From Spirochaetales bacterium Spiro_03 (GTDB lineage: Bacteria > Spirochaetota > Spirochaetia > Sphaerochaetales > Sphaerochaetaceae): a stretch of 42,785 bases of DNA. The notes below the pieces were generated by a model. The model ran no database searches. It worked only from the letters and a program-made list of their open reading frames with translations, and was not told the DNA's origin. The position numbers were made by a program, and so were the translations under genes. Below, piece by piece: positions 1-42,785 of this stretch. The stretch is from the NCBI GenBank assembly GCA_001603105.1, contig LVBE01000085.1:1-42785 (forward strand), given 5' to 3'. Position 1 is the first letter of the stretch; each line of letters opens with the position of its first letter.

Positions 1-711
1 GTCGTCGAAAGCGGCTACACCTTCGCCCTGGTCAGCGGGCGAAGCCCCCAAAGCCTGGCGCTGTTGAGAGAGCAGCTGGGCATCGAGGCCGCAAGGGGGT
101 GCTTCAATGGGGCACTGACCCTCTCCCAGGACGGCACGCTCATCGATGAGCAGCCGATCGACTACAGCGAGGCGATGCGAGCCCTCGATGAGCTTGCGCA
201 CACCGAGCTTGAATTCTTCCTGTATACCAACACCAATTGGTATGTGCAGCAACACAACCATTGGTACGACGCCGAGGTCAAGCTCACCTGCATCGATGGC
301 ACCATTGCTTCTCTGGATACCGTGCACCACTACCTCGACGGAACGGAGAAGCCAATGAAGCTCTTGGCGATGCACAAGAGCCGCTCCTACATCCGAGAGA
401 TGACCCAAATCCTTACCACCCACTTTGCCGGCAGGCTGAACATCTTCAACTCCCATCCCAACTACATCGAGATCCTGCCCCCTGAGGCAGACAAAGGTCG
501 AAGCGTGCGTGCCTTGGAGGCGCACCTCAGCCTGCCAGCATCTTCGGTGATCGCCATCGGCGATTACTACAATGACATTCCGATGTTCAGATCTGCAGGC
601 CTGGCCATCGCGATGGGCAATGCACCCCCAGAGGTGCAAAGAAGCGCCCATCGCACCATCGGTGCCAATAAAGAGGATGGGTTGGCCCAATTTCTCGAGA
701 GTCTTGTGTGA
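1..711 (+). CDS. Cof-type HAD superfamily phosphatase, 5'-truncated
   Basis: The frame is open from base 1 (VVESGYTFALVSGRSPQSL...), so the gene starts upstream of the window; the track's start at 64 is an internal TTG. Visible HAD IIB (Cof-like) features are the 'SGRSP' motif II region, 'CFNGAL' at the start of the cap domain, a motif III lysine near 'PMKLLAMHKS', and motif IV 'GDYYNDIPM', which supplies the Mg-binding aspartates. The N-terminal DxD nucleophile motif is missing because of the window edge. Family members dephosphorylate sugar phosphates or flavin and pyridoxal phosphates in the cytoplasm; the substrate cannot be told. The stop overlaps the GTG of the MFS gene (GTGA), implying translational coupling. 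Confidence 0.85.
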   Translation, partial: VVESGYTFALVSGRSPQSLALLREQLGIEAARGCFNGALTLSQDGTLIDEQPIDYSEAMRALDELAHTELEFFLYTNTNWYVQQHNHWYDAEVKLTCIDGTIASLDTVHHYLDGTEKPMKLLAMHKSRSYIREMTQILTTHFAGRLNIFNSHPNYIEILPPEADKGRSVRALEAHLSLPASSVIAIGDYYNDIPMFRSAGLAIAMGNAPPEVQRSAHRTIGANKEDGLAQFLESLV

Positions 712-1925
712 AGCACCCCCTGTCGATCTACCGAGGCCTGCCACAGCCGATCTATACGCTCTTCTTCTCAACCGTCATCAACTCAGTGGGGATTTTTGTC
801 TACCCATTTCTGACTCTCTACCTCACCCAACGCCTCGGGTATCCGCCTGCGCGAGCCGGTAGAATCATCACCATTGCCGCTATCCTCTACATCCCCGGCT
901 CCCTAATCGCCAGTCACTTGACCGACGCCATTGGGCGACGGAAGGTCTTCATCCCCTGTGAGCTATTGATGAACAGCTGCTATGTAGCCGCCGGCATCCT
1001 GGAGGGGACGGCGTGGGTGGTGCCACTGGTCCTGTCCGCCCTCTTCTTCGATGGCATGGTCGACCCGGTACGGGAGGCGATGAAGACCGACGTGACAGGA
1101 AGCGAGAACCGTCAAGCCTCATTCAGCCTCATATACCTTGGCCATAACATCGGCTTCGCCCTCGGCCCGATCATCGCCGGCATGCTCTTCTACCGTAATC
1201 CGAAGTGGCTCTTCTTCGGCAATGGGCTTGCCGGCTTCCTCTCCCTTCTGTTGGTCAGTGTGAACGTCAAGGAGAGCAAACCCTCCAAGGCGATCATCGC
1301 TCTGAGCAGGGGGTGGGAGAGCGCCGAACGGGGGCAGGAGGGAGGTTTGCTCACGGCGCTCTTCAGCCGCCCCACCCTCCTCCTCTTCGCCCTTTGCATC
1401 ACCTTCTTCAGCTACGCATACAGTCAGACTCTCTTTGCGCTGCCACTGTTGACCACTACCCTCTATGGAGAGGCGGGGGCGCCGCTCTACGGCAGGATGA
1501 TGGCCGTCAACGCAGTGACGGTGGTCTTGCTGACTCCATTGATCGTCACGTCGCTCAGGCGCTTCAATGCCCTGGCGAACATCGCCGTCAGCGGAATCCT
1601 GTACACCATCGGCTTCTCTCTCTTTGGTTTCGCTCACCGTGAGCTGACCTTTCTGGCGCTGGTGGTCATCTACACACTCGGGGAGATCATCGCTGCCACC
1701 AACCAAGGCTACTGGGTTGCCAACAACACCCCCATCAGCCACCGTGGACGCTTCAGTGCGATCTTGCCGATCATCATGGGTAGCGGACATGCGATCGCCC
1801 CCATCGTCGGGGGGGCGATCATCCAATATGCATCCATGGATGTCCTGTGGGTTACTACCGCCCTCGCCTCCTTGGCAGGGACAGCGGGCATCGCACTGTT
1901 GGCTCGGTCTACGAGAGGCGGCTGA
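708..1925 (+). CDS. Major facilitator superfamily transporter
   Basis: The 405-residue protein has about twelve hydrophobic segments and the MFS loop 2-3 signature seen as 'LTDAIGRRKVF' near residues 69-79, so it is an inner-membrane secondary transporter. The size matches drug-efflux or sugar-efflux type members (DHA1-like), but the substrate is not visible. The start is GTG, overlapping the TGA of the upstream HAD gene by 4 bases (GTGA), so the two are one operon. The last 17 bases overlap the 3' end of the convergent ferredoxin gene, leaving no room for a terminator. A HAD phosphatase coupled to an exporter could mean that a dephosphorylated metabolite is exported, but this is only inference. 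Confidence 0.85.
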   Translation: MKHPLSIYRGLPQPIYTLFFSTVINSVGIFVYPFLTLYLTQRLGYPPARAGRIITIAAILYIPGSLIASHLTDAIGRRKVFIPCELLMNSCYVAAGILEGTAWVVPLVLSALFFDGMVDPVREAMKTDVTGSENRQASFSLIYLGHNIGFALGPIIAGMLFYRNPKWLFFGNGLAGFLSLLLVSVNVKESKPSKAIIALSRGWESAERGQEGGLLTALFSRPTLLLFALCITFFSYAYSQTLFALPLLTTTLYGEAGAPLYGRMMAVNAVTVVLLTPLIVTSLRRFNALANIAVSGILYTIGFSLFGFAHRELTFLALVVIYTLGEIIAATNQGYWVANNTPISHRGRFSAILPIIMGSGHAIAPIVGGAIIQYASMDVLWVTTALASLAGTAGIALLARSTRGG

Positions 1926-2397
1926 GCAGCTCTTCAACTTCTGTGCGAGGAAACCCTTCCATCGTTCCATGCTCGCTGATCATTGCCTTCAGCAGGGCCC
2001 GTGTCGCTTCGCTCTGGGCGATGATGTAGCCGCTTTCACGCCACAGATCTTCGGCGATGATCCGACTGCTGGTCTCGACGACGGTGCAGATCTGCCGCAG
2101 TGCTGCGTCGTCGCTTCCCTCCTTTACCGAGTGCGCCACATCCTCTTGCGCCGCCTTGCTGCGCACCAAGGAATAGAGCGTCTCCAATACCGAGGGGTGC
2201 TTGGGCTGTGGGGCCGGATAGGTCGAGCTTACCAGGTAGATGGCTCCGCTTGGGCACGCATCGACACAGAGGCGACAGCCGTCGAGGCACTTGTCAAAGT
2301 CGATCTGGCCGGTTTCGGTGTTGGTAGCACCGGTGGGGCAGATGAAGAGGCAGACACAATCCTTCGTACAAAGTCTGAGATTACGGGCAGCGTGCAT
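1909..2397 (-). CDS. 4Fe-4S ferredoxin-like protein with alpha-helical C-terminal region
   Basis: The 162-residue protein has an N-terminal bacterial ferredoxin fold. The first cysteine cluster is C-x3-C-x-C-x3-CP ('CTKDCVCLFICP', residues about 10-21) and the second is C-x3-C-x2-C-x3-CP ('CLDGCRLCVDACP'). Both deviate slightly from C-x2-C-x2-C-x3-CP. The rest, about residues 60-162, is predicted helical without cysteines, and I do not recognise it. The ATG overlaps the stop of the upstream rubrerythrin-like gene (TGATG), so the two are coupled and the ferredoxin probably passes electrons to or from that protein. It converges with and overlaps the MFS gene. Role in oxidative stress or electron transfer is inferred. 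Confidence 0.8.
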   Translation of the reverse strand: MHAARNLRLCTKDCVCLFICPTGATNTETGQIDFDKCLDGCRLCVDACPSGAIYLVSSTYPAPQPKHPSVLETLYSLVRSKAAQEDVAHSVKEGSDDAALRQICTVVETSSRIIAEDLWRESGYIIAQSEATRALLKAMISEHGTMEGFPRTEVEELLSRLS

Positions 2398-2867
2398 CAG
2401 ATGGCCTCCTTCTTCACTTCATGGATCTTGAACGATGGGACCTTGCAGATCGGACACACCTCAGGCGGTTGTTGGCCCACATAGACAAAGCCACAGATCT
2501 CACAGACAAAGACTCCGGTATCGGCTGTCAACGCCTCCTTTTGCTTTGCATAGCGCGCCAAGAGACTCTTAAGGAGCTTGGTCGCCTTCTCTCCCCATAA
2601 GAGGGCGCGCTTCGCGCCTCTATCATCGGCATAATTGGCCGCTTCGTTGGCGCTGCGATACCCTGTACTGAGGTCCGCTTCGATCAGGGCGAGCAGGTCG
2701 TCGAGGGATGCGTCGCCCTGCGCCTTACGCTTCGATGCATAGAACGAGGCCAAAGAGGCGAACGCACGGGCCTCCTCTTCTTTCAATTGCTTGGTGCATG
2801 CCTTCTCCAAGTTGGTGCACAGAGCTGCGAGCTCCGTCCACGTCATCTGTCGTACATCAGCGTCCAC
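2397..2867 (-). CDS. Rubrerythrin-like protein with C-terminal rubredoxin domain, diiron ligands apparently degenerate
   Basis: The C-terminal 40 residues form a rubredoxin-like iron site, 'CEICGFVYVG' then 'CPICKVP'. The N-terminal about 110 residues are helical like the ferritin-like domain of rubrerythrin, and 'EADLSTGYRSANEAANYADDRG' aligns with the middle helix, but the E-x-x-H motifs that bind the diiron centre are not seen. Rubrerythrins normally reduce H2O2 in anaerobes; here peroxidase activity is doubtful. The track starts at GTG 2873, but AAAGGAGG sits directly against that codon, so the GTG at 2867 (6-base spacing) is preferred; ATG at 2846 is another option. It is coupled by TGATG to the ferredoxin gene. 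An extended -10 TGGTATACT lies upstream. Confidence 0.8.
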   Translation of the reverse strand: MDADVRQMTWTELAALCTNLEKACTKQLKEEEARAFASLASFYASKRKAQGDASLDDLLALIEADLSTGYRSANEAANYADDRGAKRALLWGEKATKLLKSLLARYAKQKEALTADTGVFVCEICGFVYVGQQPPEVCPICKVPSFKIHEVKKEAI

Positions 2868-2897
2868 AGTCACCTCCTTTGAGGACCAGTTTTAGCC

Positions 2898-2906
2898 AGT
2901 ATACCA
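2898..2906 (-). promoter_or_regulatory. Extended -10 promoter element of the rubrerythrin-ferredoxin operon
   Basis: On the minus strand the sequence reads TGG-TATACT, a TGn extended -10, about 30 bases before the start codon. No convincing -35 lies 16-18 bases upstream. The same TGGTATACT is found before the outer-membrane protein gene ending at 37733. Confidence 0.5.
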
Positions 2907-3073
2907 TCGAATGACGAGAATTTGGAAAGTTTCTGATCTACTGTTCTGTAGATGTAGTCTTAACTCATTGTGTGTATAGAATATAGTCAAAACCGTTATC
3001 TATAGGGACATAACGATAGCTGAAGATGACGCCAATGTGTCAGTTTCCATTTTTTCAGGCCCATACTCTAGCC

Positions 3074-3349
3074 ATGGAGTACTTGACCATTGGGCAGGCC
3101 ATCAAGGCCTTGAGACAAGAGCGGGCGATGACCCAAGAGCACCTGATCGAGCAGGCGGACCTGAGCCGCAGCCAGCTCTACTACATCGAAAGCGGGAAAA
3201 AATCCCCCAGCCTTCCAACGATCTACGCGATCTGTTCGGCGCTGGGGGTCTCATTCTATGACCTGGTCTCAACGATGTACCGCCCCCCTCAGGGTTCGGG
3301 CACACCGAGCATCTCGTCGATCGGGGCTCCGGGGGCGACCATCGGATAG
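3074..3349 (+). CDS. Small XRE-family helix-turn-helix regulator
   Basis: The product is a Cro/CI-type DNA-binding domain: 'IGQAIKALRQERAMTQEHL' is helices 1-2 and 'LSRSQLYYIESGKKSPSLPT' the recognition part, ending 'LGVSFYDLV'. The ORF track starts at 3026, but the added 16 residues are outside the family fold; ATG 3074 is chosen, although neither start has a clear Shine-Dalgarno. The last roughly 20 residues are antisense to the 3' end of ilvB (61-base overlap), are low-complexity (G/S/P/I) and probably do not form part of the fold. It faces away from the rubrerythrin operon, so control of that operon is possible but unproven. Confidence 0.75.
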   Translation: MEYLTIGQAIKALRQERAMTQEHLIEQADLSRSQLYYIESGKKSPSLPTIYAICSALGVSFYDLVSTMYRPPQGSGTPSISSIGAPGATIG

Positions 3350-4965
3350 ACCTTGTCGTCCAACGGGATCTCGCAGTCGACCAGCACCGCCTCCCCAAGG
3401 GCCAGAGCTGAAGAGAGCACCGCCTTTGGATCGTCATCCTTGCCAAGGCGCATCCCCTTCACCCCGTAGGCAGCGGCGAGGGCGACCCAATCGATATAGG
3501 TATCAAGCGTCGTTTCACTGTAGTTGCCATCGAAGAAGAGGGTCTGCCACTGGCGTACCATCCCAAGCGTCTGGTTGTTCATCAACAGGATGATCACCGG
3601 AAGGCGATAGCGGGCGATGGTGGCAAGCTCATTGCAGTTCATTCTGAAGGAGCCGTCACCGGCTACGTTGACCACCCGGCTCTTCGGATTGCCTACCTGT
3701 GCCCCGATAGCCGCCCCGGTTCCGTAGCCCATCGTACCAAGCCCACCGCTGGTCAAAAAATGCCCCGGCTGCACGTGTTTGATGAACTGGGCCGCCCACA
3801 TCTGGTGTTGGCCTACCTCGGTGACGATGTAGAAGTTCTCAGGCAGCAGCGACTGCAGGGCCTTGAGGATCTCCTTGCTGCGGGCGCTCTCGTTGTCGAC
3901 CCTGATCGGATACCGACGCTTGTAGTCGGCGACCTGCTCCATCCAGCGCGCGTGGGAGAGCGGGCTCTTCAACTGTTCATTGAGAGATGAGAGGACGACC
4001 TTCACGTCGCCGACGACGTTGCAGTAGCTTTTGATGTTCTTGTCGATCTCAGCGGGATCGACATCGATGTGGATGATCTTGGCGTTCTTGGCAAATGAGG
4101 AGGCCTTGCTCACCACCCGGTCGCTGAAGCGCGCCCCGATGACTATCAAGAGGTCGCACGCCGAGACGAGCATGTTGCTGACCTTGGTGCCATGCATCCC
4201 CACCAGCCCGGTATACCGTTCATCGAGGCTGCTGATCGCCCCACAGCCCATCAGGGAGGTACAGGCAGGGCTATCGATGAGGTTGAGGAAGAGGGCAAGC
4301 TCCTCGCTCGCCTTCGCCCTGATGACGCCGCCTCCGACGTAGCACATCGGCCGCTCACTGCCCTTGATCAGGGCGAGGGCGGTCTCCAGGCTCTTGGTGC
4401 TGAGTCGATCGATGCGTGGTTTGACCTGCTCAATCTCGACTCGTTCATAGTCGGTGGTGTGGACGGTGATGTCCTTGGGCAGGTCGATGAGTACCGGCCC
4501 GGGCCTCCCCTCCTGGGCGATCTTGAAGGCTAGGCGCATCGTCTCGGCGAGCGTGGTGACATCCTTGACGATGAAGTTGTGCTTGGTGATCGGCATCGTG
4601 ATGCCGGTGATGTCGACCTCCTGAAAGCTATCCTTCCCAAGCAAAGGGACGGTCACATTGCCGGTAAGGGCGACCATCGGCACGCTGTCCATGTAGGCGG
4701 TGGCGATGCCGGTCACCAGGTTCGTCGCCCCCGGCCCACTGGTAGCCATACAGACGCCGACCTTGCCGGTCGAGCGTGCATAGCCATCGGCAGCGTGGGA
4801 TGCGCCCTGCTCGTGGCTGGTCAGGATGTGGCGGATCCGGTCCCGGTTCTGGTAGAGAGCGTCGTAGAGTGGCAGCACTGCACCTCCTGGAAACCCAAAG
4901 ACCGTATCGACTCCCTGTTCAACCAAACACTCTATGATGATCTGTGCTCCACTGATGTGCATCAT
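3289..4965 (-). CDS. ilvB: Acetolactate synthase large (catalytic) subunit
   Basis: This TPP-dependent enzyme condenses two pyruvates to acetolactate (valine/leucine branch), or pyruvate with 2-oxobutyrate to acetohydroxybutyrate (isoleucine). Visible features are 'VFGFPGGAVLPLYDAL', the TPP glutamate in 'TSHEQGA', 'GPGATNLVTG', and the C-terminal TPP/Mg motif 'GDGSFRMNCNELAT...NN'. At 558 residues it has normal length. The track extends to 5082, but that part overlaps ilvD; the ATG at 4965 has AAGGAG just upstream and lies 10 bases after the ilvD stop. It is the last gene of the operon, while its regulatory subunit ilvN is the first, an unusual separation. It overlaps the convergent XRE gene by 61 bases. 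Confidence 0.97.
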   Translation of the reverse strand: MMHISGAQIIIECLVEQGVDTVFGFPGGAVLPLYDALYQNRDRIRHILTSHEQGASHAADGYARSTGKVGVCMATSGPGATNLVTGIATAYMDSVPMVALTGNVTVPLLGKDSFQEVDITGITMPITKHNFIVKDVTTLAETMRLAFKIAQEGRPGPVLIDLPKDITVHTTDYERVEIEQVKPRIDRLSTKSLETALALIKGSERPMCYVGGGVIRAKASEELALFLNLIDSPACTSLMGCGAISSLDERYTGLVGMHGTKVSNMLVSACDLLIVIGARFSDRVVSKASSFAKNAKIIHIDVDPAEIDKNIKSYCNVVGDVKVVLSSLNEQLKSPLSHARWMEQVADYKRRYPIRVDNESARSKEILKALQSLLPENFYIVTEVGQHQMWAAQFIKHVQPGHFLTSGGLGTMGYGTGAAIGAQVGNPKSRVVNVAGDGSFRMNCNELATIARYRLPVIILLMNNQTLGMVRQWQTLFFDGNYSETTLDTYIDWVALAAAYGVKGMRLGKDDDPKAVLSSALALGEAVLVDCEIPLDDKVYPMVAPGAPIDEMLGVPEP

Positions 4966-4975
4966 GGTCTCCTTC

Positions 4976-6664
4976 TTATCGATTCTCCACGATCGCTCCG
5001 CTGGCAGCGCTGGAGACTGCCCTGGCGTAGCGAGCGAGGTAGCCGTGTTCAATCTTGCTCTTCGGCGCCTTCCATGCCGCACGGCGCTTCTTCAGCGTCG
5101 CCTCATCGACGAGCAAGTCGATCGTCCGATTCGGGATATCGATGGTGATCAAATCCCCTTCTTCAACGAGGGCGATCGGCCCTCCTTCGGCGGCCTCGGG
5201 GCTGATGTGGCCGATCGAGGCACCACGGGTCGCTCCACTGAAGCGGCCGTCGGTGATCAGGGCGACATCCTTGTCGAGCCCCATACCGGCGATTGCGCTG
5301 GTGGGGGCGAGCATCTCTGGCATCCCCGGCCCTCCCTTCGGCCCCTCATAGCGAATCACAACCACATCCCCTGCCTTAATCGAGCCAGAGAAGATTGCCT
5401 CGTTGGCCTGATCCTCGCTTTCGAAGACCCGTGCCGGACCGGTGTGGACCAGCATTGCCTCATCGACGGCGCTCTGTTTGACCACCGCCCCATCGGGGGC
5501 GAGGTTGCCCCTCAGCACCGCGATCCCGCCGGTCTTCGAATAGGGGTCCGAAAGGGGGCGGATGACCGCTTGGTCGGTCACCGCCTTGTCCATGCACAGC
5601 TCTGCCACACTCTTGAGACTGACAGTGGGAAGGCTCGCATCGATGAGACCTGAGCGGGCTAGAAGTCCGAGCACCGCCTGGATGCCGCCTGCGTGGTGCA
5701 AGTCCTCGAGGTGGTGCTCCCCTGCAGGGGCGAGGTGGCAGAGGTTGGGGACCTTTGCACTGACCTCATTGGCCTCGAAGATATCGATGCTCACTCCTGC
5801 CTCATGGGCGATCGCCGGCAGGTGCAACATCGTATTGGTCGAGCAGCCCAAGGCCATGTCGACAGCCAGGGCGTTGGCGAAGGCAGCCTTGGTCATGATG
5901 TCCCGTGGCCGTACATTGGCGCGCAGCAGCTCCATGACCTGGTAGCCGGCCTCCTTGGCCAAGCGGATGCGGGCGCTGTAGACAGCCGGGATCGTCCCAT
6001 TGCCAGGCAGGCCCATCCCGATCGCCTCGGTGAGGCAGTTCATGCTATTGGCCGTGTACATGCCGCTGCACGATCCGCAGGTCGGGCAGGCGTTGTCCTC
6101 GTAGGCCAACAGCTGCTCGTCGCTGATCAGGCCAGCGCTGTGGGAGCCGACCTTCTCGAACATCACCGAGAGGTTGGTCTTGCACCCACCCTCTGAGTCC
6201 ATCGTGCCGGCGAGCATCGGCCCGCCGCTGACAAAGATCGAGGGGATGTTCAGCCGGGCGGCTGCCATGAGCATCCCCGGAACGATCTTGTCGCAGTTGG
6301 GGACGAAGACCAGGGCATCGAAGGGGTGTGCCATCGCCATGATCTCGATCGAATCGGCGATGATCTCGCGGCTGGGCAGGCTGTAGCGCATACCCAGATG
6401 TCCCATGGCGATGCCGTCACAGACCCCGATGACAGGGAAGGAGACCGGATTCCCTCCTGCCTGCCTCACCCCTGCCTTCACTGCATCGACGATTGTATCG
6501 AGGTGGATGTGGCCAGGAATGATCTCGTTGGCCCCACTTACAATGCCGATGATCGGCATGTGGATCTCCCGATCCGTCCAACCAAGCGCCTTCATCAGCG
6601 AGCGGTGGGGGCTGCGCTGCACCCCTTCGGTCATCGCACTCGATCGTCTCTTCATCTCATCCAT
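4976..6664 (-). CDS. ilvD: Dihydroxy-acid dehydratase
   Basis: This Fe-S dehydratase converts 2,3-dihydroxy-isovalerate and 2,3-dihydroxy-3-methylvalerate to the corresponding 2-oxo acids, the penultimate step of valine and isoleucine synthesis. Cluster ligands are seen in 'PNCDKIVPG' and '[17 protein letters not shown]', followed by '[10 protein letters not shown]', and near the C-terminus '[12 protein letters not shown]' and 'GHISPEA'. The track starts at GTG 6670, but AGGAG abuts that codon, so the ATG two codons in (6664, 7-base spacing) is preferred, giving 562 residues. It lies 17 bases after leuB and 10 bases before ilvB. Confidence 0.97.
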
Positions 6665-6681
6665 ATCCACACTCCTATCTC

Positions 6682-7740
6682 CTACAGGGCTTGGGCGATC
6701 CGCTGGCCCATCTCCTTGGTCCCGACCTTGATCATCGACTCTGAGTAGATATCAACGGTCCGATACCCTTGGTCGAGTACTGCTTCGATGGCCGCCTCCA
6801 CTGCCTGCGCCTCACCCTCCATGCCGAAGCTGTGGCGCAGCATCATCGCCACCGACAAGATCATGGCGATCGGGTTGGCCAAATCCTTGCCGGCGATGTC
6901 GGGAGCGCTGCCGTGGATCGGCTCATACATGCCAAACGAATCCTCCCTCAGGCTCGCTGAGGGCAACATCCCGATCGAGCCGGTGATCTGGCTCGCCTCA
7001 TCGCTGAGGATGTCACCGAACATGTTCTCGGTGACGATCACATCGAACTGGCGGGGATTGCGCACCAGCTGCATCGCCGCGTTGTCGACGTACAGGTGGG
7101 TCAGCTCAACATCGGGATACTCGGCGCACAGGGCGTTGGCCACCGCTCGCCACAGTTGGCTGGAGGAGAGGATGTTCGCCTTGTCGACGCTACACAGGCG
7201 CCGAGAGCGCTTCTGGGCGATCTCAAAGCCTTTGCGCAGGATCCGCTCAATCTCCGCCCGTGTATAGCTCATCGTATCGTATGCGCTCTCTTCATCACTG
7301 CCGCGTGCACCGAAGTAGATGCCGCCGGTGAGCTCACGCACCACCATGATGTCCAGCTGCTCACCGACGACCTCTGCCTTCAGGGGGCAGGCGCCGCTGA
7401 GCTGCTTGTACATGATCGCCGGCCTGAGGTTGCAGAAGAGGCCGAGCCCTCCTCTGAGGCCGAGCAGTCCCTTCTCCGGTCGCAGGTGCGACGGCAGCGT
7501 ATCCCACTTCGGTCCGCCGAGGGAGCCGAGCAGGACCGCATCACTGTCTTGACAGCCTTTGAGGGTACTGTCCGGCAGCGGGGTATTGTAGGCATCAAGG
7601 GCAGCTCCGCCTGCAAGGTACTCGACGATCTCAAAGTCGTGGCCAAAGCGCTCTGCCACCCGCTTGAGCACCTTCACCGCCTCGAAGGTGATATCCGGAC
7701 CGATCCCGTCTCCACTGATGACCGCGATGCGCTTCTTCAT
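6682..7740 (-). CDS. leuB: 3-isopropylmalate dehydrogenase
   Basis: This NAD-dependent oxidative decarboxylase converts 3-isopropylmalate to 2-oxoisocaproate. With citramalate-derived 3-methylmalate the same enzyme type yields 2-oxobutyrate. Seen are '[11 protein letters not shown]' at the N-terminus, the substrate-binding arginines in '[17 protein letters not shown]', '[10 protein letters not shown]', and the metal-binding '[14 protein letters not shown]'. '[14 protein letters not shown]' is the NAD-binding signature. The start is ATG 7740 with AAGGAGG upstream; the track's GTG 7743 is one codon earlier. The ATG overlaps the leuD stop (TGATG). Length of 352 is normal. Confidence 0.97.
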
Positions 7741-8234
7741 CACACACCCTCCTTCTGTGCCATATAGGCAGCAAGGCCGCCTGCAGCGATGAGCTCTTGC
7801 ATGAAGGGCGGGAAGGGTTCGCTTTGAAAGACCTGGGAGGTGGTCATATTGGTGATCGTGCCACTGTCAAAGTCAACTTGGACGCGGTCCCCTGCCTTGA
7901 TGGAAGCCGCTGCCTCTTCGCACTCAAGGATCGGCAGGCCGATGTTGATCGCATTGCGATAGAAGATCCGGGCGAATGAGCGGGCGATGACGCAGCTGAC
8001 GCCGCTCTCCTTGATGGCGATGGGGGCGTGCTCGCGGCTGGAGCCACAGCCGAAGTTCCGGTCGGCGACAATGATGTCACCCTTCTGCACCGTTTTGACG
8101 AACTGGCTGTCGATATCCTCCATGCAGTGAGCGGCGAGCTCTGCGTGGTTGGCGGTATTGAGGTACCGCGCCGGAATGATGACGTCGGTGTCGACGTTGT
8201 CCCCGTATCTGAAAACACTTCCTTCTGCTACCAT
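7740..8234 (-). CDS. leuD: 3-isopropylmalate dehydratase small subunit, short type
   Basis: This is the swivel domain of isopropylmalate isomerase. Motifs are '[19 protein letters not shown]', '[14 protein letters not shown]' (active-site loop) and '[17 protein letters not shown]'. At 164 residues it is the short, archaeal/LeuD2-like form, matching the short LeuC. The track start at 8285 would run into leuC; the ATG at 8234 is chosen because GGAGG lies upstream inside the leuC end and only one base separates it from the leuC stop. With LeuC it isomerises 2- to 3-isopropylmalate, and probably also citramalate to 3-methylmalate, since cimA is in the operon. Confidence 0.95.
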
Positions 8235-8235
8235 G

Positions 8236-9504
8236 CTAGGCCTCCATGACGTTCTTGGGATCTGCGATATAGCCGGCCACGGCACTGGCGGCGGCTACCG
8301 AGGGGCTGGCGAGGTAGACCTCGCTTTTCGGGTGGCCCATACGTCCGACAAAGTTGCGGTTGGTGGTGCTCACCGCCCGCTCCCCTTCGGCGAGGATTCC
8401 CATGTGCCCACCCAGGCACGGTCCACAGGTAGGGGTCGAGACGGCACAGCCGGCATCGACGAAGATATCGAAGAGTCCCTCGGCCATCGCCTGCTTCCAG
8501 ATCTTCTGCGTCGCCGGGAAGATCAGGGCCCGCACATGGGAGGCAACCTTGCGGCCCTTGAGAATCTGGGCAGCCTGACGTAGATCGTCGATGCGTCCGT
8601 TGGTGCAGGAGCCGATGACGACCTGGTCGATCCGGATCTCGCCCACCTCATCGATGGTACGGGTATTGGAGGGCAGGTGTGGGAAGCTGACGGTGCTCTT
8701 GATCGTCGACAGGTCGATCTCATACGTCGCATCATATTCGGCGTCGCTGTCCGCCTCATAGATGCGCACCTCTTTCTTGTAGTGTTCGTCCAGGTAGGCG
8801 AGAGTCACCGCATCGACGGGGAAGATCCCGTTCTTCGCCCCTGCCTCGATGGCCATGTTGGCGACGGTGAAGCGGTCGTCGATAGAGAGGTTCGCCACCC
8901 CCTTGCCGGTGAACTCCATGCTCGCATACAGCGCTCCATCGACACCGATCATGCCGATGATGTGCAAAATGAGGTCCTTGCCGCTGACGTAGGGACCGAA
9001 CGCTCCGCTGAGGTTGAACCGTATCGCGCTGGGAACTTTGAACCACGCCGTGCCGCTGGCCATGCCTGCGGCCATGTCGGTGGAGCCGACACCGGTTGAG
9101 AAGGCGCCAAGCGCCCCGTAGGTGCAGGTGTGGCTATCGGCGCCGATGACCAGATCCCCGGCTCCGACGAGCCCCTGCTCTGGCAACAGGGCGTGCTCGA
9201 TGCCCATCTGTCCTACCTCAAAGTAGTTGGTGATCGCATGCTCGCGGGCAAAGGTACGCATCGCCTTCGCCTGTTCGGCCGCCTTGATGTCCTTGTTCGG
9301 AGTGAAGTGGTCGGGCACGAGGGCGACCTTCTCCTTGTCAAAGACCGTCTTCTTGCCAAACTTGGCAAACTCATTGATGGCTACCGGGGCGGTGATGTCG
9401 TTTCCGAGCACCAAATCCAGATCGGCCATGATCAACTGGCCGGCCCGCACGCTCTCAAGGCCTGCGTGCGCTGCCAGGATCTTCTGTGACATAGTCATTC
9501 CCAT
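8236..9504 (-). CDS. leuC: 3-isopropylmalate dehydratase large subunit, short type
   Basis: This aconitase-family 4Fe-4S protein is the partner of LeuD. Cluster-binding cysteines are seen in 'IGSCTNGR' and '[14 protein letters not shown]'; '[22 protein letters not shown]' and '[11 protein letters not shown]' are further family signatures. At 422 residues it belongs to the short (LeuC2/homoaconitase-like) type rather than the roughly 466-residue enterobacterial type. This type is associated with broader substrates, consistent with a double role in leucine and citramalate-derived isoleucine synthesis (inference). The start ATG 9504 has GAGAGGAG about 7 bases upstream. It lies 15 bases after cimA. 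Confidence 0.96.
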
Positions 9505-9519
9505 GGGGCAACTCCTCTC

Positions 9520-11112
9520 TCATTCATCGGACGGCTCGATGCCGTCGGCTATCAACTTATACTCGATGCTATCACTTAAGGCAAACCAGCTCGCCTCGAT
9601 GATGTCCCGGCTCACCCCGATCGTCGACCAGGTGTTGACCCCGTCGGTCGATTCGATGAGGACACGGACCTTGCTCGCCGTAGCTCCTGCGCTGTCCAGC
9701 ACCCGCACCTTGTAGTCGGTCAGGTGTACGCTCTTCAGACTCGGGTAGAACTGCTCCAATACCTTGCGCAGCGCCTTGTCCAGTGCGTTGACCGGCCCCT
9801 CTCCCTCAGCGGCGGTGATGGCGCTCTCTCCGGCGACCTTGACCTTGACCACCACGGCGTGGCTGGCATCGCTGAGCAAGTCGACATACGGGCTCGATCC
9901 GATGGTCTGGTAGTGCACAAGGCTGAAGTACGGCTTGTACATGTTCAGGTGTCGACGGATGACCAGGTCAAAGGAGGATTCAGCACCCTCGAACTGGTAG
10001 CCCTCAGCCTCAAGGCGCTTGAGCTCATCCATCAGGCTGACGGTCACCGGGTCATCCTTGTCCAGGTGCGGGGCGACGCGGGCGATGCGCTTGAGCATCA
10101 AGGCGCGCCCGGCGACTTCGCTCATCAATAGCCGCCGTTCATTGCCGACCGTCGCCGGATCGATATGTTCGAACGAGTGGGGATTCTTCTGCACCCCATC
10201 GATGTGCATCCCGCCCTTGTGGGCAAAGGCGCTGCGCCCGACAAATGGGGTGCGCCCGCTGATGCGCACATTGCTGATCTCAGCGACCTTGCGGCTGATG
10301 CGCGTCAACTGCTCCAAGTTTTCGCCATTGAGGCAGCGTATGCCCATCTTCGTCTCAAGGATTGCGATGATCGAACTGAGGTTGGCGTTGCCGCAGCGCT
10401 CTCCGAAGCCGAGCAGCGTCCCCTGCACCTGTGTCGCCCCACCCTCGATCGCCGCGATCGAGGAGGCGACGCCGCAGCCGATGTCGTCGTGGGCATGCAC
10501 CCCGATCTCGACGGAGGGAAAGCGCCTCTTCGTCTCTTCGGTGATCGCCCGTACCCGGCTCGGGAGCATCCCCCCCCTCGTCTCACAGAGGATCAGGGCA
10601 GAAGCGCCACCTCTCAATGCCGCCTCAAGTGTCTTGAGGGCGTAGTCAGCGTTTGCCTCGTAGCCATCGTAGTAGTGCTCGGCATCGAAGAAGACTGCGC
10701 TGCCACCTTGTGTGATGAAGCGCACCGAATCCTCGATCATCGCCAAGTTCTCCTCAAGCGTCGTCTTGATGATGTCGGTGACGTGAAAGTCCCAGCTCTT
10801 GCCGAAGATCGATACGACCTTCGTTTGGGCCTTGGTGAGGCTGATGAGGTTGGCGTCCTCGCTCGCCTCGATCCCTTTGCGCCGTGTCGAGCCGAAGGCT
10901 ACGATCGTAGCGTGCTTCAGCTCTAGGCGCTTGGCCTCCTCGAAGAACTCAAGGTCCTTGGGGTTTGAGCCCGGGTTTCCGGCCTCGATGTAGGAGATGC
11001 CCAGACTATCGAGGCTCTGGACGATCTTCAGCTTGTCGGAGACCGAGAAGCTGATACCCTCGCCCTGGCTGCCATCGCGCAGTGTTGAGTCAAAGATCGC
11101 GACCCTAGCCAT
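9520..11112 (-). CDS. cimA: (R)-citramalate synthase
   Basis: This DRE-TIM metallolyase condenses acetyl-CoA with pyruvate to give citramalate, the first step of the threonine-independent isoleucine route. It starts 'MARVAIFDSTLRDGSQGEG', where the SQGEG variant is typical of CimA; LeuA here has EQAPG. Further features are metal-binding 'GVHAHDDIGCGVA', 'LGFGERCGNANL', and 'FAHKGGMHIDGV' where LeuA has 'FAHESGIHQHG'. The C-terminal LeuA-dimer regulatory domain follows from about residue 380. The ATG at 11112 has AGGAGG 6 bases upstream; the track start at 11163 lies inside leuA. Its first 8 bases overlap the leuA end. Length 530 fits the family. Confidence 0.92.
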   Translation of the reverse strand: MARVAIFDSTLRDGSQGEGISFSVSDKLKIVQSLDSLGISYIEAGNPGSNPKDLEFFEEAKRLELKHATIVAFGSTRRKGIEASEDANLISLTKAQTKVVSIFGKSWDFHVTDIIKTTLEENLAMIEDSVRFITQGGSAVFFDAEHYYDGYEANADYALKTLEAALRGGASALILCETRGGMLPSRVRAITEETKRRFPSVEIGVHAHDDIGCGVASSIAAIEGGATQVQGTLLGFGERCGNANLSSIIAILETKMGIRCLNGENLEQLTRISRKVAEISNVRISGRTPFVGRSAFAHKGGMHIDGVQKNPHSFEHIDPATVGNERRLLMSEVAGRALMLKRIARVAPHLDKDDPVTVSLMDELKRLEAEGYQFEGAESSFDLVIRRHLNMYKPYFSLVHYQTIGSSPYVDLLSDASHAVVVKVKVAGESAITAAEGEGPVNALDKALRKVLEQFYPSLKSVHLTDYKVRVLDSAGATASKVRVLIESTDGVNTWSTIGVSRDIIEASWFALSDSIEYKLIADGIEPSDE

Positions 11113-12718
11113 CGATGGCCTCCTTCTTCTTGTCGGAGTGGGAACTGAGCATGTCATTTGCAAAATTCGGAGCCGATGTCGGTTTCACTGAACCGCTACG
11201 GGAGAGCGAGGCCTCGTCGAGCATCCGGTTCACAGCGGCAAGGCAGCTGAGGATCGAGGCTTCGATGACATCGGTCGACACACCCCGGCCACGGTAGATG
11301 CCGTGCCCGTCGCTGATCTTCACAAAGACCTCTCCGAGTGCGTCGCGATGCTCGGTCACCGCCTGCAGTGTGTAATCCTCCAAGCTGAAGGGGTGGCGGA
11401 TGATCTTCTCCACTGCCCTGAGGCTTGCGTAGACCGGCCCGGTGCCACGCGCGACCTCCTGGTACTTCTTATCGCCCTTGCGCAGCGTCACGCACGCGGT
11501 CGAGGTCATCAGGTTGCCGCTGTTGACGACGAAGTTGTCCAGCTCCCAAACCACCGGGGAGGTTTGGGTGGTGCTCTCCACCAAGGCGATGAGGTCGCGG
11601 TCGCCGACGGTTTTCTTGCGGTCAGCGAGGTTCTTGAACTCAGCAAAGAGGCTCTTCACCTCCTCCTTGGTCAGTGTGTAGCCAAGCTCGACAAGCCGCT
11701 TCTCAAAGGCGTGCATCCCGCTATGCTTGCCCAGCACGAAGCTGGTGGTCATCACCCCAACACTCTCGGGGGTCATGATCTCATAGGTGAGGCTGTTGGC
11801 CATCATGCCGTGCTGGTGGATCCCACTCTCATGGGCGAAGGCGTTCGCTCCGACGATCGCCTTGCTCGGATTGGCCTTGATGCCGGTGATCTGGCCCAAG
11901 AGCCGGGCACTTTTGGTGATCTCCTCGGTCTTCAGCGCATAGGTAAAGGGCAGTTCGTCGCTTCGGGTCCGGATGGCCATCGCCACCTCCTCGATAGCGG
12001 CGTTGCCTGCCCGCTCTCCGATGCCGCAGAGCGTGCCCTCGATCTGCCGAGCTCCGGCTTTCAGCCCGGCGAGGCTGTTGGCCACCGCAAGGCCCAAGTC
12101 GTTGTGACAGTGCACCGCGATGATCGCCCGGTCGATGTTCGCCACCCGCTTCATCACCGTCCCCACCATCCGCTTCATGTCCTCAGGCAGGGCGTAGCCG
12201 ACGGTATCGGGCAGGTTGACGACACTCGCCCCCGCGTCGATGACTGCCTCAACCACCTCACAGAGGAAGTCCAAGTCGGTTCGGGTGGCATCCTCTGCCG
12301 AGAACTCCACCTCACCGCAGAGATTGCGCGCATAGCGCACCATCTCTGTCGCTTGCATAAGCGCCTGCGACCGGCTCATCTTCAGCTTATACTGCAAGTG
12401 TAGGTCACTGGTGGCCAAAAAGGTGTGGATCCGAGGGCGCTTGGCTCCCTTCACCGCTTGCCATGCTGCGTCAATGTCCTTCTTCAGCGCCCGTGAGAGG
12501 CTGGCCACCGCCGTCTCCTTCAGGATAGCGGCAATGGCCTGGACGGAGGAGAAATCCCCCTCAGATGCTATGGCAAAGCCTGCCTCCAGCACATCCACGC
12601 CGAGGGCTTCAAGCTGTAGGGCCATGCGAACTTTCTCATCGAGGTTCATTGAGTAGCCCGGTGCCTGCTCGCCATCACGCAGCGTGGTGTCAAAGATGTA
12701 GATCCTGTTCTCTTCCAT
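11105..12718 (-). CDS. leuA: 2-isopropylmalate synthase
   Basis: This is the first committed enzyme of leucine synthesis, condensing acetyl-CoA with 2-oxoisovalerate. Seen are 'IFDTTLRDGEQAPGYSMN' (catalytic Arg/Asp), 'VHCHNDLGLAVANSLAG' (metal histidines), 'GIGERAGNAAIEEV' and 'NAFAHESGIHQHGMM'. The C-terminal regulatory LeuA dimer domain ends with a Ser/Lys-rich tail 'SSHSDKKKEAIDG'. The track start is ATG 12724; ATG 12718 is slightly better spaced from GGGGGG. The product is 537 residues. It lies about 20 bases after ilvC and overlaps cimA by 8 bases. Confidence 0.95.
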   Translation of the reverse strand: MEENRIYIFDTTLRDGEQAPGYSMNLDEKVRMALQLEALGVDVLEAGFAIASEGDFSSVQAIAAILKETAVASLSRALKKDIDAAWQAVKGAKRPRIHTFLATSDLHLQYKLKMSRSQALMQATEMVRYARNLCGEVEFSAEDATRTDLDFLCEVVEAVIDAGASVVNLPDTVGYALPEDMKRMVGTVMKRVANIDRAIIAVHCHNDLGLAVANSLAGLKAGARQIEGTLCGIGERAGNAAIEEVAMAIRTRSDELPFTYALKTEEITKSARLLGQITGIKANPSKAIVGANAFAHESGIHQHGMMANSLTYEIMTPESVGVMTTSFVLGKHSGMHAFEKRLVELGYTLTKEEVKSLFAEFKNLADRKKTVGDRDLIALVESTTQTSPVVWELDNFVVNSGNLMTSTACVTLRKGDKKYQEVARGTGPVYASLRAVEKIIRHPFSLEDYTLQAVTEHRDALGEVFVKISDGHGIYRGRGVSTDVIEASILSCLAAVNRMLDEASLSRSGSVKPTSAPNFANDMLSSHSDKKKEAIDG

Positions 12719-12738
12719 AGTCATCCCCCCATCGGTGG

Positions 12739-14297
<1,559 letters not shown>

Positions 14298-14320
14298 CGT
14301 AATTGTCCGCTCCTTTGGGT

Positions 14321-14387
14321 ATAAGAATAAGAACCCCGGTATCGGGGAACTTGTACCACGGCCCATGTAGGTATACTACAGCCGTGG
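14321..14387 (-). terminator. Attenuator hairpins (antiterminator and terminator) of the ilv-leu operon
   Basis: Read on the minus strand, directly after the leader peptide stop, CCACGGC (14387-14381) pairs with GCCGTGG (14362-14356), with an inner TGTAG/CTACA stem. The 3' arm CCGTGGTA (14360-14353) can instead pair with TACCGGGG (14341-14334): seven of eight positions including one U-G pair. That alternative hairpin, with a nested CCCCG/CGGGG stem, is followed by the U-rich TTCTTATTCTTAT. The two folds are mutually exclusive, as in segments 2:3 and 3:4 of classical attenuators. The stop codon abuts segment 2. The folding is by eye. Confidence 0.7.
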
Positions 14388-14504
14388 TCAGAGAATAATT
14401 AGAATAAGAAGGCTAAGTAGGCAGGAAAGCAGGATTGAGGATGCCGAGGTGATGATCCCTCTGGTCTCTGGTGTCTCTGTGGTGTAGGTGCTGGGCGCTC
14501 TCAC
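14388..14504 (-). CDS. Leu/Ile-rich leader peptide of the ilv-leu operon (attenuator ORF)
   Basis: This 38-codon ORF is below the length limit of the supplied track. It starts with GTG 14504, has GAGGAG 6 bases upstream (14516-14511), and ends with TGA at 14390-14388. The peptide reads VRAPSTYTTETPETRG then IITSASSILLSC and LLSLLILIIL. It contains 8 Leu and 6 Ile, and 9 of the last 10 residues are Leu or Ile. No Val codon follows the start. By analogy with enterobacterial IlvL/LeuL, ribosome stalling on this run during Leu or Ile shortage would allow an antiterminator to form. Promoter, SD, regulatory codons, stop and hairpins are all in the expected order. Confidence 0.8.
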   Translation of the reverse strand: MRAPSTYTTETPETRGIITSASSILLSCLLSLLILIIL

Positions 14505-14541
14505 AGTGCTCTCCTCAAGACGGTTCGACGACCGTTTCCTG

Positions 14542-14571
14542 TTTTTAGCCCTCTTTTACCCCTGTTGTCAA
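14542..14571 (-). promoter_or_regulatory. Promoter of the ilv-leu operon
   Basis: The minus strand shows a perfect -35 TTGACA (14571-14566), an 18-base spacer and a -10 TAAAAA (14547-14542). Transcription would begin near 14535, giving a leader of about 240 nucleotides that holds a small ACGGT/ACCGT hairpin, the leader peptide and the attenuator. The rest of the 14298-14747 gap between ilvN and the kinase holds only the kinase promoter candidate. Confidence 0.65.
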
Positions 14572-14712
14572 CCCCTTATGCAAAAAAGTGTATGAATATG
14601 CAATGAAATACCCCTTTGAGCGCTCTTCTTGACAACATCGTGGCCCGGACAGGCGAATATTCACGTTCATTTGCCAAGTTCGGTACAAAACAGAGCTCTG
14701 TCGGCAAGATTC

Positions 14713-14741
14713 TTGTCCCCATCGTGCTTTGGCGGTACACT
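14713..14741 (+). promoter_or_regulatory. Candidate promoter of the two-component genes, possibly giving a leaderless mRNA
   Basis: TTGTCC, 17 bases, then TACACT preceded by CGG. Only six bases (cgcagt) separate the -10 from the ATG at 14748, so the first transcribed base could be the A of ATG. No Shine-Dalgarno is present before that ATG. Each hexamer matches consensus at four of six positions. Confidence 0.4.
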
Positions 14742-14747
14742 CGCAGT

Positions 14748-16520
14748 ATGATCAAAGCCAGGATCCCCAGACGACGGCACACTCTGTTTGGCCGTCTCTT
14801 CATCTACTTTCTCATCGTCCTCATCGTCCCGCTAGGCCTCTTTGGCACCTACTATGCGGCCCTTGGGGGGCGAGGACAGGAGCGCTATGTAGCCAACCAG
14901 ACGATGAATTTGGTCAGTTCTGACGCGGCAAAGGTCTCGCGGATCCTTGAGGAGTACCGCCACAAGGCATACCTGATCTCCACCGATGCCCTGGTCGTCT
15001 CCACCGTCGCCCGCGACCGTCTCGACGGGGACTCCGAACTGAGCAGCAACCTCTACCAGCTGCTCTTCAGCGTGATGAAGGGCGATACCTACCTCGCCAG
15101 TGTCAGCATTGTCAGCAACAGCGGGAGGGTGCGCCTCTCCACCCACACCTTCCCCAATGTCTATGACCTACGCTACCACGGCAATAATTGGGATATGAAC
15201 TCAGTCATCGTCCAGCACGCCGACCTCAGTCCCACCGCCTCCATCATCTCCATCAGGGGACACCGGACAGCAGAGAATGGCAGGCAAGTCGTGGCCACGA
15301 TCCTGAGGCGGATCTACGACGAGCAAGGGGTTAACCTCGGCTATCTGATCCTTGACATCTACGCCGAGGCGCTATCATCCCACATCAATGCCGAACGGAT
15401 CCTCACCGACGTGTTGATCTTCGACAACCAAGCCTTCTATGCCACCAGCTTGGTGCACACTGACCGCTACGGGACCTTCGACCTCTTTCCCGCCCTCCTG
15501 AGCCTGAAGGGAGACTACAGCCCACGGGTCGTCGCTACCGGCTCCTCCTTGATGGCCATCACCCCACTGAATGGCACCTCGTTATTTTTGGCTGGAACGA
15601 TCAGCGCAGGGCCGGTGCGCCAGAGCCTGGATCGGATGCTCATCGTCATCGTGGCGACGATGGCCATCGGGACGTTGCTCGCCGTCGGCCTCGCCCTCCT
15701 CTTCAGCCGCGCCATAGCCACCCCGATCTCCACGCTCGCCAGCCGGATGGGCGAGGTGGAACGGGGCAATCTGCAGATCCACCGCATCAAGAGTAAAATC
15801 GACGAGTTCGCACTCCTGGAGCAGTCCTTCAACGTCATGGTCACCCAGATCGTCAACCTTCTTGACTTGACGCGGGAGGAGCAGAAGAAGCTCTCCGATG
15901 CCGAGCGCAAAGCCCTTGAGAGCCAGATGAACCCCCACTTCCTCTTCAATACCCTCAATACCATCAAGGCGTTGGCACGCCTGCATGGCGAAGAGGAGAT
16001 CTACACCATCACCGTCAAGCTCGGAAAATTGCTGCGTTCGACGATCGACAACCATGACAGTGAATCCACCCTCGCCGAATCGATGGCACTCATCGACAGC
16101 TACCTGACGATCCAGAAACTACGCTTCGGCGACAAGCTACACACCCAGATATACCTTGACCCATCCTTGAAGGATGTGAAGACCCCCAAGCTCATCATCC
16201 AACCCTTGGTGGAGAACTCGATCATCCACGGCCTGGAGCCGAAGATCGGCCACTGGTGGCTCTCTGTTCGCATTGAGCACATCGACGACCGTGTGGTGAT
16301 CACCATCGAGGACAACGGGGTAGGATTTGCCGACCAAACGCTGGCCGACCGCCTCGATGAGCTTGCCAACTCAGGACACGTTGGAGTATATAATGTATAC
16401 CGTAGGTTGACCCTCACCTATGGCGATACCTTGGAGTTTTCCATCAAGAGCAGAGCTGGAGAAGGGACGGTGGTGAGGATTTCCTTTCCTGCGGAAGGGA
16501 CAGAGAGGAGCAGTGGATGA
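14748..16520 (+). CDS. YesM-type sensor histidine kinase
   Basis: This membrane kinase is of the LytS/YesM (His_kinase, PF06580) type. After a basic N-terminus ('RIPRRR'), TM1 covers about residues 17-37, an extracytoplasmic sensor of about 255 residues follows, TM2 is near 297-320, and a HAMP linker leads to the H-box 'ESQMNPHFLFNTLNTIKAL' with the phosphorylated His near residue 398. The ATPase part shows 'PLVENSIIHGLEPK' and 'EDNGVGF'. The track start at 14616 adds 44 residues with no SD and crosses promoter-like sequence, so ATG 14748 (590 residues) is chosen. The stop overlaps the response regulator gene (ATGA). Kinases of this type usually sense carbohydrate status; the neighbouring sugar importer fits. 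Confidence 0.92.
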   Translation: MIKARIPRRRHTLFGRLFIYFLIVLIVPLGLFGTYYAALGGRGQERYVANQTMNLVSSDAAKVSRILEEYRHKAYLISTDALVVSTVARDRLDGDSELSSNLYQLLFSVMKGDTYLASVSIVSNSGRVRLSTHTFPNVYDLRYHGNNWDMNSVIVQHADLSPTASIISIRGHRTAENGRQVVATILRRIYDEQGVNLGYLILDIYAEALSSHINAERILTDVLIFDNQAFYATSLVHTDRYGTFDLFPALLSLKGDYSPRVVATGSSLMAITPLNGTSLFLAGTISAGPVRQSLDRMLIVIVATMAIGTLLAVGLALLFSRAIATPISTLASRMGEVERGNLQIHRIKSKIDEFALLEQSFNVMVTQIVNLLDLTREEQKKLSDAERKALESQMNPHFLFNTLNTIKALARLHGEEEIYTITVKLGKLLRSTIDNHDSESTLAESMALIDSYLTIQKLRFGDKLHTQIYLDPSLKDVKTPKLIIQPLVENSIIHGLEPKIGHWWLSVRIEHIDDRVVITIEDNGVGFADQTLADRLDELANSGHVGVYNVYRRLTLTYGDTLEFSIKSRAGEGTVVRISFPAEGTERSSG

Positions 16521-17305
16521 GCTATACCGTAGTGTTTGTCGAGGATGAGCAGATCGTCCGCAAGGAGATTGTCGCCTCGGTGCGCTGGGATCTCTTGGGC
16601 CTGAAACTAGTGGGTACCGCAGCCGACGGCAAAGAAGGAGAAGAGATGATCAAGGCCCTGGAGCCGGACATCGTCATCACCGATATCCGCCTGCCCGCTC
16701 AAAGTGGCTTGGAGATGCTCGCCGCCTGTCCGGTCAACCATGCCATCATCCTTACCGGCCACACCGACTTCTCCTACATGAAGCAAGCCATCCGCCTCGG
16801 TGTCTTCGACTACCTGCTCAAGCCAGTCGATGACGAGGAGTTGGAGGAGACACTCGCCCTCCTGGTCAAGAAGATCCAGGAGGAGGAGAGCGATGTCGAG
16901 CAGCTGAGAAAGCGAGCTGGCACCCACAATGAGTTGATCCCGCTGCCCAGGAACGTGGGAAACCACGTCATCGATGCCACGATCACCTACATTGGGGCGA
17001 ACTATGCAAACCCAGTTGGACTACAGGAGGCGGCATCGTATCTTGAGCTGTCGGAGAGCCACCTCTCGCGCCTCTTCAAGGAGGTCACTGGCTTGAACTT
17101 CCTTCAGTACCTGAATGCGTGGAGGATCAACAAGAGCGTCGCGCTGATGGCCAACCCGACGAAGAACATCGCCGAGGTCGCCCTCGCCTGCGGCTTCCCT
17201 ACCCCTGGGTACTTCGCCAAGATCTTCAAACGCTTCACCGGTAAGACCCCTACCCAGTTCCGTGACGAAGGGGGTACCCTAGAGGGCCAATGGGGCGAAG
17301 GCTGA
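16517..17305 (+). CDS. YesN-type response regulator (REC plus AraC HTH)
   Basis: The receiver domain has the acidic pair in 'VEDEQ', the phospho-acceptor Asp56 in 'ITDIRLPAQSG', and the conserved Lys in 'DYLLKPVDDEEL'. A short linker (about 120-155) leads to two AraC-type helix-turn-helix units, 'LQEAASYLELSESHLSRLFKE' and 'IAEVALACGFPTPGYFAKIFKR', ending 'GKTPTQFRDE'. It is translationally coupled to the kinase by ATGA. Family members activate transcription of sugar uptake genes; the CUT1 importer at 17934-21101 is the obvious candidate target, which is inference. Its 3' end overlaps the convergent HAD gene by 27 bases. Confidence 0.93.
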   Translation: MSYTVVFVEDEQIVRKEIVASVRWDLLGLKLVGTAADGKEGEEMIKALEPDIVITDIRLPAQSGLEMLAACPVNHAIILTGHTDFSYMKQAIRLGVFDYLLKPVDDEELEETLALLVKKIQEEESDVEQLRKRAGTHNELIPLPRNVGNHVIDATITYIGANYANPVGLQEAASYLELSESHLSRLFKEVTGLNFLQYLNAWRINKSVALMANPTKNIAEVALACGFPTPGYFAKIFKRFTGKTPTQFRDEGGTLEGQWGEG

Positions 17306-17932
17306 CTCAAGGCGCTCGCTCGCACTGATATGCTCCTCGTCGCGATAGAGCAGGCTGGCAATGCCCATCGCCCTGCTGGCGGCGACATTCTCCGCTGTGT
17401 CATCGATGAAGTATGCCTCACTTACATCACAGCCCTCAGCGTTGAGGATCAAGTGCCAGAAGCGCTCCTTGGGCTTTGCAGCGTTGAGCAGGTGGCTTGC
17501 GTACGTCGCATCAAAGAGGTCTAGAACTCCCATCTGACGCATGATCTGCCAATGGCTGTCAAAGGTATTGGAGGCACAGACAACCCGCTTTCCTCTCTGC
17601 CTCAGCGCCTTGATGAGGGTGACCACCTCGTCGTTGAGGCGAGGGCGAAAGGCAGTGGCAAAGGGGTTGTCCGATACCGTAAGAGCGTGGTGGTCACACA
17701 GGCGCCGCCAATAGGCGTCTTCGGCGATGAAGCCCTCCATCAGGGGAAATTCATAGTGGCGGTAGTCGATCTTCAGCTGGACCGGATCGAGGCCAAAGCG
17801 GGCGGCGATGGCATCGAGCATCGCAATGTCCTTGACCACGACACCGCCGAGGTCAAAGAGAAAGAGCGAGGTCTGAGAGCCGATTCGATCATCGTGCCAC
17901 GTCGGCCGAGCTGTTGCGATGTGGTCGTGCAT
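17279..17932 (-). CDS. HAD superfamily hydrolase (HAD-IA)
   Basis: HAD motif I is 'FLFDLGGVVVKD'. This has the nucleophile Asp, but the second position of D-x-D is Gly, as in the YihX/epoxide-hydrolase-like group. Motif II is 'VVCASNTFD', motif III 'AAKPKERFW', and motif IV 'AYFIDDTAENV'. It is probably a phosphatase for a small sugar phosphate, similar to YihX (alpha-glucose-1-phosphatase). ATG 17932 is preferred over the track's 17953 because AAAGGG lies just upstream and the stop of the permease gene is one base away. It is the last gene of the sugar importer operon, so its substrate may derive from the imported sugar. It overlaps the response regulator 3' end by 27 bases. Confidence 0.85.
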   Translation of the reverse strand: MHDHIATARPTWHDDRIGSQTSLFLFDLGGVVVKDIAMLDAIAARFGLDPVQLKIDYRHYEFPLMEGFIAEDAYWRRLCDHHALTVSDNPFATAFRPRLNDEVVTLIKALRQRGKRVVCASNTFDSHWQIMRQMGVLDLFDATYASHLLNAAKPKERFWHLILNAEGCDVSEAYFIDDTAENVAASRAMGIASLLYRDEEHISASERLESAFAPLAL

Positions 17933-17933
17933 G

Positions 17934-18782
17934 CTAACCCTTTCGTGACTCATAGACCGCCGCTCCCCCGAGGAAGTACTTGGTCAAGCTCATGAAGAGG
18001 ATGAACATCGGCAGGCTGGCTATGAGAGCTGCTGCCATCATCGCTCCCTCATCGGTGTACTTCTCGTCAGCGAACATCGAGATGTACTGGGGGATCGTCT
18101 TCATCTTCTCGTTCTGGCTGACCAACAGCGGCCACAACAGGTTATCCCATTGGCTGCGGAAAGCGAGGATCGAGAGCGTTGCGATGACTGGTTTGCAGTT
18201 GGGCAGCACGATCTTGGCGTAGATGCCGAACTCCCCCATCCCGTCGACGCGGGCTGCGTCAAGGAACTCAGTGGGGAAGGTCGTCAGGTACTGGCGCATC
18301 TGGAAGATGCCGAAGGCGCTGACGAGGAAGGGCAAGATCAATCCTAGGTAGGTGTTCTGGATCCTCAGCAGCATGACCACCATGTACAGCGGGATCATGA
18401 TTGTCTCAAACGGGATCATCATCGTCCCCATGATCATCATGAAGACGGTATTGCGCCCGCGGAAGTTGAACTTGGCAAGTCCATAGCCAGTCAGTGATGC
18501 AAGTCCGACCGTAGTCACAGCAACCGTCGAGCTGACGATGAGGCTGTTGAGGATATTGCGCAGGTACATATAGTTGTTGTCGGTCCCCTTGATGGCCTTA
18601 GTGAAGTTCGGCCAGTGGATTCCCTCCGGGATCCAGGAGAACGGCATCCGTAGGATCTGACGGCTGGTCATCATTGAACTGACGACCATGAAGAGGATTG
18701 GCACCAAGGTAAAGAGAAGCATGATGCCCAACACCGCCCACACCAGTGTGTTCTTCAGTATCTGTCTTCGTTCGATCAACAT
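17934..18782 (-). CDS. CUT1 sugar ABC transporter permease, MalG/UgpE-like
   Basis: This inner-membrane permease has about six transmembrane segments and the cytoplasmic EAA loop 'EFLDAARVDGMGEFGIYAKIVLPNCKP', which contacts the ATPase. The C-terminus 'KYFLGGAAVYESRKG' is typical of the MalG-like subunit. The track begins at ATG 18785; the second ATG 18782 has better spacing (5 bases) from GAGGAGG. It follows its partner permease by about 10 bases. No ATPase gene is present in the operon, so a shared MsmK/UgpC-like ATPase encoded elsewhere is expected. Confidence 0.93.
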   Translation of the reverse strand: MLIERRQILKNTLVWAVLGIMLLFTLVPILFMVVSSMMTSRQILRMPFSWIPEGIHWPNFTKAIKGTDNNYMYLRNILNSLIVSSTVAVTTVGLASLTGYGLAKFNFRGRNTVFMMIMGTMMIPFETIMIPLYMVVMLLRIQNTYLGLILPFLVSAFGIFQMRQYLTTFPTEFLDAARVDGMGEFGIYAKIVLPNCKPVIATLSILAFRSQWDNLLWPLLVSQNEKMKTIPQYISMFADEKYTDEGAMMAAALIASLPMFILFMSLTKYFLGGAAVYESRKG

Positions 18783-18792
18783 CATCGCCTCC

Positions 18793-19725
18793 TCAGTAGT
18801 CCACGTTCTCGCTCTTGGTCGCTCTGAACTGCAAGAGGGTCAAAAGCATCATCAACACAAAGAGTACGACACTCATCGCACTGGCTCGGGAGAGGTACTG
18901 CTCCTGGATGCCGGTGACGTAGATGTTGAAGGTTATGACGTTGATCGCCGCCCGTGGGGCGCCGTTGGTGTAGATCATGTACTGGGTGGAGAAGGTCTTC
19001 AGGCACTGCAACATCGACATGACCGAGACGAGGACCACCGTCGGCTTGAGCAGTGGCAGCGTGATGCGCCAGAAGGTCTGGTTCTTGTTCGCCCCATCGA
19101 TCAACGACGCCTCATAGAGCGTCGGAGGAATCGAGGCCAGGCCGGTGATGAAGAGGATCACAAAATAGCCGATGTACTTCCAAAAGTAGATCACCATCGT
19201 CGACAGCCGTTCCATCGTCGGATCGACAAGCCAACGGTGGTCGACCCCTGGGGTGTTGAACAATGTGTTCACCCACTGGTTGCCAAGCCCACGCGGATCG
19301 AAGATGATCATCCAGATCGTGGCGGCGACGACGCTTGAGAGGACCGCCGGCGCATAGTATGAGATCTGCAGGAACTTCTTGACGCGCCCGTTCTTCAGGT
19401 AGCTGACCAGCACCGCAAGCAAGAGGCTCATGACCAAGAGGGGAATGAAGGTCCCTAAGGTGAAAATAAATGTGGCCTTGAGGCTGTTATAGAAGGAGAG
19501 CGGGTTGCCTGCAGTCGAGAGCCTGAAGAGCCGCTCATAGTTGCCCAGGCCGATAAACTTCGGGGCACGGCGTGAGAGTGCCCGTTTGTCGAAAAAACTC
19601 GTATAGAATGCATTCAAGATCGGATAGAAGTTGAATAGCGAGAAGAAGAGCATCGCAGGCAGCACGAAGATGAACCCCCATCTGGCCTGTTTTTTTTCAA
19701 TTCCTTTATACTTCTTGTTGCCCAT
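18793..19725 (-). CDS. CUT1 sugar ABC transporter permease, MalF/UgpA-like
   Basis: This six-segment membrane permease has the N-terminal signature 'WGFIFVLPAMLFFSLFNFYPI' and an EAA loop 'PPTLYEASLIDGANKNQTFWRITLPLLKP'. The ATG at 19725 (AGGAG 6 bases upstream, product starting MGNKKYKG) is chosen over the track's 19779, giving 310 residues, normal for the family. It sits between the binding protein and the second permease and forms a heterodimeric channel with the latter. Confidence 0.93.
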   Translation of the reverse strand: MGNKKYKGIEKKQARWGFIFVLPAMLFFSLFNFYPILNAFYTSFFDKRALSRRAPKFIGLGNYERLFRLSTAGNPLSFYNSLKATFIFTLGTFIPLLVMSLLLAVLVSYLKNGRVKKFLQISYYAPAVLSSVVAATIWMIIFDPRGLGNQWVNTLFNTPGVDHRWLVDPTMERLSTMVIYFWKYIGYFVILFITGLASIPPTLYEASLIDGANKNQTFWRITLPLLKPTVVLVSVMSMLQCLKTFSTQYMIYTNGAPRAAINVITFNIYVTGIQEQYLSRASAMSVVLFVLMMLLTLLQFRATKSENVDY

Positions 19726-19790
19726 AGTTGACTCCTGCGATTCTTCAAGAGATGGCGGCCCTAGTGTTAGGACCGCCATTGACCGAATGT

Positions 19791-21101
19791 TTAGCGCTCG
19801 TCGATGATCTCTTGCACCCCAGCGCGCAGGGTGGCAAGGGCCTTCTCCGGGCTGACGCCACTGAGCATGACCGACTCAACCGCATAGCGGATCTGAGTCT
19901 GGATCTGGGCGGAATCCTCTCCGTAGTAGACCATGTGCGCACGGGCCATATCGTCGATGAAGACCTGGCTGTAGGGCATGTTCTTCAGCGTATCGCTCTC
20001 AAAGAGGGCCTTGGTCGGCTGGATGATGTTGCCACCGCGGGTCAGGTAGTCCTCACCGTGGGCGAGCATGAAAGCAGCGAGTTTCCAGGCAGCCTTCTGT
20101 ACTGCCGGATCGCTGTCTGCGTTGACCATGAAGAAGTGTCCATAGTAGCAGGCTGCGACATCACGCACAGCATCCTTGAAGGTCGGGAAGGGAACGACCA
20201 TCCACTCACGGCTGTCGAAGAACGCCTTGTTGTCCTTCTCGATACGTCCCTGCTGATAGAGACCGGTGTGGGCCATGGCGATGTCGTTGTTGTCCAGATC
20301 GAAGATCAGGCGGGCATTCTTGTAGGTTGGAGAGCCGAGGTTGCGCCCCGAGGGTCCCCACTCCTGCATGAACTTCAGCGCCTTGATCCACGCCTCGTCG
20401 CCGATGATGGCCTTCTTGCCGTCAGCGGAGAGCAGGTCGCCACCGAGCTGCTCGACCATCGGCACGAAGAAGGTCAGGTAGTACGGATAGCGGAAGTCAA
20501 AGCCACGGCGAACTAAGATGTCACCGTCACGGATGACGAGCTTCTCGCTGACGTCAGCCATCTCTTCCCATGTCTTGGGATAGTCCTTCTCAGGATCGAG
20601 GCCGGCGGAGCGGAAGACCTTCTTGTTGATGTAGATCGACCAGTTGGTCAGCTCAAGGGGAAGGCCGTAGACCTCTCCTTCGTAGGTGACGGTGTCCAAT
20701 ACACTGTCCATGTACTTGGCGATCAGGTCGTTCTTGTCCTTGTAGCCGGCTGCCTTGTAGTCCACCGGCGCCACGCGCCCGTTGGTGATGTAGGCATACT
20801 CGTTCTCGATCGGGAGGTTGAACATGTCCGGTCCCTGGTTGGCCGCAAATGCCGTCTGGACCAGCTCGATGAGCTTGGTGGCACTGGTGGTCGTCCGCTT
20901 GACCGTGATGTTCGGATTCTCCTTCATGAACTGGGCGATCAGTTCATTCTCCAACTCGGTTCGGGCAAGGTCCTCGTGGGTCCAATACTCGATGGTCACC
21001 GGTTTGCTCTCATCGACCTTCGCCTCCTTGGTTCCTGCCGCAAAAAGCGAGAGAGGAAGCAACATCGAGATAAGCAACAACACTACTAATGTCTTTTTCA
21101 T
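19791..21101 (-). CDS. Periplasmic sugar-binding protein of CUT1 ABC transporter
   Basis: This is a family 1 extracellular solute-binding protein. It begins 'MKKTLVVLLLISMLLPLSLF', a signal peptide, then 'AAGTKEAKVDES'. There is no lipobox cysteine, so it should be a soluble periplasmic protein. The mature part has the usual 'ITVKRTTTSATKLIELVQTAF' and 'YGLPLELTNWSIYINKKVF' segments. At 436 residues its length is typical. GGAGG lies 8 bases before the ATG. It is first in the operon and so likely the most expressed gene. The sugar cannot be read from sequence; the family binds oligosaccharides, glycerol phosphate or similar. Confidence 0.93.
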   Translation of the reverse strand: MKKTLVVLLLISMLLPLSLFAAGTKEAKVDESKPVTIEYWTHEDLARTELENELIAQFMKENPNITVKRTTTSATKLIELVQTAFAANQGPDMFNLPIENEYAYITNGRVAPVDYKAAGYKDKNDLIAKYMDSVLDTVTYEGEVYGLPLELTNWSIYINKKVFRSAGLDPEKDYPKTWEEMADVSEKLVIRDGDILVRRGFDFRYPYYLTFFVPMVEQLGGDLLSADGKKAIIGDEAWIKALKFMQEWGPSGRNLGSPTYKNARLIFDLDNNDIAMAHTGLYQQGRIEKDNKAFFDSREWMVVPFPTFKDAVRDVAACYYGHFFMVNADSDPAVQKAAWKLAAFMLAHGEDYLTRGGNIIQPTKALFESDTLKNMPYSQVFIDDMARAHMVYYGEDSAQIQTQIRYAVESVMLSGVSPEKALATLRAGVQEIIDER

Positions 21102-21179
21102 AACGTAGACCTCCTTACAGTCTTTCTCCCTTAAGTGTCAGCCCTAACTGGAGATTTCGCAAGGATAAGGTTTTGCCTT

Positions 21180-21208
21180 TCTGTACGTTTTTTTGTGTCA
21201 GAGGTCAA
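21180..21208 (-). promoter_or_regulatory. Candidate promoter of the sugar ABC operon
   Basis: The minus strand shows TTGACC (21208-21203), a 17-base spacer and TACAGA (21185-21180), leaving a leader of about 75 bases before the binding protein ATG. It lies just downstream of the DtxR-family gene, so read-through from that gene is also possible. Confidence 0.45.
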
Positions 21209-21240
21209 GAATGGCTGTCAGATGATAAAATCATCCTATA

Positions 21241-21618
21241 TTACGTATCTGTCTGTAGATACTCGCGCAGGAATGAAGCCAGCCTTTCCATCGTGACCGA
21301 CGAGATATCGTGCTCGATGAGGCACGCATCCTCCTCGGCGGTTACTGCGTCGACACCGAGCACATCGATGAAGAAACTTGTCAGCGTCTTGTGGCGAAAG
21401 TACACCTGCGCCGCCTTCAGCCTCCCCTTCTCGGTGAGGTGGATCTCCCCGTACGTCTGCTGTTCGATATATCCGTCGGCGGCGAGCACCTTCATGGCTC
21501 GGTTCACACTCGGCTTGGAGACACCGAGGCGGTTGGCCACGTCGGTGGTCCTGACGCGTCCACTCTCCTCGTTGATCTGCAGCACTGCCTCCAGATAGTC
21601 TTCACCCGATTTCTTCAT
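21241..21618 (-). CDS. DtxR/MntR-family metal-dependent repressor
   Basis: The 125-residue protein has an N-terminal winged helix ('EDYLEAVLQINEESGRVRTTDVANRLGVSKPSVNRAMKVL') and the metal-binding and dimerisation helices 'RHKTLTSFFIDVLGVD...EEDACLIEHDIS', with the Glu/Cys/His ligand pattern of DtxR/IdeR/MntR. It lacks the SH3-like third domain, as MntR does. Such proteins repress iron or manganese uptake genes when metal is bound. The track's first codon is TTG 21627; ATG 21618 is chosen. No metal transporter lies in the window, so its targets are elsewhere. Confidence 0.9.
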   Translation of the reverse strand: MKKSGEDYLEAVLQINEESGRVRTTDVANRLGVSKPSVNRAMKVLAADGYIEQQTYGEIHLTEKGRLKAAQVYFRHKTLTSFFIDVLGVDAVTAEEDACLIEHDISSVTMERLASFLREYLQTDT

Positions 21619-21787
21619 GCTTTGCAAAGCCTACCATGAAGCGGGCCATTTGTCAGTAGTGCACAGGACACTACCTGTCCATCCAAACATCCGGTATGCA
21701 TCAATGTGAATATTTATGCAATGATACTGGTAATTATCTACATAACCATGTACAATCCGGGAAAAGTCCATCTGAGAGGAGTAAGGT

Positions 21788-22603
21788 ATGAAACGATTGT
21801 TCACAGCGCTGTTGATTATGCTTGTCGCCGGATCGTTGGTCTATGCAGCCGGTTCGAAGGAACAGAAGCCAGGGGTCGACACCTCGTTAGAGAAGGTCAT
21901 GAAGAAGGGCCGCTTTGTCATGGGGCTCGATGACAGCTTCCCGCCGATGGGCTTTCGTGATGAGAAGGGCGAGATCGTGGGCTTCGATGTCGACCTCGCC
22001 AAAGAGGTGACCCGGCGCCTGGGCGTCGAGCTGAAGCTTCAGCCCATCGACTGGAACGCCAAGGAGCAGGAGCTCAATACCGGCAATATCGACTGCATTT
22101 GGAACGGCTTCACCATCACCGACGAGCGCAAAGCCGCGATGACCTTCTCCCCTCCCTACATCCACAACGCCCAGGTGGTCGTCGTGCGCGAGGACGCCCC
22201 CTACACCACACTGGCAAGCCTGGCCGGCAAGACCGTGGGCTACCAGGCAGGATCGTCGGCAAGCCAGGCGATCGACGACTCACCATCATTCAAAGCCTCA
22301 GTCAAGTCATTTGTCGAGTTCAAGGAGAACCTGACCGGCCTCATGGACCTTGAGATCGGCGGCATTGACGCCCTGGTCGTTGACGTGACGGTCGCCACCG
22401 ACAATATCCGCCGCAGCGGCAAGGCGTTCAGGATCCTAGCCGAGGAACTGGCCCCTGAAGACTACGGCATCGGCTTTCGCAAGGGAGACCAGAAGCTGGC
22501 AGATGCTGTGTGGGAACAGTTGGTTGCGATGCACAATGACGGCACCCTTGGCGCCATCGCCGTCAAGTGGTTTGGTGTGGACAACACCGTTGTCGGCAAT
22601 TGA
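21788..22603 (+). CDS. Polar amino acid ABC transporter, periplasmic binding protein
   Basis: This is a family 3 solute-binding protein (GlnH/HisJ fold) of 271 residues. The signal peptide 'MKRLFTALLIMLVAGSLVY' precedes 'AAGSKEQ', without a lipobox cysteine. Characteristic segments are 'GRFVMGLDDSFPPMGFRDE', 'IVGFDVDLAKEVTRRLGV', 'WNGFTITDERKAAMTFSPPY' and 'GKTVGYQAGSSAS'; 'GFRKGDQKLADAVW' and 'WFG' come near the end. The ligand is probably a polar amino acid such as Gln, Cys or His. GAGGAG lies 6 bases before the ATG. Candidate -10 elements are TAATTA preceded by TGG at 21728-21736 and TACAAT at 21750. Confidence 0.95.
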   Translation: MKRLFTALLIMLVAGSLVYAAGSKEQKPGVDTSLEKVMKKGRFVMGLDDSFPPMGFRDEKGEIVGFDVDLAKEVTRRLGVELKLQPIDWNAKEQELNTGNIDCIWNGFTITDERKAAMTFSPPYIHNAQVVVVREDAPYTTLASLAGKTVGYQAGSSASQAIDDSPSFKASVKSFVEFKENLTGLMDLEIGGIDALVVDVTVATDNIRRSGKAFRILAEELAPEDYGIGFRKGDQKLADAVWEQLVAMHNDGTLGAIAVKWFGVDNTVVGN

Positions 22604-22620
22604 AGAAGTGTGTATGATGG

Positions 22621-22646
22621 CGGGGAGCGTATCGCTCCCCGTTTTT
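22621..22646 (+). terminator. Intrinsic terminator between binding protein and permease genes
   Basis: CGGGGAGCG-TAT-CGCTCCCCG forms a 9-base-pair stem followed directly by TTTTT. It lies 17 bases after the binding protein stop and just before the permease SD. Partial termination here would make much more binding protein than membrane subunits. Confidence 0.85.
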
Positions 22647-22664
22647 CGTCTGTAGGAGTCATCT

Positions 22665-23300
22665 GTGCGTAACCTGTTGCCGCTACTATTGGTAGGAACC
22701 TTGACCAGCCTCAAGATCTTTGCCCTGACGTTGCTCTTTTCAGTGCCCCTTGGGGCAGTGGTCGCCCGTGGGCGCATGAGTGGCAACCGCCTCGTCAGCT
22801 CCTTGGTCAACATCTATATCATGATCATGCGTGGCACCCCCCTGATCCTGCAACTGCTCTTCGTCTACTTTGGACCGTACTACCTCTTCGGCGCCTCCTA
22901 CGACCGCTTTACCGCCGTGATCATCGGCTTTGTCATCAACTACGCCGCATATTTTGCCGAGATCTACCGCGGGGGAATCCAATCGATCCCGATCGGCCAA
23001 TGGGAGGCAAGCCTCGTCCTCGGCTTCTCAAAGGCGCACACCTTCACCCACATCATCGTCCCGCAGGTCGTCAAGCGCATCATCCCGGCGATGGGCAACG
23101 AAGTCATCACGCTGGTCAAGGATACCGCCCTTGCCCAGACCATCGGGGTTGCCGAGCTCTTCCGAGTAGCCCAAAGCGCATCGGCGCGGCAGTTCTCCAC
23201 CACCCCGATCGTCATCGCCGGCCTCTTCTACTTTATCATGAACGGCGTTGTCTCCCGCTCATTTGACTGGCTAGAGAAGAAGCTGGACTACTACCACTGA
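22665..23300 (+). CDS. Polar amino acid ABC transporter permease
   Basis: This His/Glu/Gln-type permease (211 residues) has about five transmembrane segments. Family signatures are '[21 protein letters not shown]', '[15 protein letters not shown]', '[24 protein letters not shown]' (EAA loop start) and '[17 protein letters not shown]'. The start is GTG 22665 with AGGAG 6 bases upstream. It probably works as a homodimer, since only one permease gene is present. It lies downstream of a terminator and 11 bases before the ATPase gene. Confidence 0.95.
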
Positions 23301-23311
23301 AGGAGCGGCAG

Positions 23312-24070
23312 ATGGGCATCATCACTGTAGAGAACGTAACAAAGAACTTTGATGAACTGGGGGTGCTCAAGGGTATCAGCTTCACCCTCAATGAGGGCGA
23401 GGTGCTCTCCATCATCGGTCCCTCGGGCAGCGGCAAGTCCACCTTGCTGCGCTGCCTGACCCAGCTTGAGCGGATCGACAGCGGACGCATCGAGGTCTGC
23501 TCGATGACGATGGCCAAGAGTGAGGGAGAGACGGTTCAATATGCCGATGCCCGCACGCTCAAGGAGATCCGCCTCAAGCTCGGCCTGGTCTTCCAGAACT
23601 TCAACCTCTTTCCCCATATGAGCGTGCTGCGCAACATCACCGAAGCACAGATCAATGTACTGGGCAAGAGCAAAGCAGAGGCGACGGCGACGGCCCGCCT
23701 GCTTCTAGCCAAGATGGGCCTTGAGGAGAAGGAGGGCGCCTACCCCTGCCACCTCTCAGGAGGTCAGCAGCAGCGCGTCTCCATCGCCCGCGCCCTGGCC
23801 TTGAACCCTACCGTGCTCTGCTTCGATGAGCCGACCAGTGCCCTGGACCCGGAACTCACCGTTGAGATCCTGAAGGTCATCAAGGACCTTGCCAAGGAGA
23901 AGATGACCATGATCGTCGTCACCCATGAGATGGCCTTCGCCCGAGACATCAGTGACCGCGTCATCTTCATGGATGAGGGGCTCATCGTTGAGGAAGGGGC
24001 CCCTGAGCGGCTCTTCAATGAGCCGGCCATGGAGCGGACCCGGCGCTTTCTTACCCGCTATACCCAGTGA
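23312..24070 (+). CDS. Polar amino acid ABC transporter ATPase, GlnQ-like
   Basis: This 252-residue ABC ATPase has Walker A 'GPSGSGKST' (36-44), Q-loop '[12 protein letters not shown]', signature '[15 protein letters not shown]', Walker B and D-loop '[14 protein letters not shown]' and switch His in '[11 protein letters not shown]'. The 'FQ.FNLFPH' and 'THEM.FA' motifs are characteristic of the GlnQ/HisP group. GGAG lies 6 bases before ATG 23312. The last 20 bases overlap the convergent D-aminoacylase gene, and no terminator is seen. Confidence 0.96.
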
Positions 24071-25622
24071 GCGGGACCAGTAGCCGTCCGCTCGTCGTCC
24101 CCACCACACAGCCGCGCTCCAAGGCGACCTCCCCGTTGACCATCACCACATCAAGGGGGCTTTGGCTGCCCTCGCCCACAGCCACGCTTGAGTCGAGGCG
24201 TCGCTGGTCGAAGAGCACCAGATCCGCCTTATACCCCTCGGCGATGAGGCCGCGGCCCACCAGAGCCAGACGCTTGGCGCTCTGAGCGGTAAGCCGAGCC
24301 ACGGCCTCCTCGATCGAGAGGGTATGCGTTTCGTTGACGTAGCGGCCGATGAGGTGTAGGGCAGCATTGTAGGAGCGTGGATGGGGAGATGGGCTACTGT
24401 AGAGGGCATCGCTGCCAAAGCACATCCTTTGATGACTCATGATCCTGGTAAGGCTCTCCTCGCTTTGGGTGACATCGCCCATCACCGTCGCCCCCTCGGC
24501 GTCTTGCAAAAGGTCAAAGAGCGCCTCGTATGGGTCTTGGCTTCGCATCTGGGCGATGGTGGCAAGGCTCATCTTCTCATAGTGTGAAGCAGTAGGCAGC
24601 GACAGGAGAGTGATGTCGTCAAAGCCGACGAGCCCGACGATACTATCCCATCCCTGCCCTTCCTCCATCAAGGCCCGCATCTGATCACGCTCTGAGCGAT
24701 CGGCGAGCATACGCTTCAGAGTGTGGCGATCGTAGGCAAGGTACTGTGGCGGCAGCAGGGAGAAGAGGGAGGTGGAACCCCACAGGTACGGGTACTGGTC
24801 AAAACCGATGTCAAGCCCTTCTCCCGTTGCCCGATCGATGCGGAGCAAGAGCTCATCGACCAGGCGCTGGTTGTGCACCCCCACCGCCTTCAGATGGCTG
24901 ATCTGTAGCCGCACCCCGCTCTTTCGGGCCACTGCGATCATCTCATCAAGGCTCTCAACGACCTTGTTGCCCTCACAGCGTAGGTGCACTGCCAACAGCC
25001 GCCCATAGTCGGCTGTGGCTTGGGCCAAGGCAACCAGCTCATCGGTTGAAGCGCTGTAGCACGGCTCATAGTAGAGACCGGTGGAGAGTCCCCACACCCC
25101 TTCTTCAAGGCTCTGGCGTAGCAGGCCAACCATCTCGTCGGTCTGTCTCGCATTCGCCTTCTGTGCGCTCTGACTGCCCAGAACCATCTGCCTCAGCGGC
25201 CCATGGGCTTGGAAGAAACCCATGTTCACCCCGCCCCCTGAGCGGTACCACGCCTCCTTGTATGCAGCAAAAGAGGGCCAATGGTGGAAAGAAGCAGAAC
25301 CGAGCACCTCGGCGGCCAGCGAGTCGTCACCGACAGAGGGGAAGACCCCGATCCCGCAGTTGCCCCCAAATTCAGTGGTGATGCCCTGGGCGATCTTGGC
25401 ACCCATCACCGGGTTGGAGAGGACGTGGACGTCGCTGTGGGCATGGATATCGATGAAGCCGGGGGCAAGGATCAAATCGCGGCATTCAAAGACTCGCTCG
25501 CTCTGGATCTCCCCTAGTCGCCCGATGGCGGCAATGGTACCTCCTTCAACCAACACGTCGGCGCAGTATGGGCTTCGCTCTGTACCGTCAACGATCGTTG
25601 CATGCCTGAAGAGCTTTCTCAT
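24051..25622 (-). CDS. N-acyl-D-amino-acid deacylase (D-aminoacylase)
   Basis: This amidohydrolase-superfamily enzyme (523 residues) removes the acyl group from N-acyl-D-amino acids. The small beta domain comes first ('[20 protein letters not shown]'), then the zinc site 'FIDIHAHSD' (HxH), the metal-bridging Cys in 'GGNCGIG', His in 'LAVHLRCEG' and 'ISHLKAVG', and the catalytic Asp in '[18 protein letters not shown]'. The GSDG motif is GSDA here. The final beta strands include '[10 protein letters not shown]'. ATG 25622 overlaps the upstream gene's stop (ATGA), so it is translationally coupled to the HTH/pseudo-Fic gene. It converges with the amino acid importer, suggesting D-amino-acid or cell-wall fragment scavenging (inference). 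Confidence 0.9.
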
Positions 25623-26458
25623 AGTCCTAGTTCCTCATATGCTTCGCTGACCAAGGTGATCAGAGCGAGGTAGTTGCCTCGCCGCTTGGTCATCACCAGA
25701 GCAGCTTTCAGTTCGTCGACTCGGCCGATACTTACCAAGACCGGGGGCCACCCTGCCTCGATCATGACGCGCGCGTAGACGAGGGCGGCAAGAAGGCCAT
25801 TGTGGTGGTGATAGGGAGCCAATCGCAGCACCTCGGCGTAGAGAAAGAGGGCACGTCGAAGCGGATGCTGGCCTATGAACGTTTGCTCATCCTGGATGAA
25901 GAGCGCCTCTAGATCAGCGCTGTCGCCCACCAGGCGGCCATGATCATCATCCAAGCCCAGAGAGAGCTGGCTGTACAGCAGGGTGAGTGCATGTACGCTC
26001 ATCCGTAGCGGCTGCGCGCCCATCGTCGATGAGCGAGCCATGGAGAGGATGGTCGATCTCATATGCAGGGCCAAGAGGTGGGTTGACAGTGCGTGGGCAG
26101 GAACAAATGATCCTGCTGCCATGGCAGCAAGCTCGGCGACGCTGAGGTCGATCGAGGCAACCGAGAGGCTTGCGACGACGAAGTGGTCGACGGCCTTGGC
26201 ACATCGATCTTGCAGGGTGGCAACATCCGCTGCGCGGTAGAGCTGTAGGTGCTCCAGCGCCTCAGTGCCCACGCTCACCTGCGCCTGCCAAAGGCCCCTG
26301 AGGGAGCGCCCATCACCGGGTTTGGCAGCATCGTGGGGGATGAGGTACGCCCAGGAGCTCTGGATCGCCCCATCGACACGCCCCTGGGAGCAGAGTACAC
26401 GCACTCGTCGCTCACTGATACCCCATTTGGCAGCTGCTTGCTTGGTGCTCATGAACAT
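25619..26458 (-). CDS. HTH protein with degenerate Fic-like C-terminal domain
   Basis: The N-terminal about 50 residues are an excisionase/MerR-type HTH ('TKQAAAKWGISERRVRVLCSQG', ending 'YLIPHDAAKPGDGRS') as found before some Fic domains. The C-terminal half follows Fic layout: 'SVHALTLLYSQL...HGRLVGDS', a core 'APYHHHNGLLAALVYARVM', 'EAGWPPVLV', and the terminal 'ALVMTKRRGNYLALITLVSE'. Against HPFxDGNGR the core reads APYHHHNGL, so the catalytic His, Asp and Arg are replaced, and AMP transfer is unlikely. ATG 26458 has GGAGGG upstream; the track's TTG 26500 is less likely. It is coupled to the D-aminoacylase (ATGA). A role as a transcription regulator is inferred; the Fic assignment rests on by-eye alignment. 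Confidence 0.65.
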   Translation of the reverse strand: MFMSTKQAAAKWGISERRVRVLCSQGRVDGAIQSSWAYLIPHDAAKPGDGRSLRGLWQAQVSVGTEALEHLQLYRAADVATLQDRCAKAVDHFVVASLSVASIDLSVAELAAMAAGSFVPAHALSTHLLALHMRSTILSMARSSTMGAQPLRMSVHALTLLYSQLSLGLDDDHGRLVGDSADLEALFIQDEQTFIGQHPLRRALFLYAEVLRLAPYHHHNGLLAALVYARVMIEAGWPPVLVSIGRVDELKAALVMTKRRGNYLALITLVSEAYEELGL

Positions 26459-26487
26459 CGATTCCCTCCTACCATTCCTATCTTGGA

Positions 26488-26496
26488 TTAATACCA
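26488..26496 (-). promoter_or_regulatory. Extended -10 element before the HTH/pseudo-Fic gene
   Basis: The minus strand reads TGG-TATTAA about 30 bases before ATG 26458. No clear -35 is present. It matches the TGGTA extended -10 type seen repeatedly in this window. Confidence 0.4.
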
Positions 26497-26610
26497 CCAA
26501 AGGGATGGGGGTGCAAGAGCGCAGCTTGCAAGGGCTTTACCAAAGGGCCCACAATGAGGATAATTGGTTGGAAAGGGAGCCCCTTTCCAGAACTTCTTGG
26601 AGGAGCACCT

Positions 26611-27894
26611 GTGCAAAGCTACGACGTCATCATTGTTGGAAGCGGACCGGCCGGCATGGCCGCTGCCTTCACCCTCAAACAAGCCAACCCCAACCTCTCC
26701 ATCCTGATCCTCGACCGGGAAAAGTTCTCAACCGGCGGCATGCGCAATGACTGCAAGATGAACTTCACCTACCCCATCGGCTTTCCCACCGAGTATTGGA
26801 GTGAAGAGGCAGCAAACCACTACCTGAGCCAGGTCATTGCATTTCTTGCGCCCTCAATCATGCCCAAAAGCAACATTGAAGTCTACCAAAAACGAGCCGA
26901 GCGCCTTGGCTGCACCCTCTTGGAGATCAAGCAGACCCACCTCGGCACCGATGGCGGCCTGCTCTTGATCAAGGAGCTCCTCGCTCGTCTAGAAGAGCTG
27001 GGTGTCGAGCTTGCCCTCGGCGAGGCGATGGAGCGCGTCAACCAAGAAGGGAGCTTCATCACCACCGAAAAGCGGGAGATCGGCTACAAGCGCCTTCTGG
27101 TCGCCCCCGGGCGCAAGGGCTTCAACTTCCTGCAAGATCTGATGCACTCGCTCTCGATCCCATTCATCGACAACATCGTCGACATCGGCATCCGTGTGGA
27201 GACGCGGATCGAACACTACCCGATCGTCCGCGACTACTATGATCCCAAGTTCTACTTCCCTGACAAGGTACGTACGTTTTGCACCAACAGCGGCAATGCC
27301 CATGTCGTGCGTGAGCGCTACGCCACCAGCCGTGGCGATCAGTGGTACTCGGTCAATGGGCATGCCTTCGCCCCGGACAGCCGCCATGACAACGGCTTGG
27401 TCAACTTCGCGATGCTCAAGACCGTGCGTTTCACTGCCCCGCTGGCTAGCGGGCAGGCGTTTGCCGAGAACCTGGGCCTGCAGGCAGCGTTGATGGGCGG
27501 CGGCAAGCCACTGATGCAGCGTGTCGGCGACTTCCGCCTCGGAACGCGCAGCAAGGAGGCGTCCTTCAGCGACGATCTCTTTGACTTTGAGCCGACCTTG
27601 CGCTCCTGCTGTCCCGGCGACATCTCCCTGGCCATCCCGGCAAAGATCCTCAGGGCGATCTGGAAGGCGATGAAGAACCTCGACACCATCGTACCGGGAG
27701 TCCTCCACCCCTCCACGATCATGTACTACCCTGAGATCAAGCTGTACGCCAACAAGCCCGCCTACCTCGACGAGCACTTCCGGGTGACTGAGCAGATCTG
27801 GTTCGCCGGCGACGGAGCCGGCACCAGCCGCGGCATCACCGGCGCCTGGGCCAGTGGAATTCGAGCCGCTGAGGGGATGGCCAAGAGCCTATAG
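26611..27894 (+). CDS. FAD-dependent dehydrogenase (COG2509-like)
   Basis: The product starts 'MQSYDVIIVGSGPAGMAAAFTL', a dinucleotide-binding GxGxxG for FAD. Then come 'FSTGGMRNDCKMNFTYPIGFP' and a C-terminal FAD motif 'IWFAGDGAGTSRGITGAWASGIRAAEGM'. The cysteine-containing 'GGMRNDCKMNF' segment is typical of this uncharacterised flavoprotein group. At 427 residues the length is normal. The GTG at 26611, with GGAGGAG 5 bases upstream, is chosen; the track's ATG 26554 adds 19 residues ahead of the fold. The physiological substrate is unknown for the group. It stands alone, diverging from the pseudo-Fic operon, and overlaps the next convergent gene by 6 bases. Confidence 0.85.
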   Translation: MQSYDVIIVGSGPAGMAAAFTLKQANPNLSILILDREKFSTGGMRNDCKMNFTYPIGFPTEYWSEEAANHYLSQVIAFLAPSIMPKSNIEVYQKRAERLGCTLLEIKQTHLGTDGGLLLIKELLARLEELGVELALGEAMERVNQEGSFITTEKREIGYKRLLVAPGRKGFNFLQDLMHSLSIPFIDNIVDIGIRVETRIEHYPIVRDYYDPKFYFPDKVRTFCTNSGNAHVVRERYATSRGDQWYSVNGHAFAPDSRHDNGLVNFAMLKTVRFTAPLASGQAFAENLGLQAALMGGGKPLMQRVGDFRLGTRSKEASFSDDLFDFEPTLRSCCPGDISLAIPAKILRAIWKAMKNLDTIVPGVLHPSTIMYYPEIKLYANKPAYLDEHFRVTEQIWFAGDGAGTSRGITGAWASGIRAAEGMAKSL

Positions 27895-28677
27895 GCTGTG
27901 GTGAAAGCGACTGTTCAGCCAGTTGGTGGCAAGATCGACCCATTGACGGGCACCGGGGTGTGGGGTCCCCACCTCCTCGGTGCACATCGACAGCCCATGC
28001 GCCCCACTTTCGAAGAGGTGGGCCTCGCACGCTACCTTCGCCTTGCGATAGGCCTTGATGAGATCCAGTGTGTTCTCAACCGGAACCGCTGAGTCGGTCA
28101 TCGTATGCCAGATGAAGGCGGGGCTCGCCGTCTCAGTTACGTGACGGTCGAGCAACATCAACTGCCTCAGCTCTGCATCCATGCCGCTTACCAAATCAAG
28201 GCTGCCTTGGTGGTCGTTGATCACCGGATAGGAGAGGATCAGGGCATCGGGGCGGTTGTTCTGGTCGACTACCTTCTGAACTGAGGTCACCTTTGGATGA
28301 TCGTGCAGAATTCCGATGGAGGCGGCTAGGTGGGCTCCTGCGGAAAATCCGATGACCGCCACCCGGGTCGGGTCACACATCCAGGCAAGAGCGTGCTCAC
28401 GGATCTTGATGAGGGCTCCGCTGATCTCCAACAGAGGATTCAACGCTGCTGCCTCTTCGCCGGTTGAGTAGTCGAGGATGAAGACGTTGTAGCTTTGGGA
28501 AAGGAAGTGCAACGCCACCGGATCGCGCTCGCGCTCAGATCGATAGCGGTACCCACCTCCGGGCAGGACAACCAGCGATGGTCGGATGTTGCGAATGCCA
28601 CCGTTGGCGGTGATGTCCTGCAGGTATCCGGTAAGGGGGACCTCATTGGGTCCGACTGCTGTCTGTATGATTCTCAT
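27889..28677 (-). CDS. Alpha/beta hydrolase, acetylesterase/BD-FAE-like
   Basis: This serine hydrolase (262 residues) has an oxyanion-hole motif 'VVLPGGGYRYRS', nucleophile elbow 'GFSAGAHLAAS', the acid residue near 'WHTMTDSAVPVENT', and the catalytic His in 'FESGAHGLS'. This arrangement fits small-molecule or xylan acetylesterases of the BD-FAE type. No signal peptide is seen, so it is cytoplasmic. ATG 28677 is preferred over the track's GTG 28695. It has no SD, and an extended -10 lies exactly six bases upstream, so the mRNA may be leaderless. The gene overlaps the convergent FAD dehydrogenase by 6 bases. Confidence 0.85.
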   Translation of the reverse strand: MRIIQTAVGPNEVPLTGYLQDITANGGIRNIRPSLVVLPGGGYRYRSERERDPVALHFLSQSYNVFILDYSTGEEAAALNPLLEISGALIKIREHALAWMCDPTRVAVIGFSAGAHLAASIGILHDHPKVTSVQKVVDQNNRPDALILSYPVINDHQGSLDLVSGMDAELRQLMLLDRHVTETASPAFIWHTMTDSAVPVENTLDLIKAYRKAKVACEAHLFESGAHGLSMCTEEVGTPHPGARQWVDLATNWLNSRFHHSL

Positions 28678-28683
28678 GAGCCG

Positions 28684-28692
28684 ATGATACCA
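28684..28692 (-). promoter_or_regulatory. Extended -10 element placed for a leaderless hydrolase transcript
   Basis: The minus strand reads TGG-TATCAT, then six bases (cggctc), then the ATG at 28677. Transcription normally starts about seven bases after the -10, which here is the A of the ATG. Confidence 0.45.
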
Positions 28693-28740
28693 CACTATCG
28701 CAACGCGTAACCACTATTCGTTGCATCAGTGTTCAGAGCT

Positions 28741-28749
28741 TGGTAGTAT
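28741..28749 (+). promoter_or_regulatory. Extended -10 element of the nucleoside hydrolase gene
   Basis: TGG-TAGTAT lies 31 bases before ATG 28781, giving a short leader that includes the SD GGGGAG. It is divergent to the hydrolase promoter within about 50 bases. Confidence 0.4.
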
Positions 28750-28780
28750 GCAAGGTACCAATCTTCTATGGGGAGTAGCT

Positions 28781-29692
28781 ATGGAACGAATCATCCTCGA
28801 CGTCGACACCGGCCTCGATGACGCAGTGGCCATCTTTCTTGCTGCAGGGCTCAGTGAGATCCGTATCGAGGCGCTCATTGCCACCGCAGGCAATGTAGGC
28901 CTGGATAGGACCTTGGAGAATACGCTGAACATCGCCGAGGTCAGCGGCCTCACCTGTCCGGTCTACGCCGGCAGCAGCGCCCCGCTTGTACGGGCGAGGG
29001 TGGAGGCAGGAGACTTCCACGGCGAAAGCGGCCTTGATGGCCCGGTCTTTGAGAAGCGGGTACGCCAGAAGGCCCAAGAGGCCAGCGGCATCGATGCGAT
29101 GATCGCCCTGGTGATGGACAACCCCCACCAGATCACGATCGTCAGTGTCGGCCCATTGACCGACCTCGCCATCGCCATACAGCGGGAGAGGCGTCTTGCA
29201 GAGCTGGCAAAGGGCTTTGTCATCATGGGTGGATCCTTTTCCCGGGGCAACGTCACAAGCGAGGCGGAGTTCAACACCTACGCCGACCCGGAGGCCGCGA
29301 AGATCGTCTTTGCCAGTGGGGCGAACATCGTCCTCTTCAGCCTCGACTGCACCCGCACCGTCACCCTCAGCCCCACCCGCCTTGATTCGTACCGGACTCG
29401 ACCGGGGAGATGCAATGAGGTCTTTGTCGCCTGTATGGACAGCTATACCGCCAACTATACCAAGCGTGGGCAGGGAGAGCCGCAGATGCACGATCCGCTG
29501 TGCATCGCCTACCTCGCTGACCCCACCAAGGTGGCGCTCTCCCACTGGCCTGTCGATGTGGTCACCCTAGATGGGCCCTCCTACGGCAAGACTGTCAAAG
29601 TTGCGCAAGGAAAGCCGATCTCCGTCGCCGAATCGATCGACATTCCCTGGTTCTGGAGCTTGATGGACCGCGCTCTGGCTGCCCTGCCTTAG
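28781..29692 (+). CDS. Inosine-uridine preferring nucleoside hydrolase (IUNH family)
   Basis: This enzyme hydrolyses the N-glycosidic bond of ribonucleosides to base and ribose. The family's Ca-binding aspartate cluster is 'LDVDTGLDDAVA' at the N-terminus, followed by 'ATAGNVGLDRTLENTLNI', 'MGGSF', 'SEAEFNTYADPEAAKIVF' and the C-terminal metal Asp in 'MHDPLCIAYL'. The product from ATG 28781 (GGGGAG 5 bases upstream) is 303 residues, normal for the family; the track start at 28721 adds 20 unrelated residues. It adjoins the nucleoside importer/PNP operon and shares its theme, but lies on the opposite strand. Its end overlaps the nitroreductase end by 4 bases. Confidence 0.93.
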   Translation: MERIILDVDTGLDDAVAIFLAAGLSEIRIEALIATAGNVGLDRTLENTLNIAEVSGLTCPVYAGSSAPLVRARVEAGDFHGESGLDGPVFEKRVRQKAQEASGIDAMIALVMDNPHQITIVSVGPLTDLAIAIQRERRLAELAKGFVIMGGSFSRGNVTSEAEFNTYADPEAAKIVFASGANIVLFSLDCTRTVTLSPTRLDSYRTRPGRCNEVFVACMDSYTANYTKRGQGEPQMHDPLCIAYLADPTKVALSHWPVDVVTLDGPSYGKTVKVAQGKPISVAESIDIPWFWSLMDRALAALP

Positions 29693-30300
29693 TGGTAGGT
29701 GACTAGGTCCGACAGTGCGAGGCGGATCTTCGGCCGCTCCTCTTCTGCGCTGTAGCCGAAGCTCGCCAACAAGGAGACCTGCCAGTGCCCAGGTTCAATG
29801 CCCAAGGCATCGAGGACCTGGCTTTCATCAAAGCCCTCGATAGCGCAGCTTTGGATGCCCAAGGTACGCGCCCCGCTCATCATATTGGCCACGGCAAGGT
29901 AGCCTTGGCTGCGCAGCCAGCAATCGATGCGCCCCTCTTGGGCAAGGAACGTATGGTAGGGGCGGTAGTCCTCTACAAAGAAGTCCAGGCTTCCGGGAAA
30001 GCGCGATCCACGCTCACGAACCCACGGCCCGTCAGGGTCGGCATAGGGGGCGGTACGCACCACAAGCGCTATCGTCATCGCGCTGGTCAGGACCGTCTCC
30101 TGCTCAAAGCATGCCCGATAGAGCCGCTCTTTCATCTCAGAGCCAATAGCCACATGGAAAGCCCATAGCTCCAGGCCGAAGGAGGTAGGGGTGAGACGGC
30201 CGTAGTTGAGGATCAAATCGATCTGCTCATTGGTCAGCGGTCGACTCTGGTCGTAGCGCTTACACGCAAAGCGATGCTCCATCGCAAAAAGAAAGTCCAT
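29689..30300 (-). CDS. Nitroreductase family protein
   Basis: This is an FMN-dependent NAD(P)H oxidoreductase of the NfsB-like superfamily (203 residues). It has 'RFACKRYDQSRPLTNEQIDLIL' at the N-terminus, 'YGRLTPTSFGLELWAFHV' (FMN phosphate binding Ser/Thr region), and 'GARTLGIQSCAIEGFD' near the C-terminus. The second ATG (30300) is used because AGGAG is 6 bases upstream; it overlaps the PNP stop (TGATG). It is the last gene of the nucleoside importer operon. A role in nucleoside use is not obvious; it may reduce a flavin, quinone or nitro compound. Confidence 0.88.
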   Translation of the reverse strand: MDFLFAMEHRFACKRYDQSRPLTNEQIDLILNYGRLTPTSFGLELWAFHVAIGSEMKERLYRACFEQETVLTSAMTIALVVRTAPYADPDGPWVRERGSRFPGSLDFFVEDYRPYHTFLAQEGRIDCWLRSQGYLAVANMMSGARTLGIQSCAIEGFDESQVLDALGIEPGHWQVSLLASFGYSAEEERPKIRLALSDLVTYH

Positions 30301-31019
30301 CATACGCTCCTGCTCGCAAGGGCGAGGGCGAGCTCGATCATCGGATAGAGACCGACGGTACGCATCTCAGGCCCAAATCCACTGCCGCTGGTGCAGCTGT
30401 CGGTCATCGTCAAGATCGAGAGAGCTCGCTTGCCACACCACGCGGCGGTGGCATAGAGGGCGTAGGTCTCCATATCTTGAGCAAGGGCCCCAAGGCGGGC
30501 CCACGCCTTCCAGCTCTCCTCACCGAGGGCGTTGTATGATGAGAAAAGATCGCTGGAGAAGACCATCCCCGCATGGATCGGGATGGCGCGCTCGCCAGCG
30601 AGAGCCATGGCATCAAAGAGGAGTGCGCTGTCACACACCGGGCTCAGCGTCCCCATCAGATTGTACTGATGAGCCCAGTTGGAGTCGGTGGAAGCGGTCA
30701 ACGCCACCACCAAGTCCCCGACCTCAATCTGGGGCTTGAGCCCTCCACAGGTGCCGATGCGGATGATTGTCTTCACATCGTACGCAGTAAAAAGCTCGTG
30801 GTAGTAGATCCCTGCCGACGGACCTCCCATACCTGTGCCCATCACCGATACCAGTTCCCCTTCAAAGAGACCGGTGTAGGCGTTCATCCCCCGCACATCG
30901 CTGACCAGAGCCCAATCGCTGAGGTAGCGCTCGGCCACCACCGTCGCCCGCTTCGGGTCGCCTGGGGCGAGGACCACTGAGGCGATCTCTCCCTTCTTGG
31001 CACGGTTATGGGCGGTCAT
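30300..31019 (-). CDS. deoD: Purine nucleoside phosphorylase, DeoD type
   Basis: This enzyme phosphorolyses purine (deoxy)ribonucleosides to base and (deoxy)ribose-1-phosphate. Family signatures are 'VVLAPGDPKRATVVAERYL' (phosphate-binding Arg), 'VRGMNAYTGLFEG', 'VMGTGMGGPSAGIYYHELF' and 'IIRIGTCGGL'. The nucleoside-binding 'ME' in 'AQDMETYALYA' and the catalytic Asp in 'TMTDS' follow. The E. coli 'EMEAA' is 'DMETY' here, so base or sugar preference may differ. The length of 239 equals that of E. coli DeoD. It is coupled by TGATG to the upstream permease and to the downstream nitroreductase, so imported nucleosides would be cleaved at once. Confidence 0.92.
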   Translation of the reverse strand: MTAHNRAKKGEIASVVLAPGDPKRATVVAERYLSDWALVSDVRGMNAYTGLFEGELVSVMGTGMGGPSAGIYYHELFTAYDVKTIIRIGTCGGLKPQIEVGDLVVALTASTDSNWAHQYNLMGTLSPVCDSALLFDAMALAGERAIPIHAGMVFSSDLFSSYNALGEESWKAWARLGALAQDMETYALYATAAWCGKRALSILTMTDSCTSGSGFGPEMRTVGLYPMIELALALASRSV

Positions 31020-31930
31020 CAGCTGGCCCCCTTCTCATAGGGAAGGCCTGCCGAACGCGGGGCGTAGTTCTTGCCGCTGAAGAGGACGAGGGCGGCGAGG
31101 GTCACCACATAGGGGAGAATATTGAAGACCTCGGTTGGCAGGACCCGCAGAGCCGGGATATTGTTGGCGATGATCGAGAACGCCTGGGCGGTTCCGAAGA
31201 GCAGCGCTGCCCCGGTGACCCCAAGCGGGCTCCACCGCCCGAAGCTCACCGCCGCCAAGGCGATGAATCCTCGTCCGTTGATCGTATTGGAGGTATACTG
31301 GATCGTCTGTGTCAGCACGACGCATCCGCCGGCAAGACCGGCGAGCACGCCGCTGGCCACCACTGCCCAGTACCGCATCCGCTTGACGTTGATACCGACG
31401 CTCTCAGCGGCTCCTGGGTGCTCGCCGCAGGCCCTGAGGTGCATGCCAAAGGGTAATTTGTAGAGGATGAACCAAGAGAGGATCACCACTACGAGCGCGA
31501 TGTAGGCGGTCGGGTAAATTCCCAGGGCATCGGTTTGCATGCCCATGCGAAACTCCCGGGTCCGGTCGGCGCTGAAGAGGATCTGGCTGGCGAAGATCGT
31601 CACACCATTGGCCAAGAGGTTGATACCCGTCCCGCTGATTGTCTGGTCGGCGTTGAGGTTGATCGCCGCAACGGCGTGTATGAGGCTGAAGAGGCCGCCT
31701 GCTGCCAAGCCCATCGCCAAGGCGAGAAAGAGGGAGAGGGAGTGGTTCATGCCACTGCCCTCCATCAATACGTGGGCAGCTGCGGCCGTACACGCCCCGA
31801 TGGCCATCAAGCCCTCAAGGGCGATGTTGACTACCCCTGACTTCTCACAGATCATACCGCCGATTGCGGTTATCAGGATCGGGGCGACGATCATCAAGAT
31901 GGAGGGGAGCATTCCGAGGATCATGGTCAT
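31019..31930 (-). CDS. Nucleoside ABC transporter permease (second subunit)
   Basis: This BPD_transp_2 family permease (303 residues) has about eight or more transmembrane segments. Family marks are 'APILITAIGGMICEKSGVVNIALEGLMAIGA', the loop 'HLRACGEHPGAAESVGINV' that contacts the ATPase, and 'GRGFIALAAVSFGRWSPLG'. It resembles the YufQ/NupC-type subunit of Bmp-dependent nucleoside importers. ATG 31930 overlaps the preceding permease's TGA (ATGA); ATG 31924 is an alternative. It is coupled to deoD by TGATG. Confidence 0.93.
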   Translation of the reverse strand: MTMILGMLPSILMIVAPILITAIGGMICEKSGVVNIALEGLMAIGACTAAAAHVLMEGSGMNHSLSLFLALAMGLAAGGLFSLIHAVAAINLNADQTISGTGINLLANGVTIFASQILFSADRTREFRMGMQTDALGIYPTAYIALVVVILSWFILYKLPFGMHLRACGEHPGAAESVGINVKRMRYWAVVASGVLAGLAGGCVVLTQTIQYTSNTINGRGFIALAAVSFGRWSPLGVTGAALLFGTAQAFSIIANNIPALRVLPTEVFNILPYVVTLAALVLFSGKNYAPRSAGLPYEKGAS

Positions 31931-33027
31931 TGTATTCCTACCTCCTTCTGAAGCTGTCGCTTGTCAAGGAACTGCTGATAGAGCTTCAACGCCGATCGCA
32001 AGGCGATGAAGATGACGATCAGGCCCTGGATGATGAAGGTGATCTCCTTGGGGATCTGCTTGCCCTGCATCAAGGCCTGGGCGTTCTTCAACAAGCCAAA
32101 GAGCAGGCCTGCGAGGGTGGTGCCCAAGGCGGTGCAGTTGCCGACCAGGGCCACTGCGATGCCATCGAAGCCGTAGTTGTCCATCCCGGCGAGGACCCGT
32201 CCATACTTGAACGACCCCAGTGCCACGATGCCACCGGCTAGGCCCGCGAAGGCGCCGCTGATGGCCATCGAGATCGAGATTGACTTGACCACCGGGATCC
32301 CGCTGGCCCGCGCCGCTTCCTTGTTGAAGCCAGTTGCCCGCATGCCGTAGCCGAGGCTGGTCTTCTCCATGATGAACCAGTAGATGATGACCGCTATGCC
32401 CATCATGAAGATACCGTTGTTGAGCAGGGAGTTGCGGGTTATCTGCTGGAAGAAGGTGTTCTCGATCAAGGCTGTCTTGGGAAAGTTCGCTGTCTTGTAG
32501 GTCGTCGCCCCTGGTAGCTGTAGGCAGATGATTCGCGACAGATAGAGGGCGACGTAGTTGAGCATGATCGTCGAGACGACCTCACTGACCTCATACTTGG
32601 CCTTCAGGATGCCGACGATGCCACCCCAGAGCGAGCCGACAAGCACAGCGGCGGCGATGGCGAGGACCCAGTGCAGCACTACAACCTGCGGCCCCAGCAA
32701 CGCAACGGTCTGCGCCAGGGTCAAGCCCATGATGTACTGCCCCTCCCCTCCGATATTGAAGAGCCCAACGCGCTTGGCAAAACCCATCGACAGGCCGCAG
32801 AGGATGAAGGGCACCGAGTAGTTGAGAGTCTCGGCAACGTAGCGGATATTCATCCGTCCGTTGTCGATATTGTAGCCGCTGAGTGCCTGAAAGAGGGCCT
32901 TGTACATATTGAGGGGGTTCTTTCCCACCAGGGCGACGAGGATAGTCCCAACCAAAAAACCCATCAAGACCACGAGAACGGAGACAAAGCCGTCGCTTTC
33001 ACTCAGTCGTTTGCGTGTTGTGCTCAT
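31927..33027 (-). CDS. Nucleoside ABC transporter permease (first subunit)
   Basis: This BPD_transp_2 family permease of 366 residues resembles YufP/NupB. Visible are 'VPFILCGLSMGFAKRVGLFNIGGEGQYIMG', 'EVVSTIMLNYVALYL', the ATPase-contact loop 'GMRATGFNKEAARASGIPV' and 'YGFDGIAVALVGN'. It forms a heterodimer with the other permease. ATG 33027 overlaps the ATPase stop (ATGA), with GGAGG 7 bases upstream. It is the longer of the two subunits, as usual for this family. Confidence 0.94.
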   Translation of the reverse strand: MSTTRKRLSESDGFVSVLVVLMGFLVGTILVALVGKNPLNMYKALFQALSGYNIDNGRMNIRYVAETLNYSVPFILCGLSMGFAKRVGLFNIGGEGQYIMGLTLAQTVALLGPQVVVLHWVLAIAAAVLVGSLWGGIVGILKAKYEVSEVVSTIMLNYVALYLSRIICLQLPGATTYKTANFPKTALIENTFFQQITRNSLLNNGIFMMGIAVIIYWFIMEKTSLGYGMRATGFNKEAARASGIPVVKSISISMAISGAFAGLAGGIVALGSFKYGRVLAGMDNYGFDGIAVALVGNCTALGTTLAGLLFGLLKNAQALMQGKQIPKEITFIIQGLIVIFIALRSALKLYQQFLDKRQLQKEVGIQ

Positions 33028-34553
33028 TGTGCGACCTCCGTCCTGCTGCCTGCCATCATCAAGCCGATCTGATACTCATCCACCTCATCGTGGCGGTTCA
33101 CCGCGACGATCTGTCCCTTGCTGATGGTGGCGATCCGGTCACAGAGGTTCATGATCTCATCAAGTTCGAAGCTGACCAACAAGATCGCCCTCCCCTTGCC
33201 CCGCTCCTCGATGATCCGCTTTCTGATGTACTCGATCGCCCCGACATCAAGGCCACGGGTCGGCTGGGCCACGATGAGAACCTTTGGCGAGAGCGAGATC
33301 TCACGGGCGACGATTACCTTCTGCTGGTTGCCACCCGAAAGACTTCCGGCCTTGGTTGCAGCCCCTTCGGCGCTACGGATATCGAACTGCTCGATCAGGC
33401 TGGTCGCCTCACGCTCCATCGCCGCATAGTCGAGCAGGCCGAACTTCTTCTGATAGATCGGATGATAGTAGTTTTTCAGTGCGCTGTTCTCAGCGATCGA
33501 GAAGTCGGCCACCAGGCCGTACTTCTGCCGGTCTTCGGGGATGTACCCCATCCCAGCTTCGATCCGCTCGCGGATGGTGTACTGCTCGATCGGCTTGCCA
33601 TCGAGGATGATCGAGCCCTTGGAGAGTGGCAATAGGCCCGTGATGGCCCCCAATAGCTCGCTTTGCCCATTGCCATCGACGCCGGCGATGCCAACGATCT
33701 CTCCGCTGTGGACATCAAGGCTCAGGTCCTTGACCTTCACCACCCCGCCGGAGTCGACGACCTCCACCCCCGAAAGGCTGAGGACCACCTCACCGGCCTG
33801 CTGCTCAGGCTTGTCGATCTCAAATCGCACAGCCCGGCCGACCATCATCTCAGCAAGGTCCTGTTCGCTGACGTTGGCCACGTCAACGGTGCCGATGTAG
33901 CGCCCTCGTCGCAGGACCGTACAGCGGTCAGCCACTTCCTTGATCTCCTTCAGCTTGTGGGTGATGAGGACGATGGTCTTGCCTTCGCTACGCAACTTCT
34001 TCAGGATCTCCATCAATTCATCGATCTCTTGGGGGGTGAGCACTGCTGTCGGCTCATCGAAGATGATGATATTGGCACTGCGAAAGAGGGTCTTCAAGAT
34101 CTCTACGCGCTGCTGTTGGCCTACTGAGATATCCTCGATCAGGGCATCGGGATCGACGGCGAGGCCATAGAGTTCGCTGAGGCGGGCGACCTGCTCACGG
34201 GCACGGCCAAGGTCGAGAAGCCTTCCTTTTGTCGGCTCCATCCCCAGTACGATGTTCTCAGTGACGGTATAGTTCTGCACCAGCTTGAAGTGCTGGTGGA
34301 CCATGCCGATGCCCAGGGCCGTGGCGACATTGGGATTCTTGATCACCACCTCCTTGCCCTCTATGAGGATCTGACCGCTGTCGGCGCTATAAGAGCCGAA
34401 GAGAATCGACATCAACGTCGATTTTCCCGCTCCATTCTCTCCGAGCAGGGCGTGGATCTCCCGTGGGCGTACCTGCAAGGTCACCTTGTCGTTTGCAACG
34501 ACGCCCGGGAAGGTCTTGGTGATCTCCCTCATCTCGATTGCATATTCACTCAC
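33024..34553 (-). CDS. Nucleoside ABC transporter ATPase (two-domain)
   Basis: This is a double ABC ATPase of the sugar/nucleoside (YufO/NupA-like) type. The first domain has Walker A 'GENGAGKST', Q-loop 'MVHQHFKLVQNYTV', a signature region with 'ISVGQQQRVEILK', and 'IIIFDEPTAVLTPQE'. The second domain has a degenerate Walker A 'GVDGNGQSEL', 'YIPEDRQKYGLV', signature 'LSGGNQQKVIVAREI' and 'VAQPTRGLDVGA', as is normal for the group. GTG 34553 (product MSEYAIEMREI...) has AAGGAG 6 bases upstream and is preferred over GTG 34589, giving 509 residues. It lies 86 bases after the binding protein gene, across a hairpin. Confidence 0.95.
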   Translation of the reverse strand: MSEYAIEMREITKTFPGVVANDKVTLQVRPREIHALLGENGAGKSTLMSILFGSYSADSGQILIEGKEVVIKNPNVATALGIGMVHQHFKLVQNYTVTENIVLGMEPTKGRLLDLGRAREQVARLSELYGLAVDPDALIEDISVGQQQRVEILKTLFRSANIIIFDEPTAVLTPQEIDELMEILKKLRSEGKTIVLITHKLKEIKEVADRCTVLRRGRYIGTVDVANVSEQDLAEMMVGRAVRFEIDKPEQQAGEVVLSLSGVEVVDSGGVVKVKDLSLDVHSGEIVGIAGVDGNGQSELLGAITGLLPLSKGSIILDGKPIEQYTIRERIEAGMGYIPEDRQKYGLVADFSIAENSALKNYYHPIYQKKFGLLDYAAMEREATSLIEQFDIRSAEGAATKAGSLSGGNQQKVIVAREISLSPKVLIVAQPTRGLDVGAIEYIRKRIIEERGKGRAILLVSFELDEIMNLCDRIATISKGQIVAVNRHDEVDEYQIGLMMAGSRTEVAQ

Positions 34554-34607
34554 CGCTGGCTCCTTGTTGATTGCTCTTCCGCTGTCCACCGATGATGGAC
34601 AGGGGAA

Positions 34608-34631
34608 GAGCCGGCAGTCCCCTGCCGACTC
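34608..34631 (-). repeat. Hairpin between nucleoside-binding protein and ATPase genes
   Basis: GAGCCGGCAG-TCCC-CTGCCGACTC is an inverted repeat with a CGGCAG/CTGCCG core and outer GAG/CTC pairs. It begins 8 bases after the binding protein stop. No U-run follows on the minus strand, so it more likely protects the upstream mRNA 3' end or causes a pause than terminates. Confidence 0.5.
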
Positions 34632-34639
34632 GTCTGTGA

Positions 34640-35740
34640 TCAGTCGTCCAATGCCGCAAGGCCTGCAGGGACTGCACCGGCTGCCAGTGCTTCCTTGTAG
34701 GTCTTGTAGAGCTTGACCTTGCCGCTGATGACGTCAGCCTTGGCTGCGTCGACCGCTGCCTTCACGCGCGGTGAAAGCTCGGGGTTGGCAGCAGAGTAGC
34801 CGACACCTTCGTCAGCCATGCCCATCTGGACCACCCCACCTTTGAAGGTGCCGTCGGCGACAGCGCCGAGGACCATCAGAGAGGAGTTCTCAACACGCTT
34901 GAGCATCGAAGTCAGTACAGCGCTCTTGGTTCCACTGTAGATACCGTCTGCATACTGGTCACTGTCAACGCCGATCGCCCACACGTTCTTGCCCTGTGCC
35001 CGATACTCCTTCGCCTGGGCGATGGTGCCGTTTCCGGTGCCGCCGGCGGCGCTGAAGATGCAGTAGACGCCCATGTCGTACCAGTTCTTCGCCTGAGCCT
35101 TAGCCAGCTCGGGCTTGCCCCAGTCGTTGGCGTAGTAGTCATAGATCGGGGCGTTGGGGAAGACGGAGCGGATGCCCTGTACATAGCCCATCTCAAACTT
35201 GGTGATGGTGCCGCCGGGTACGCCACCGATGAAACCGAAGCGCGGGTTGGCGATGCCATCTTCTTTTGCCTGCAGCGCCGCAGCCAATCCTACCAGGTAA
35301 GATCCCTGCTCCTCGCTGTAGATGAACTCCATGACGTTGGGCTGGCCGACCCAGTCGACGTCAACGATGGTGTACTTCTGCTTGGGGTACTGCGGGGCAA
35401 CCTCACCGAGGGCATCGGCCCAGGTGAAGCCGGTGACCATGATCAGGTCATAGCCTTCGTCGGATGCCTGGCGCAGGTTCGGGATATACATGTCCTGGGT
35501 CTGTGCGGTGACCACATCATAGAGCTTGCCACGGTTTTTCGGGTTCTCGACAGTATCGCCATAGAATTCTACGATGCCCCTCCACGCTGCTGCGTTGAAG
35601 GACTTGTCGTCGATGCCAGTGGCATCGGTGAGCAGACGAATCGTCGGCCGGCCGTCAGCAGGCGCTGTATCCTTGGTCCCCTGCGCAAAGATGGACACGC
35701 CAAGGATCAGAACAAGAAGCACGATAGTCAGTTTCTTCAT
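34640..35740 (-). CDS. BmpA/PnrA-family nucleoside-binding protein
   Basis: This periplasmic binding protein of 366 residues belongs to the Bmp family, whose characterised members (such as Treponema PnrA) bind purine nucleosides. The signal peptide 'MKKLTIVLLVLILGVSIFA' precedes 'QGTKDTAPADG', with no lipobox cysteine. Family marks are 'LLTDATGIDDKSFNAAAWRGI', 'DLIMVTGFTWADAL', 'YSEEQGSYLVGLAAAL', 'FGFIGGVPGGTITKFEMGY' and 'AIGVDSDQY', followed by 'SMLKRVENS'. AGGAGGG lies 6 bases before the ATG. It is the first gene of an operon that ends with deoD and a nitroreductase. Confidence 0.95.
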   Translation of the reverse strand: MKKLTIVLLVLILGVSIFAQGTKDTAPADGRPTIRLLTDATGIDDKSFNAAAWRGIVEFYGDTVENPKNRGKLYDVVTAQTQDMYIPNLRQASDEGYDLIMVTGFTWADALGEVAPQYPKQKYTIVDVDWVGQPNVMEFIYSEEQGSYLVGLAAALQAKEDGIANPRFGFIGGVPGGTITKFEMGYVQGIRSVFPNAPIYDYYANDWGKPELAKAQAKNWYDMGVYCIFSAAGGTGNGTIAQAKEYRAQGKNVWAIGVDSDQYADGIYSGTKSAVLTSMLKRVENSSLMVLGAVADGTFKGGVVQMGMADEGVGYSAANPELSPRVKAAVDAAKADVISGKVKLYKTYKEALAAGAVPAGLAALDD

Positions 35741-35771
35741 AAATTACCCTCCTAGTGGTAGTGTAGAGGGT

Positions 35772-35780
35772 ATTGTACCA
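35772..35780 (-). promoter_or_regulatory. Extended -10 promoter element of the nucleoside importer operon
   Basis: The minus strand reads TGG-TACAAT about 31 bases before the ATG at 35740. No good -35 is seen 17 bases upstream. It belongs to the TGGTA-type group of this window. No purine riboswitch was recognised in the 159-base gap. Confidence 0.5.
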
Positions 35781-35874
35781 CAGCTCTGGCAAATGTGTAT
35801 GGTCAGATTTTTGATAACTATGCAAAAACTGTTAGTAAAGCATCCCAGGATGACGCAGAACCCACCAGAACCTG

Positions 35875-35892
35875 AAAAATTGACTTGTCAAT
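35875..35892 (-). terminator. Weak terminator-like hairpin after the outer-membrane protein gene
   Basis: On the minus strand ATTGA-CAAG-TCAAT is followed by a short T-run (the final T of the stem plus four more), 7 bases after the stop at 35900. The stem has only five pairs and is AT-rich, so efficiency is doubtful. Confidence 0.35.
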
Positions 35893-35899
35893 GCAACGA

Positions 35900-37564
35900 T
35901 CAGAACGAGTATGAAAGCCCAAGGGTAAACTGAAAGTCAACATTCGAAGCGGAGCGTGTGTGCGATGGCTTATGATAGGTCCAACGGGTAATCCAATCGA
36001 CCTGACCATGTACAGCCAATGATGGAAGTGGAGTCTCCCACCTAAAAGAGAGGGAACATATCACGCGCTCGGTATGGTTGTCTCCTGATGGGGCTGGTCC
36101 GTTGACATTGGGAGCGCCTGCATTGCTGTCAGGATCACCGGCCCCATCTCCTTTATGATGGGGAGCTTTGAATGTCAATTCTCCTTGTCGATGAAACGTG
36201 ATAGAGCCGGTGACCTGCAGAATATTCGGAAGCAGGTACGAGCCGGTAGCCTGGAGCACCTGTCCATCTGACCCCCAAGAATATCCAAGGAAATCAATTC
36301 GGGTAGCGCCATGGTTATTGCTCAAACCACGAGCAACGAGAAAATCAACTCCATCTCGACGATACAGGACCGGATCGGTATATCCATACTCGATTGTCGC
36401 TGTCCAGTATCCTGGTCGTTGTTGCCAACTATAGCTGAGATTAACCAAATATCCCATTGCATTGGCTTCATAATCCGACTCGGTAGGCAATTGGTACTGA
36501 TCGAGGACAAATTGTCCATGCATGGAGATCGACGGTAGGATCGCCCAGTCCAGCTCGATGCTGGCAATTGAATTGAGATGGGTTCGATCGTAGATATTGT
36601 GGTAGACATAGGTAGGGTCCATGTACCTGATGATGGGTTCAGGCCCTTTGTACATCACGTTCTCACTGATGGAAATCCTTGCTTTCTTAAAACACTCGAA
36701 TTCAAAGCGATGGGCGAGAAAGATCCGTTGCACCGACTCCTCGAGAGGGTTCGGCAAGAAAATATAGAGTAGATGCAATTTTGATGTATCGCCAAAGATC
36801 GAGAAGCTGAGGTGCTGATGGTTGGAGATATGGTCTCCGATGACGAGATCCCCACTGACCCCGTTGCCCCACTTCAATCGTCCACGACCAATGCTCAAAG
36901 ACCACCATTGGGTACCGAGCGAAAGCTGTGAGTCATGGGGCCAATCGCCAATAGGCAGGTCAGGCATAGGAAATGGGAAGTTTGTCAGAACATAGCTGGA
37001 AAAGCGTACCGCATCCTGATGTACATCAACGTTCGAATCAAATGCACCGATGGACAGTGATTCGGTCTTATCATCGTGGCGCATCACCGGCGAGACTCCA
37101 ACATCAATCGAGGTGGAAAAATAAAAGTGCTCCCCACGTGCTGCCTCAACGAAAAAGCGGGCAAAAGGCTCTCGCTGGTCCAGTGAGCGTATCCAATCGT
37201 GGGAGGTTGAGAAGGTGGGGTTCGTGTGTGCATACCCCTCGAGGTTGAAGGTGCTGGAAATCCGGTACCGCATCCTATCCGCTGCGAATACAGGCGATTC
37301 CTTTTCCAATTGTCTTGACAAAGCCGACCGCAATTGCCGGTGAGTTTGCGTATCAGCAATCCGAGAGTAGAGCGTTGAGGCTTCCCACCCAGACCATGGA
37401 CGAGATGACGATGCCAACGGCAATCCCTCAATTCGATACAAAATATCCATATAGGTGTAGACGGGAGATGAAAGCGGGATGGATCGAGGGGTGGGTGCAG
37501 GACTTGCTCCCAATGCGTTAAAGACCATCGATATAAGCAACAGCAGCAGAATGCGGGTTTTCAT
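35900..37564 (-). CDS. Outer-membrane beta-barrel protein, Wzi/capsule-assembly-like (paralogue 1)
   Basis: The 554-residue protein has a signal peptide ('MKTRILLLLLISMVFNALGA') and many alternating hydrophobic/polar strands. It ends 'FTLGLSYSF', with the terminal aromatic residue expected for a BAM substrate. The central 'WWSLSIGRGRLKWGNGVSGD' and 'IGDHISNHQHLSF' resemble the Wzi capsule-assembly barrel motif (GR...WG.G..G.L..S). A Gly/Asp/Asn-rich insert near 'KGDGAGDPDSNAGAPNVNG' is a likely loop. It is a paralogue of the gene immediately upstream. A weak SD, GAGG, lies 8 bases before ATG 37564. Function is unknown; surface polysaccharide attachment is only suggested by similarity. Confidence 0.7.
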   Translation of the reverse strand: MKTRILLLLLISMVFNALGASPAPTPRSIPLSSPVYTYMDILYRIEGLPLASSSRPWSGWEASTLYSRIADTQTHRQLRSALSRQLEKESPVFAADRMRYRISSTFNLEGYAHTNPTFSTSHDWIRSLDQREPFARFFVEAARGEHFYFSTSIDVGVSPVMRHDDKTESLSIGAFDSNVDVHQDAVRFSSYVLTNFPFPMPDLPIGDWPHDSQLSLGTQWWSLSIGRGRLKWGNGVSGDLVIGDHISNHQHLSFSIFGDTSKLHLLYIFLPNPLEESVQRIFLAHRFEFECFKKARISISENVMYKGPEPIIRYMDPTYVYHNIYDRTHLNSIASIELDWAILPSISMHGQFVLDQYQLPTESDYEANAMGYLVNLSYSWQQRPGYWTATIEYGYTDPVLYRRDGVDFLVARGLSNNHGATRIDFLGYSWGSDGQVLQATGSYLLPNILQVTGSITFHRQGELTFKAPHHKGDGAGDPDSNAGAPNVNGPAPSGDNHTERVICSLSFRWETPLPSLAVHGQVDWITRWTYHKPSHTRSASNVDFQFTLGLSYSF

Positions 37565-37634
37565 GCACAGAGCCTCACTACCAATTCTTGAGCATCAAGC
37601 GCATCATCACAGATGATACAATAGCTTCTTTCTT

Positions 37635-37643
37635 TCGATACCA
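37635..37643 (-). promoter_or_regulatory. Possible extended -10 element before outer-membrane paralogue 1
   Basis: TGG-TATCGA on the minus strand lies about 70 bases before ATG 37564. The hexamer is poorer than the others of this type in the window. Confidence 0.25.
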
Positions 37644-37673
37644 ACACATCCTGTCTCTACGCCAACGACCCAC

Positions 37674-37696
37674 CCCATGTCAAGAGCAGACATGGG
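37674..37696 (-). repeat. Perfect inverted repeat between the two outer-membrane protein genes
   Basis: CCCATGTC-7 bases-GACATGGG forms an 8-base-pair stem 37 bases after the stop of the upstream paralogue. It is not followed by a T-run on the minus strand. It could be a pause site, an mRNA end protector or a dyad operator. Confidence 0.45.
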
Positions 37697-37732
37697 AGAG
37701 GGATCGACGTTGTCGGTGCCACTTTTTCAACA

Positions 37733-39601
37733 TCAGATGCTGTATGAAAGACCCAGACTCAACTGCACATCATGTGTCTTCTTGCCGGCAATATTCTTGT
37801 AGTTTGCGACGGTAATATAATCCAATTGGCCAAAGGCACGAACACTGTCGATGAATTGATAGGATCCCTTGACCCCCGCAACGACGGTGTGTGAGACCGC
37901 GTTCCGGCTCGCATACCCACTGTCAAGGTAGTTGCCTAATGCATCACCGCCATTGCTGGTGGGAGAGGAGACGAGCGGTTGCTTTGATCCTCCAACCTCA
38001 CTCCATACGGTGAACATGTCAAATGTACCATGGGCCATATAGAAGAGGTTGGCTGATGCCGCCCATTTGCCATAGCGTTTCACCCCAGCGTTGAGATTGA
38101 CAACCAGTGCATCGTTTCCATAGGTGTAGCCAAGAAATTGCGGGTTATACCGAGTATCGCTTGAATTGGTGAACTCCCTGATAACGCCGACATAGTTGAG
38201 CCCATACGTATCATATGAGCCCGCACTTGGCGTGTTATTCTGTGCATAGCGCAGGTACAGGTACGGGTCGGTATAGGCAATCTCCAGCGATCCATGGCCA
38301 ACCATATCTCTCATCGGCAGCACGCCCTTCGCACCACCGAGGAAGCCGAACGTCTCGGGGTAGTTGGACACTGTGGCACTTGGCACGTCCTCTCCCGGCA
38401 ATGAGAATTCATCCACAATCCCCTGTACATAGAGGTTCAAGCCTTTGATGGGTGTGTAATCAAGCTCAAGGGAGAGGATCGAATTCGAGTTGGAACGGAT
38501 GTAATAACTGTGGAAGATACCAGCGGGGTTGAGGAATCGCAGATCGAAGTAATTCTCTTCACTCTGATACATGATGCTCTCAGTGAGCGCCAAGCCAACC
38601 TTATCCTTGAAAAGACGTCCCTCAAGACGGTGGGACATGAACATATAGAGTCCAGTCTGCAGATCTCCCTGTCCTGTACCTAGGAGCGGGCCATCGGTTT
38701 GATTGTTGTAATAAACTGGTACCTGCACGGTTTTATCAACAAACTCTTTGAATGTTCCATCGCCGTTGAAAACAGGTTCCTTGATTGTCATCGTTTTGTA
38801 CGTGTATACCCCATCAAAGTAGTGCAATGGATGGGGGAAAAACGAAGTAACGAACGTATACTTGAATCTATCGGAGAATGAGGTGAATCGAGCCAGGTTA
38901 TGGTATTTGAACGTATCACTGATCGAGAGGTTGCCGGTTGTTCCCGCGCCCCAATTGAGCCGGTCACGTCCGAGCTGGAACGTCCAATGGTCGCCTCCCG
39001 CTGCTACGAACGCGCGATACGGCATATTGAAATCGATGTCATCCATGACCGAAGGTGGAACCATCGGGACGTTTGCTCCAAAGACCGTAGATCCAAAGGT
39101 ATTTTTGAGGGTATTCATATTGCCGATGCTAAACTCAGAGTACCCATAGAAGTTCTTTGATGGCCACGTCTCCAGCGCTACATTGATCAGGGGTTTCTGA
39201 TCCTTGAATCCCCTGATCCAGTTCTCCCTACCGGAAAAATCAGTGGTATTGGTATGGAGGTACGACTCTAGATTAGCCTCAAAACCCCAAGAGAGACCTA
39301 TGCCTGTTCCCTGGATCTTCGGCTCAAGGGACAATGCGTTTTGAACATACTCATATACCCAAGTCAGCCTGCTATCCAATGATCGTGCATCAACCTTCTC
39401 CATCATCAGCGAGAGCTCAGCCTGACTGTAGGGACCTGTGGTTGACGGCAGCGAAAGTCCCTGAGAGATGTACAACATCTGGATAGCTTCATAGAGATCA
39501 CTGTCAAGACTATAGATTTTTTGTTGATTAGGACCAGCAGAAATTGGAGCGAGCAAAAAGAGAACGGTTGCAATCAGAGCAATACCCTTTGTCAACTTCA
39601 T
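37733..39601 (-). CDS. Outer-membrane beta-barrel protein, Wzi/capsule-assembly-like (paralogue 2)
   Basis: This 622-residue protein has a signal peptide (MKLTKGIALIATVLFLLAPISAG), many beta strands and the C-terminal 'VQLSLGLSYSI', matching the neighbour's 'FTLGLSYSF'. The shared core is 'WTFQLGRDRLNWGAGTTGNLSISD', followed by 'FFPHPL' where the neighbour has 'FLPNPL'. Both also share 'ENWIRGFKDQKP' versus 'HDWIRSLDQREP'. It is clearly a tandem duplication that has diverged. ATG 39601 with GAGG upstream is chosen over the track's TTG 39613. The function is unknown. Confidence 0.7.
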   Translation of the reverse strand: MKLTKGIALIATVLFLLAPISAGPNQQKIYSLDSDLYEAIQMLYISQGLSLPSTTGPYSQAELSLMMEKVDARSLDSRLTWVYEYVQNALSLEPKIQGTGIGLSWGFEANLESYLHTNTTDFSGRENWIRGFKDQKPLINVALETWPSKNFYGYSEFSIGNMNTLKNTFGSTVFGANVPMVPPSVMDDIDFNMPYRAFVAAGGDHWTFQLGRDRLNWGAGTTGNLSISDTFKYHNLARFTSFSDRFKYTFVTSFFPHPLHYFDGVYTYKTMTIKEPVFNGDGTFKEFVDKTVQVPVYYNNQTDGPLLGTGQGDLQTGLYMFMSHRLEGRLFKDKVGLALTESIMYQSEENYFDLRFLNPAGIFHSYYIRSNSNSILSLELDYTPIKGLNLYVQGIVDEFSLPGEDVPSATVSNYPETFGFLGGAKGVLPMRDMVGHGSLEIAYTDPYLYLRYAQNNTPSAGSYDTYGLNYVGVIREFTNSSDTRYNPQFLGYTYGNDALVVNLNAGVKRYGKWAASANLFYMAHGTFDMFTVWSEVGGSKQPLVSSPTSNGGDALGNYLDSGYASRNAVSHTVVAGVKGSYQFIDSVRAFGQLDYITVANYKNIAGKKTHDVQLSLGLSYSI

Positions 39602-39633
39602 CACAAACCTCAATATTCATTTAAATTTTCGCC

Positions 39634-39642
39634 AGTATACCA
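39634..39642 (-). promoter_or_regulatory. Extended -10 promoter element of outer-membrane paralogue 2
   Basis: The minus strand reads TGG-TATACT, identical to the element before the rubrerythrin-like gene, including the following GGC. It lies 33 bases upstream of ATG 39601. Confidence 0.5.
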
Positions 39643-39661
39643 CAAAATTCGCAGCCTATAA

Positions 39662-39702
39662 GAAAAAAAGGCGGTTTCCCTCTCGATTAAGGAAACACCG
39701 CC
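39662..39702 (-). terminator. Intrinsic terminator of tRNA-Pro
   Basis: On the minus strand GGCGG...TTTCC pairs with GGAAA...CCGCC around an 11-base loop, followed by seven T. It starts 4 bases after the tRNA discriminator position. Confidence 0.8.
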
Positions 39703-39705
39703 TGA

Positions 39706-39778
39706 TCGGGCAGAGAGGATTTGAACCTCCGACCCCTTGGTCCCGAACCAAGTGCGCTAGCCCCTGCGCTACTGCCCG
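39706..39778 (-). tRNA. tRNA-Pro (anticodon CGG)
   Basis: The minus strand folds as a standard 73-base tRNA. The acceptor stem is CGGGCAG/CTGCCCG, the D-arm GCGC-AGGGGCTA-GCGC, the anticodon arm CTTGG-TTCGGGA-CCAAG with anticodon CGG and G37, and the T-arm GGAGG-TTCAAAT-CCTCT; A73 is the discriminator. The 3' CCA is not encoded (the sequence continues TCAGG), so CCA must be added by a nucleotidyltransferase. It decodes the CCG codon. Confidence 0.95.
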
Positions 39779-39799
39779 GCTTTGTCACAGCCGCTGTCA

Positions 39800-39828
39800 A
39801 ATATATCGGCAGGCTTTGGGAATGTCAA
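39800..39828 (-). promoter_or_regulatory. Promoter of tRNA-Pro
   Basis: A near-consensus sigma-70 promoter is visible on the minus strand: TTGACA (39828-39823), 17-base spacer, TATATT (39805-39800). The -10 ends 21 bases before the first base of the tRNA. Confidence 0.8.
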
Positions 39829-39859
39829 GCAAGCCCGGAAGAGGAGGTTCGCCTCTTCA

Positions 39860-39888
39860 TTGACAGCAGTGGGGACAAATGCTATTTT
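39860..39888 (+). promoter_or_regulatory. Promoter of the SurA/PpiD-like gene
   Basis: TTGACA, 17-base spacer and TATTTT with TG one base upstream (TGC-TATTTT). It lies 51 bases before ATG 39940 and is divergent from the tRNA promoter about 30 bases away. A GAAGAGG/CCTCTTC inverted repeat sits between the two promoters (about 39838-39858). Confidence 0.7.
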
Positions 39889-39939
39889 TCTGAAGACTGT
39901 CCGCACCGCGGGCCACGTACAGAGAGAAAGAGGTTTACC

Positions 39940-41514
39940 ATGTCCGACAATGACACCACAGAGGATAAGAAACAGGAAGAAGATACCAAGGTACTCTCCT
40001 TTGAGAAGCCGAAGCAGAGCGGCGCTGGCAAAGTAGCCAAGAAAGAAGCCGTTGCAAAGCCGAAGCAGAAGATAACCCTTGGCTGGGCATTGGGCATGCT
40101 GATCCTCATCCTGATCGCCATCTCCTTCGTCGCCGCCCCTGCCATCGAGGCATTTGTCGGAAAGCGAAGCTCATCATCACTGGTCTTCGGAAAGTACGGC
40201 AAGGAGAACATCGCCTACGCATACGGCAACCACTTCTACGACCAGGTACAGAACTACGCTGACCAATACAAGAGCAGTGGCTCGGACCCGACCCAAGTGC
40301 TCTACCAGATCTGGAAGGGCGCCTATGACTCTACGGTGATCTATACCGCTGTCAACCAACTGGCGAAGAAGGCAGGCATCATCGCCAGTGACGAAGCGGT
40401 TCGGCGGGCCATCATCAACAGCGGCGTCTACCACAAAGATGGCAAGTTCGACGTCGCAACCTATCAGAAGGCGTCTAGCGATGCCAAGAGCCGGCTGGAG
40501 ACCCAGATCAGACGTTCGTTCCCCTACCAGATTGTTGTCGATGACATCGGCAGCGTCCTCTCTTCAAAGGGTGAGGCTGACTATGTCGCATCGCTGGCCC
40601 AGACAGGACGCTCCTTCAACTACGTCGTCGTCGACCCGAGCCACTTCCCCGATGAGAGTGCCGTCCGCTACGCCCTTGAGCACGAGCAGCTCTTCACCAC
40701 CCTCGATGTCTCCATCATCTCAGTGACTGATGAGAACCTCGCTCGCTCCCTCTCCAAGGACATCCTGCTTGGCACTACCACCTTCGAAGAGGCGGCAGAG
40801 CAGCACAGCCTGGACTCCTTTGCTGCGAACGGAGGGGCTGTCGGCAAGCTCTTCTACTACGCCATTGAGCCGAACTTCACCTCCGTCGACGATGCAGCGC
40901 TACTCTTGAATGCCAAGGATGGAGATCTGCTCGGCCCCTTTGAGAGCCAGGGTGCATGGACGCTGTGGCGGATCAACCGTCGAGCAAGTCAAGCTGACTT
41001 CACCGACGAAGCGACCCTCAACGGCATCAAGGCATACATCGCCACCAACGAGGCGGCTATGATCGAGCCGTGGCTTGAGCAGTATGCCCAGGACCTGAAG
41101 CGGGCAGCGGATGCATCAAGCCTTGAAGAGGCCGCCCTTGACCGGGACCTCGAGGTGGTCACTGTCTCCTCGACACCGTACAACAGAGCCAAGTCCACCT
41201 ATATGGCTGACCTCTCCTATACCGACCCGATGGGCTACCTCAACCAGGCAGCCTCCCAGGCAGAGGTTGCTTCCTCCCTCTACAAGAGCGGGGAACACAC
41301 CCTGCTCGATCCGATCAAGGTCGGCACCTCCCTGATCATCGTCGAAACTGGAAGCGATGAGACCGATGAGGGTATGGGTAGCTATATCACCATGTTCTAC
41401 GACTACCTCAGCGGCAGTCAGAACCAGCAGGACTTCTCCCAGGCCCTGTACACCTCACCTGTTCACAAGAACGACTTCTTATCCACCTTCTTCAGTGTCG
41501 TCCTCGGCCAGTGA
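39940..41514 (+). CDS. Membrane-anchored SurA/PpiD-like peptidyl-prolyl isomerase
   Basis: The 524-residue protein has a charged cytoplasmic N-terminus (D/E then K-rich), one membrane anchor near residues 46-67 ('LGWALGMLILILIAISFVAAPAI'), then a SurA_N-like chaperone region. A parvulin-type domain follows: 'LDVSIISVTDENLARSLSKDI', 'TTFEEAAEQHSLDSFAANGGAVGKLFY' and 'GDLLGPFESQGAWTLWRIN'. It faces the periplasm and probably assists folding of outer-membrane or periplasmic proteins, as PpiD does. The track start at 39721 lies inside the tRNA; ATG 39940 has AGAGG upstream and its own promoter. A strong terminator follows, so it is monocistronic. Confidence 0.88.
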   Translation: MSDNDTTEDKKQEEDTKVLSFEKPKQSGAGKVAKKEAVAKPKQKITLGWALGMLILILIAISFVAAPAIEAFVGKRSSSSLVFGKYGKENIAYAYGNHFYDQVQNYADQYKSSGSDPTQVLYQIWKGAYDSTVIYTAVNQLAKKAGIIASDEAVRRAIINSGVYHKDGKFDVATYQKASSDAKSRLETQIRRSFPYQIVVDDIGSVLSSKGEADYVASLAQTGRSFNYVVVDPSHFPDESAVRYALEHEQLFTTLDVSIISVTDENLARSLSKDILLGTTTFEEAAEQHSLDSFAANGGAVGKLFYYAIEPNFTSVDDAALLLNAKDGDLLGPFESQGAWTLWRINRRASQADFTDEATLNGIKAYIATNEAAMIEPWLEQYAQDLKRAADASSLEEAALDRDLEVVTVSSTPYNRAKSTYMADLSYTDPMGYLNQAASQAEVASSLYKSGEHTLLDPIKVGTSLIIVETGSDETDEGMGSYITMFYDYLSGSQNQQDFSQALYTSPVHKNDFLSTFFSVVLGQ

Positions 41515-41532
41515 CCGAGCCAACGACCAAAG

Positions 41533-41557
41533 GGCCGGCTTGCAAGCCGGCCTTTTT
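41533..41557 (+). terminator. Intrinsic terminator of the SurA/PpiD-like gene
   Basis: GGCCGGCTTGCAAGCCGGCC is a perfect palindrome, extended by AAAG upstream, followed by TTTTT. It begins 18 bases after the stop codon. Confidence 0.92.
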
Positions 41558-41578
41558 CATGTGGTGTGCTCTCCTCTT

Positions 41579-41590
41579 CTGTGGTAGCCT
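41579..41590 (+). promoter_or_regulatory. Possible extended -10 element of the DUF2804-like gene
   Basis: CTGTGG-TAGCCT lies six bases before ATG 41597, the same geometry as at the kinase and hydrolase genes. The hexamer is only a partial match to TATAAT. Confidence 0.3.
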
Positions 41591-41596
41591 TGGGGT

Positions 41597-42637
41597 ATGG
41601 AACACGAAGTAAAGACCGAGCAGCCGCTTCTTGACCGCAGCGGTCGGATAGTTGAACAGGGGTGGGCCCGCCATCCGTTGTGGCACTACGACCGAAAGGC
41701 GATTCGGGGTGGAGCACTGTTGACCAAGGAGTGGGAATACTGGGCTATCGTCAACCAAAAAGCGGGCTATGCACTGACGGCGACGATCAGTGACTTGGGC
41801 TATGCCGGTCTGATGGCGCTCTCCTACATCGACCTCAAAAGAGGTGCAGTAGCCCAACGTGATGCCATCGCCCTCTTGCCTTTGGGGCGCATCGGACTGC
41901 AGGCACACTCACGCACCCCCAGCCAGGTCAGCTGGGCGAACAAGAATGTCCGCCTCGCCTTCTTCAACTGGGGATCGACTACGCGCCTGATGGTTGCCTG
42001 CCCGTCACTGAACCTTCCTGATGGATCGGTGGGTCTGGACTTTGACCTCACCCTCACCCGCCGAGAGGATGCCGAGAGCTTGGTCATCGCCACCAGCTGG
42101 AAAGAGCGGCGCACAGCCTTCTACTACAATGAGAAGGCGAACTGCTACAGCGCCAGCGGGACCATCCGACGGGGGATGGAGAGCGAAACCCTCCTCTCCG
42201 GGGAGGCGTGGGGGGTGCTAGACTGGGGTCGCGGCAGGTGGACCTACCAGAACACCTGGTATTGGGCGAGCCTATCGACGATAGTGGAGAACACCACCGT
42301 CGGACTGAACCTCGGCTATGGCTTCTCGGACCGGACCGTCGCCAGTGAGAATGCCATCATCTATGACCACACCATCCACAAACTCGGGCTCGTCACCTTT
42401 CACTTTAACCACGATGATCTGATGAAGCGGTGGAGGATCAGCGACGAGGATGGACGCCTTGACCTAGTCTTTGACCCGATCGTCGATCGATCGAGTGTGA
42501 CTGACATGGTGCTCATCAAATCGGTGCAACACCAACTCTTCGGCTCCTATAGCGGAAGTCTGAAACTCGACGATGGGACGATCATCACCCTCGATGGAGC
42601 CATCGGGTTTGCCGAAGAGGTCTTCAATCGATGGTGA
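41597..42637 (+). CDS. DUF2804-family protein
   Basis: The 346-residue protein has no signal peptide or membrane segments and is rich in aromatic beta strands, like the uncharacterised DUF2804 family. It opens 'QPLLDRSGRIVEQGWARHPLWHYDR' and contains 'KEWEYWAIVNQKAGYALTATISD', 'WGVLDWGRGRWTYQNTWYWASLS' and 'GLNLGYGFSD'. The domain resembles lipocalin/AttH-like beta-sandwich proteins in texture, but no catalytic residues can be assigned. There is no clear SD (TTGGGGT only). It lies alone between two terminators, so it is monocistronic. Assignment is from recall of the family pattern. Confidence 0.7.
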   Translation: MEHEVKTEQPLLDRSGRIVEQGWARHPLWHYDRKAIRGGALLTKEWEYWAIVNQKAGYALTATISDLGYAGLMALSYIDLKRGAVAQRDAIALLPLGRIGLQAHSRTPSQVSWANKNVRLAFFNWGSTTRLMVACPSLNLPDGSVGLDFDLTLTRREDAESLVIATSWKERRTAFYYNEKANCYSASGTIRRGMESETLLSGEAWGVLDWGRGRWTYQNTWYWASLSTIVENTTVGLNLGYGFSDRTVASENAIIYDHTIHKLGLVTFHFNHDDLMKRWRISDEDGRLDLVFDPIVDRSSVTDMVLIKSVQHQLFGSYSGSLKLDDGTIITLDGAIGFAEEVFNRW

Positions 42638-42662
42638 ATTCACTAGGGCTACCGGTTCGTCC

Positions 42663-42690
42663 ACCTCAGCCATAGTGGCAGAGGTCTTTT
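42663..42690 (+). terminator. Terminator-like hairpin after the DUF2804-like gene
   Basis: ACCTC-A-GCCA-TAG-TGGC-A-GAGGT forms a nine-pair stem with one A-A mismatch, followed by CTTTT. It starts 26 bases after the stop. The remaining bases to the window end show no gene I can support. Confidence 0.6.
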
Positions 42691-42785
42691 GTGCTAGCCC
42701 GGCATCACGAATGCTTCACTCGATGTGGTCTAGGTCTTGATTTCTGAGACGAACGCCGTATTCACAAGAAAATACATGATGGTTT

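Follow-up and report, generated by a model that had tools for sequence, protein, structure and literature searches.

Leader peptide and stop-codon hairpin suggest ribosome-mediated attenuation of a spirochaete branched-chain amino acid operon

The window, that is, the whole stretch of DNA analysed (42,785 nt of contig LVBE01000085.1), in all likelihood contains the leader of a ribosome-mediated attenuator serving an entire branched-chain amino acid operon, a reading of the sequence to which we assign a probability of roughly 0.8. A mini-gene rich in Leu and Ile codons very probably allows the translating ribosome to sense a shortage of branched-chain amino acids, and a covarying hairpin begins at its stop codon. 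The leader and the operon lie entirely on the minus strand, and the genome groups with 25 others of one genus (26 in total). Comparison across the family indicates that the sensor is conserved and that the terminator side has diverged, having been rebuilt or lost in the genus of the window.

A conserved Leu/Ile-rich leader before a nine-gene operon

The gene order ilvN-ilvC-leuA-cimA-leuC-leuD-leuB-ilvD-ilvB comprises nine genes that are exactly those of the Leu/Ile/Val pathway and that likely form one operon. It opens with ilvN, the acetolactate synthase small subunit (13770–14297; NF008864/TIGR00119), whose ATG at 14297 is preceded by the Shine-Dalgarno (SD) sequence AAAGGAG (14310–14316), and continues through ilvC, ketol-acid reductoisomerase (12739–13773; TIGR00465), leuA, 2-isopropylmalate synthase (11105–12724; TIGR00973), cimA, citramalate synthase (9520–11163; TIGR00977), leuC (8236–9504; TIGR02083), leuD (7740–8285; TIGR02084), leuB (6682–7743; TIGR00169) and ilvD (4976–6670; TIGR00110) to ilvB (3289–5082; TIGR00118), the sole large subunit found in the genome. 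After ilvB the operon ends in a terminator with a strong U-tract, a long hairpin followed by AUUUUUUC (3196–3248).

Both the TTGACA box and the GAGGAG SD that a sequence-only reading had placed ahead of the leader are read directly on the minus strand. The −35 box (14566–14571) and its position are kept across the genus, where it lies in the invariant GGTTGACA of every aligned member. The probable −10 element TAAAAA (14542–14547, spacer 18; TACAAA or TACAAC in relatives) is poor and falls under the threshold of a consensus promoter scan, which called no promoter in the leader region. The SD (14511–14516) is also kept in the alignment. Directly before it lies a hairpin, ACGGT-CGTCGA-ACCGT (14520–14535), whose arms, by eye, seem to change together among relatives (AACGGC/GCCGUU, AACAGC/GCUGUU).

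The leader ORF, MRAPSTYTTETPETRGIITSASSILLSCLLSLLILIIL, extends from GTG at 14504 to TGA at 14388 (14388–14504), and proved to be the 38-codon frame with a Leu/Ile-rich end that had been claimed for it. It holds eight Leu and six Ile codons and no internal Val codon, and Leu or Ile occupies 12 of its final 15 codons. Among the 1354 stops in the window preceded by 15 open codons, it is the only one with at least 10 L/I/V in the last 15, so the run exceeds what chance would provide. Across relatives the leader frame has a pN/pS of 0.30, whereas the two alternative frames reach 2.45 and 5.47; those two also contain 230 stop-bearing codon pairs, and the leader frame has none. By these comparisons the leader frame is under coding selection. 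Leader codon usage is also distinctive: CUA makes up 19–30% of Leu codons in leaders versus 1–3% in ilvN, CUG is avoided, and GUA accounts for 76–89% of Val codons in long leaders. In the window itself CUA is used for two of the eight leader Leu codons, whereas the operon uses it for 8 of 316 (p 0.02). Rare control codons are known from classical attenuators as well.

Conservation of the short Leu/Ile-rich ORF, proposed earlier as a check, is borne out by a frame-selected leader that lies upstream of ilvN at 66 of the 68 loci collected from the family; every one of the 23 same-genus genomes with ilvN has it. These loci comprise 49 collected first, all with a leader (two assigned by eye), and 19 further ones, 17 with a leader; one duplicate was excluded. 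The two exceptions, L128 (G476) and L135 (G441), are family members with ilvN and no recognisable leader upstream. Leader lengths range from 18 to 76 codons (L055 is perhaps longer, its start being uncertain), most sister-genus leaders have 18–30 residues, and the tails throughout the family are nearly pure L/I/V plus S, P and T. The expectation that the leader senses Leu and Ile only, for want of Val codons, agrees with the sequence of the window but does not carry over to its relatives, since the nearest, L003, has three Val codons in its leader and GUA GUA occurs close to the leader end in most of the genus; by this comparison the restriction to Leu and Ile is a feature of the one species.

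Long leaders, such as those of L004, L006 and L015, have a non-branched-chain N-terminal half with pN/pS of 0.19 versus 0.44 in the half that holds the control codons. A strict tie between long leaders (55 or more codons) and absence of a U-tract was perfect in the first 49 loci and failed when more were added, with L121, L123 and L124, whose leaders of about 40 codons have no U-tract terminator, as counter-examples; on the tree, long leaders and the lack of a U-tract require at least two changes.

A covarying hairpin at the stop codon and a divergent terminator side

Folding and covariation identify an antiterminator-like hairpin, A:B, of the form ACCACGGC-UGUAG...CUACA-UGG-GCCGUGGU (14355–14388). 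Its fold is worth −17.7 kcal/mol (z −4.4 versus shuffles). The first base of strand A is the last base of the leader stop codon (14388), in keeping with the abutting stop codon of the sequence-only reading, and across the family loci strand A lies at the stop codon or a few bases from it. Covarying stems, the second check proposed there, were found for A:B: over 14 genus sequences 99.4% of cells are paired, five pairs are altered on both sides, and none of 500 shuffles equalled the covariation score. A ribosome with a footprint of the usual size, positioned at the stop codon, could mask one strand of A:B.

Seven bases past A:B a terminator scan places a second hairpin, CCCCG-AUAC-CGGGG (14347–14334), which with its U-rich tail UUCUUAUUCUUAU forms a candidate intrinsic terminator (14321–14347). 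The stem is GC-only with a 5 bp core and about −11.2 to −11.5 kcal/mol. A separate hairpin with a U-tract is present in four of the 23 genus members (the window, L003, L022 and L023) and absent in the other 19. The mutually exclusive 2:3 and 3:4 stems originally proposed find no support in the window or in the genus. In the window, A:B and the second hairpin share no bases and can form together, and pairing of strand B with an arm of the second hairpin needs a mismatch and G-U pairs, giving −9.1 versus −11.5 kcal/mol for the local hairpin; this alternative pairing does not exceed that of shuffled sequence (p 0.11) and is not conserved. Across the genus a search for a downstream partner of strand B yielded nothing beyond shuffles (median z 0.03), and folding the leaders with strand A masked revealed no common alternative structure. 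The description as a classical attenuator of the IlvL/LeuL type thus stands as far as the conserved, translatable Leu/Ile(/Val) leader and the covarying hairpin are concerned, and lacks support for the exclusive stems in the window. Because mutual exclusivity was tested and coexistence was found there, we leave membership in the classical group unclaimed.

Just 5′ of the ilvN SD, at about 14323–14316 on the minus strand in the window, the motif UAUACCCA (or UAUAUCCA) is conserved in the genus, and it also occurs in some of the L123–L126 loci of another genus. As a partner of the UGG in strand B, UAUACCCA could offer only three to four pairs and was set aside.

The sister genera present a different arrangement on the terminator side. 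In all 20 loci of one set, a downstream arm C with U's after it pairs with strand B (CCGUGG and its flanks), with 87.6% of cells paired, and seven more sister-genus loci have U-tract terminators that use B. In these 27 loci the predicted pairings make A:B exclude B:C, which is a textbook switch. B:C pairing recurs in a third set (L025, L034, L043, L054, L055, L060 and some of L119–L136), where convincing U-tracts are mostly missing.

Proposed mechanism and alternative readouts

In the proposed mechanism, transcription would begin after TTGACA and a ribosome would start on the 38-codon leader ORF. Under a shortage of charged Leu- or Ile-tRNA, translation would stall within the Leu/Ile run before the ribosome arrives at strand A; with a ribosome footprint of the usual size, a stall at least about four codons ahead of the stop should leave A free to pair with B, and formation of the A:B hairpin would allow the operon to be expressed. 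When these amino acids are plentiful, the ribosome would reach the stop and cover A, so that A:B is blocked and the leader adopts its 'off' fold. The role of A:B as the 'on' hairpin is suggested by its geometry and by the sister genera. For the off state in the window, our best guess is termination at the CCCCG/CGGGG hairpin and its U-rich tail, most likely with moderate efficiency. The two hairpins share no bases, and sensor and terminator appear uncoupled in the genus of the window.

For the genus as a whole, a tentative reading, possible though short of probable, is that the leader sensor and A:B are kept under selection in most members, that the intrinsic terminator has been lost, and that the same ribosome signal is read otherwise, perhaps helped by the N-terminal half of the lengthened leaders, which is conserved. 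Such a non-classical readout might be Rho-dependent termination when A:B is open, or a direct effect of hairpins on the polymerase. Consistent with it, leader and A:B are conserved although those 19 of 23 genus members have no U-tract terminator, and Rho was found in 26 of 26 genus genomes; the window, however, has a candidate terminator of its own. The Leu/Ile/Val stretches of the leaders contain much C and little G (37% and 9%), as a Rho readout would favor, but sister genera with intrinsic terminators show this G-poor codon choice too, and so this bias is no pointer to Rho in particular.

Translational attenuation, in which the fed state would hide the ilvN SD and stalling would expose it, appears improbable. 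In the main clade the ilvN SD is modelled as largely paired (mean unpaired 0.22–0.24), and for the actinobacterial LEU element a run of Leu codons has been described as pairing with the SD (PMC1262725); however, modelled accessibility is the same in both ribosome states (0.24 stalled versus 0.23 with the ribosome at the stop codon), and we rejected SD sequestration as a general readout on this ground. Still harder to credit is that the ORF encodes a small membrane protein and not a regulatory leader peptide. Its C-terminal stretch of 20–30 residues is hydrophobic, and long leaders are under strong constraint in their N-terminal half (pN/pS 0.19), but the hydrophobic residues are almost solely L/I/V, with zero to three A/F/G/M/W in the last 30 positions in nearly all genus members, most sister-genus versions have 18–30 residues, the codons used tend to be rare ones, and the stop sits at the hairpin. 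Least credible of all is control by a riboswitch or T-box with an incidental ORF: both are established regulators of ilv operons in other bacteria (PMC10272879), but the ORF frame is under selection, the leader region of the window has no Rfam match at gathering score, and no relevant match, to a T-box or an ilv motif either, appeared in the window locus and five relatives at E up to 1.

Relation to known leaders and to other spirochaetes

Ribosome-mediated attenuation, preferred here for the window, would extend to a spirochaete family whose ilvN-first branched-chain operons almost all appear to have a leader-peptide attenuator. The E. coli leuL and ilvL leaders (leuABCD, ilvGMEDA) consist of an SD-preceded short ORF with codons for the pathway amino acids, rare control codons, and a stop positioned so that the ribosome can mask an antiterminator strand. 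The window leader resembles them in its SD, its ORF rich in pathway residues, its rare codons and its stop at a hairpin strand. Unlike them, three strands (A, B and C) suffice in the sister genera, strand B and the terminator of the window do not overlap, and we noticed no 1:2 pause hairpin within the coding run of the window. The Corynebacterium ilvB-II motif and C. glutamicum ilvBNC likewise combine an upstream ORF (uORF) rich in branched-chain residues with an antiterminator and an intrinsic terminator before an ilv operon, but the structures differ: in C. glutamicum the antiterminator hairpin overlaps that of the terminator, and the motif precedes ilvB where the window leader precedes ilvN (PMC10272879, PMC11857589). 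Actinobacterial cys operons, which have a conserved leader peptide and no obvious terminator, their authors suspecting Rho, share with the genus studied here the missing terminator part; those leaders carry Cys codons with no conserved hairpin reported, whereas the genus has the conserved A:B (PMC1262725).

The earlier suggestion that no such attenuator had been described for spirochaetes needs qualification. The Leptospira ilvB motif (PMC8632094) has been reinterpreted as a uORF rich in branched-chain residues, as a prediction only (PMC10272879); its seven representatives are rich in branched-chain and Thr codons and have at least three consecutive Val codons (PMC8632094, PMC10272879). It and the window leader are both spirochaete uORFs of this kind, the Leptospira one lying before ilvB, and the two are set apart by description. 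Attenuation in spirochaetes is thus not wholly new. In the literature searched, the Leptospira motif was the only other spirochaete uORF of this kind before ilv genes, and the literature found on leader peptides and transcription attenuation makes no mention of Sphaerochaeta.

Within one family, the loci form a graded series from a textbook switch, through a switch without a U-tract, to a sensor with an uncoupled second hairpin. The series makes testable what becomes of a translation-reading sensor once its terminator decays, and cultivated Sphaerochaeta species offer a possible test ground.

Among 40 loci of other spirochaete families scanned for similar leaders, which is not a fair survey since only 17 of them have ilvB upstream, L076 alone stood out (G431, family f24). 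It has a leader ORF rich in branched-chain residues, MFNLGSTAIILDSTLIISIIIVVLILARVVSCLSKVR, about 125 bases upstream of ilvB and followed by a U-tract terminator; AGCUGUUUG near the end of the leader exactly complements CAAACAGCU, which is part of the terminator, and from its sequence the locus looks like an independent attenuator. Upstream of ilvN, L027 (G038, family f4) carries a leader of roughly 84 codons that ends in a long tail rich in L/I/V, and the ilvN SD there is directly preceded by a U-tract. In a pattern scan of genome contigs, IlvN of the window shares 45–53% identity with proteins of Lachnospiraceae and other Clostridia (L035–L041) and about 40%, a lower figure, with those of many other spirochaete families. 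Given the similarity to Clostridia, lateral transfer of ilvN is possible.
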